33,740 nucleotides of DNA, from assembly GCA_035714365.1 (NCBI GenBank), contig DASTMB010000081.1, positions 1-33,740 of the forward strand, written 5' to 3'. This document shows positions 1-33,740 of the stretch, piece after piece (position 1 is the stretch's first letter; every line of letters begins with the position of its first letter). The position numbers were made by a program, and so were the translations under genes. A model generated the notes under the pieces. The model saw only the letters and a list, made by a program, of their open reading frames with translations. It was not told the DNA's origin and did no database searches. This DNA comes from Mycobacteriales bacterium (lineage in GTDB: Bacteria; Actinomycetota; Actinomycetes; BP-191).

Positions 1-135
1 GCCACGGTCCCGCGACTCCCCCGCCCGGTCCCGGCCGCGGCCCCTGTCGGGCGGGGCCGGTGCGGTTTGTTCTCTCAGCCCCTCTTCAGGTTCGCGTGCC
101 ACCGTGGCCGCAGTCGCCTGATGAAGGAGCCGCTC

Positions 136-744
136 GTGGACGCCGTCGAGCCCGCCACCCGCCCCGCCCGCCGCCGCGCGTACGCCGCCGCGCTCGTCGG
201 CACCGGCCTCCTCGCCGGTGTCGTCGTCGCGGGGCTGAACGTCGCCAGCGCGCAGACCCCCACCCCCACGCCGAGCGTCCCGCCGAAGGCGGGGGCGCCG
301 CACCTGCCCGGCCCGCACGGGCGGCACGGCGGTCGCGACGGCGGCCTGCGCGGGGCGCTGCACGGCGAGTTCACGACCCGCAAGCCGGGCGGCGGTTTCC
401 AGACGATGGCGATGCAGGTCGGCGAGGCCACCGCCGTGAGCGCCACGTCGATCACGGTCAGGAGCGAGGACGGCTTCAGCCGGACGTACGCCGTCGGCGA
501 CGGGACGCTGGTCAACGCCGGCGACAGCGGCATCGCGGACGTCAAGACCGGCGACCAGGTGCACGTGCTCGCGACGGTCTCCGGCGGGACGGCGACGGCG
601 GTCAAGGTCGGCGACGTGACGCGGATCCGCGAGCTGCGCGGCCGGTGGCGCCCCGCCCCCGGCGGCCCCCGGATGCCCGGCGGCCCCGGCGCACCCGGTG
701 CCCCCGGCGCACCCGGCGCTTCCGGCGCGGAGTCGGAGATCTGA
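136..744 (+). CDS. Exported/anchored DUF5666-like protein with collagen-like tail
   Basis: Predicted 202 aa. I chose the GTG at 136 because AAGGAG (124-129) lies six bases before it; the in-frame ATG at 121 has no ribosome site. An Arg-rich start and a hydrophobic stretch (about residues 15-36, ending near ASAQT) look like a signal peptide or N-terminal anchor. A Pro/Gly/His-rich linker follows. The middle is a small beta-type domain with the pattern 'AVSATSITVRSEDGFSRTY ... VKTGDQVHV', which resembles DUF5666 modules of exported actinobacterial proteins. The C-terminus is Gly-X-Y-like (GGP, GAP, GAP, GAP, GAS), reminiscent of a short collagen-like stalk. No catalytic residues are visible. 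Its role is unknown, presumably envelope-associated. It faces the minus-strand acetyltransferase convergently. Confidence 0.75.
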   Translation: MDAVEPATRPARRRAYAAALVGTGLLAGVVVAGLNVASAQTPTPTPSVPPKAGAPHLPGPHGRHGGRDGGLRGALHGEFTTRKPGGGFQTMAMQVGEATAVSATSITVRSEDGFSRTYAVGDGTLVNAGDSGIADVKTGDQVHVLATVSGGTATAVKVGDVTRIRELRGRWRPAPGGPRMPGGPGAPGAPGAPGASGAESEI

Positions 745-859
745 CGCGGCGCTCGCCGCGGCGGCGTGGCCGCGGCGGGCTCCGTCGCGAGCACCAGCAG
801 AAGCTCGAGGTCCCGTCGACCCTGCCGCCCGGCCCTGGGAGCGGCCTGGGCGCGGGCGG

Positions 860-1282
860 TCAGCCGTTCGTGAGGTCCCAGTCGACCATGATCGTCGGCC
901 CGCGGTCGCGGCCGCCGGCGGCGGCGTAGGTACGGCGGGCGGCGGCGTTGCCCTCCTCGGTGAGCACCCACATGCCGTAGCAGCCGCGTTCCCGGCCCAG
1001 GTCGGCGAGCGCTGCGGTGAGCGCCCGCCCGACGCCGCGGCCGCGCGCCTCCTCCGCCACGCCGAGCTCGTAGAGGAACAGCTCGGTCCCCTTGTCCGGG
1101 TGCGTCGCCTCCACCCCGCTGACGAACCCGACCGCGTCCGCGCCGTCGAACGCCATCAGCAGGTGGTGCCCGGGCTCGTTCAGGAACCGGCGGGTCGCGT
1201 CGGGGAGCGGCGGGTGGTCGAACAGCCGCGCGGCGGCGGCGACCACCACCTCGTCACCCGGCCCGAGGCGGCGGATCTCCAC
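860..1282 (-). CDS. GNAT-family N-acetyltransferase
   Basis: 140 aa with a GTG start, one base after the stop of the upstream esterase gene, so translation is probably coupled. The GNAT core is visible: strand beta4 'ELFLYELGVAEEARGRGVGRAL', with the acetyl-CoA-binding R-G-R-G-V-G-R-A motif around residues 80-88, then the alpha3/beta5 region 'GCYGMWVLTEEGNAAARRTY'. The pattern 'FLYELGVAEEARGRGVG ... WVLTEEGNAAA' recalls the AAC(3)-I aminoglycoside acetyltransferase branch, but only at motif level, so the substrate cannot be assigned. It is a cytosolic enzyme transferring acetyl from acetyl-CoA to an amine. Pairing with a secreted esterase gives no clear pathway. Confidence 0.85.
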   Translation of the reverse strand: MEIRRLGPGDEVVVAAAARLFDHPPLPDATRRFLNEPGHHLLMAFDGADAVGFVSGVEATHPDKGTELFLYELGVAEEARGRGVGRALTAALADLGRERGCYGMWVLTEEGNAAARRTYAAAGGRDRGPTIMVDWDLTNG

Positions 1283-1283
1283 G

Positions 1284-2069
1284 TCAGCCGTAGACGACGT
1301 ACCCGCCGGCGACGACCGCGCGCGACGACGTGCCGGTGGCGAAGAAGTCCCGCAGGTACGTCGTCGCGCTCGGCGGCCACGCGTGCTTGAGGCCGCTGAC
1401 GCTGACCAGCTTGTAGTCGAGCGTGGTCGTGCCCGCCGTCTCGGCGTACGCCGCCGGGAACGTCACCGCGCAGTACGTCGAGTACCCGCCGTTGTACGGC
1501 ACGACGGTGTCGGCGGTGCCGTGGATGTGGCGGACGTGGGCGAGACCGTTCGAGCAGGGGGCGACGAGGGTGCCGGCGACGCTGCTGACGCGGCGGAACA
1601 CCTCCGGGTGCTCGCACCCGGCGCGCAGCGCGAGCATCCCGCCGTTGGAGAACCCGGCCAGGTAGACCGGCCCGTAGTGGCCGCGGCGGCGCAGGCTGAC
1701 GACGACGTCGAGGAGGTAGCGGACGTCGTCGACGCCGTTGCTCATCGCGGTAGAGCAGCAGCCGCCGGCGTTCCACGTCTTCGTCGGCGACTCGCCGTAG
1801 ACGATCGTCCAGCCCATCGACGTGCCGACGTGGTCGAAGCCGGTCTGCGCGGCGAGCGTCGCCGAGGAGTTGTACATGCCGTGCAGCAGGACGACGTTCG
1901 GCGAGGTGGTGCCGAGGGTGCCGCGCTGCTCGACGCTGATCGAGTAGCGGCGGCCGGACGCGAGCGACACGGAGTACGCCGCGTGCGCCGGCGCGGGCAG
2001 CAGCGCCACCGCCGCGCATGCGGCGGCCAGGGTGGCGACGGTACGTGCGAGACGCCGGACTGCGTGCAC
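1284..2069 (-). CDS. Secreted alpha/beta hydrolase, PHB-depolymerase/LpqC-like esterase
   Basis: 261 aa from a GTG start with a purine-rich GGGGGAG just upstream. Residues 1-30 form a signal peptide (RR, hydrophobic core, APAHA cleavage region). The catalytic triad of this family is present: the nucleophile in G-F-S-N-G-G (Ser141), Asp187 in HGTADTVVP and His229 in LKHAWP; LLHGMYN (61-67) is the oxyanion-hole region. Cysteines at 104, 105, 152, 172 and 200 suit an exported, disulfide-bonded enzyme. Related proteins hydrolyse polyester, feruloyl or acetyl-xylan esters outside the cell; the actual substrate is unknown. A TACGCT -10 lies at 2107-2102 on the minus strand, about 35 nt upstream. 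It is the first gene of a two-gene unit with the acetyltransferase. Confidence 0.85.
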   Translation of the reverse strand: MHAVRRLARTVATLAAACAAVALLPAPAHAAYSVSLASGRRYSISVEQRGTLGTTSPNVVLLHGMYNSSATLAAQTGFDHVGTSMGWTIVYGESPTKTWNAGGCCSTAMSNGVDDVRYLLDVVVSLRRRGHYGPVYLAGFSNGGMLALRAGCEHPEVFRRVSSVAGTLVAPCSNGLAHVRHIHGTADTVVPYNGGYSTYCAVTFPAAYAETAGTTTLDYKLVSVSGLKHAWPPSATTYLRDFFATGTSSRAVVAGGYVVYG

Positions 2070-2101
2070 CTGCTCCCCCGGGTGGGTCGGGTTCGACCCC
2101 G

Positions 2102-2107
2102 AGCGTA
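2102..2107 (-). promoter_or_regulatory. -10 box TACGCT for the esterase/GNAT pair
   Basis: Read on the minus strand, TACGCT matches the TANNNT actinobacterial -10 pattern and would give a leader of roughly 25 nt before the GTG at 2069. No convincing -35 is seen. Confidence 0.4.
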
Positions 2108-2125
2108 CCCGGCGAAGGGGACGGA

Positions 2126-2329
2126 TCAGTAGTTACCGACCAGACAGCCCTGCCCGACGTAGACGAGGCAGACCAGCATGCCGCAGTCCAGCTCGTCCTC
2201 GTGGCACGGCGGGTGGCAGGAGAAGTCGACCGGGCCGGTGCAGACGCCGCCCGGGGACGGCGGTTCGGCGGCGGTGGCCGGGAGGGCGAGCGCGAGGGCG
2301 AGGCCGGCGGCGGCGAGGAGTCGGGTCAT
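2126..2329 (-). CDS. Small exported six-cysteine protein
   Basis: 67 aa with an ATG start. Residues 1-21 are a clear signal peptide (MTRLLAAAGLALALALPATAA), leaving a mature peptide of about 46 residues. It contains six cysteines (30, 38, 42, 49, 54, 62), enough for three disulfides, plus two His and several acidic residues. I recognise no family. The size, export and cysteine density resemble disulfide-stabilised inhibitors, toxins or carrier peptides, but nothing in the sequence decides between these. It is divergent from a secreted trypsin-like protease 89 bases away, so a link to that enzyme, for example as an inhibitor, is a reasonable guess only. No strong ribosome site precedes it; CAGACT seven bases before the ATG may be a -10 for a leaderless transcript. 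Confidence 0.65.
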   Translation of the reverse strand: MTRLLAAAGLALALALPATAAEPPSPGGVCTGPVDFSCHPPCHEDELDCGMLVCLVYVGQGCLVGNY

Positions 2330-2372
2330 GGCGGCGGAGTCTGCCGCTCTGGCCGTTCCGGGCGCAACGCCG

Positions 2373-2378
2373 TACCGT
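2373..2378 (+). promoter_or_regulatory. -10 box TACCGT for the trypsin-like protease
   Basis: TACCGT fits TANNNT and would start RNA near 2385, leaving a 34-nt leader that contains the strong ribosome site AGGAGGA (2404-2410). No good -35 is visible. Confidence 0.4.
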
Positions 2379-2418
2379 GGCTGGTCCGCTGTGCCCTACA
2401 CACAGGAGGAACCCCCGC

Positions 2419-3231
2419 ATGCCCAGCCGTGCCCCGCTCGCCGCCGCCGCGCTCGCCGCGGCCGCGACCCTGCTCTCCACCCCGCAGCCCGCCAGTGCGT
2501 GGGCGCCCGCCGGCAGCGCGCCGATCCACCCCGGCGTGCAGACCGTCACCGGCGGCAGCAACCAGTGCACCGCGAACTTCGTGTTCAGCGACAGCGCCGG
2601 CAACGTCTACATCGGCCAGGCCGCCCACTGCGCCTCCCGCGGCGCCGCCACCGACACCAACGGCTGCACCACGCCGTCCATGGGCCTCAACACCAACGTC
2701 TCCGTCGGCGGCGCCTCCCGCACCGGCAAGCTCGTCTACAGCTCGTGGCTGACCATGCAGGCCCGCCACGAGACCAACACCTACCCCTGCCAGTACAACG
2801 ACTTCGCGCTGGTCAAGCTCGACGCCGCCGACGTGGGGCGGGTCAACCCGTCGGTGCCGTTCTGGGGCGGCCCGCGCGCGGTGCGGTCCGGGCCGCTGGT
2901 GCGCGGCGAGCAGGTCGTGTCGTACGGCAACTCCGGCCTGCGCTTCGGCATCACCACGCTGAGCCCGAAGCAGGGCGTCGCGCTCGGTACCGCCGGCTAC
3001 GGCTGGACCCACCCGCTCTACACCGCCACCCCGGGCATCCCCGGCGACTCGGGCAGCGGGTTCATGGACGCCAACGGCGACGCGTTCGGCGTGCTGAGCA
3101 CGATCAGCGCGCTGACCACGAACAACGCCGGCGACCTGAAGAGCGAGCTCGACTACATGCACGCCTACTCGACGTTCACCTCGGTGAACCTCGTGCCCGG
3201 CGACGTGCAGTTCACCGGCCCGCTGCCGTAG
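2419..3231 (+). CDS. Secreted trypsin-like (S1) serine protease
   Basis: 270 aa. The ATG at 2419 is fixed by AGGAGGA at 2404-2410. Residues 1-27 form a signal peptide ending at PASA. The chymotrypsin-fold triad is readable: His70 in G-Q-A-A-H-C, Asp128 in Y-N-D-F-A-L-V, and Ser211 in G-D-S-G-S-G. Cysteines at 50, 71, 83 and 124 can form the usual histidine-loop disulfides. There is almost no pro-region between the signal peptide and the catalytic domain, unlike streptogrisin-type proteases, so activation may need only signal removal. It probably degrades extracellular protein; specificity cannot be read. It is divergent from a six-cysteine exported mini-protein and ends four bases from the convergent exported protein at 3236. 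Confidence 0.9.
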   Translation: MPSRAPLAAAALAAAATLLSTPQPASAWAPAGSAPIHPGVQTVTGGSNQCTANFVFSDSAGNVYIGQAAHCASRGAATDTNGCTTPSMGLNTNVSVGGASRTGKLVYSSWLTMQARHETNTYPCQYNDFALVKLDAADVGRVNPSVPFWGGPRAVRSGPLVRGEQVVSYGNSGLRFGITTLSPKQGVALGTAGYGWTHPLYTATPGIPGDSGSGFMDANGDAFGVLSTISALTTNNAGDLKSELDYMHAYSTFTSVNLVPGDVQFTGPLP

Positions 3232-3235
3232 CCGC

Positions 3236-3847
3236 TCAGCCCGCCGAGATCATCAGCGAGCAGACCGGCGTCGGCGTGCTGCTGGCGGGGACGAGGGCAC
3301 CGGTGGTCTGGCCGGTGTCCGGGTCGACCCAGTTCGCGTCGTAGAGCCAGTCGTTGGTGCTGTTGCCGTCGACGTCGATGACTGCCGAGCAGAGGTACTG
3401 GTCGGCCGTGACGGCGGCGTGGTACGACACCGGCCCCTGCGAGAACAGCACCCCTGTGCCGCTGGCGGGCGGCGCGCCGGTGTCCGGACCGGGTCCGGGG
3501 TAGCTGTACCGCCCGTCGGGCGCGGCGTAGTTGTAGGTGCCGGTGAACTGGATCCAGCAGAGCAAGGTGCCGCTGCTCACCCGCGGCGGTTGCGTCGGGA
3601 TCCCGGGAAGTCCGCTCGGCGGAACCCCGATCGGGAACGCGTCGCCGAGGTCGCCGACGACCAACGGACCGGCGACGAGGTGGCCGACGTTGACGGTCTC
3701 GTCCGGGATCACCTGGCCGGACGGGTCGTTCGTCGTCACGGCGGTACACACCGACCCGGCGAGCGGCTCGCCCTGCGCGTGCGCGGCCGGCGCCGTCAGC
3801 AACGCGCCACCCAGCGCCAGGATGCCGACCGCGTGGAGTGCTCTCAT
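3236..3847 (-). CDS. Exported protein of unknown function with four cysteines
   Basis: 203 aa from the ATG at 3847. A longer frame begins at 3901, but its extra 18 residues are an Arg-run that does not look like a signal peptide, so I use the internal ATG. It is preceded by a weak AAGGCGGG. Residues 1-24 are a signal peptide ending AHA. The mature part is Pro/Gly/Ser/Thr-rich, with four cysteines (34, 97, 153, 196). An aspartate-rich stretch, D158-V-D-G-N-S-T-N-D-W, looks like a calcium-binding loop but has no visible partner helices. I recognise no family. It may be a wall-associated or secreted beta-sandwich protein; function unknown. Confidence 0.65.
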   Translation of the reverse strand: MRALHAVGILALGGALLTAPAAHAQGEPLAGSVCTAVTTNDPSGQVIPDETVNVGHLVAGPLVVGDLGDAFPIGVPPSGLPGIPTQPPRVSSGTLLCWIQFTGTYNYAAPDGRYSYPGPGPDTGAPPASGTGVLFSQGPVSYHAAVTADQYLCSAVIDVDGNSTNDWLYDANWVDPDTGQTTGALVPASSTPTPVCSLMISAG

Positions 3848-3928
3848 GGCTGCCCGCCTTCGCCGACGGCGCCTGCCGCGGGCCGCCCGCGCGCCGTTCA
3901 CCCCCTACACGCGCGGACGGCGCGGTCC

Positions 3929-4921
3929 TTACACGTCCGGGCCGGTGGCCGGGCGGCGCAGCCGCAGCTCGAGCTCGGTGGCGAGGCGCGTGCCGGGGTC
4001 GTCCAGCGACAGGCCGGAGAGCTCCTCGATCCGCCGCAGGCGGTACCGGAACGTCTTCGGGTGGATGTAGACGGCCGCCGCCGCGGTCGCGACGTCGCCG
4101 TGCGCGTCGAGGTACGCGCGCAGCGTCGCCCGGTACGCGGTGCGCCGCGCGGCGTCGTGCGCGGCCAGCCGCGCCACGCCCCCGCCGTCGACCGGCGGCA
4201 CCCGGCGCAGCGCGTCGCGCAGCGCCACGAACGTCGCCTCCGTGCGCACCTGCTCGAACGCCGTCACGCCCGGCCGTCCCGCCCGCAACGCGAGCACGGC
4301 GAGGCGGCGCGAGGCGGCCGCGTCGGCGGCGGGCACGGCCGGGCCGGTGGCGGCGCGGACGGCGACGCCGAGCGCGGCCGCGGCGGCCAGCACGGCGCGG
4401 CCGGCCGCGGCGGGCACGGGGTCGCCGGTGAGCGGCACCGTCGCGTGCGCGAACGGCCCGGCGCCGGCCGGGACGACCGGGCCGCACTCCCGCAACGACT
4501 GCGCGACGAGCGCGGCGAGCTGCCGCCCGGTCGCCGGGGCGGCCGCCGCGAACGCGACCGCCGTCGTCGTCGCGGGTCCGGCCACCGCGCGCGCGGGCGG
4601 CGGCGGGCAGGTCAGGGCGAGGCGGCAGAGCAGCCGTTCGCCGGGGTCGCCGAGGTCGAGCCCGGACACCTCGACGAGGCGGCGCAGCCGGTACCGGAAC
4701 GTGTTGGCGTGCACGCCGAGCACCGCCGCCGCGCGGACGACGTTGCCGAACGAGTCGAAGTACGCCGCCAGCGTCGGCAGGTACGCCGTGCCGCGCGCCG
4801 CGTCCTCCGCGCGCAGCACGGCGAGCCGCGGCGGCCGCAGCCGCTCCTCCGCGAGCACCTCGCCGCACACCGCCGCGACCGCGGTCACCGGTCCCGGCTC
4901 GCGCCGTTGCGCCACCGTCAT
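3929..4921 (-). CDS. PucR/CdaR-type regulator with two HTH domains
   Basis: 330 aa, ATG start, ribosome site GGAGGGG just upstream. The protein carries two copies of the PucR C-terminal helix-turn-helix domain. Residues 43-103 and 259-319 align over 61 positions without a gap and share A-Y, G-N/D-V, H-x-x-T-F-R-Y-R-L-R-R and S-G-L-x-L-x-D-P-G-x-R-L. Between them (about 110-250) is an Ala-rich region where a CdaR GGDEF-like domain would normally sit. PucR-type proteins are transcription factors, usually with a single C-terminal HTH. The doubled form suggests one chain binding two half-sites or bridging operators. No target is evident; neighbours are an exported protein and, divergently, rsbQ. 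A 14-bp inverted repeat in the shared upstream gap (5017-5053) is a possible operator. Confidence 0.85.
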   Translation of the reverse strand: MTVAQRREPGPVTAVAAVCGEVLAEERLRPPRLAVLRAEDAARGTAYLPTLAAYFDSFGNVVRAAAVLGVHANTFRYRLRRLVEVSGLDLGDPGERLLCRLALTCPPPPARAVAGPATTTAVAFAAAAPATGRQLAALVAQSLRECGPVVPAGAGPFAHATVPLTGDPVPAAAGRAVLAAAAALGVAVRAATGPAVPAADAAASRRLAVLALRAGRPGVTAFEQVRTEATFVALRDALRRVPPVDGGGVARLAAHDAARRTAYRATLRAYLDAHGDVATAAAAVYIHPKTFRYRLRRIEELSGLSLDDPGTRLATELELRLRRPATGPDV

Positions 4922-5016
4922 CGCGATCCCCTCCGCTGGCAGTACGCGCCGCGGCGGGGATTCCTTCGGTCGGACTCGCGCTCAACACCGCACCCCCGCG
5001 GTGCCGATCACGATCT

Positions 5017-5053
5017 GGAACGGCCGCGCGCTCCCCCCGCGCGCGGCCGTTCC
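5017..5053. repeat. 14-bp perfect inverted repeat upstream of rsbQ
   Basis: Arms at 5017-5030 (GGAACGGCCGCGCG) and 5040-5053 are exact reverse complements around a nine-base loop. It sits between two divergent genes, so no gene ends here that would need a terminator. It lies 15 bases upstream of the rsbQ -10, where an operator would act. A terminator for an unseen transcript is the alternative. Confidence 0.5.
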
Positions 5054-5067
5054 TCCCGTTCCCGGGT

Positions 5068-5073
5068 TAGCCT
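5068..5073 (+). promoter_or_regulatory. -10 box TAGCCT of leaderless rsbQ
   Basis: TAGCCT matches TANNNT and is followed by exactly six bases and then the GTG at 5080, so the RNA should begin at or next to the start codon. No ribosome site is present, which agrees with leaderless translation and favours GTG 5080 over GTG 5074. Confidence 0.6.
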
Positions 5074-5079
5074 GTGGCC

Positions 5080-5874
5080 GTGGACGTCCTGGCCAGGCAC
5101 AACGTGCACGTGACGGGGGACCCGGACGGGCAGCCGATGGTCTTCGCGCACGGTTTCGGCTGCGACCAGAACATGTGGCGGTTCGTGGCGCCGCGGTTCG
5201 CGGACCGGTTCCGGGTCGTGCTGTTCGACCACGTCGGCAGCGGCGGCTCCGACCTGTCCGCGTACGACCCCGAGCGGTACGCGTCGCTGCACGGCTACGC
5301 GCGCGACGTGGTCGAGATCTGCCACGCGCTCGACCTGCGCGACGTCGTCTTCGTCGGCCACTCCGTCTCCGCGATGGTCGGCGTGCTCGCCGCCGCGGCC
5401 GAGCCGGGGCTGTTCGCGAAGCTGGTGCTCGTCGGCCCGTCGCCGCGGTACATCGACGACGCGGCGTACACGGGCGGGTTCTCCGAGAACGACATCGGCG
5501 AGCTGCTCGACTCGCTGGACAGCAACTACCTCGGCTGGTCGTCCGCGATGGCGCCCGTGATCATGGGCAACGCCGACCGGCCCGAGCTCGGCGAGGAGCT
5601 GACCGCGTCGTTCTGCCGCACCGACCCGGCGATCGCGCGCGACTTCGCGCGGGTGACGTTCCTCTCCGACAACCGCGGCGACCTCGCGCGCGTCGAGACG
5701 CCGGCGCTCGTGCTCCAGTGCACCGACGACGTCATCGCGCCCGTCGCCGTCGGCGAGTACGTCGCCTCGACCATGCCGAACGCCTCCCTCGTGCTGCTCG
5801 ACGCGACCGGCCACTGCCCGAACCTCAGCGCGCCGGACGCGACCTCCGACGCGATCGCGGCGTTCGTCGCGTGA
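5080..5874 (+). CDS. rsbQ: RsbQ-like alpha/beta hydrolase, energy-stress activator
   Basis: 264 aa. It shares long characteristic stretches with RsbQ: AHGFGCDQNMW, FDHVGSGGSDLSAYD, VFVGHSVSAM and LQCTDDVIAP. The catalytic triad is Ser95 (G-H-S-V-S), Asp217 and His245 (A-T-G-H-C-P), close to the Bacillus subtilis positions. RsbQ is a cytosolic hydrolase that binds a small hydrophobic ligand and is needed by the phosphatase RsbP to activate the general stress response on energy depletion. The gene 13 bases downstream is a PAS-PP2C phosphatase, so the pair repeats the Bacillus rsbQP arrangement in reverse order. The start is set by the leaderless promoter box at 5068. The ligand is unknown; homologous plant KAI2/D14 proteins are hormone receptors. 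Confidence 0.9.
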   Translation: MDVLARHNVHVTGDPDGQPMVFAHGFGCDQNMWRFVAPRFADRFRVVLFDHVGSGGSDLSAYDPERYASLHGYARDVVEICHALDLRDVVFVGHSVSAMVGVLAAAAEPGLFAKLVLVGPSPRYIDDAAYTGGFSENDIGELLDSLDSNYLGWSSAMAPVIMGNADRPELGEELTASFCRTDPAIARDFARVTFLSDNRGDLARVETPALVLQCTDDVIAPVAVGEYVASTMPNASLVLLDATGHCPNLSAPDATSDAIAAFVA

Positions 5875-5887
5875 GGGCGGCGGCGCC

Positions 5888-7071
5888 GTGAGCGACCGCG
5901 CCCTCGAGGCGTTCCACGCCGCTCTGCTCGACGACGACCCGGCCGAGCTGTACGACCGCGCGCCCTGCGGCTACCTCTCCACGACGCCGGACGGCGTCGT
6001 CGTCAAGGTCAACGCGACGTTCCTCACCTGGACCGGCCACGCGCGGGAACAGGTCGTCGGCCGGACGTTCGCGTCGCTGCTGTCGGCGGGCGGGCGGATC
6101 TACCACGAGACGCACTACGCGCCGCTGCTGCGGATGCGGGGCAGCGTCCGCGAGATCGCGTTGGAGATCGTGTGCGCCGACGGCTCGCGGCTGCCGGTGC
6201 TCGTGAACTCCGTCCTCGACCGCGCGGCCGACGGCACGCCGCGCGTCATCCGCACCGCCGTCTTCGACGCGACCGACCGGCGCGAGTACGAGCGCGAGCT
6301 GCTGCGCGCCAAGCGGCGCGCCGAGGAGTCGGAGGCGAACGCGCTGGTGCTGGCGCGGACGTTGCAGCGCACGCTGATCCCGCCGACGCCGCCGGAGGTG
6401 CCCGGCCTCGACGTCGCGGCGGCGTACCGGCGCCGGCCGGCGACGGGCGCGAGGTCGGCGGCGACTTCTACGACGTGTTCGAGGTCGGGCCCGGCGACTG
6501 GGTCGTCGCGATCGGCGACGTCTGCGGCAAGGGCGTCGACGCCGCCGTCGTCACCGCCGTCGCGCGGTACACGCTGCGCGCCGCGGCCGTCCGCGTCACC
6601 TCCCCCGCCGAGGCGCTGGCGATCCTCGACGACGTGCTGCGGCGGCACGAGACCGACCGGTTCTGCACCGTCGCGCTGCTGCGGCTGCGCGAGCACGACG
6701 GCGGCTGGACCGCGACCGTCTCCTCCGGCGGCCACCCGCGGCCGTTGCTGCTGCGGCCCGGCGCGGCGCCGGAGTGGTTCGGGCCGGAGGGGTCGCTGAT
6801 CGGCGTGCTGGACGGGGCGGCGTTCGAGGACGCGTCGACCGAGCTGCGTCCCGGCGACGCGCTCGTGCTCTACACCGACGGCGTCACCGAGGCGCGCAGG
6901 GACGGCGAGTTCTACGGCGAGGCGCGGCTGGTCGACCGGGCCGTGCGGTCGGCCGTCGCCGCGGCAACGATCGCCGAGGAGCTCTGCACCGACGTCGTCG
7001 ACTTCCAGCGCGGCGACGCGCGCGACGACATCGCGATCGTGGCCGTGCGCGTGCCGGCGCCGGAGGGCTGA
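5888..7071 (+). pseudogene. rsbP: RsbP-like PAS-PP2C phosphatase, interrupted by a frameshift
   Basis: Frame one (GTG 5888) encodes a PAS domain (about residues 15-135: 'RAPCGYLSTTPDGVVVKVNATFL ... FDATDRREYERELLRAKRRAEE'), a coiled-coil linker and the start of the phosphatase domain 'TLIPPTPPEVPGLDVAAAYR'. Expected continuation 'PAGDGREVGGDFYDVF' is in another frame. The switch falls at 6428-6436, inside cggcgccggccggcg. From 6433 the second frame gives a full SpoIIE/PP2C-like domain (IGDVCGKGVDAA, SSGGHPRPLLL, LYTDGVTEAR, DDIAIVAVRV) to the stop at 7071. A one-base loss or two-base gain restores one chain of about 394 aa. RsbP dephosphorylates the anti-anti-sigma factor RsbV. The surrounding codons look intact, so this is either a recent mutation or a sequencing error in a GC repeat. 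Confidence 0.8.
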
Positions 7072-7090
7072 CCCCGGCGCCGGCCCCGCG

Positions 7091-8374
7091 TCACACGCCG
7101 GTCCGCAGCGCCCCCGGGAAGCCGGCGTCGGCCTCCCAGATGTCGGTGAAGACCATCGCGCAGTTCGTCGCGGTGCTCGAGTGCGTCCCGCCGCTGAGGA
7201 TGCCGCGGGCGGTGATGCCGCCGTCGGTGCGGACGGTGTAGACGGGGGCGCCGGAGTCGCCGTGCTGCGAGCACGAGCCGTAGCGGAACGCCATGACCGC
7301 CGGCCGGACCGTCTCGCCGTTCGTGTACCGGTAGCTGGCGGAGATCTCGCCGACGTACCAGCCGCACTGCTCGCCGGAGACGTAGCCGCCGAAGCACGGC
7401 TTGTCGCCGATGATCGCCCGCCGGTTCAGCATCTCCTTGACGACCGCGGACGACGACGACGTGGGGCCGCCGCGGTAGATGTACGGCCACGTGGCCCCGC
7501 CCTTGTCCAGCAGGATGTACGCGAGGTCGCCGTGGTAGGTCGTCTGGCCGGTCATGTAGACCGTCCCGGTGCCGTCGGTCCACGACTCGCGGTAGCCCGA
7601 CCGCACGTTGCCCATGTACGTGTCGATCGACGCCGTACCGGAGTAGATCCAGCCGCCGTTCGGCGCGCAGTGCCCGGCGGTGATCATCACGTAGTTCGCG
7701 TTGTACCAGCTGAACCCGGCCGTGCAGGATGCGCCGTTCTGGTCCTCGATCTTCGCGCCGCCGTAGTACGGCGAGATGTCCTGCTGCCGGTTCGCCATGA
7801 GGCTGCCGCGGTTCGGGTCGACGCGCACCGCGACCGCGCGCGTGCCGTAGCGGCGCGCCAGCGCGCGCAGCAACGGCTCGCTGCGGCGTTCGACGGTGAC
7901 GAGCACGCGGTCGTGCTCCGGGTCGGGCGAGGCGACGTAGACCAGGTGCCCGTCCGGCACGTCGGCGTCGGTCAGCGCGATCGCGTCCTGCTGGATGCGG
8001 TCGAGCTCGGCCCGGCTCGCCACCACCCGCCGGACGCGCCGCGGCACCGCCGCGCCGCGCGCGGGCACGAACGCCGCGGCCGTGGCCAGGCCGGCCGGCG
8101 TCACCGCGTCGAGGACGACGGTGCCGGAACGCCGGTCCACCCACGGGTAGCCGAGGTCGGCCGGGTGCCGTTCCGAGAGCGTCCACGCGTCGTCCAGCGC
8201 GCCGGCGACCTCCTCGGTCACCGGCGGCACCTCCGTGATCCGCGTCGGGAGCACCGTGAGCCCGCTGGGCTCCGCCCGCGCCGCGACCGGCGCCGAGACC
8301 GCGGCGAGCGCGCTCAGCGCGGCCGCCCCTACCAGTACGCGACCGCGGTGCGGTCGCCGCGCACGACGTGCCAT
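7091..8374 (-). CDS. Secreted streptogrisin/trypsin-like serine protease with pro-region
   Basis: 427 aa. The ATG at 8374 is preceded by GGAGGAGGGG. A signal peptide occupies residues 1-35 (RR, hydrophobic core, VAARA). Residues 36-200 form a pro-region with no catalytic motifs, typical of alpha-lytic/streptogrisin proteases that need an N-terminal chaperone for folding. The protease domain carries His235 (I-T-A-G-H-C), Asp283 (H-G-D-L-A-Y-I) and Ser374 (H-G-D-S-G-A-P). Cysteine pairs C217/C236, C327/C337 and C368/C405 could be the family disulfides. The product is an extracellular protease. It ends 19 bases from the convergent rsbP stop. It is larger than the other trypsin-like enzyme at 2419 and only distantly similar to it. 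Confidence 0.9.
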   Translation of the reverse strand: MARRARRPHRGRVLVGAAALSALAAVSAPVAARAEPSGLTVLPTRITEVPPVTEEVAGALDDAWTLSERHPADLGYPWVDRRSGTVVLDAVTPAGLATAAAFVPARGAAVPRRVRRVVASRAELDRIQQDAIALTDADVPDGHLVYVASPDPEHDRVLVTVERRSEPLLRALARRYGTRAVAVRVDPNRGSLMANRQQDISPYYGGAKIEDQNGASCTAGFSWYNANYVMITAGHCAPNGGWIYSGTASIDTYMGNVRSGYRESWTDGTGTVYMTGQTTYHGDLAYILLDKGGATWPYIYRGGPTSSSSAVVKEMLNRRAIIGDKPCFGGYVSGEQCGWYVGEISASYRYTNGETVRPAVMAFRYGSCSQHGDSGAPVYTVRTDGGITARGILSGGTHSSTATNCAMVFTDIWEADAGFPGALRTGV

Positions 8375-8423
8375 GGCCCCTCCTCCATGCCGTCCGCGCC
8401 GGACGGCTCCGGGGCGGGGACGG

Positions 8424-8429
8424 ACCGTA
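8424..8429 (-). promoter_or_regulatory. -10 box TACGGT for the protease at 7091-8374
   Basis: TACGGT on the minus strand fits TANNNT and would give a leader of about 43 nt holding the strong GGAGGAGG ribosome site. No clear -35 is seen. Confidence 0.45.
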
Positions 8430-8524
8430 CTGCCGTTCGCCGCGCGGCGATACGGGGGTGCCCCTCCCGCAAACTCGCTGGACGCGGCCCCGGGGTCACG
8501 GTGGGATGCGCGGCGATGCCCAGG

Positions 8525-9415
8525 ATGCACGCGGACGAGGTGGAGATCGGGCCGGACCTCGTCCGGCGGCTGCTGCGCGCGCAGCTCCCGCGGTGGGCCG
8601 ACCTGCCGCTGACCCACCTGTCCTCGGCCGGCACCGACAACACCATCTACCGGCTCGGCGACGACCTCGCCGTGCGGCTGCGCCGCCGCCCCGGCGCCGC
8701 CGGCCAGGTGGACAAGGAGTACGCCTGGCTGCCGCTGCTCGCGCCGCACCTGCCGGCGGAGGTCCCGGTCCCGCTCGCGCTCGGCGGGCCGGGCGAGGGG
8801 TACCCGTGGACGTGGTCGGTCTGCCGCTGGGTGCACGGCGACGTCGTGCCGACCGACGGGCTGCCCGACGCGGCGGCGCTGGCGTGCGACCTGGCGGCGT
8901 TCGTCGTCGCGCTGCGCGGCTGCGACGCGACCGGCGGGCCGCCGCCCGGCGACCACAACTTCGGCCGCGGCGTCCCGCTCGCCGCCCGCGACGCGCTGAC
9001 CCGCCGCTGCCTCGCCGAGCTCGGCGACCTGGTCGACGCGGCGGCCGTGCTGCGCGTGTGGGAGGCGGCGTTGCGCGCGCCGGTGTGGGACCGGCCGCCG
9101 GTGTGGGTCCACGGCGACCTCCAGTCCGGCAACCTGGTCGCCCGCGACGGCCGGCTGCGCGGCGTCATCGACTTCGGCGGCCTCGGGGTCGGCGACCCCG
9201 CCGTCGACCTCCTCCCGGCGTGGAACCTGCTGCCCGCCACGGCCCGCGCCACCTACCGCGCGGCAACGGGCGCCGACGACGCGACGTGGGAACGCGGCCG
9301 CGCGTGGGCGCTGTCCGTCGCCGTCGTCGCGCTGCCGTACTACCTGCACACCAACCCGGCGATCGTCGCGCAGTCCTGGCACGTCGTCGCCGAGGTGCTC
9401 GCGGACGCCGCCTAG
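8525..9415 (+). CDS. Aminoglycoside phosphotransferase-fold (APH) kinase
   Basis: 296 aa from ATG 8525, whose N-terminus MHADEVEIG I recall as typical of this family; an in-frame ATG at 8516 would add three residues and neither has a strong ribosome site. APH-fold motifs are clear: the N-lobe 'SSAGTDNTIYRLGDDLAVRLRRR', the catalytic loop H-G-D-L-Q-S-G-N (Asp198, Asn203) and the metal-binding V-I-D-F-G-G (Asp216) followed by GVGDPAVDL. These enzymes move phosphate from ATP or GTP to a hydroxyl of a small molecule. Family members modify aminoglycosides, macrolides, homoserine or choline, so resistance is not implied. The stop shares the CTAG at 9412-9415 with hrpA on the other strand. Confidence 0.85.
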   Translation: MHADEVEIGPDLVRRLLRAQLPRWADLPLTHLSSAGTDNTIYRLGDDLAVRLRRRPGAAGQVDKEYAWLPLLAPHLPAEVPVPLALGGPGEGYPWTWSVCRWVHGDVVPTDGLPDAAALACDLAAFVVALRGCDATGGPPPGDHNFGRGVPLAARDALTRRCLAELGDLVDAAAVLRVWEAALRAPVWDRPPVWVHGDLQSGNLVARDGRLRGVIDFGGLGVGDPAVDLLPAWNLLPATARATYRAATGADDATWERGRAWALSVAVVALPYYLHTNPAIVAQSWHVVAEVLADAA

Positions 9416-12400
9416 ACCAGGTCGTCCATCGCGCGCAGCACGCGCTTCTCCGACACCGGGAACGCCGTGCGCATCGTCGGCGCGAACAGCTGCACCCGCA
9501 GCTCCTCGATCATCCAGCGGACGTGCCGCACCGCCTCGTCGTGCCGCCGCGCCGGCGGCAGCCCGCGCAGCAGCTCGTCGTACTCGTCCTCGAGCTGCCG
9601 GACCACCTGCGCGTTGAGCCGGTCCCGGCCCGGGTCGCGCGGCAGGCGTTCCAGCCGGACCTCGACCGCCTGGAGGTAGCGCGGCAGGTCGCGCAGCCGC
9701 TGCCGACCCGTCTCCGCCACGAACCCCTCGTGCACCAGGCGGTCGAGCTGCCGGTCCACGTCCGCCGGCAACGCCGCGCGGTCGCGCACCCGCCGCGCCG
9801 CGGCGAGCGCCTCCCCTGCCGCCACCACCACCTCGAACGTCGCGTCCGCCAGCTCCGGCCGCACCCGGTCGCGCAGCTCGGCGAACGCCGCCTCCGTCCA
9901 CGGCGGCTCGTCCACCAGCGAGTCGAGCGCGGCGACGACGCAGTCGTCCAGCAGCGCCGGCACCGACGGGTACGGGCTGGCCGGCAACGCCAGCTTCACC
10001 TGCTTCGGCAGCCGGCCGACGACGGCGCGCACCGGGTTGCCGAGGCCGAGCAGCAGCAGGCGGCGGACGCCCGCGCGGTGCGCCACGCGCTGCTCCGCCT
10101 CCGTCGCCAGCACCCGCACGCCGACCGTCGCGCCCTCGTCCACCAGCGCCGGGAACCCCTGCACCGTCCCGCTCGCGAACGTCCGCGGCACATCCGTCCA
10201 CGCCGTCAGTCCGCGGCGTTCGACCTCGGTCGCCGCCGACGACAGCGCCTCCAGCACGGCCGGCCAGGCCTTGGCGCGCAAGGCTTCCAGGTCCTTCCCG
10301 GCCGCGACCTCGCGCCCGCGCTCGTCCACCACGCGGACCGTCATGCGCAGGTGCGGCGGCACGCGCGACCAGTCCCACGCGTCGTACGGCACCACGACGC
10401 CGGTCATCCGCCGCAGCTCGTCGGCGAGCACGTCGAGCAGCGGCCCCGACCGCGGCACGACCCGCCGCAGCACCGCCGCCGCCGTGTCCGGCACCGGCAC
10501 GAGGCCGACGCGCAACGGCTTCGGCAGCGACCGCAGCAGCGCCGTCACCAGGTCGAGCCGCAGCCCCGCCACCTGCCAGGTCAGGTCGTCGCCGTCGACG
10601 CGCGGCAGCACCGCGAGCGGCACCTCGACCGTCACGCCGTCGGCCGGGTCGCCCGGGTCGAACCGGTACGTCAACGGCAGGTGCAGGTCGCCCTGCACCC
10701 ACTCGCCGGGGAACTCGCCGAGGTCGACGCCGGCGCGCAGCACCAGGTCGCGCGGGAACGTCAGCAGGTCCGGCGTCGCGCGGCGCGCCTGCTTCCACCA
10801 CGCGTCGAAGTGCCGCGCCGACACGACGTCGGCGGGGATGCGCGCGTCGTAGAAGTCGTGCAGCGCCTGGTCCTCCACGACCAGGTCGCGCCGCCGCGCC
10901 CGGTGCTCCAGGTCCTCGACGTCGGCGAGCAGCGCGCGGTTGGCGGCGAAGAACGCGTGGTGCGTCTCCCAGTCGCCCTCCACCAGCGCCGAGCGGATGA
11001 ACAGCTCGCGCGACACCGCCGGGTCGATCCGCCCGTAGTCGACCGTGCGGCCGGTGACGAGCGGGATGCCGTAGAGCGTGACGCGTTCCGTCGCCACGAC
11101 CGAGCCGCGCTTGCGCGACCAGCGCGGCTCGCTGTAGCGGCGCACCACCAGGTGCCCCGCCAGCGGCTCCACCCACTCCGGCTCGATCCGCGCGCAGATC
11201 CGCCCCCACAGCCGCGACGTCTCCACCAGCTCGGCCGCCACCACCCACCGCGGCGGCTTCTTGAACAGCGCGCTGCCCGGGAACACCGCGAACTTCGCGC
11301 CGCGCGCGCCCAGGTACTCGTTGCGGTCGGCCTCCTTCAGGCCGACGTGCGAGAGCAGACCGGCGAGCAGCGCGCCGTGCACGCGCCGGCCGTCCGCCGG
11401 CGTCGCCGCCTCGTGCAGCCCCAGGTCGGCGGCGATGCGGGCGAGCTGGCCGTGCAGGTCCTGCCACTCGCGCACCCGCAGGTAGTGCAGGAACTCCGCC
11501 TTGCAGAGCCGCCGGAACGCGCTGGAGGACAGCGCGTCCTGGCGTTCCTGGAGGTGGTCCCACAGCTTCAGGTAGGCGAGGAAGTCCGACGCCGGGTCGG
11601 CGAACCGCGCGTGCATCGCGTCCGCCGCCTGCTGCTTGTCGGCGGGGCGTTCGCGCGGGTCCTGCACCGTCAGCGCCGCGGCGATCACGAGCACCTCGCG
11701 GAGGCAGCCGTTGCCGTCCGCCTCGAGCACCATCCGCCCGAACCGCGGGTCGAGCGGGAGCTGCGCCAGCCGCCGCCCGAGCGGCGTCAGCCGCGGCTCG
11801 CCCCGCCCCTCCTCCAGCGCGCCCAGCTCGTGCAGCAACGCCACCCCGTCGCGCACCGCGCGCCGGTCCGGCGGGTCCACGAACGGGAACTCCTCGACCT
11901 GCCCGAGCCCCAGCGCCGCCATCCGCAGCACCACGCTGGCGAGGTTCGTGCGCTGGATCTCGGGGTCGGTGTACTCCGGCCGCGCGAGGAAGTCCTCCTC
12001 CGAGTAGAGCCGCACGCAGATGCCCTCCGCGACGCGGCCGCAGCGGCCCTTGCGTTGGTTCGCCGACGCCTGGCTGACCGCCTCGATCGGCAGGCGTTGC
12101 ACCTTCAGCCTCGTGCTGTAGCGCGAGATGCGCGCCGTGCCCGGGTCGACCACGTAGCGGATGCCGGGGACCGTCAGGCTGGTCTCCGCGACGTTCGTGG
12201 CGAGCACCACGCGGCGGCCGTTCGACCGCTCGAAGACGCGGTGCTGCTCCGCGTGCGACAGCCGCGCGTACAGCGGCAGCACCTCCGTGTCGCGCAGGTC
12301 CAGCCGGCGCAGCGCGTCCGCCGTGTCGCGGATCTCGCGCTCGCCGGACAGGAACACCAGCACGTCCCCCGGCCCCTCGTGCCGCACCTCCCGCACCGCG

Positions 12401-13191
12401 TCGACCACCGCCTGCACCGGGTCGGTGTCCTCGTCCGGCGGGCGGTAACGCACCTCCACCGGGTACGTCCGCCCGCTCACTGTCATTACGGGCGCGCCGC
12501 CGAAGTGCGCGCTGAACCGTTCCGTCTCGATCGTCGCGCTGGTGACGATCACCTTCAGGTCCGGCCGGCGCGGCAGCAGCCGCTTCAGGTAGCCGAGGAG
12601 GAAGTCGACGTTCAGGCTGCGCTCGTGCGCCTCGTCGATGATCAGCGTGTCGTACTGGCGCAGCTCGCGGTCGCTCTGGATCTCCGCCAGCAGCACGCCG
12701 TCGGTCATCAGCTTCACGAGCGTGTCGTCATTCGATCGGTCCGCGAAGCGCACCTTGAAACCCACCGTCGTGCCGAGGTCGGTACCCAGCTCCTCCGCGA
12801 TGCGGTCCGCGACCGTCCGCGCCGCCAGCCGCCGCGGCTGCGAGTGCCCGATCGTGCCCCTGATGCCGCGGCCGAGCTCCAGGCAGATCTTCGGGAGCTG
12901 CGTCGTCTTCCCCGACCCCGTCTCACCCGCGACCACCACCACCTGGTGGCCCGCGATCGCCTCCGCCAGCGCGTCCTTCGCCTGGCTCACCGGCAGTTCG
13001 GGTGGGTACGTGATGGTTGGCCGGTTCGCGAGCCGGCGCGCGATGCGCTGCTCGGCGCGCCCCACCTCGGCGGCGAGACGTTCCAGCGGCTCGCGTCCCT
13101 GCTCCAACCGCCGGCGCAGCCGGTGCTCGTCGCGCAACGTCAGGGAAGGGAGGCGGTCGAGCAGCGCGGGGGTGCTCGGGGTCGTCGCCAT
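9412..13191 (-). CDS. hrpA: ATP-dependent RNA helicase HrpA (DEAH box)
   Basis: 1259 aa, close to the roughly 1300 usual for HrpA. Motif I G-E-T-G-S-G-K-T is at 89-96, the DEAH box at 186-189, motif III S-A-T at 218-220. Later helicase motifs appear in 'VLATNVAETSLTVPGIRYVVDPG' and 'QRKGRCGRVAEG'. Winged-helix, ratchet and OB-like segments follow, then the long HrpA C-terminal domain (DUF3418-like region from about residue 640). HrpA unwinds RNA with ATP and in E. coli rescues stalled ribosomes; that activity is inferred from the family. The ATG at 13191 lies ten bases behind a TAGGCT -10 box, so the mRNA is nearly leaderless. It is transcribed alone and converges on the APH gene. Confidence 0.93.
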   Translation of the reverse strand: MATTPSTPALLDRLPSLTLRDEHRLRRRLEQGREPLERLAAEVGRAEQRIARRLANRPTITYPPELPVSQAKDALAEAIAGHQVVVVAGETGSGKTTQLPKICLELGRGIRGTIGHSQPRRLAARTVADRIAEELGTDLGTTVGFKVRFADRSNDDTLVKLMTDGVLLAEIQSDRELRQYDTLIIDEAHERSLNVDFLLGYLKRLLPRRPDLKVIVTSATIETERFSAHFGGAPVMTVSGRTYPVEVRYRPPDEDTDPVQAVVDAVREVRHEGPGDVLVFLSGEREIRDTADALRRLDLRDTEVLPLYARLSHAEQHRVFERSNGRRVVLATNVAETSLTVPGIRYVVDPGTARISRYSTRLKVQRLPIEAVSQASANQRKGRCGRVAEGICVRLYSEEDFLARPEYTDPEIQRTNLASVVLRMAALGLGQVEEFPFVDPPDRRAVRDGVALLHELGALEEGRGEPRLTPLGRRLAQLPLDPRFGRMVLEADGNGCLREVLVIAAALTVQDPRERPADKQQAADAMHARFADPASDFLAYLKLWDHLQERQDALSSSAFRRLCKAEFLHYLRVREWQDLHGQLARIAADLGLHEAATPADGRRVHGALLAGLLSHVGLKEADRNEYLGARGAKFAVFPGSALFKKPPRWVVAAELVETSRLWGRICARIEPEWVEPLAGHLVVRRYSEPRWSRKRGSVVATERVTLYGIPLVTGRTVDYGRIDPAVSRELFIRSALVEGDWETHHAFFAANRALLADVEDLEHRARRRDLVVEDQALHDFYDARIPADVVSARHFDAWWKQARRATPDLLTFPRDLVLRAGVDLGEFPGEWVQGDLHLPLTYRFDPGDPADGVTVEVPLAVLPRVDGDDLTWQVAGLRLDLVTALLRSLPKPLRVGLVPVPDTAAAVLRRVVPRSGPLLDVLADELRRMTGVVVPYDAWDWSRVPPHLRMTVRVVDERGREVAAGKDLEALRAKAWPAVLEALSSAATEVERRGLTAWTDVPRTFASGTVQGFPALVDEGATVGVRVLATEAEQRVAHRAGVRRLLLLGLGNPVRAVVGRLPKQVKLALPASPYPSVPALLDDCVVAALDSLVDEPPWTEAAFAELRDRVRPELADATFEVVVAAGEALAAARRVRDRAALPADVDRQLDRLVHEGFVAETGRQRLRDLPRYLQAVEVRLERLPRDPGRDRLNAQVVRQLEDEYDELLRGLPPARRHDEAVRHVRWMIEELRVQLFAPTMRTAFPVSEKRVLRAMDDLV

Positions 13192-13201
13192 GGCGCCGTT
13201 C

Positions 13202-13207
13202 AGCCTA
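13202..13207 (-). promoter_or_regulatory. -10 box TAGGCT of hrpA
   Basis: TAGGCT read on the minus strand fits TANNNT. Ten bases separate it from the hrpA ATG, giving a leader of only a few nucleotides and no ribosome site. Confidence 0.5.
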
Positions 13208-13397
13208 GGTCCCCAAGCGCACGCCGACACCCTGATAACGGATGGCGGGAGAACCAGGCGGCTGTTCGGCGGACGGCGGACAATCTGCTCGTGCCTGTCG
13301 TCGTCCGCGCCCGTGATAGAGAGTTGGGTTCGGGGTCGCAACGTCCGCTCATGCCGCAACGGGAGTGGCGGTGATGCCGGGCGGTCGGCGGGCGGCG

Positions 13398-13411
13398 CTG
13401 CGTCGACGCAG
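13398..13411. repeat. 14-bp perfect palindrome, possible operator
   Basis: CTGCGTCGACGCAG is fully self-complementary without a spacer. It lies in the 287-base gap between hrpA and the small gene at 13479, 56 bases upstream of that gene's -10 box. A regulator site is possible; in GC-rich DNA short palindromes also arise by chance. Confidence 0.35.
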
Positions 13412-13466
13412 TCGTGTGCCTGCCACGGCGACTGCAACTTAGCCGCGCGTGATCGTTGCCCGGCCC

Positions 13467-13472
13467 TACGGT
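13467..13472 (+). promoter_or_regulatory. -10 box TACGGT of leaderless gene at 13479
   Basis: TACGGT fits TANNNT and six bases separate it from the ATG at 13479. No ribosome site precedes the ATG, consistent with a leaderless transcript. Confidence 0.6.
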
Positions 13473-13478
13473 CTCACC

Positions 13479-13805
13479 ATGGCCCTGACACCTGACCAGC
13501 GCAGTGCACAGCGACGCCTCATCGGCCTTGTCCGCGTCGGCAGCAACGGCTCCCTGAGCCGTGAGCACGGACTTGGCTGGTGGCGCGAGGAGACGGACGG
13601 CGAGTGGAAGAGTGGACACAACGACATCACGGAGATGTTCGAGGCTCTCGGCATCCCCTACGACGTCACGATCGAGAAGCGACCGATCCGCGGACGCGTC
13701 CGAGCGGTCATCGGCGCCTACGTCGCATGGGATGACCTCCCAGCTGTCGTGCGCTGGATGCCTTCGTTCCAGCAGTTGATCGACCAGGTGGAGGCTGGCG
13801 GCTAG
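13479..13805 (+). CDS. Small hypothetical protein
   Basis: 108 aa, no signal peptide or membrane segment, so cytosolic. It begins 'MALTPDQRSAQRRLIGLVRVGSNGSLSREHGLGWW', is mixed in charge, and has several Trp/Tyr residues (WW, GAYVAWDDLP, VVRWMPSF). I do not recognise the family. The pattern, with a predicted helix-rich end and 'DLPAVVRWMPSFQQLIDQV', gives no motif for an active site. The start is supported by the TACGGT box six bases upstream. The gene and the 350 bases behind it are visibly less GC-rich than the rest of the window and lie next to the initiator tRNA, which hints at acquired DNA. A small hairpin (CCTACC/GGTAGG, 13823-13840) follows the stop and may help end the transcript. 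Confidence 0.6.
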   Translation: MALTPDQRSAQRRLIGLVRVGSNGSLSREHGLGWWREETDGEWKSGHNDITEMFEALGIPYDVTIEKRPIRGRVRAVIGAYVAWDDLPAVVRWMPSFQQLIDQVEAGG

Positions 13806-14168
13806 TGATGAGGCACACGCGCCTACCGGTTCGGGTAGGACAGTCGGTGCTGGCAACGACCGCTCTCGCAGCCGGTCGTACCGACCGCTGGGCGAGCGGT
13901 AGTGCCGGCTACCGACGTTCGCCATTGAATCCTGCGGTCAGTCCCCCGCTCCGCCAGGTACATGGCCGCACGCCGACCGGAAAACTGTCGGCGTACGTTG
14001 CGCGACCGCACAGACGGCAGTCCGAGGCGGGCGCACCCCGGCGGAGGCGCGCGTCGATCCCGATGGCACCAACGACGACCGAGAGGCATCCATCGGATGC
14101 GTCCCCGTGACGGGCGAGGCGCTCTCGTGCCGCGCAGCGCTTGGGGCAAATTGGGGGCAAATGATCTT
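13806..14168. other. Non-coding, less GC-rich stretch before the tRNA
   Basis: No frame here has a start, composition or motif I would call a gene. It holds small hairpins (13823-13840; GGTCG-tac-CGACC near 13873-13885; CCGCT/AGCGG after it). At 14141-14161 there is a tandem direct repeat, TTGGGGCAAA followed by TTGGGGGCAAA. From memory, such G/A-rich doublets occur near the ends of actinobacterial integrase genes at tRNA sites, but no integrase reading frame is recognisable. It may be a decayed insertion scar. Confidence 0.4.
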
Positions 14169-14201
14169 GAGGCCTGATCCGAAGGGTCCGGATCAGGCCT
14201 C
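14169..14201 (-). terminator. Terminator hairpin behind the initiator tRNA
   Basis: GAGGCCTGATCC at 14169-14180 and its exact reverse complement at 14190-14201 form a 12-bp stem with a nine-base loop. It begins 19 bases beyond the tRNA 3' end, the expected place for a terminator. There is no long U-run, as is common in actinobacteria. Confidence 0.7.
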
Positions 14202-14219
14202 TGACCTGCGCGTTCTTTG

Positions 14220-14293
14220 TAGCGGGGGCAGGATTTGAACCTGCGACCTCTGGGTTATGAGCCCAGCGAGCTACCGAGCTGCTCCACCCCGCG
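14220..14293 (-). tRNA. Initiator tRNA-fMet (CAT anticodon)
   Basis: A 74-nt cloverleaf is readable on the minus strand. The acceptor strand CGCGGGG pairs with CCCCGCT, leaving position 1 unpaired (C1 opposite U72), a hallmark of bacterial initiators. The anticodon stem ends in three G-C pairs (GGG-CTCATAA-CCC), the second initiator hallmark, with CAT at 14259-14257. The T arm is GCAGG-TTCAAAT-CCTGC. The discriminator is A73 and CCA is not encoded. It delivers formyl-methionine to the start codon. It lies directly downstream of the UPF0182 gene on the same strand, but has its own likely promoter. Confidence 0.95.
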
Positions 14294-14305
14294 TCGGTGT
14301 CGAGG

Positions 14306-14311
14306 ACACTA
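14306..14311 (-). promoter_or_regulatory. -10 box TAGTGT of the initiator tRNA
   Basis: TAGTGT on the minus strand lies 12 bases before the mature tRNA 5' end. A TTGGCG about 19 bases further upstream is a possible, slightly distant, -35. Confidence 0.4.
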
Positions 14312-14346
14312 CCTCAACCGCGGCCGGCCGCGCCAACCGGTACGCG

Positions 14347-17190
14347 TCAGCGCGGGGACGGCGAGGGGGACGCGGTCGCGCCGGTGAGGCGGGTCAGCTC
14401 GGCGAGCGCCTTGCGCAGGATGTCCTGCTGGCGCGCGTACTCGGCGTAGTCCTGCCGGCCGAACGCCGCGGCACCGGCCTGCAACGCCGCCTGCGCCTGG
14501 GCGGTGAGCTGGCGGATGCGGGCGTTCACGTCGCCGCCGGCGGGCGGCTCCGACACAGGGGTGTCGGGGGCGGAGGCGGGCGCGGCGAACGCCTCGTCCA
14601 GCGCGTCGGCGAACGTGTCGCCGAAGCCGACGCGGCTGCCGACGCCGACGAACACCCGCTTGAGCTGGGGGATGCGCGCGCCGGACGTGGACTGGACGTA
14701 GACGGGCTGCACATACACGAGCGTGCCGCCGACGGGCAGCGTGAGCAGGTTGCCGAGAACGACAGAGGACCCGTGCTGGTCGAACAGCGCGAGCTCCTGC
14801 GAGGCGCGCGGTGAGGTCTGGAACGTCGCGGCGCGCTGCTCGGGGCCTGGCACGGCGGTGTTGGTGGGCAGCTCGAGAACGGTGAGGTGGCCGTAGCCGT
14901 CGACGTCGTTGACGACGGAGACGAACGCCGCGAGGTTCGGGCGGGACCGCGCGGTGAGCGGCGAGGTGAGCTGGAACGACGGCCGGTCCTGGCCGGGCAG
15001 CCGGACGTACTGGTAGTAGGGCGGCTGCGGGGGCAGCTTGCGGGCGGTGCCGTCGGGGTTCTCCTTGTGCAACGACGCGTCGCCGGGGACGGCCCAGAAG
15101 TCGGCCTCGCGGAAGAACGCCGCCGGGTCGTCGATGTGGTAGCTGGCGATGAGGTCGCGCTGGATCTTGAACAGGTCCTCGGGGTAGCGCAGGTGCGCGA
15201 GCAGCTCGGCGGGCATCTCGGACCGGGGCCGCAGGGTGCCGGGGAAGGTGCGTTCCCAGGTCCGCAGCACGGCGTCGTCCTCGTCCCACCGGTAGAGGGT
15301 GACGGTGCCGTCGTACGCGTCGACGGTGGCCTTGACGGCGTTGCGGACGTAGTTGACGGAACGCTGCGTCTGCTGGTGGACGGTGGAGTCGCTGGTGAGC
15401 CGGTTGAGGTCGACGCGCTCGGAGTACGGGTAGGCGTTCGAGGTGGTGTAGCCGTCGACGACCCACACGATGCGGCCGCCGACGACGACGGGGTACGGAT
15501 CCTGGTCGAGCTCGAGGTACGGGGCGGCGCGGCGGACGCGCTCGCGCGGGTCGCGCACGTAGAGGATCCGCGACTGCGGCTTGAGCGCGCCGGAGAGCAG
15601 GAGGTACCGCGACCGGAAGCGCACGCTGAACAGCAGCCGCCGCCACAGGCTGCCGATGCCGACGCCGCCCTTGCCGCTGTAGGTGACGACCTCGTCGATG
15701 CCGCCGCCCTCGGCCGGCCGGTCGACCTCCTGCTGCGAGGTGCCGACGACGGAGTACTCGGGGGCGCGCTCGCCGAAGTAGATCCGCGGCTGGTCGATGC
15801 GGATGGTGCCGGTCGGCGGGATGTCGTGGACGGCGAACTGCGGCTGCCCGAGCGAGTCGACCTCGTTGGTGGGCGCGGCGACGAGACCGTTGCCGTGGGT
15901 GAAGACGAGGTGCTCGTTGATCCAGTTGCGCTGCGCGGGCGCGAGGCCGGAGTGGTCGATCTCGCGCGCGCCGACGACGTAGGTCTCGGTCTTCCCGCCG
16001 ACGTCGTAACGGTCGATGTCGAGCGAGTCGGGGAACCCGTAGTAGCCGCGGATCTGCTGCAACGACTCGAACGCGTCGCGGAGCTTGTTGGGGTCGAGCA
16101 GGCGGGCGTTGCCGACGGTGTCGCGGTCGTTGCGGAGCTGCGCGGCCGTGGCGGTCTGCGTGCCGGAGTAGCGGGTGTACGTGACGTCGGTGCCGGTGCG
16201 CAGCCGGTACGCCTCGCGGGTGGCGGCGATGTTGCGGCCGATGTACGGCGCCTCGCGCTCGATCTCGTTCGGCTTGACGCGGACCTGCTGCACGAACGTC
16301 GGGTACGCGCCGCCGACGACGAGGCTGGACACGAGCATGAGGCCGACGCCGGTGGCGGGCAGCAGCCAGCCGCGGCGCAGCAGCGTGCCGAGGAACAGCA
16401 GCGCGCAGATGACGGCGATGACGACGAGCGCCTTCAACGCGGGGAGCTGCGCGTGGACGTCCGTGTACGAGGCGCCGGTCACCTTGCCGCGCGGGGAGAA
16501 CGCCAGGCCGTACTGGTCGAGGTGGTACGCGTACGCCTTGAGCAGGACGAACAGGCCGAGCAGCACCGCGAGGTGCGCGCGGGTCGCGCCGACGACCCGG
16601 TCGTCCTGCGTCTGGAGCCGGATGCCGGCGTAGAGGTAGTGCGTCGCGGCGGCGAGCAGCAGCGACAGGAACACCGCCGCGAACAGGAAGCCGGTGACCA
16701 TCCGCTGGAACGGGTACGTGAACGCGAAGTAGCCGACGTCCCGGTGGAACTGCGCGTCGCGCACGCCGAAGCGGGCGGCGTTGCGCCACTGGAGCCAGGT
16801 CGCCCAGCGGCCCGACGCGGACACGCCGGCGACGACGCCGACGGCGACCGCGACGGCGGCGATCGCGCGGCGGGCGTAGGGGGCGAGCGGCTCGCGGTAG
16901 CGGTCGAGGTTGCGCTGCTCCAGCGAGTCCGGGCGCGTCGCCGGTCGGATGCGGTAGGCGACGGCGAGGTTGACGCCGACGGTGACCGCCATGAGCGAGC
17001 CGAACAGCGCGAACAGCAGCAGCCGCGTCCGCAGCACGGTGTCGAAGACGCGGGTGAAGCCGACCTCGGCGTACCAGAGCCGGTCGGTCCACAACGACGT
17101 GAACAGCACGAACAGCAGGCCGGCGACGACGAGCGTGCCGACGACGAGCGGGAACACGCGCGGGCGCCGGGACGGGCGCGGATCGGCCAC
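14347..17190 (-). CDS. UPF0182 (COG1615) family membrane protein
   Basis: 947 aa. The N-terminal third has about seven transmembrane helices, the first at residues 12-30 after a basic MADPRPSRRPR, with the family-typical 'SLWTDRLWYAEVGF' right after it. The rest is a large soluble region, with stretches I associate with this family ('PNEIEREAPYIGRNIAATREAY', 'GYYGFPDSLDIDRY', 'NWINEHLVFTHGNGLVAAP'), presumably extracytoplasmic. The last 60 residues form a helical, Gln/Ala-rich tail resembling a small coiled coil, followed by a Ser-Pro end. Function is unknown; the family is nearly universal in Actinomycetota and also found in cyanobacteria. The GTG at 17190 sits six bases behind a TACGTT box, so the mRNA is probably leaderless. 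The tRNA-fMet follows. Confidence 0.92.
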   Translation of the reverse strand: MADPRPSRRPRVFPLVVGTLVVAGLLFVLFTSLWTDRLWYAEVGFTRVFDTVLRTRLLLFALFGSLMAVTVGVNLAVAYRIRPATRPDSLEQRNLDRYREPLAPYARRAIAAVAVAVGVVAGVSASGRWATWLQWRNAARFGVRDAQFHRDVGYFAFTYPFQRMVTGFLFAAVFLSLLLAAATHYLYAGIRLQTQDDRVVGATRAHLAVLLGLFVLLKAYAYHLDQYGLAFSPRGKVTGASYTDVHAQLPALKALVVIAVICALLFLGTLLRRGWLLPATGVGLMLVSSLVVGGAYPTFVQQVRVKPNEIEREAPYIGRNIAATREAYRLRTGTDVTYTRYSGTQTATAAQLRNDRDTVGNARLLDPNKLRDAFESLQQIRGYYGFPDSLDIDRYDVGGKTETYVVGAREIDHSGLAPAQRNWINEHLVFTHGNGLVAAPTNEVDSLGQPQFAVHDIPPTGTIRIDQPRIYFGERAPEYSVVGTSQQEVDRPAEGGGIDEVVTYSGKGGVGIGSLWRRLLFSVRFRSRYLLLSGALKPQSRILYVRDPRERVRRAAPYLELDQDPYPVVVGGRIVWVVDGYTTSNAYPYSERVDLNRLTSDSTVHQQTQRSVNYVRNAVKATVDAYDGTVTLYRWDEDDAVLRTWERTFPGTLRPRSEMPAELLAHLRYPEDLFKIQRDLIASYHIDDPAAFFREADFWAVPGDASLHKENPDGTARKLPPQPPYYQYVRLPGQDRPSFQLTSPLTARSRPNLAAFVSVVNDVDGYGHLTVLELPTNTAVPGPEQRAATFQTSPRASQELALFDQHGSSVVLGNLLTLPVGGTLVYVQPVYVQSTSGARIPQLKRVFVGVGSRVGFGDTFADALDEAFAAPASAPDTPVSEPPAGGDVNARIRQLTAQAQAALQAGAAAFGRQDYAEYARQQDILRKALAELTRLTGATASPSPSPR

Positions 17191-17196
17191 GGCGCC

Positions 17197-17202
17197 AACG
17201 TA
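17197..17202 (-). promoter_or_regulatory. -10 box TACGTT of the leaderless UPF0182 gene
   Basis: TACGTT (minus strand) fits TANNNT, with exactly six bases to the GTG at 17190 and no ribosome site between. Confidence 0.6.
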
Positions 17203-17223
17203 CCCGGCGCGGTGACCGGATGC

Positions 17224-17949
17224 TCAGCGGGGGACGGCCTCGACGTGGCAGTTGCAGGTGTCGTCGAACGGCGGCACGCCCTCGGCGGCGACGATCTCCT
17301 CGGTGAGCTCGGCGCCGTCGCGGCCGTAGCAGCCGGACCGGGGGCAGTACGGGTCGCCGAACCGCTGGCGCGCCGCCCACCCCTCGGCGCCGCGCACCGC
17401 CTCGACCACGCCGGCGTTGCGGGCCACGGCGCGCAGCCGGTAGAGCAGCCCCGGCGGCGGCACCGCGGCGGGGTCGGCGACGAGGGTGGCGGCGTACGGC
17501 TGGAGGACGGCGATCGCCGCGTCGATCGCGAGGGTCCCGACGTCGCCCTCGGTGGGCACGCCGACCCCGCGCGCCACGCGGGCGCCGCGCGCGGCGTCGG
17601 CGAGGAGGGTGACCTCGGCGGCGAAGACGAGGCGCAGCGCGAGGTCGTCGGCGTCGCGGCCCGCGTCGACGGCGACGGTGGCGAACGCCGCGACGAGCGG
17701 GTCCATCGGCCCGACCGGGGGCGGCTCCGCCCACGGGACGGAGCGGGGGCGGTCGGGCACGGTCGCGGGGGCGGCCGGCGCGGGCTCGGGCTCGGGCTCG
17801 GCGAGCGCGGGCGCCGGAGCCGCCGCGAGGGCGGGCGCGCGCGCCGGGGCGGCGCCGAGCTCGGCGCGCAGCGCGGCGAACAGCACCGGCAGCGGCGGGT
17901 GCAGCGCGCGGACGCGGGCGGCGGCCTCGATGCGGCGGGCGTTGGTCAT
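17224..17949 (-). CDS. Hypothetical protein with C-terminal Cys motif, coupled to sensor kinase
   Basis: 241 aa. The ATG at 17949 overlaps the stop of the upstream histidine kinase (ATGA), so translation is coupled. Residues 1-30 look helical; an Ala/Pro/Glu linker follows (about 35-80); the middle is a helical region 'DPLVAAFATVAVDAGRDADDLALRLVFAAEV'. The C-terminus holds four cysteines arranged as Y-C-P-R-S-G-C ... D-D-T-C-N-C-H-V-E, which could bind zinc. The final 'GVPPFDDTCNCHVEAVPR' resembles in outline the 'PPxHPNCRC' ending of phage Mu-F-like minor head proteins; I regard this only as a resemblance. There is no signal peptide. Co-expression with the kinase suggests an accessory or effector role, but no response-regulator features are seen. 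Confidence 0.65.
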   Translation of the reverse strand: MTNARRIEAAARVRALHPPLPVLFAALRAELGAAPARAPALAAAPAPALAEPEPEPAPAAPATVPDRPRSVPWAEPPPVGPMDPLVAAFATVAVDAGRDADDLALRLVFAAEVTLLADAARGARVARGVGVPTEGDVGTLAIDAAIAVLQPYAATLVADPAAVPPPGLLYRLRAVARNAGVVEAVRGAEGWAARQRFGDPYCPRSGCYGRDGAELTEEIVAAEGVPPFDDTCNCHVEAVPR

Positions 17950-20669
17950 CGGGCGCGGCCCTTCGGTCGGGAGGTGGTGCGCGGGCGGCGGGCCGGGCGC
18001 GGCGGGGCGGCCGCGGCGGGCACCTCCAGCGAGAACGCCGAGCCCTTGCCGAGCGTCGACTCGACCACGACGTCGAGGCCGAAGTCGTCGGCGACGCGAC
18101 GGACGAACGACAGCCCGAGGCCGAGCCCGCCGACGCTGCGGGTCGCGGAGCCGTCCACCTGCTCGAACGGCGTGAAGAGCGTGGCGCGGCGCTCCTCCGG
18201 GATGCCGGCGCCGAGGTCGCGGACGGTGAGCCGGACGTGCCGGCCGTCGGGGCCGAGGGAGGCGCCGATGGTGACGGGCTTGCCGGAGTACTTGACGGCG
18301 TTGTCGACCAGCTCGTCCAGCGCCTTCGCGACCCAGGCGGGGTCGGCCAGCATGTCGGGCAGCCCGGCGGCGACGCGGCGGCGAAACTCCCGGCCGGGCT
18401 CGCGCTTGCGCCACGCGGCGAGGCGTTCGTCGACGAACGTCGCGGGCCGGACGGCGGCGACGTGCGGCTCGACGCGGCCCGCCTCGAGGGCGGCGACGTC
18501 GACCAGCAGGTCGACCACGCGCGACATGCGGACGCTCGACTCGAGGATGCTGCTGGCGTAGAGCGCGGTCTTCTCGGCGGGCAGGTCGGGGCGGCGGTGC
18601 AGGATCTCGGCGTAGCCGCGGATGGGCGTGAGCGGCGTGCGCAGCTCGTGGCTGACGTTGGAGAGGAACTCCGTCTTCATCCGCTCGACCTCGTGCTCGC
18701 GGGTCATGTCGCGGACGACGACGACGTGCCCCTCGGCGCCGCGCAACGGCGTGGCCGCCAGCGCGACCGGCACGAAGCCGCCGTCGGCGCGCTGGAGGAC
18801 CCCGACGCGTTCGAGGCGGCCACCGTCGAGGGCGGGCAGCAACGGCTCGCCCGACGCGGTGGTGCCGGCGAGGACGTCGGCGACGGCGAGGCCGGCGACG
18901 TCCGCCTCCTCGGCGGCGAGGAGGTCGAGCGCGACGCGGTTGACGGCGACGACGCGGTCGCCGGCGTCGGTCGTGACGAGGCCGTCGCCCATGGAGTCGA
19001 GGACGGTCTCCAGCCGGCCGCGCAGCGCCGCCTCGTCCTCGGCGGCCTGGCGCAACGACTCGTTGCTCGCGGCGAGCGACGACGTCATGGCGTCGAACGT
19101 GCGGGACAGCACGCCGAGCTCGTCGTTGGTGCGCAGCTCGGTGCGGACGTCGAGGTCGCCACGGCGGACGCGCGACGCGGCCAGCGTCAGCTCGGTGACC
19201 GGCCGGACGATGCGGCGGCCCAGCGCGACGGCGAGCAGGCCGACGAGCAGCGCGATCGCGACGGTGCCGAGGAACAGCGACGACAGGACGCGGCGCTGCG
19301 TGGCGAGGATGACGTTGGAGTCGGCGGAGAGGGCGAGGACGCCGGCCAGCTCGCCGTCCTCGCTGCGGATCGCCTGGTAGCGCACGCCGGGGCGGCGGCC
19401 CTCGGCGGCGACGGAGACGCCGTCGTCGGCGTCGGTCGCGGGAGGCAGCGTCAACGTCTCGACCACGCCGTGGCGGCGCAGCTCGGCGTCGATGAGCGTC
19501 GTCGCGGACAGGGTGCTGGCGACGCGGCGGTCGGCGACGTAGAGCGTGGCGTCGAGGCCGGTGGCGAGGCCGATGCCGCGGACGTACGTGTCGTCCACGA
19601 CGGTCGCGTAGAGGGCGGCGCCGTCCGGGCGGCGCGGCCCCGCCTCGCCGCCGAAGACGGGCGCGACGCCGAGCGCGACGAGCGTCGGCCGGCGGCCGAG
19701 GACGACGTCGAGGGTGGCGACCGGGTGCCTGCCGCGCGCGGCGAGGACCTCGCGGACGGCGGCGTTGCGGCGGATCGCGGTGGTGGCGACGGAGTCGCCG
19801 GCCGAGCTCTCGACGAGACCGGCGTACGGCTTGCAGCGCGGGTTGGCGAGGCCGCAGACGACGCCGCGCAGGGTGGGGCGCGCGGCGGTGACGCCGAGCT
19901 GCTGCGCGCACGCGGCGGTCTCGTCGCGGCAGCCGGCGAGGACCTGGGCGAACTGGAGGGAGTTCTGCTTCTCGTCCTTGAGGATCTCGACCTGGCCGCG
20001 GGCGACCTCGGCGAGGCGGCGTTCGCTGTCGCGGTTCAGCGAGCCGGTCGCGACGGAGCCGACGATGAGCGCGGTGCCGAGGCCGAGCGCGAGGACCGAC
20101 GCGAGGATCGCGGCGACGACCTTGGCGAGCAGGCTGTGCTCGACCAGCCGGGCCACGAACGCGAGCATCGCGACCGACGCGACCCCGCGCAGCGCGAGCA
20201 GCGCGACCGCGGCGGCGGCCGAGTGCCGCGCGGCCGGCGCGAGCAGCTCGCTGCCGGCGGTGAGGACGAGCGCGACCGTGAGCAGGACGCGGCCGGCGCG
20301 GCGGGCGCGGACGGTGAGCGCGGCGGCCGCGGCGGCGGCGACGGCGGCCAGCCCGGCCGGGCCGGCGGCGGCGCCCACCGGGACGACGACGGCGTTGGGC
20401 AGCGGCGCCGTGGCGAGGCCGCCGGCGCCGAGGCCGATGAGGAGGTACGCCGCCGCGCGCGCGAGCGCGAACCCGTCCCCGTCGGTGCCGCCGAGCAGCG
20501 CGCCGGTGAGGCCGTGCGCCGCGGCGAGGAGGAGGGCGCCGGCGACGAGGGCGGTCCGCGCGCCGCGCCGGTACGCCGCCGCTCCCCCGGCCGCGGCGAG
20601 GCCGAGCGCCGCCGCGAGCGCGAGGAGTTGTACCGCCGCGACGAGCGCGAACGGCACGGCGGCGTCCAT
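17946..20669 (-). CDS. Membrane sensor histidine kinase (7TM-type N-terminus, HAMP, PAS)
   Basis: 907 aa. The N-terminus has about seven hydrophobic helices (residues 8-205), then an extracytoplasmic region (about 208-460) with cysteines 247, 254, 272 and 279, and one more helix (464-484). A HAMP domain (485-540), a coiled segment and a PAS domain (550-655) lead to the kinase: the H-box S-H-E-L-R-T-P with phospho-acceptor His674, N-box 'DELVDNAVKYS' (785-795), G1 'DLGAGIP' (818-824) and G2 'GGLGLGLSF' (847-855). It should autophosphorylate in response to an external or membrane signal. No response regulator is encoded nearby, so it is an orphan here. The ATG lies six bases behind TACGAT (20681-20676), making the mRNA leaderless. 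Confidence 0.92.
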   Translation of the reverse strand: MDAAVPFALVAAVQLLALAAALGLAAAGGAAAYRRGARTALVAGALLLAAAHGLTGALLGGTDGDGFALARAAAYLLIGLGAGGLATAPLPNAVVVPVGAAAGPAGLAAVAAAAAAALTVRARRAGRVLLTVALVLTAGSELLAPAARHSAAAAVALLALRGVASVAMLAFVARLVEHSLLAKVVAAILASVLALGLGTALIVGSVATGSLNRDSERRLAEVARGQVEILKDEKQNSLQFAQVLAGCRDETAACAQQLGVTAARPTLRGVVCGLANPRCKPYAGLVESSAGDSVATTAIRRNAAVREVLAARGRHPVATLDVVLGRRPTLVALGVAPVFGGEAGPRRPDGAALYATVVDDTYVRGIGLATGLDATLYVADRRVASTLSATTLIDAELRRHGVVETLTLPPATDADDGVSVAAEGRRPGVRYQAIRSEDGELAGVLALSADSNVILATQRRVLSSLFLGTVAIALLVGLLAVALGRRIVRPVTELTLAASRVRRGDLDVRTELRTNDELGVLSRTFDAMTSSLAASNESLRQAAEDEAALRGRLETVLDSMGDGLVTTDAGDRVVAVNRVALDLLAAEEADVAGLAVADVLAGTTASGEPLLPALDGGRLERVGVLQRADGGFVPVALAATPLRGAEGHVVVVRDMTREHEVERMKTEFLSNVSHELRTPLTPIRGYAEILHRRPDLPAEKTALYASSILESSVRMSRVVDLLVDVAALEAGRVEPHVAAVRPATFVDERLAAWRKREPGREFRRRVAAGLPDMLADPAWVAKALDELVDNAVKYSGKPVTIGASLGPDGRHVRLTVRDLGAGIPEERRATLFTPFEQVDGSATRSVGGLGLGLSFVRRVADDFGLDVVVESTLGKGSAFSLEVPAAAAPPRPARRPRTTSRPKGRAR

Positions 20670-20675
20670 GCCGGG

Positions 20676-20681
20676 ATCGTA
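20676..20681 (-). promoter_or_regulatory. -10 box TACGAT of the leaderless kinase operon
   Basis: TACGAT on the minus strand is followed by CCCGGC and then the kinase ATG at 20669. It would drive the kinase and the coupled gene at 17224. Confidence 0.6.
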
Positions 20682-20716
20682 CGGGCGGAACGCGCCCGAG
20701 CCGGGGCGTTCGCGGG

Positions 20717-21751
20717 TTACCGGGGCGTGGCGCCCCGGGCGATGGCGCGGACGGCGGCGAGCGCCTCGCGCAGCGTCGACACCCGCACCAGGTGCAGCCC
20801 CTTCGGGGTGGCCTTGACGGCGTCGTCCCAGTTGCCGGAGGGGGTGAGGAAGTACGCCGCGCCGTGCGCGCGGGCGGCGACGAGCTTCTGCTGGATGCCG
20901 CCGATGGGGCCGACGGCGCCGTCGTCGTCGATGGAGCCGGTGCCGGCGATCACCTTGCCGCCGGTGAGGTCGCCGGGCGTGAGCCGGTCGTAGATGCCGA
21001 GCGCGAACATCAGGCCCGCGCTCGGCCCGCCCACGTCGTTGAGGGCGATGGTGACGGGGAACGGCGGCCGCGGCTCCTGCTCCTTGAGCCCCACCCCCAT
21101 CACGGGGCGGCCGTCGCTGCCGCCGGTCTCGCCGGCGCGGGTGACGATGCTCGCGACGCCGTCGGTGCCGCCCCGGCGGTAGCCGAGGCGGATGGTGTCG
21201 CCCGGCTGGTGGCGGGCGACGAGGCGGCGCAGCGCGCAGACGGAGTCGACCCGGCCGCCGTCGATGGTCGTGACGACGTCGCCGACCTTGACGCCGGCGG
21301 CCGCGGCGGGCGTGCCGTCGCCGACGGCGTCGATGACGACGCGGGCGAGGATGGGGGTGCCGAGCTCGCAGAGCGCCGCGGTGACCGCGTGCTCCTGCGA
21401 CTCGGTCATCTCCCGCTGCGTCTCCTGCTCGGACTCCTGCTCGGACTGGTCCGGCGGGTACACGACGTCGCGCGGCACGACCGCGAACCGCCGGTCGAAC
21501 CACTTGCCGATCGCCTGGCCGAGCGTGAGGCGCGGGTAGACGTTGACGGTCGTCAGGTCCAGCTCGCCGCCCGCCGGGTGGTCGCGGTCCTTGGGGACCT
21601 GGATGAGCGGTGCGCCGCCGGACGTGCCGAGGGTGTTGAAGACGGGGCCGGGGCCGAGGCCGACGTACGGCACGGTGAGCTGCGACCCGCCCACGCCGAG
21701 GCCGATCGCGAGGGCGAGCGAGACGCCGAGCGTCGCGCCACGACTGGACAT
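20717..21751 (-). CDS. PDZ domain / Lon-type (S16) membrane serine protease, YlbL family
   Basis: 344 aa. One N-terminal membrane anchor (residues 7-24) is followed by 'VPYVGLGPGPVFNTLG', typical of this family. A Gln/Glu-rich segment (101-120) precedes a PDZ domain (about 125-205, 'DGTPAAAAGVKVGDVVTTIDG'). The C-terminal Lon-like domain carries the Ser-Lys dyad: Ser244 in N-D-V-G-G-P-S-A-G-L and Lys266 in T-G-G-K-V-I-A-G-T-G. YlbL/SepM proteins are membrane-tethered proteases; SepM trims a signal peptide outside the cell in streptococci and YlbL acts in DNA-damage checkpoint release in Bacillus. The substrate here is unknown. The exported peptide at 24367 is one speculative candidate. The start is six to seven bases behind a TAGGCT box, so it is leaderless. 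Confidence 0.92.
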   Translation of the reverse strand: MSSRGATLGVSLALAIGLGVGGSQLTVPYVGLGPGPVFNTLGTSGGAPLIQVPKDRDHPAGGELDLTTVNVYPRLTLGQAIGKWFDRRFAVVPRDVVYPPDQSEQESEQETQREMTESQEHAVTAALCELGTPILARVVIDAVGDGTPAAAAGVKVGDVVTTIDGGRVDSVCALRRLVARHQPGDTIRLGYRRGGTDGVASIVTRAGETGGSDGRPVMGVGLKEQEPRPPFPVTIALNDVGGPSAGLMFALGIYDRLTPGDLTGGKVIAGTGSIDDDGAVGPIGGIQQKLVAARAHGAAYFLTPSGNWDDAVKATPKGLHLVRVSTLREALAAVRAIARGATPR

Positions 21752-21758
21752 GCCCGGC

Positions 21759-21764
21759 AGCCTA
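21759..21764 (-). promoter_or_regulatory. -10 box TAGGCT of the leaderless PDZ protease gene
   Basis: TAGGCT (minus strand) stands seven bases before the ATG at 21751. A divergent plus-strand TACGCT lies only 13 bases away (21777-21782). Confidence 0.55.
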
Positions 21765-21776
21765 ACGGTGGGTCGG

Positions 21777-21782
21777 TACGCT
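21777..21782 (+). promoter_or_regulatory. -10 box TACGCT for the gene at 21853
   Basis: TACGCT fits TANNNT and would start RNA near 21788, giving a leader of about 65 nt with the strong GGAGGAG ribosome site before GTG 21853. Confidence 0.4.
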
Positions 21783-21852
21783 GCGCCGTGCGGCGGACGG
21801 CGCCGCGGTGGACGGGCGCGGCCGCGGGCCGCGCGGACGCGGAGGAGCGGCG

Positions 21853-22431
21853 GTGGGAGCGGTCGGCGCCGTCACCGCCGTGGCCGCCGTCGTGGCGACG
21901 GCCGGGGCGGCGGCGCTGGTGCTGCGCGACCTCGCCCGCGCGGACGCGCCGCGGGTGGCCGCGGGTGCCGCGCCGGGCGGGGCGGTGCCGGTCGCCGAGC
22001 CGCTCGCGCAGCGCGGGGCGGAGCCGGTGGTGGCGGCACCGGTCGTGGCGGCACCGGTCGTGGCGGCGCCGGTCGCGGCGGCGCCTGTCGCGGAGCCGGC
22101 GGCGCCGGTGGTCGCCGAGCCGGTCACCGAGCCGTTCGTGGCGGAGCCGGTGGTCGCGGCGCCGGTGCTGGGCGCCGCGGCGGCCCCGACGACGCTGCCC
22201 CTGGCCGCGCCCCCGGCCGCGCCGGTGGGCGCGGAGCCGGTGGCGGCGACGTTCCCGTCACTCGGGCAGGCCGACGACGACTCGGTGCTGGCGCGGCTGG
22301 CGGCGACCGAGGCCGACGAGCGCAGCGCCGGGCGGCGCGTGGTGTCGGCGCTGGTGCTGGTGACGTTGACGCTGGTCGCGGCGGCCGTGCTCGGCGCGGC
22401 GATCTACCGCGGCCTGGCCGGCCTCGGCTAG
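21853..22431 (+). CDS. Two-TM membrane protein with Val/Ala/Pro repeat linker
   Basis: 192 aa. The GTG at 21853 is fixed by GGAGGAG at 21841-21847 with five bases between. Residues 3-22 and 165-186 are hydrophobic helices. Between them runs a low-complexity segment (about 35-130) built from Pro-Val-Val-Ala-Ala and Ala-Glu-Pro-Val units, encoded by near-identical GC-rich DNA repeats (about 22024-22095). A short charged region 'QADDDSVLARLAATEADERSAGRR' precedes the second helix. The linker is probably an extended, flexible stalk inside or outside the membrane. I do not recognise a family. Its stop shares CTAG with the convergent gene at 22428. Confidence 0.7.
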   Translation: MGAVGAVTAVAAVVATAGAAALVLRDLARADAPRVAAGAAPGGAVPVAEPLAQRGAEPVVAAPVVAAPVVAAPVAAAPVAEPAAPVVAEPVTEPFVAEPVVAAPVLGAAAAPTTLPLAAPPAAPVGAEPVAATFPSLGQADDDSVLARLAATEADERSAGRRVVSALVLVTLTLVAAAVLGAAIYRGLAGLG

Positions 22432-22823
22432 CGGGAGAAGAAGCCCATGCCGCGCGCGGGCGGCTTGCCGTTGGAGACCGGCTCCGGCTGGACCTCGTAC
22501 GGCTCGCCCGGAACGGCGGCCATCACCGGCTCCGGCGCGGGCGCCTCGGCGGCGCCCTCGGCCGGCACCTCGAGCTCCGGCATGGCCGGCATCGGCGGGA
22601 GCGGCGGCAGCGGCGCCGGCGCGACGTCGCCCTGGCCCTGGACCTCGACCCGGTAGACGGTCTTGAACGCCAGCGGGACCTCGCTGAGCGCGTAGACGCG
22701 CGAGTCCTCGACGCCCTCGACGTTGCGGAGGTGCTCGACGACGCGGACCGCCTCCTCGAGCGACGGCGTGCGCCGGTACTGCGCGACGCCGTCGGCGCCG
22801 GTGAAGAAGACGACGTGCTCCAC
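22428..22823 (-). CDS. Small conserved-looking protein with Pro-rich tail
   Basis: 131 aa. The frame extends upstream to 23075, but that part is low-complexity Pro/Arg; AGGGAG (22834-22829) five bases before GTG 22823 fixes the start. The first 65 residues form a compact, ordered-looking domain: 'VEHVVFFTGADGVAQYRRTPSLEEAVRVVEHLRNVEG', then 'DSRVYALSEVPLAFKTVYRVEVQG'. The mix of strand and helix patterns resembles small alpha-beta folds I have seen annotated as hypothetical in actinobacteria. Residues 70-120 are Pro/Ala/Glu-rich and disordered, ending in GMGFFSR. Function is unknown and it is cytosolic. Convergent with the membrane protein at 21853 and divergent from the sigma factor. Confidence 0.7.
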   Translation of the reverse strand: MEHVVFFTGADGVAQYRRTPSLEEAVRVVEHLRNVEGVEDSRVYALSEVPLAFKTVYRVEVQGQGDVAPAPLPPLPPMPAMPELEVPAEGAAEAPAPEPVMAAVPGEPYEVQPEPVSNGKPPARGMGFFSR

Positions 22824-23155
22824 GGTGGCTCCCTGTTCGCTGGCGGTGGTGCTGCTGGAGGGAGCGTCGGCACGTGGCGGCGGCGCCTTGAGCGGGACGC
22901 CGGAGGGCGAGGGGGGCGTGGGCGGGGCCGGCCGCGAGAAGGGCCGCGACGCGATCCGCCCAGCCGGATGCGCCGCGGCCCCGCTCGGTCTGCCGGCGGG
23001 AGGGGCCTCCCGCCCACGCCACGAGGGAACAAACAGGTCTGTTCCGGGTTGAATCGGGCGTGTCACACTGCTCAACGCAGTTCTAGCGAAACCCTCGCGC
23101 GAGTTCTCCGTTACCTAGGCAGGGTTTCCCAGACAGCCCCCGGAAGAGGTCACCC
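22824..23155. promoter_or_regulatory. 332-base control region upstream of the sigma factor gene
   Basis: No gene is seen. It contains an 8-bp stem (GGCGGGAG 22995-23002 / CTCCCGCC 23007-23014) and an operator-like inverted repeat GGAACA (23026-23031) / TGTTCC (23040-23045). A possible ECF-type promoter is GAAACC at 23088-23093, 15 bases, then CGTTA at 23109-23113, which would fit autoregulation by the sigma factor. The GTG at 23156 is preceded by GAGGT. The promoter reading is tentative. Confidence 0.4.
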
Positions 23156-24370
23156 GTGACGACCCAACCCGAGCTCCCCGAGGTCGCGGCGCTCCCCGCG
23201 CGCCCGATCCTGCGCCTCGCGCCCGCCCCGGCCGAGCAGGACCTCGACTTCGACAGCTTCGTGCGCAGCTACGAGACGCGCCTGCGGCGCCTCGTGATGC
23301 GCCGCATCGGGGACCTCTGCGAGGCCGAGGAGATCACCCAGGAGACGCTGCTGCGGGCCTACCAGCACCGCGCGTCGTTCTCCTCCGAGGACGAGCTGAT
23401 GGCCTGGTCGACGGTGGTCGCGCAGCGGCTGGTCATCGACCGGGTGCGGGTACGGGGCCGTTCGGTGGCCGTCGCGGACGTGCCGGAGACGGCGCGGCTG
23501 GGCCGCGACACCGCCGAGGTCGTCGTCGCCCGGCACGAGGCCCGCGCCGCGCTGGAGTCGCTGGAGGCGATCCCGACCCGCCAGGCCGCGATCCTCTGGG
23601 CGCGCGAGGTCGAGGGGCTGCACTACGAGGAGATCGCCGAGCGGTTCGGCATCACGGAGCCGGCCGTCCGGTCGCTGCTGCACCGCGGGCGCAAGGCGTT
23701 GCGCAAGGAGTTCAAGGACCGCACCGGGTCGCTGCCGCTCGGCGGGCTGGCGCCGTTCGCGCCGTGGCTGATGGCGCTGAAGGCGGCCGGCAAGGTGCGC
23801 GCGACCGCGAAGACCGTCGCCAAGAGCCCCGGCCTCGCCGCCGCGGCGCTCGGCGTCACCGGCCTGCTCGCGGTCGGCATCACGCAGGGCATCGGCGGCG
23901 CCCCGGTCAACCCCGGCGTCCGCATCAACGCCGCTCCCGGCGGCGTCACGAGCGTGCGCCAGTACGTCGAGCCGGCCGCCGCGGTCGAGCACGTGCGCCC
24001 CGCGCTGCGCGCGACGCTGCCGAAGGCGCCGCGGCACACCGTCTCGGCGACGGCGGTCACCCCGCCCAGCGGCCCCCGCGACGGCACGCTGCTGCCGGGC
24101 CGCTCCCGCTGCACGCCGGACCAGCGCCTGTGCGGCCACAGCGGCGAGTTCGAGTACCAGAACGCCACGATCCAGGTCGGGCCCGAGCTCCCGGACAACC
24201 CGACCCACACGCGCAGCATCACGGTGATGACCGACCACGTGACGTGCGACCAGACGCACCTCCCGCAGGACGGCGCCCCCATCACCTGCACCCAGCACGG
24301 GGAGCCGCCGCCCGACGACGGTGGCCTCCTCCCCCCTACGCAGGACAGCACCGAAGGAGCCCTCCGATGA
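23156..24370 (+). CDS. ECF-type sigma factor with C-terminal membrane and exported domain
   Basis: 404 aa. Residues 32-101 are sigma region 2 ('FDSFVRSYETRLRRLVMRR', 'EAEEITQETLLRAYQHR', 'ELMAWSTVVAQRLVIDRVR'); 131-184 are region 4 with a helix-turn-helix 'LHYEEIAERFGITEPAVRSLLHRGRKALR'. A basic linker (185-224) is followed by one transmembrane helix (226-245). The last 160 residues would lie outside the cell and contain four cysteines (319, 326, 364, 378) and His-rich stretches. Ordinary ECF factors end after region 4, near 190 residues, so half of this chain is extra. The layout suggests a sigma factor held at the membrane by its own sensor tail, released by proteolysis, with no separate anti-sigma factor. 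None is encoded nearby. The stop overlaps the start of the exported peptide gene (ATGA). Confidence 0.88.
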   Translation: MTTQPELPEVAALPARPILRLAPAPAEQDLDFDSFVRSYETRLRRLVMRRIGDLCEAEEITQETLLRAYQHRASFSSEDELMAWSTVVAQRLVIDRVRVRGRSVAVADVPETARLGRDTAEVVVARHEARAALESLEAIPTRQAAILWAREVEGLHYEEIAERFGITEPAVRSLLHRGRKALRKEFKDRTGSLPLGGLAPFAPWLMALKAAGKVRATAKTVAKSPGLAAAALGVTGLLAVGITQGIGGAPVNPGVRINAAPGGVTSVRQYVEPAAAVEHVRPALRATLPKAPRHTVSATAVTPPSGPRDGTLLPGRSRCTPDQRLCGHSGEFEYQNATIQVGPELPDNPTHTRSITVMTDHVTCDQTHLPQDGAPITCTQHGEPPPDDGGLLPPTQDSTEGALR

Positions 24371-24546
24371 CCCGCCGCCTGATCGCCGCCACCGCGGTCG
24401 CGTCCGCCCTCTGCGGCCTGGGCGCGGCGTTCGCGCCCGCGCACGCGGGCAACAACGGTGGCCGGCTCTGCATCGGCACGACCGACGATCGCCGCCCGGG
24501 CTACATGCAGGGCATCTGCCTCGACGAGCCGCTCCCCCGCCTCTAG
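24367..24546 (+). CDS. Tiny exported peptide coupled to the sigma factor
   Basis: 59 aa; ATG at 24367 overlaps the sigma factor stop by four bases, and GAAGGAG (24353-24359) seven bases upstream is a strong ribosome site. Residues 1-27 are a signal peptide ending in A-P-A-H-A. The mature peptide is about 32 residues, 'GNNGGRLCIGTTDDRRPGYMQGICLDEPLPRL', written here in outline, with two cysteines (35, 51) that could close a 15-residue loop. I recognise no family. Coupling to a membrane-tethered sigma factor suggests a signal, ligand or target of that system. It is followed by a strong terminator, so the two genes form one unit. Confidence 0.75.
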   Translation: MTRRLIAATAVASALCGLGAAFAPAHAGNNGGRLCIGTTDDRRPGYMQGICLDEPLPRL

Positions 24547-24559
24547 CTCGTTCGTCGAC

Positions 24560-24586
24560 AGGGGCGCCGCGCGACGCGGCGCCCCT
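24560..24586 (+). terminator. Terminator of the sigma factor-peptide unit
   Basis: GGGGCGCCGCG (24561-24571) and CGCGGCGCCCC (24575-24585) pair perfectly around a three-base loop, extended by an outer A-T pair. It begins 14 bases after the stop codon; no U-run follows. It can also serve the convergent small membrane gene ending at 24628. Confidence 0.75.
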
Positions 24587-24627
24587 TCGGCATGTCTCGG
24601 GGGTGTGTGCGGGGTGGGTGCGGCGAG

Positions 24628-24819
24628 TCAGGCGGAGCGGGCGAGCTCGCGGCGGTCGGCCTCGTCGGCGGCGCGCGGCGCGGGCGCGAGGCGCCGGATC
24701 GCGCGGGACCACTCCTCGACGGAGGTCACCGGGTCGGCCGGTCGCGGCGGGCGGCTGGCCCACGCCGTCCAGACCAGGCCGAGGAGCAGCGTGATCGGGA
24801 TGGGGAGCAGGAAGGCCAC
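24628..24819 (-). CDS. Small single-helix membrane protein
   Basis: 63 aa. I choose GTG 24819 because AGGTG sits five bases upstream; the longer frame to 24912 adds a charged leader not typical of such proteins. Residues 1-20 are a membrane helix (VAFLLPIPITLLLGLVWTAW), followed by 'SRPPRPADPVTSVEEWSRAIRRL' and a charged tail. Many actinobacteria encode short proteins with this plan (helix, then Arg/Pro, then a Glu/Trp helix). The role is unknown, possibly a modulator of a membrane complex. A TAAGGT box at 24874-24869 may be its -10. Confidence 0.6.
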   Translation of the reverse strand: MAFLLPIPITLLLGLVWTAWASRPPRPADPVTSVEEWSRAIRRLAPAPRAADEADRRELARSA

Positions 24820-24927
24820 GTCTTCACCTAGCGGAGACTGCGAAGGAACCGGTTCGTCGGATACGTCCACCTTACGACGGTCGTCAAATCGCCTGCCCCG
24901 CAACGGTTTCACCCAGGCGCGGGCGCG

Positions 24928-26082
24928 TCAGCGGCGGCGCCGCCGCGCCCTCACCACCGCCGCCGCGCCGAGCAGCGCGGCCGTGGCGCCCGCCGCGCCG
25001 GCCGCCGCGCGGGTGGCCTCCTCGCGGCCGACCCGCCGCGCCCCGAACGCCGTGTGCTCGGCGGCGAGCGCGAGCTGCGCGCGGAGCGCCTCGACGTTGG
25101 AGTACTCCGGCCGCCACCCCTCGGCGCGCAGCCGGTGCCCGGCGACGACCCACGGGGCGGTGAGGTAGGCCAGCTCGGACGCGGGCGCGCGGGTGACGCC
25201 GGCGCGGTGCAGGCGTTCCGCCGTGGCGAACGCCACCGCCGGCGGCAGCTCCAGCCGCCGCTTGCCGGACACCGCCTCGACCTCGGCCTGCGTGAGCCAG
25301 CCGTCCGGCGCGACGTCGAACGGCCCGTCCAGGCACCGGGTCGCGGCGAGGACGCAGGCCGCCTCCAGGTCGGCGATGTGGACGAACTGCCACAACGGCG
25401 CCGTCCCCCGCACGACGAGCAGCCGCCGCGACTCGAAGTGCCGGGTCAGCACGCTGTCCGCGCCGGGGCCGACGAGGGTGGCGGGCCGGAGGACGGCGAC
25501 GGTGACACGCGGGTCGGTGTGCCGGTGCGACTCGGCCTGGCGCTCGACCTCGACGAAGTCGCCGACGAGCGAGTCGTCGCGTTCCGCGCGCAGCGGGGCG
25601 TCCTCGTCCAGCGGCACCGGGTTGTCGGCGCAGGCGCCGTAGACCATGGCGCTGGTGACGAGCGTGACGTGTCTTACGCCGGCGGCGCCGGCGGCCTCGA
25701 GGACGTTCGCGGTGCCGCGGACGTTGGCGGCGCGGCGTTCGGCGGGGGTCACGTCGGGGTGGTGCAGGCCGGCCAGGTGGACGAGCGCGTCGACGCCGGC
25801 GAGCGCCTGGGCGAGCAGCGGGTCGCGCACGTCGGCGGTGCGCGGGCGCACCCGGTCGGCCTCGGGGACGGGCTCGACGTCGATGGCGACGACCTCGCGG
25901 ACGCCGTCCGTGGCGGCTAGGCGGCGCACGACGCCGGCGCCGAGGGTGCCCGCCGCGCCGGTCACGGCGACGACGCGTGGCGCGGCCTGGTCGCCGGTCG
26001 CCGGGGCCGCGGGCGTGGCGGCACGCGGCACCGCGCCGTCGCCGGGTGCGTCCGCTCCCGGCCGACCGTCTCGCCTGCTCAC
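24928..26082 (-). CDS. NAD(P)-binding SDR/epimerase-fold protein lacking the YxxxK pair
   Basis: 384 aa from GTG 26082; a later GTG (residue 18) is possible. After a disordered 35-residue leader comes the Rossmann motif T-G-A-A-G-T-L-G (41-48), 'VDALVHLAG' and 'NVRGTANVLEAAGAAGVRHVTLVTSAMVYG', typical of NAD-dependent epimerase/dehydratases. Where the catalytic Tyr-x-x-x-Lys should be, the sequence reads D-F-V-E-V-E (Phe176, Glu180), so the usual catalysis seems lost. The C-terminal 35 residues are Ala-rich and end in a poly-Arg tail after a hydrophobic stretch (GAAGATAALLGAAAVV), perhaps a membrane anchor. It may bind a cofactor for redox sensing or bind an NAD-linked partner rather than act as a standard epimerase. 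Divergent from the DUF2342 gene across 30 bases. Confidence 0.8.
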   Translation of the reverse strand: MSRRDGRPGADAPGDGAVPRAATPAAPATGDQAAPRVVAVTGAAGTLGAGVVRRLAATDGVREVVAIDVEPVPEADRVRPRTADVRDPLLAQALAGVDALVHLAGLHHPDVTPAERRAANVRGTANVLEAAGAAGVRHVTLVTSAMVYGACADNPVPLDEDAPLRAERDDSLVGDFVEVERQAESHRHTDPRVTVAVLRPATLVGPGADSVLTRHFESRRLLVVRGTAPLWQFVHIADLEAACVLAATRCLDGPFDVAPDGWLTQAEVEAVSGKRRLELPPAVAFATAERLHRAGVTRAPASELAYLTAPWVVAGHRLRAEGWRPEYSNVEALRAQLALAAEHTAFGARRVGREEATRAAAGAAGATAALLGAAAVVRARRRRR

Positions 26083-26099
26083 CGGCGCCCCCGCGCGGT

Positions 26100-26105
26100 T
26101 ACGGT
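26100..26105 (+). promoter_or_regulatory. -10 box TACGGT of the leaderless DUF2342 gene
   Basis: TACGGT fits TANNNT; seven bases separate it from ATG 26113, with no ribosome site. Confidence 0.6.
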
Positions 26106-26112
26106 GGTGGAC

Positions 26113-27291
26113 ATGACCGACCTGCCGTTCGGATTCTCCCCCGCCGGAGGCCCTGACGACCTCGCGGGGAAGATCCCGTTCTTCGCCGAGCTCCAGAAGC
26201 TCATGTCCTGGTCGGGCGGACCGGTCAACTGGGACCTCGCCCGGCAGGTCGCGACGGCCGCCGCGGGGCCAGCTGACCGGCCGGTGCCGGACGAGGTGCC
26301 GTACGACGCGATGCGCCTCGCCGACCACTGGCTGGACGGCGTGACGACGCTGCCGAGCGGCGTCCGCGGCGTCGTCGTGTGGAACCGCGTGGCCTGGGTC
26401 GAGCGGACGCTGAAGGGGTGGGCGGCGCTGGTCGACCCGGTCGCCGCGAAGGTGGTCGCGGCGATGGCCGACGCGCTGCCGGAGGAGGTCCGGGCGCAGG
26501 CGGGGCCGCTGGCCGGGATGATGGGGCAGTTCGGCGGGCTGATGTTCGGGGCGCAGGTCGGGCAGGCGCTCGGCGCGCTGTCGGGCGAGGTGCTGTCGGC
26601 CTCCGACGTGGGCGTGCCGCTCGGGGAGCCGGGCGTGGCGGCGTTGCTGCCACACAACGTGGCGGCGTTCGGGACGGATCTCGAGGTGCCGGCGTCGGAC
26701 GTGACGGTGTACGTCGCGCTGCGCGAGGCCGCGCACCAGCGGCTGTTCGGGCAGGTGCCGTGGCTGCGCGGGCACGTGCTCGCGGCGGTGGAGGCGTACG
26801 CGGCGGGCATCTCGATCGACACGAGCGCGCTGGACCGGGCGATGCTGTCGGTGGACCCGAGCAACCCGGAGAGCGTGCAGGACGCGCTGGGCGGCGGGCT
26901 GTTCTCGGTGGAACGGACGCCGGAGCAGCAGGCGGCGCTGCTGCGGCTGGAGACGGCGCTGGCGCTGGTCGAGGGGTGGGTGGACGACGTGGTGGGCGCG
27001 GCGGCGGCGCCGTACCTGCCGACGGCGGCGGCGCTGGCGGAGACGATGCGCCGGCGGCGGGCGACGGGCGGGCCGGCGGAGCAGACGTTCGCGACGCTGG
27101 TGGGGCTGGAGCTGCGGCCGCGGCGGCTGCGCGAGGCGGCGACGGTGTTCCGCTGGCTGCGCGAGCAGCGCGGGCCGGAGGGCCGGGACGCGGTGTGGGC
27201 GCACCCGGACCTGCTGCCGACCTCCGAGGACCTCACCGACCCGGTCGACTACCTGCGCGCGGAGCCCTCGGACGGGCCGCCGGTGGAGTAG
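26113..27291 (+). CDS. DUF2342 family putative zinc-dependent metalloprotease
   Basis: 392 aa. It opens 'MTDLPFGFSPAGG', a family signature. It continues with 'PVNWDLARQVA', 'LADHWLDGVTTLP', 'WNRVAWVERTL' and the Gly/Met-rich 'MGQFGGLMFGAQVGQALG', then 'DVTVYVALREAAHQRLFGQVPWLRGHV'. Glu205, His208 and His221 are plausible zinc ligands; actinobacterial members are annotated zinc-dependent metalloprotease or coenzyme F420 biosynthesis associated. No signal peptide is present, so it is cytosolic. The actual substrate is unproven for the family. The 3' end overlaps the convergent gene at 27249 by 43 bases. Confidence 0.9.
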   Translation: MTDLPFGFSPAGGPDDLAGKIPFFAELQKLMSWSGGPVNWDLARQVATAAAGPADRPVPDEVPYDAMRLADHWLDGVTTLPSGVRGVVVWNRVAWVERTLKGWAALVDPVAAKVVAAMADALPEEVRAQAGPLAGMMGQFGGLMFGAQVGQALGALSGEVLSASDVGVPLGEPGVAALLPHNVAAFGTDLEVPASDVTVYVALREAAHQRLFGQVPWLRGHVLAAVEAYAAGISIDTSALDRAMLSVDPSNPESVQDALGGGLFSVERTPEQQAALLRLETALALVEGWVDDVVGAAAAPYLPTAAALAETMRRRRATGGPAEQTFATLVGLELRPRRLREAATVFRWLREQRGPEGRDAVWAHPDLLPTSEDLTDPVDYLRAEPSDGPPVE

Positions 27292-27815
27292 CCGGCGAGC
27301 AGCGCGCGGGTGGCGTGCCAGCCGTCGAGGCGCGGGTCGAGGCGGGCGACGTCCTCGGGCCGCGCCAGGCGGTGCCAGCCGGGGCCGACGACGACGGCGC
27401 CGGCCGGGGCGGCGGCGTGCACGTCGTCGAGGGTGCAGTCGAGCGTGATCGCGCGCAGCCAGTCCGGCGGCGGGAGGCGGCTGGCCAGGCCGACGAGGCG
27501 GCCGTCGCTCGCCGGGAGCACGCCCGCGAGCCGGTCCTCGCAGGCGCCGAACAGCTTGCCCACGAGCAGCCCCGGCAGGTCCGGCGCGTCCGCGGCGACG
27601 ACCGCGCCGATGGTGGCGCCGTGCGCGGCGAGCGTCGCCAGCGCCGCGAACGGCGTCTCCCCCGCGTCCCGGTACACGGTGACGCCCGCGAGGTCGTCCA
27701 GGAGGTCGAACGCGTCCTCCCGCAACGCCGCGTCGTACGCCGCCGGGTCGATGCCGGGCGGCGGGGGGACGGGCGGGGTGGGCAGGACGGCCGCGGCGAG
27801 GACGTACCGGCTCAT
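27249..27815 (-). CDS. Hypothetical protein, possibly nucleotidyltransferase/DUF2064-like
   Basis: 188 aa. The start ATG overlaps the stop of the upstream metallopeptidase (ATGA), so the pair is coupled. The sequence has an alternating hydrophobic pattern ('RYVLAAAVLP', 'GATIGAVVAADAPDLPGLLVGKLF', 'AITLDCTLDDVHAA', 'GAVVVGPGWHRLARPEDVARLD'). The V-V-A-A-D-A-P-D-L-P segment resembles the metal-binding 'D-x-P-D-L-P' of DUF2064/MobA-like GT-A fold proteins, and the ending 'RPEDVARLDPRL' is common in molybdopterin-type nucleotidyltransferases. The N-terminal GxG loop of those enzymes is missing, so catalytic activity is doubtful. Cytosolic. Confidence 0.6.
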   Translation of the reverse strand: MSRYVLAAAVLPTPPVPPPPGIDPAAYDAALREDAFDLLDDLAGVTVYRDAGETPFAALATLAAHGATIGAVVAADAPDLPGLLVGKLFGACEDRLAGVLPASDGRLVGLASRLPPPDWLRAITLDCTLDDVHAAAPAGAVVVGPGWHRLARPEDVARLDPRLDGWHATRALLAGYSTGGPSEGSARR

Positions 27816-28513
27816 CCGAACGCGAGCTGCTCGCCGCGCGGTGCCGCCGCCGCGGCGGGGGCGGGCGGCGCGACGGGGATCGGGGCCGGCGGGCGGGCGG
27901 CGGGGGTGGCCAGGACCGGGGCCGGCGCCGGGGTGAGGGCAGCGGGGATGGCCGGGGTGACCGCGTTGGGGGCGGGTGCCGCGGCCGGGGCGTCGTCCTC
28001 CTCGCCGGGCACCAGGCCCGGGTGCGCGGCGGCGACGCCGAGCAGGTAGCCGCGGGCGCGCTCGGCGAGCGGGTACCGCCCGACGAGGTCCCAGAACGCC
28101 GCCGAGTGGTCCGGCACGAGCAGGTGCGCGAGCTCGTGCACGAGGACGTAGTCGACCACCCAGTCCGGCAGCTCGCGCAGCCGGTGGGAGAGGCGGATGG
28201 TGCCCTCGGCGGGGGTGCAGGAGCCCCAGCGGGCGTGCTGGTTGGTGACCCAGCGGACGCTGCGCGGGCGGGCGCGGCCGTCGAGGTGCCGGCGGGAGAG
28301 CAGCAGCGCGCGGCGGCGCAGCTCGTCGTCGCCGGCGGGGCGGCGGGCGTCCTTGGCGGCGAGCCGGGCGAGCATCGTCTCGACCCAGTGCGCCTCCTCG
28401 GCGGCGCTCATGCGGGCCGGGAGCAGCACGATCGTGCGGTCGCCGTCTCGGTACGCGGAGACGGTCCGGCGGCGCCGGGCGCTGCGCCGTACCTCGACGT
28501 CCGGGCGGGTCAC
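27812..28513 (-). CDS. YgjP-like (DUF45/M48) metallopeptidase
   Basis: 233 aa. The zinc motif H-E-L-A-H (126-130) is followed by H136 (L-V-P-D-H-S), and 'RWGSCTPAEGTIRLSHRLRELP' precedes it; this combination defines the YgjP/DUF45 metal-dependent hydrolases. The first 20 residues are Arg-rich, and the last 65 form a low-complexity Ala/Pro tail. There is no signal peptide, so it is cytosolic. A longer upstream frame exists, but GTG 28513 lies seven bases behind TACCGT (28526-28521), making it the likely leaderless start. The substrate is unknown for the family. It forms a two-gene unit with the gene at 27249. Confidence 0.88.
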   Translation of the reverse strand: MTRPDVEVRRSARRRRTVSAYRDGDRTIVLLPARMSAAEEAHWVETMLARLAAKDARRPAGDDELRRRALLLSRRHLDGRARPRSVRWVTNQHARWGSCTPAEGTIRLSHRLRELPDWVVDYVLVHELAHLLVPDHSAAFWDLVGRYPLAERARGYLLGVAAAHPGLVPGEEDDAPAAAPAPNAVTPAIPAALTPAPAPVLATPAARPPAPIPVAPPAPAAAAAPRGEQLAFG

Positions 28514-28520
28514 GGCGTCC

Positions 28521-28526
28521 ACGGTA
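28521..28526 (-). promoter_or_regulatory. -10 box TACCGT of the leaderless metallopeptidase gene
   Basis: TACCGT (minus strand) is seven bases from GTG 28513. A run of seven A residues on this strand (28569-28563) lies at about -50, where an UP element would sit. Confidence 0.55.
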
Positions 28527-28635
28527 GCCGCCACGCTGGGCGCCCCCCGGCCGCGCCGCGACTTTTTTTCGTGCACAGGGCGGGCGCGGTGTCGCCGCAG
28601 GTCAGCACGGGTGCTTGGGGATCATGGGCACGATG

Positions 28636-28709
28636 TCCACAGGACGGTCGACATGCCCTCCACAGCGACACTCCACAGCGTCCACACCGCGTCCCCAGCA
28701 CTGTCCACA
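28636..28709 (+). repeat. Five same-strand TCCACA motifs (DnaA-box-like)
   Basis: TCCACA occurs at 28636, 28659, 28672, 28681 and 28704, always on the plus strand. The first and last are extended as ATGTCCACA and CTGTCCACA, one mismatch from the actinobacterial DnaA box TTGTCCACA; the others match less well. The array ends nine bases before the -35 at 28718. It could bind DnaA or another factor controlling the promoter behind it. No dnaA or dnaN is present, so this is not oriC. Confidence 0.55.
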
Positions 28710-28717
28710 GGGGCGCG

Positions 28718-28747
28718 TTGACGGGATCGCGCGCCGCTCCGTACGGT
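28718..28747 (+). promoter_or_regulatory. Strong housekeeping-type promoter without an adjacent gene
   Basis: TTGACG (28718-28723), 18 bases, TACGGT (28742-28747): the best -35/-10 pair in the window. RNA should begin near 28754. The genes on either side (metallopeptidase and marR) are both on the minus strand, so the promoter must serve a non-coding RNA or a transcript running antisense to marR. Confidence 0.65.
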
Positions 28748-28753
28748 CCTCCA

Positions 28754-28832
28754 CGACGAAGCCCCCGGGGGCCGAGGTACCACTCGCAAGGGGAAGGCGA
28801 GCGGTGGCGAGGCAGCCGGGGGCTTTGCCCTG
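28754..28832 (+). ncRNA. Candidate structured small RNA
   Basis: Right after the orphan promoter, AAGCCCCCGG (28759-28768) pairs exactly with CCGGGGGCTT (28816-28825), closing a domain of about 67 nt. Inside it, CTCGC (28783-28787) pairs with GCGAG (28797-28801), extended by ACC/GGT after one mismatch, around a purine-rich loop AAGGGGAAG. The closing stem is followed by TTTGCCC, which could end the RNA. The purine loop could pair with C/U-rich sites such as the anti-SD-like region of targets. I match it to no named RNA class. The closing stem on the minus strand could instead terminate marR. Confidence 0.45.
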
Positions 28833-28890
28833 TCCCGGCCTCGCGGACCGCGCCGCGGGCCCGCCGCCCACGCGCGCTGGCGGCGTTGCG

Positions 28891-29331
28891 TCAGAACTCG
28901 CCGAGGGCGGCCACCACCGGTGCGAGCGTCCGCAGCTCCGCCAGGTGCAACGCCGCCAGCTCGCGCAGCCGCCGCTCCCCGTCCGGTGTGAGGAACAGCA
29001 GCACCATCCGCCCGTCGATCGCGCCCCGCACCTTGCGCAGCAGCCCCGCCTTGACCGTCCGGTCGACCAGCTCGGCCGCGCTGTGGTGCCGCAGCATGAG
29101 GTGCTCGGCGACCGTGCCGACGCTCGCGGGGAGGTGACCGCCCGCCCGCGTCGCGCGGACGACGAGCAGGAGCTGGTGCTGCGCCGGCGTGAGCCCGGCC
29201 GCCGCCGCCTGCTCCTCCGACCAGTGCTGGAACCGCCGCAGCGTGTCGCGGAACGCGAGCAGCCGCCGGTAGTCGTCGTCGTCGACCGGGTCGACCGGGG
29301 GGTCGGGGAAGGGTTCGAACGACGAGGTCAC
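28891..29331 (-). CDS. MarR-family transcriptional regulator
   Basis: 146 aa, GTG start. The winged-helix core is readable: 'LTPAQHQLLLVVRATRAGG' (helix 2-3), recognition segment 'SVGTVAEHLMLRHHSAAELVDRTVKAGLLRKV' (about 70-101) and the wing 'GAIDGRMVLLFLTPDGERRLREL'. Helices at both ends ('RRLLAFRDTLRRFQHW', 'LAELRTLAPVVAAL') should dimerise. MarR proteins usually repress their own gene and a divergent one until a small ligand releases them. The divergent neighbour is a ClC transporter, and the 25-base gap between the two starts holds a perfect 6-1-6 palindrome, the likely operator. Its mRNA is leaderless, starting at the GTG. Confidence 0.88.
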   Translation of the reverse strand: MTSSFEPFPDPPVDPVDDDDYRRLLAFRDTLRRFQHWSEEQAAAAGLTPAQHQLLLVVRATRAGGHLPASVGTVAEHLMLRHHSAAELVDRTVKAGLLRKVRGAIDGRMVLLFLTPDGERRLRELAALHLAELRTLAPVVAALGEF

Positions 29332-29367
29332 GGATATATCGTATTACGATCTAACCGTGACCTCGTC
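29321..29367. promoter_or_regulatory. 47-nt near-palindrome: shared operator, -10 boxes and both start codons
   Basis: Centre: ATCGTA-T-TACGAT (29338-29350), a perfect inverted repeat of MarR-operator size. Each half is a TACGAT -10 box, one per strand, six bases from its own GTG (29331 minus, 29357 plus). The symmetry continues outward: GACGAGGTCACGG (29321-29333) is the exact reverse complement of CCGTGACCTCGTC (29355-29367). Of 23 base pairs, 21 match. Both genes thus begin GTGACCTCGTC, encoding M-T-S-S. A bound dimer would block both promoters at once. Confidence 0.8.
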
Positions 29368-31069
29368 AAAACGACTCCTCCTCCTCTCCCTCGTCGCCGC
29401 GGCGCTGGGCGTCGCGGGCGGCGCCGCCGCGTGGCTGCTCGTGCACCTCATCGCGCTGGTGACCAACGTCGCGCTGTTCCACCGGGTGCACGACGTGTGG
29501 ACGATGCCGTCGTTCCGGGAGCTGCCGCGCACGCCCACGCTCGTCGTAGTAGCCGCGGCCGGCGGGCTGCTCGTCGCGCTGCTCGCGACCTGGGCGCCGG
29601 TCATCCGCGGCCACGGCATCCCCGAGGCGATGGAGGCGGTCCTCACCAAGCGCAGCCGGATCGCGCCGCGGACGGCGATCGCCAAGCCGCTGTCGGCGGC
29701 AATCGCGATCGGCACGGGCGGGCCGTTCGGTGCCGAGGGGCCGATCATCGTGACCGGCGGCGCGCTCGGCTCGCTGGTCGGCCAGGCGCTGCCGGTGACC
29801 GCCAACGAGCGCAAGATCCTGCTGGCGTGCGGCGCCGCGGCCGGCATGTCGGCGACGTTCGGGGCGCCGCTGGCGGCGGTGGTGCTCGCGATCGAGCTGC
29901 TGATCTTCGAGTTCTCGACGCGGGCGTTCGTGCCGCTGGTCGTCGCGGCGGGCGTGGCGGCGGGGATGCACGCGGCGCTGTTCGGGACCGGGCCGCTGTT
30001 CGCGGTGCCGCCGCACTCCTACGCCGGGCTGGCCGGCCTCCCCCTCTACGTCGTGCTGGGGCTGCTCTGCGGGCTGCTCGCGGTCGTGGTGAGCAAGGGG
30101 CTGTTCCTCGTGGAGGAGGCGTTCCGGCGGTCGCCGGTGCCAGAGCTGTGGCACCCGGTGATCGGCGGCGTCGGGTTCGCGCTGGTCGGGCTGGTCGTGC
30201 CGCGCGCGCTCGGCGTCGGGTACGACGCGATCGGCGACGTGCTCGGCGGGCGGCTCGCGGCCGGCACGCTGGCGGCGTTGCTGCTCGCGAAGCTGGTGGC
30301 CTGGTGGGTCGCGCTCGGGTCGGGCACGAGCGGCGGCACGCTGGCGCCGCTGCTGCTGATCGGCGGGTCGTTCGGGGCGCTCTACGGGAGCGCGGCGGGG
30401 CACCTGTTCCCGGGCGCGCACCTCGCCGCGGGGGCGGTGGCGGTGGTCGCGATGGCGGCGGTGTTCGGGTCGGCGACGCGGGCGACGTTCGCGTCGATCG
30501 TGTTCGTGTTCGAGCTGACGCGGGACTACGAGGTGATCCTGCCGCTGATGATCGCGAGCGTGGTCGCCGACCTCGTGGCCAGCCGGCTGATGAGCGAGAG
30601 CCTGCTCACCGAGAAACTCGCCCGGCGCGGGCTGGTCGTGAGCGGCGAGTACCACGTCGACGTGCTGCGGGTGCGGCGGGTCGCGGACGTCATGACGCGC
30701 GACGTCGTCACCGTGCCGGCGACGGCGGGGCTGGTCGCGGCGCGGGACACGCTGCTGGCGTCGGGGCACAGCGCGTTGCCGGTGGTGGACGAGGCGGGCG
30801 CCTGCGTCGGCGTGCTCTCCCGCGCCGACCTGCTCGTGCAGGGCGACGAGCCGGCGACCGTGGGATCGGTGGTCGGCGGGCCGCCGGTCTGCGTGGGGCC
30901 GCGCGACCTGGTCGTCGAGGCGCTGGAACGCATGCTCGAGGAGGGCGTCGACCACCTGCCGGTGGTCGAGGACGGCCGCCTCGCCGGCATCTGCACGCGG
31001 ACCGACGTGCTGCGGGCCCGGGCCGAGCAGCTCGACCTGGAACGGCCCGACCCGGTCAGGAGCCGGTGA
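29357..31069 (+). CDS. ClC-family chloride channel/transporter with CBS domains
   Basis: 570 aa with about ten to twelve membrane helices (residues 7-420) and two C-terminal CBS domains (about 440-495 and 505-560). ClC selectivity motifs are present: G-H-G-I-P-E (85-90), where the usual GSGIP Ser is His, G-A-E-G-P (125-129) with the gating Glu127 retained, and G-S-G-T-S-G-G-T-L-A-P (321-331). A retained gating Glu usually means proton-coupled exchange; the proton-side Glu is not identified, so channel versus antiporter is open. The CBS pair probably binds adenine nucleotides. It is controlled with the divergent MarR gene through the shared palindrome. Its 3' end overlaps the convergent hydratase by 14 bases. 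Confidence 0.93.
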   Translation: MTSSKRLLLLSLVAAALGVAGGAAAWLLVHLIALVTNVALFHRVHDVWTMPSFRELPRTPTLVVVAAAGGLLVALLATWAPVIRGHGIPEAMEAVLTKRSRIAPRTAIAKPLSAAIAIGTGGPFGAEGPIIVTGGALGSLVGQALPVTANERKILLACGAAAGMSATFGAPLAAVVLAIELLIFEFSTRAFVPLVVAAGVAAGMHAALFGTGPLFAVPPHSYAGLAGLPLYVVLGLLCGLLAVVVSKGLFLVEEAFRRSPVPELWHPVIGGVGFALVGLVVPRALGVGYDAIGDVLGGRLAAGTLAALLLAKLVAWWVALGSGTSGGTLAPLLLIGGSFGALYGSAAGHLFPGAHLAAGAVAVVAMAAVFGSATRATFASIVFVFELTRDYEVILPLMIASVVADLVASRLMSESLLTEKLARRGLVVSGEYHVDVLRVRRVADVMTRDVVTVPATAGLVAARDTLLASGHSALPVVDEAGACVGVLSRADLLVQGDEPATVGSVVGGPPVCVGPRDLVVEALERMLEEGVDHLPVVEDGRLAGICTRTDVLRARAEQLDLERPDPVRSR

Positions 31070-31835
31070 ACCGGGGGGTACGGCGTTCCGCCTGGGCGGC
31101 CAGCCCCTCGCGCAGGTCCGCGCTCGTCAGCGTGAGCGGCTGCGCCAGCCCCTCCCAGTCCAGCGCGGCGTCGAGGCTCTGGTGCGGCGCGTGCGCCAGC
31201 GCCGCCTTGGTGAGCCGCACCGCGATCGGCGCGCTCGCGGCGATCCCCTCCGCCGCCTCGAGCGCGGTCGCCAGCACGTCGTCCGACACGGCGCTCACGA
31301 GGCCGAGGCGCTCCGCCTCGTCGGCGCCGACGCGGCGGCCGGTCAGCAGCAGCTCGCGCGCGCGGGCCAGGCCGACCACCTCCGGCAGCAGGTACGTCGC
31401 CGCCATGCCCGGGTGCATCCCGAGCCGCGCGAACGGCGCCGAGAACACGGCGTCGCGCGCGGCGTAGCGGATGTCGCAGGCCAGGGCGAGGCAGAGGCCG
31501 GCACCGACGGCGGGGCCGTTGACGGCCGCGATCACCGGCACCGGCAGGTCCCGGACCGACAGCCACTGCCGGTAGAACGGCAGCATCCGCTCGCGCACCG
31601 CCATCACCGTGAGGTCCGGCGACTCGCCGATCCACGACAGGTCCCCGCCCGCGCAGAACGCGCTCCCTTCGCCGGTCACCACGACCGCCCGGGTGACGGT
31701 GTCGGCCCGCAGCGCGTCGACCGCGGCGACCCAGGCGGCGGTCAGCTCGGCGGTCATCGCGTTGCGGCGCTCGGGGACGTTCAGCGTGAGGACGGTGACG
31801 GCGTCGCGGCGGTCGACGCGGAGCGGCTCGGTCAT
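31056..31835 (-). CDS. Enoyl-CoA hydratase/isomerase (crotonase) family protein
   Basis: 259 aa. Crotonase signatures are visible: 'ERRNAMTAEL', the oxyanion-hole segments F-C-A-G-G-D-L (60-66) and N-G-P-A-V-G-A-G (106-113), 'ALACDIRYAARDAVFSAPFARLGMHPGMAATYLLPEVVG' (118-155), and 'ASAPIAVRLTKAAL'. The Glu residues that act in true hydratases are not evident in the A-R-L-G-M-H-P-G-M region, so the exact reaction is uncertain; the superfamily includes hydratases, isomerases and hydrolases acting on acyl-CoA. Cytosolic. The ATG at 31835 lies six bases behind TAGGCT, so it is leaderless and transcribed alone. Confidence 0.9.
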   Translation of the reverse strand: MTEPLRVDRRDAVTVLTLNVPERRNAMTAELTAAWVAAVDALRADTVTRAVVVTGEGSAFCAGGDLSWIGESPDLTVMAVRERMLPFYRQWLSVRDLPVPVIAAVNGPAVGAGLCLALACDIRYAARDAVFSAPFARLGMHPGMAATYLLPEVVGLARARELLLTGRRVGADEAERLGLVSAVSDDVLATALEAAEGIAASAPIAVRLTKAALAHAPHQSLDAALDWEGLAQPLTLTSADLREGLAAQAERRTPRFTGS

Positions 31836-31841
31836 GGGCGG

Positions 31842-31847
31842 AGCCTA
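31842..31847 (-). promoter_or_regulatory. -10 box TAGGCT of the leaderless crotonase gene
   Basis: TAGGCT (minus strand) followed by CCGCCC and the ATG at 31835; no ribosome site in between. Confidence 0.6.
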
Positions 31848-31935
31848 CGGAACGTAACCCTTGTGGGTGACGCGACGGGGTGTCCCGGAGGCCGACGAAA
31901 CGGGGGACGGACCAGACGTACCCGACGGAGGCACC

Positions 31936-33645
31936 ATGCGCCGCGTTCCCGCCCTCGCGCTGGCACTCGCCTGCGCCGGGCCGGCGGTGACCGCGCCGGC
32001 GCCGCTCGCCGCGGCCCGGCAGGTCGTCGTGGTGTCCCCGTCCGGGTCCGTCGCGGACGCCGCCGGCGTGGTGACGCGGGCCGGCGGCCGGGTCGTGGCG
32101 CGGCTGCCGCTCGCGGGGGCGGTCGTGGCGCGGGTGCGGGGGACGTTGCCGCCGCCGGTCGTCGTCGCGGAGGACCGGACGCTGCGCGTGGCCGGGCTCA
32201 CCGCCGACGCCACGGGCGCGTCCACGGTGCGCTCGACACTCGGCCTGGCCGCGACCGGCACCGAGGGCGCGGGCGTGACCGTCGCGCTGGTCGACACCGG
32301 CGTCGCCGACGTCGCCGACCTGCCGCGGGTGGAGCACGCCGACGTCACCGGCACGGGCGGCGGCGACGCGTACGGGCACGGGACGTTCATGGCGGGGCTC
32401 ATCGCCGGCAACGGTGCCTCCTCCGGCGGCCGGTACACCGGCATCGCGCCCGGCGCGCGGCTGCTCGACGTCAAGGTCGCCGACGGCACCGGCGCGACGA
32501 CGCTGTCGACGGTGCTGCGCGGGCTCGAGGTCGTCGCCGCGCGCCCGGACGTGAAGGTGCTCAACCTCTCGCTCTCCTCCGGCAGCCCGCTGCCGTGGCA
32601 GCTCGACCCGCTCACCCGGGCGCTGGACGCACTGTGGCGGCGCGGGGTGACCGTCGTCGTGCCCAGCGGCAACGACGGCCCGGACGCGCGCACGATCGCC
32701 TCGCCGGGCGTCGACCCGACGCTGCTCACCGTCGCCGCCGTGGACGAGAACGGCACCGCCGACCGTTCCGACGACACCGTGCCGGGGTGGTCCTCGCGCG
32801 GCCCCGCGCCGCAGGACGTGGCCAAGCCGGACCTCGCCGCGCCGGGGGCGCACGTCGTCTCGCTGCGGGCGCCGGGCTCCGCCGTCGACGCCGCCAACCC
32901 GGACGCGCGCGTCGAGAACGCGTACTTCCGCGGCTCCGGCACGTCGATGGCGACCGCCGTCACCTCCGGCGCGGTCGCGGCGCTGCTGTCGGCCCGCGGC
33001 TGGCTCGCACCGGACGCCGTCAAGAACGCCGTCACCACGTCGACTTACGACGCGCCGGGGCTGGCGTCGTACGACGCCGCCGGGACCGGCGGGCTCGACC
33101 TCGCGGCGGCGTACGACGCGAAGGTGCGGCACGCGCGGCTCGTCCGCGCCGGGCGGGCCGGCGGCGACCAGGAGCTGGCGTTCGCCGAGCTGGCGCGGGC
33201 CTGGGCGGCCGGGGATTACGACGCGGCCGCGCGGGCCTGGGCGCTGCTCGACCCGCAGGCGCGGGCGTGGGCGGCGCGGGCATGGGCGGCGTTCGTGTGG
33301 CAGCGCGCGAACTCGTGGAGCACCAGCGAGTGGATGGGCCGGGCGTGGGCGGCGCGCGCCTGGGCCGCGGACGACGAGTGGCTGGGCCGGGCGTGGGCCG
33401 CCCGGGCCTGGGCCGACACCGACTGGGCCGGGCGCGCCTGGTCCGCCCGGGCCTGGGCCGCGCGGGCCTGGTCCGACGGCTCGTGGTCGGCGCGCGCCTG
33501 GTCCGACGACGACTGGGCGGGCCGCGCCTGGGCGGCCGACGGCTGGGCGGCGCGGGCGTGGACCGGGCGGGCCTGGACCGGCGACGACTGGGCCGGCCGC
33601 TCCTGGTCGGCGCGCGGCTGGGCCGCCGCCTCGTGGGGGCCGTGA
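31936..33645 (+). CDS. Secreted S8 subtilase with tryptophan pentad-repeat tail
   Basis: 569 aa from ATG 31936, with GGAGG four bases upstream. Residues 1-27 form a signal peptide. A short pro-region (28-105) is followed by the subtilisin fold: Asp120 (A-L-V-D-T-G-V), His148 (Y-G-H-G-T-F-M-A-G), the oxyanion Asn246 (P-S-G-N-D) and Ser337 (G-S-G-T-S-M-A-T). From residue 421 to the end the chain is a low-complexity tail with 27 Trp. From W482 to W567 a Trp stands at every fifth position, 18 in a row, with consensus [A/S/T]-[A/G]-R-A-W, alternating with acidic units (S-D-D-D-W, T-G-D-D-W). Such a tail could bind cell wall, carbohydrate or membrane. Its catalytic part should be an active exported protease; the tail's function is unknown. 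Confidence 0.92.
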   Translation: MRRVPALALALACAGPAVTAPAPLAAARQVVVVSPSGSVADAAGVVTRAGGRVVARLPLAGAVVARVRGTLPPPVVVAEDRTLRVAGLTADATGASTVRSTLGLAATGTEGAGVTVALVDTGVADVADLPRVEHADVTGTGGGDAYGHGTFMAGLIAGNGASSGGRYTGIAPGARLLDVKVADGTGATTLSTVLRGLEVVAARPDVKVLNLSLSSGSPLPWQLDPLTRALDALWRRGVTVVVPSGNDGPDARTIASPGVDPTLLTVAAVDENGTADRSDDTVPGWSSRGPAPQDVAKPDLAAPGAHVVSLRAPGSAVDAANPDARVENAYFRGSGTSMATAVTSGAVAALLSARGWLAPDAVKNAVTTSTYDAPGLASYDAAGTGGLDLAAAYDAKVRHARLVRAGRAGGDQELAFAELARAWAAGDYDAAARAWALLDPQARAWAARAWAAFVWQRANSWSTSEWMGRAWAARAWAADDEWLGRAWAARAWADTDWAGRAWSARAWAARAWSDGSWSARAWSDDDWAGRAWAADGWAARAWTGRAWTGDDWAGRSWSARGWAAASWGP

Positions 33646-33669
33646 CGTGTCCCGCCGGGGGTGGGCGCC

Positions 33670-33740
33670 GTGACGGCGGCGCCCGAGGTACGGCCCGCGG
33701 GCGTTCCGGCGCCGCGGGCCGCTGCCGTCGTGGCTGACCG
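33670..33740 (+). CDS. Start of a further gene, cut by the window edge
   Basis: GTG at 33670 opens a frame (VTAAPEVRPAGVPAPRAA...) to the end of the window. A G-rich GGGGGTGG stands upstream. Only 23 codons are visible, so neither function nor reality can be judged. Confidence 0.3.
   Translation, partial: MTAAPEVRPAGVPAPRAAAVVAD

Follow-up and report, generated by a model that had tools for sequence, protein, structure and literature searches.

A putative MarR operator in a divergent marR-clc promoter region, within a 47-bp palindrome whose outer arms are probably of non-adaptive origin

The divergent marR and clc genes described here lie in a window (the whole stretch of DNA that was analysed) of 33,740 nucleotides from a Mycobacteriales bacterium, and both of their start codons fall inside one 47-bp near-palindrome. 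Comparison of homologous loci indicates that the conserved role within this palindrome belongs to what is probably an ordinary MarR operator in a pair of divergent, predicted leaderless promoters, and that mutation or chance accounts better than function for the symmetry running through the two coding starts. The account that we favour, and consider reasonably probable as a whole, is that of an acquired marR-clc module in which a core operator overlies two leaderless promoters and whose outer palindrome arms arose by a template switch. It would be an ordinary divergent MarR module with, probably, an unusual and non-adaptive sequence history.

Results

Start codons and promoters of marR and clc

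The features of the region are listed in Table 1. The Pfam match that assigns a MarR winged-helix domain to the marR product is above the cut-off. On both strands, TACGAT is followed after six bases by a GTG codon (at 29357 on the forward and 29331 on the reverse strand); both genes start with GTGACCTCGTC, and MTSS is the N-terminus of both proteins. These observations bear out the initial annotation, which had described a GTG six bases past each operator half and a shared 5' sequence of the two genes. Neither reading frame contains another ATG, GTG or TTG between the upstream stop codon and the GTG, and no Shine-Dalgarno sequence is visible before either GTG; being the only in-frame starts, the two codons are secure on sequence grounds.

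Table 1. Features of the marR-clc region, with positions in the window.
Feature	Position	Strand	Remarks
marR	28891..29331	-	146 aa; MarR_2 family, Pfam PF12802 (6.3e-07); homologues found
clc	29357..31069	+	570 aa; voltage-gated chloride channel/transporter, PF00654 (Voltage_CLC, 1.7e-85); two CBS domains (PF00571)
Predicted -10 box of clc, TACGAT	29345..29350	+	6 bases before GTG; direct sequence
Predicted -10 box of marR, TACGAT	29338..29343	-	6 bases before GTG; direct sequence
Predicted MarR operator core, ATCGTATTACGAT	29338..29350		Conserved as ATCGTNNNACGAT upstream of MarR homologues
Outer arm GACGAGGTCACGG	29321..29333		Spans marR start codon and codons 2 to 4; likely recipient arm
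Outer arm CCGTGACCTCGTC	29355..29367		Spans clc start codon and codons 2 to 4; likely donor arm
marR-clc segment absent from both same-genus genomes	28888..31055 (approximate)		Flank comparison

A TANNNT motif that begins 12 bp before the start codon is the usual signature of bacterial leaderless genes, which account for more than 20% of actinobacterial genes (PMC3160421). In the marR-clc region, TANNNT is centred about 10 bp before both GTGs, each lacking a Shine-Dalgarno sequence, and -7T, -11A, -12T and -18T are present on both strands. A convincing -35 element is found on neither strand of the promoter region; the outer arms were considered for this role and rejected, being unlike TTGACA at spacers of 16 to 19. 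The same spacing between TACGAT and the start codon occurs before the MarR start in the homologous loci L113 (TACGAT-ATATCT-ATG) and L103 (TACGAT-ATACGC-GTG). We infer that both genes are transcribed as leaderless mRNAs. The proposal that the centre of the palindrome serves as -10 region for both strands stands in the form that each strand has its own -10-like hexamer at leaderless spacing.

The palindrome and its rarity

A pair-by-pair check around the centre, T29344, confirmed that positions 29321-29367 (GACGAGGTCACGGATATATCGTATTACGATCTAACCGTGACCTCGTC) are symmetric at exactly 21 of 23 pairs, as originally counted: pairs 1-6, 8-9 and 11-23 match, and pairs 7 and 10 do not. The outer arms, 13 bp each (29321-29333 and 29355-29367), form a perfect inverted match, and the symmetry stops abruptly at pair 24, with six successive mismatches past pair 23. 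Folded as DNA, the 47-mer gives a hairpin of -19.4 kcal/mol (z -8.1). The same stretch was also considered as an RNA element and rejected, no Rfam family matching there.

In the window, this is the top palindrome of its size, the runner-up having 18 of 23 symmetric pairs, and 60 windows simulated with the same dinucleotide composition contained none of 20 or more pairs in 4.04 million placements. Extrapolation of the tail, based on the window and these simulations, gives very roughly 0.004 palindromes of such length per window, or about 0.5 per 3.8-Mb genome. A palindrome of this length is therefore no astronomical rarity in itself; what is so rare is that it sits in exact register with a conserved operator and two start codons.

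A conserved operator core upstream of MarR homologues

Scanning genome contigs with the MarR protein yielded 80 loci, to which class and phylum searches added more. Many of them hold a clc gene, mostly in divergent orientation; marR and clc are a unit of adjoining genes in many Actinomycetota. Upstream of marR, ATCGTNNNACGAT was present with at most one mismatch in 51 non-redundant loci of the 98 with a MarR homologue (29 of them exact), including 36 of the 41 loci with a divergent, adjacent clc gene; a reversed-pattern control gave one locus. A short inverted repeat conserved beside marR, as is found here, is the mark of an operator of a MarR repressor. In 49 sequences (the window and locus L080 being left out), the core has an invariant ATCG on its left and an invariant GA on its right. 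It should be noted that these loci were selected by the core pattern, and that the flanks, not the core, are therefore the fair comparison. Two of the nearest homologues, L006 and L102, have no recognisable core operator at up to one mismatch.

The position of this element upstream of marR is conserved, and in the window it overlaps both predicted promoters. The core ATCGTNNNACGAT is thus best read as a likely MarR operator overlying both -10 boxes, in agreement with the suggestion made from the central 13 bp alone. A wider regulon was considered and rejected: the 3.8-Mb genome contains only two exact copies of ATCGTNNNACGAT, and the sole other one (C23:28706) lies inside a seemingly unrelated coding region and is probably there by chance. 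Tandem operator pairs were observed upstream of marR in L042, L021, L047, L015, L111 and L112, with starts 16 bp apart in Acidimicrobiaceae-type loci and 13 bp apart in L111 and L112; in such tandem loci the MarR start is often directly at the second copy.

Lack of conservation in the outer arms

Left-right symmetry in the 49 other loci is 76-100% at pairs 2-6 and 73% at pair 7, and it drops to 22-47% at pairs 8-23. Summed over pairs 11-23, 197 symmetric pairs were observed against 181 +/- 10 expected when left and right flanks are drawn from different loci (permutation p = 0.066), and none of the 2,352 cross-pairings of other loci rose above 10 of 13. Comparable arm symmetry is also absent from the ten nearest CLC homologues (61-71% identical; L006, L008, L014, L016, L102, L103, L108 and L111-L113), the tree neighbour L014 having 3 of 13. 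Since symmetry past pair 7 falls near the cross-locus expectation, the core is, as judged from these alignments, the conserved operator, and the outer arms lie outside it without a conserved role. Of the genomes seen, only this one has symmetry that runs through both coding starts.

An independent long extension was observed in L080, a distant homologue, where AT-rich intergenic DNA outside coding regions contains the same operator within a perfect palindrome of 20 pairs (TATACTATTTATATCGTACTACGATATAAATAGTATA, at about 2923-2963). L009 has extended symmetry as well, weaker than that of L080.

Origin of the arms

Where the window has Met-Thr-Ser-Ser, the CLC homologues have Thr, then Ser (often), Pro or Thr, and immediately after these a conserved basic-Arg motif; examples of their codons are ACC TCG (L006), ACC TCC (L008, L014) and ACA TCG (L103). 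The N-termini of the MarR homologues are variable and unrelated to that of the window. Over the eight arm bases that follow the GTG, the average match, with starts aligned by hand, is 5.1 of 8 for CLC homologues and 2.0 of 8, which is background, for MarR homologues. Because the arm bases fit the CLC and not the MarR homologues, an ancestral state is suggested for the clc arm, and the marR arm resembles a copy of it. The collections searched held no close relative of the locus, the best CLC being 71% identical, and a search around G442 gave no closer one.

Template switching is documented as copying one arm onto the other in imperfect inverted repeats, coding DNA included (PMC8604942, PMC7202029), and its mark, perfect arms with abrupt ends flanking a hairpin-forming core, is what is found at 29321-29367. 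The clc arm was probably copied onto the marR start in this way (quasipalindrome correction), in which case the mismatched inner pairs 7 and 10 would lie outside the copied tract or be later changes. Given the perfect 20-pair extension in L080, extension around the operator has probably happened more than once.

The same operator and promoters would be compatible with arms that match by coincidence. Mirrored leaderless GTG starts supply three pairs for nothing, GTG-ACC-TCG is a plausible style of gene start at 76% GC, and a large scan had singled the site out for its symmetry. The arm 13-mer occurs, at up to one mismatch, 82 times in the genome versus 25 times for a reversed control, with near-matches so scattered that a repeat family was rejected; the extrapolated genome-wide rate given above speaks for chance as well. 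Mirrored GTG contexts taken at random from the window agree at all ten flanking bases in 47 of 2 million pairs (about 2.4e-5), a figure that can be read both ways, as coincidence needs about 1 in 40,000 at one site even with both GTGs granted. It also has to contend with the ceiling of 10 of 13 among the cross-pairings and with the extension in L080, which suggests a recurring process. We rate template switching above coincidence, which we regard as possible, if rather unlikely.

The initial annotation had instead offered selection acting on the start region, or an inverted duplication as the source of the divergent pair. In favour of selection, both start codons lie within flawless arms, and extended symmetry recurs in L080 and, more weakly, in L009, as might be expected if the extra symmetry provided contacts for a regulator or RNA polymerase, or if a shared 5' mRNA sequence matched the translation of both leaderless mRNAs. 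However, the relatives keep the core with asymmetric outer arms, the very outcome that the initial annotation had named as refuting its proposal: the excess in the 49 homologous loci is not significant, the nearest homologues have no such arms, the extension in L080 is outside coding regions, and the -35 positions within the arms do not resemble the consensus. Selection for the extended symmetry is accordingly a very improbable reading, and it is about as improbable that the whole 47-bp palindrome is functional here, with operator, two promoters and two identical leaderless starts held symmetric; if it were, repressor and transporter would be made in a fixed ratio from one element. As for an inverted duplication, the 11-nt starts are indeed identical on the two strands, but the genes encode unrelated proteins whose likeness stops at codon 4, and the divergent pair with its core operator is ancient and widespread in many lineages without arm symmetry, which leaves that origin unsupported and its probability negligible.

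History of the gene pair

Two other genomes of the same genus, all that searches of genus, family and order gave, lack both marR and clc. Both retain the neighbouring genes for a YgjP-like protein and an enoyl-CoA hydratase, with flanks that meet within tens of bases where the window has about 2.2 kb, from the marR stop codon to the end of clc. The sampled CLCs of the same class are 39-46% identical and placed elsewhere in the tree, and most of the closest relatives (61-71%) belong to other classes of Actinomycetota, Acidimicrobiia included. Since the two same-genus genomes are without both genes, a gain of the pair by horizontal transfer is the simplest reading and a probable one, the alternative being loss in both sister species. 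Cargo of a mobile plasmid was considered and rejected, all plasmid-borne CLC relatives being less than 60% identical.

Some further observations concern this neighbourhood. The CLC of L006, on contig JAICSG010000023.1 of a Thermoanaerobaculia MAG, is 69% identical to the actinobacterial one, reflecting either transfer or a mis-binned contig. Positions 28757-28828 (+) hold a hairpin of about 72 nt (GAAGCCCCCGGGGGCCGAGG...CCGGGGGCTTT) that both same-genus genomes have in nearly identical form, G002 showing some paired changes; it matches no Rfam family and may be a conserved RNA or a terminator. An open reading frame at 31861-33645 (+) looks like that of a subtilisin-type protease whose tail is repetitive and rich in tryptophan (RAWAARAW and SARAWS units).

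Discussion

The proposed sequence of events starts with a marR-clc module that was probably acquired horizontally. A MarR dimer would bind the predicted site ATCGTATTACGAT and, since each half of the operator doubles as a -10 box, would shut RNA polymerase out of both divergent leaderless promoters; ligand binding to MarR would release them. The functional palindrome would stop near the core and its immediate flanks, with the 13-bp outer arms as a lineage-specific add-on. These arms most probably arose during replication, when the operator folded into a quasi-palindromic hairpin and the clc start CCGTGACCTCGTC (about 13 bp) was copied by a template switch onto the marR start, giving MTSS on both proteins.

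The element ATCGTNNNACGAT would represent a conserved, apparently undescribed MarR operator of a widespread marR-clc module, and it offers a testable control of a bacterial CLC transporter that has no assigned role. The locus is also a candidate bacterial case, with L080 as a possible second, in which a regulator's own palindromic site gives rise to template switching in a hairpin, by which adjacent gene starts are rewritten. Such switching is a non-adaptive route to striking symmetry, which calls for caution in reading long palindromes as selected.

The openly accessible literature that was searched contained no direct precedent for MarR paired with a chloride channel or for a leaderless pair with a palindrome. 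The divergent, autorepressed MarR protein CrtR of Corynebacterium glutamicum, whose own mRNA is reported to be leaderless (PMC5401885), resembles the predicted marR-clc system in that the MarR gene diverges from its target and a short palindromic site lies over promoter elements. However, 200 bp separate crtR from crtE, and the leader of the crtE mRNA is 114 nt long (PMC5401885), whereas the starts of marR and clc are 26 bp apart and both predicted to be leaderless, a single operator covers the two -10 boxes, and a CLC transporter is the target. Bidirectional promoters with a symmetric -10 sequence are common, with transcription start sites (TSSs) about 18 bp apart in a counted range of 7-25 bp, according to Middlemiss et al. 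2023 (PMC10268837, citing Warman et al. 2021). The marR-clc region shares with the promoters described there a symmetric -10 sequence, with -7T, -11A and -18T on both strands. Their -10 elements overlap, whereas those of marR and clc are adjacent, and the region does not combine that TSS spacing with reciprocal -7/-11 positions; the predicted TSSs, at 29331 and 29357, are 26 and not about 18 bp apart, and the arrangement is therefore better described as two side-by-side promoters than as a classical shared -10.

The arms share with known quasipalindrome template switches an inverted repeat made more perfect by arm-to-arm copying, which can change several neighbouring codons (PMC7202029, PMC8604942); the present case differs in that it extends across two divergent genes with the operator as the loop, and is deduced from present-day sequence. 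Finally, spacing and hexamer on both strands fit the leaderless genes described earlier (PMC3160421), with the difference that in marR-clc two such starts stand back to back around one operator.
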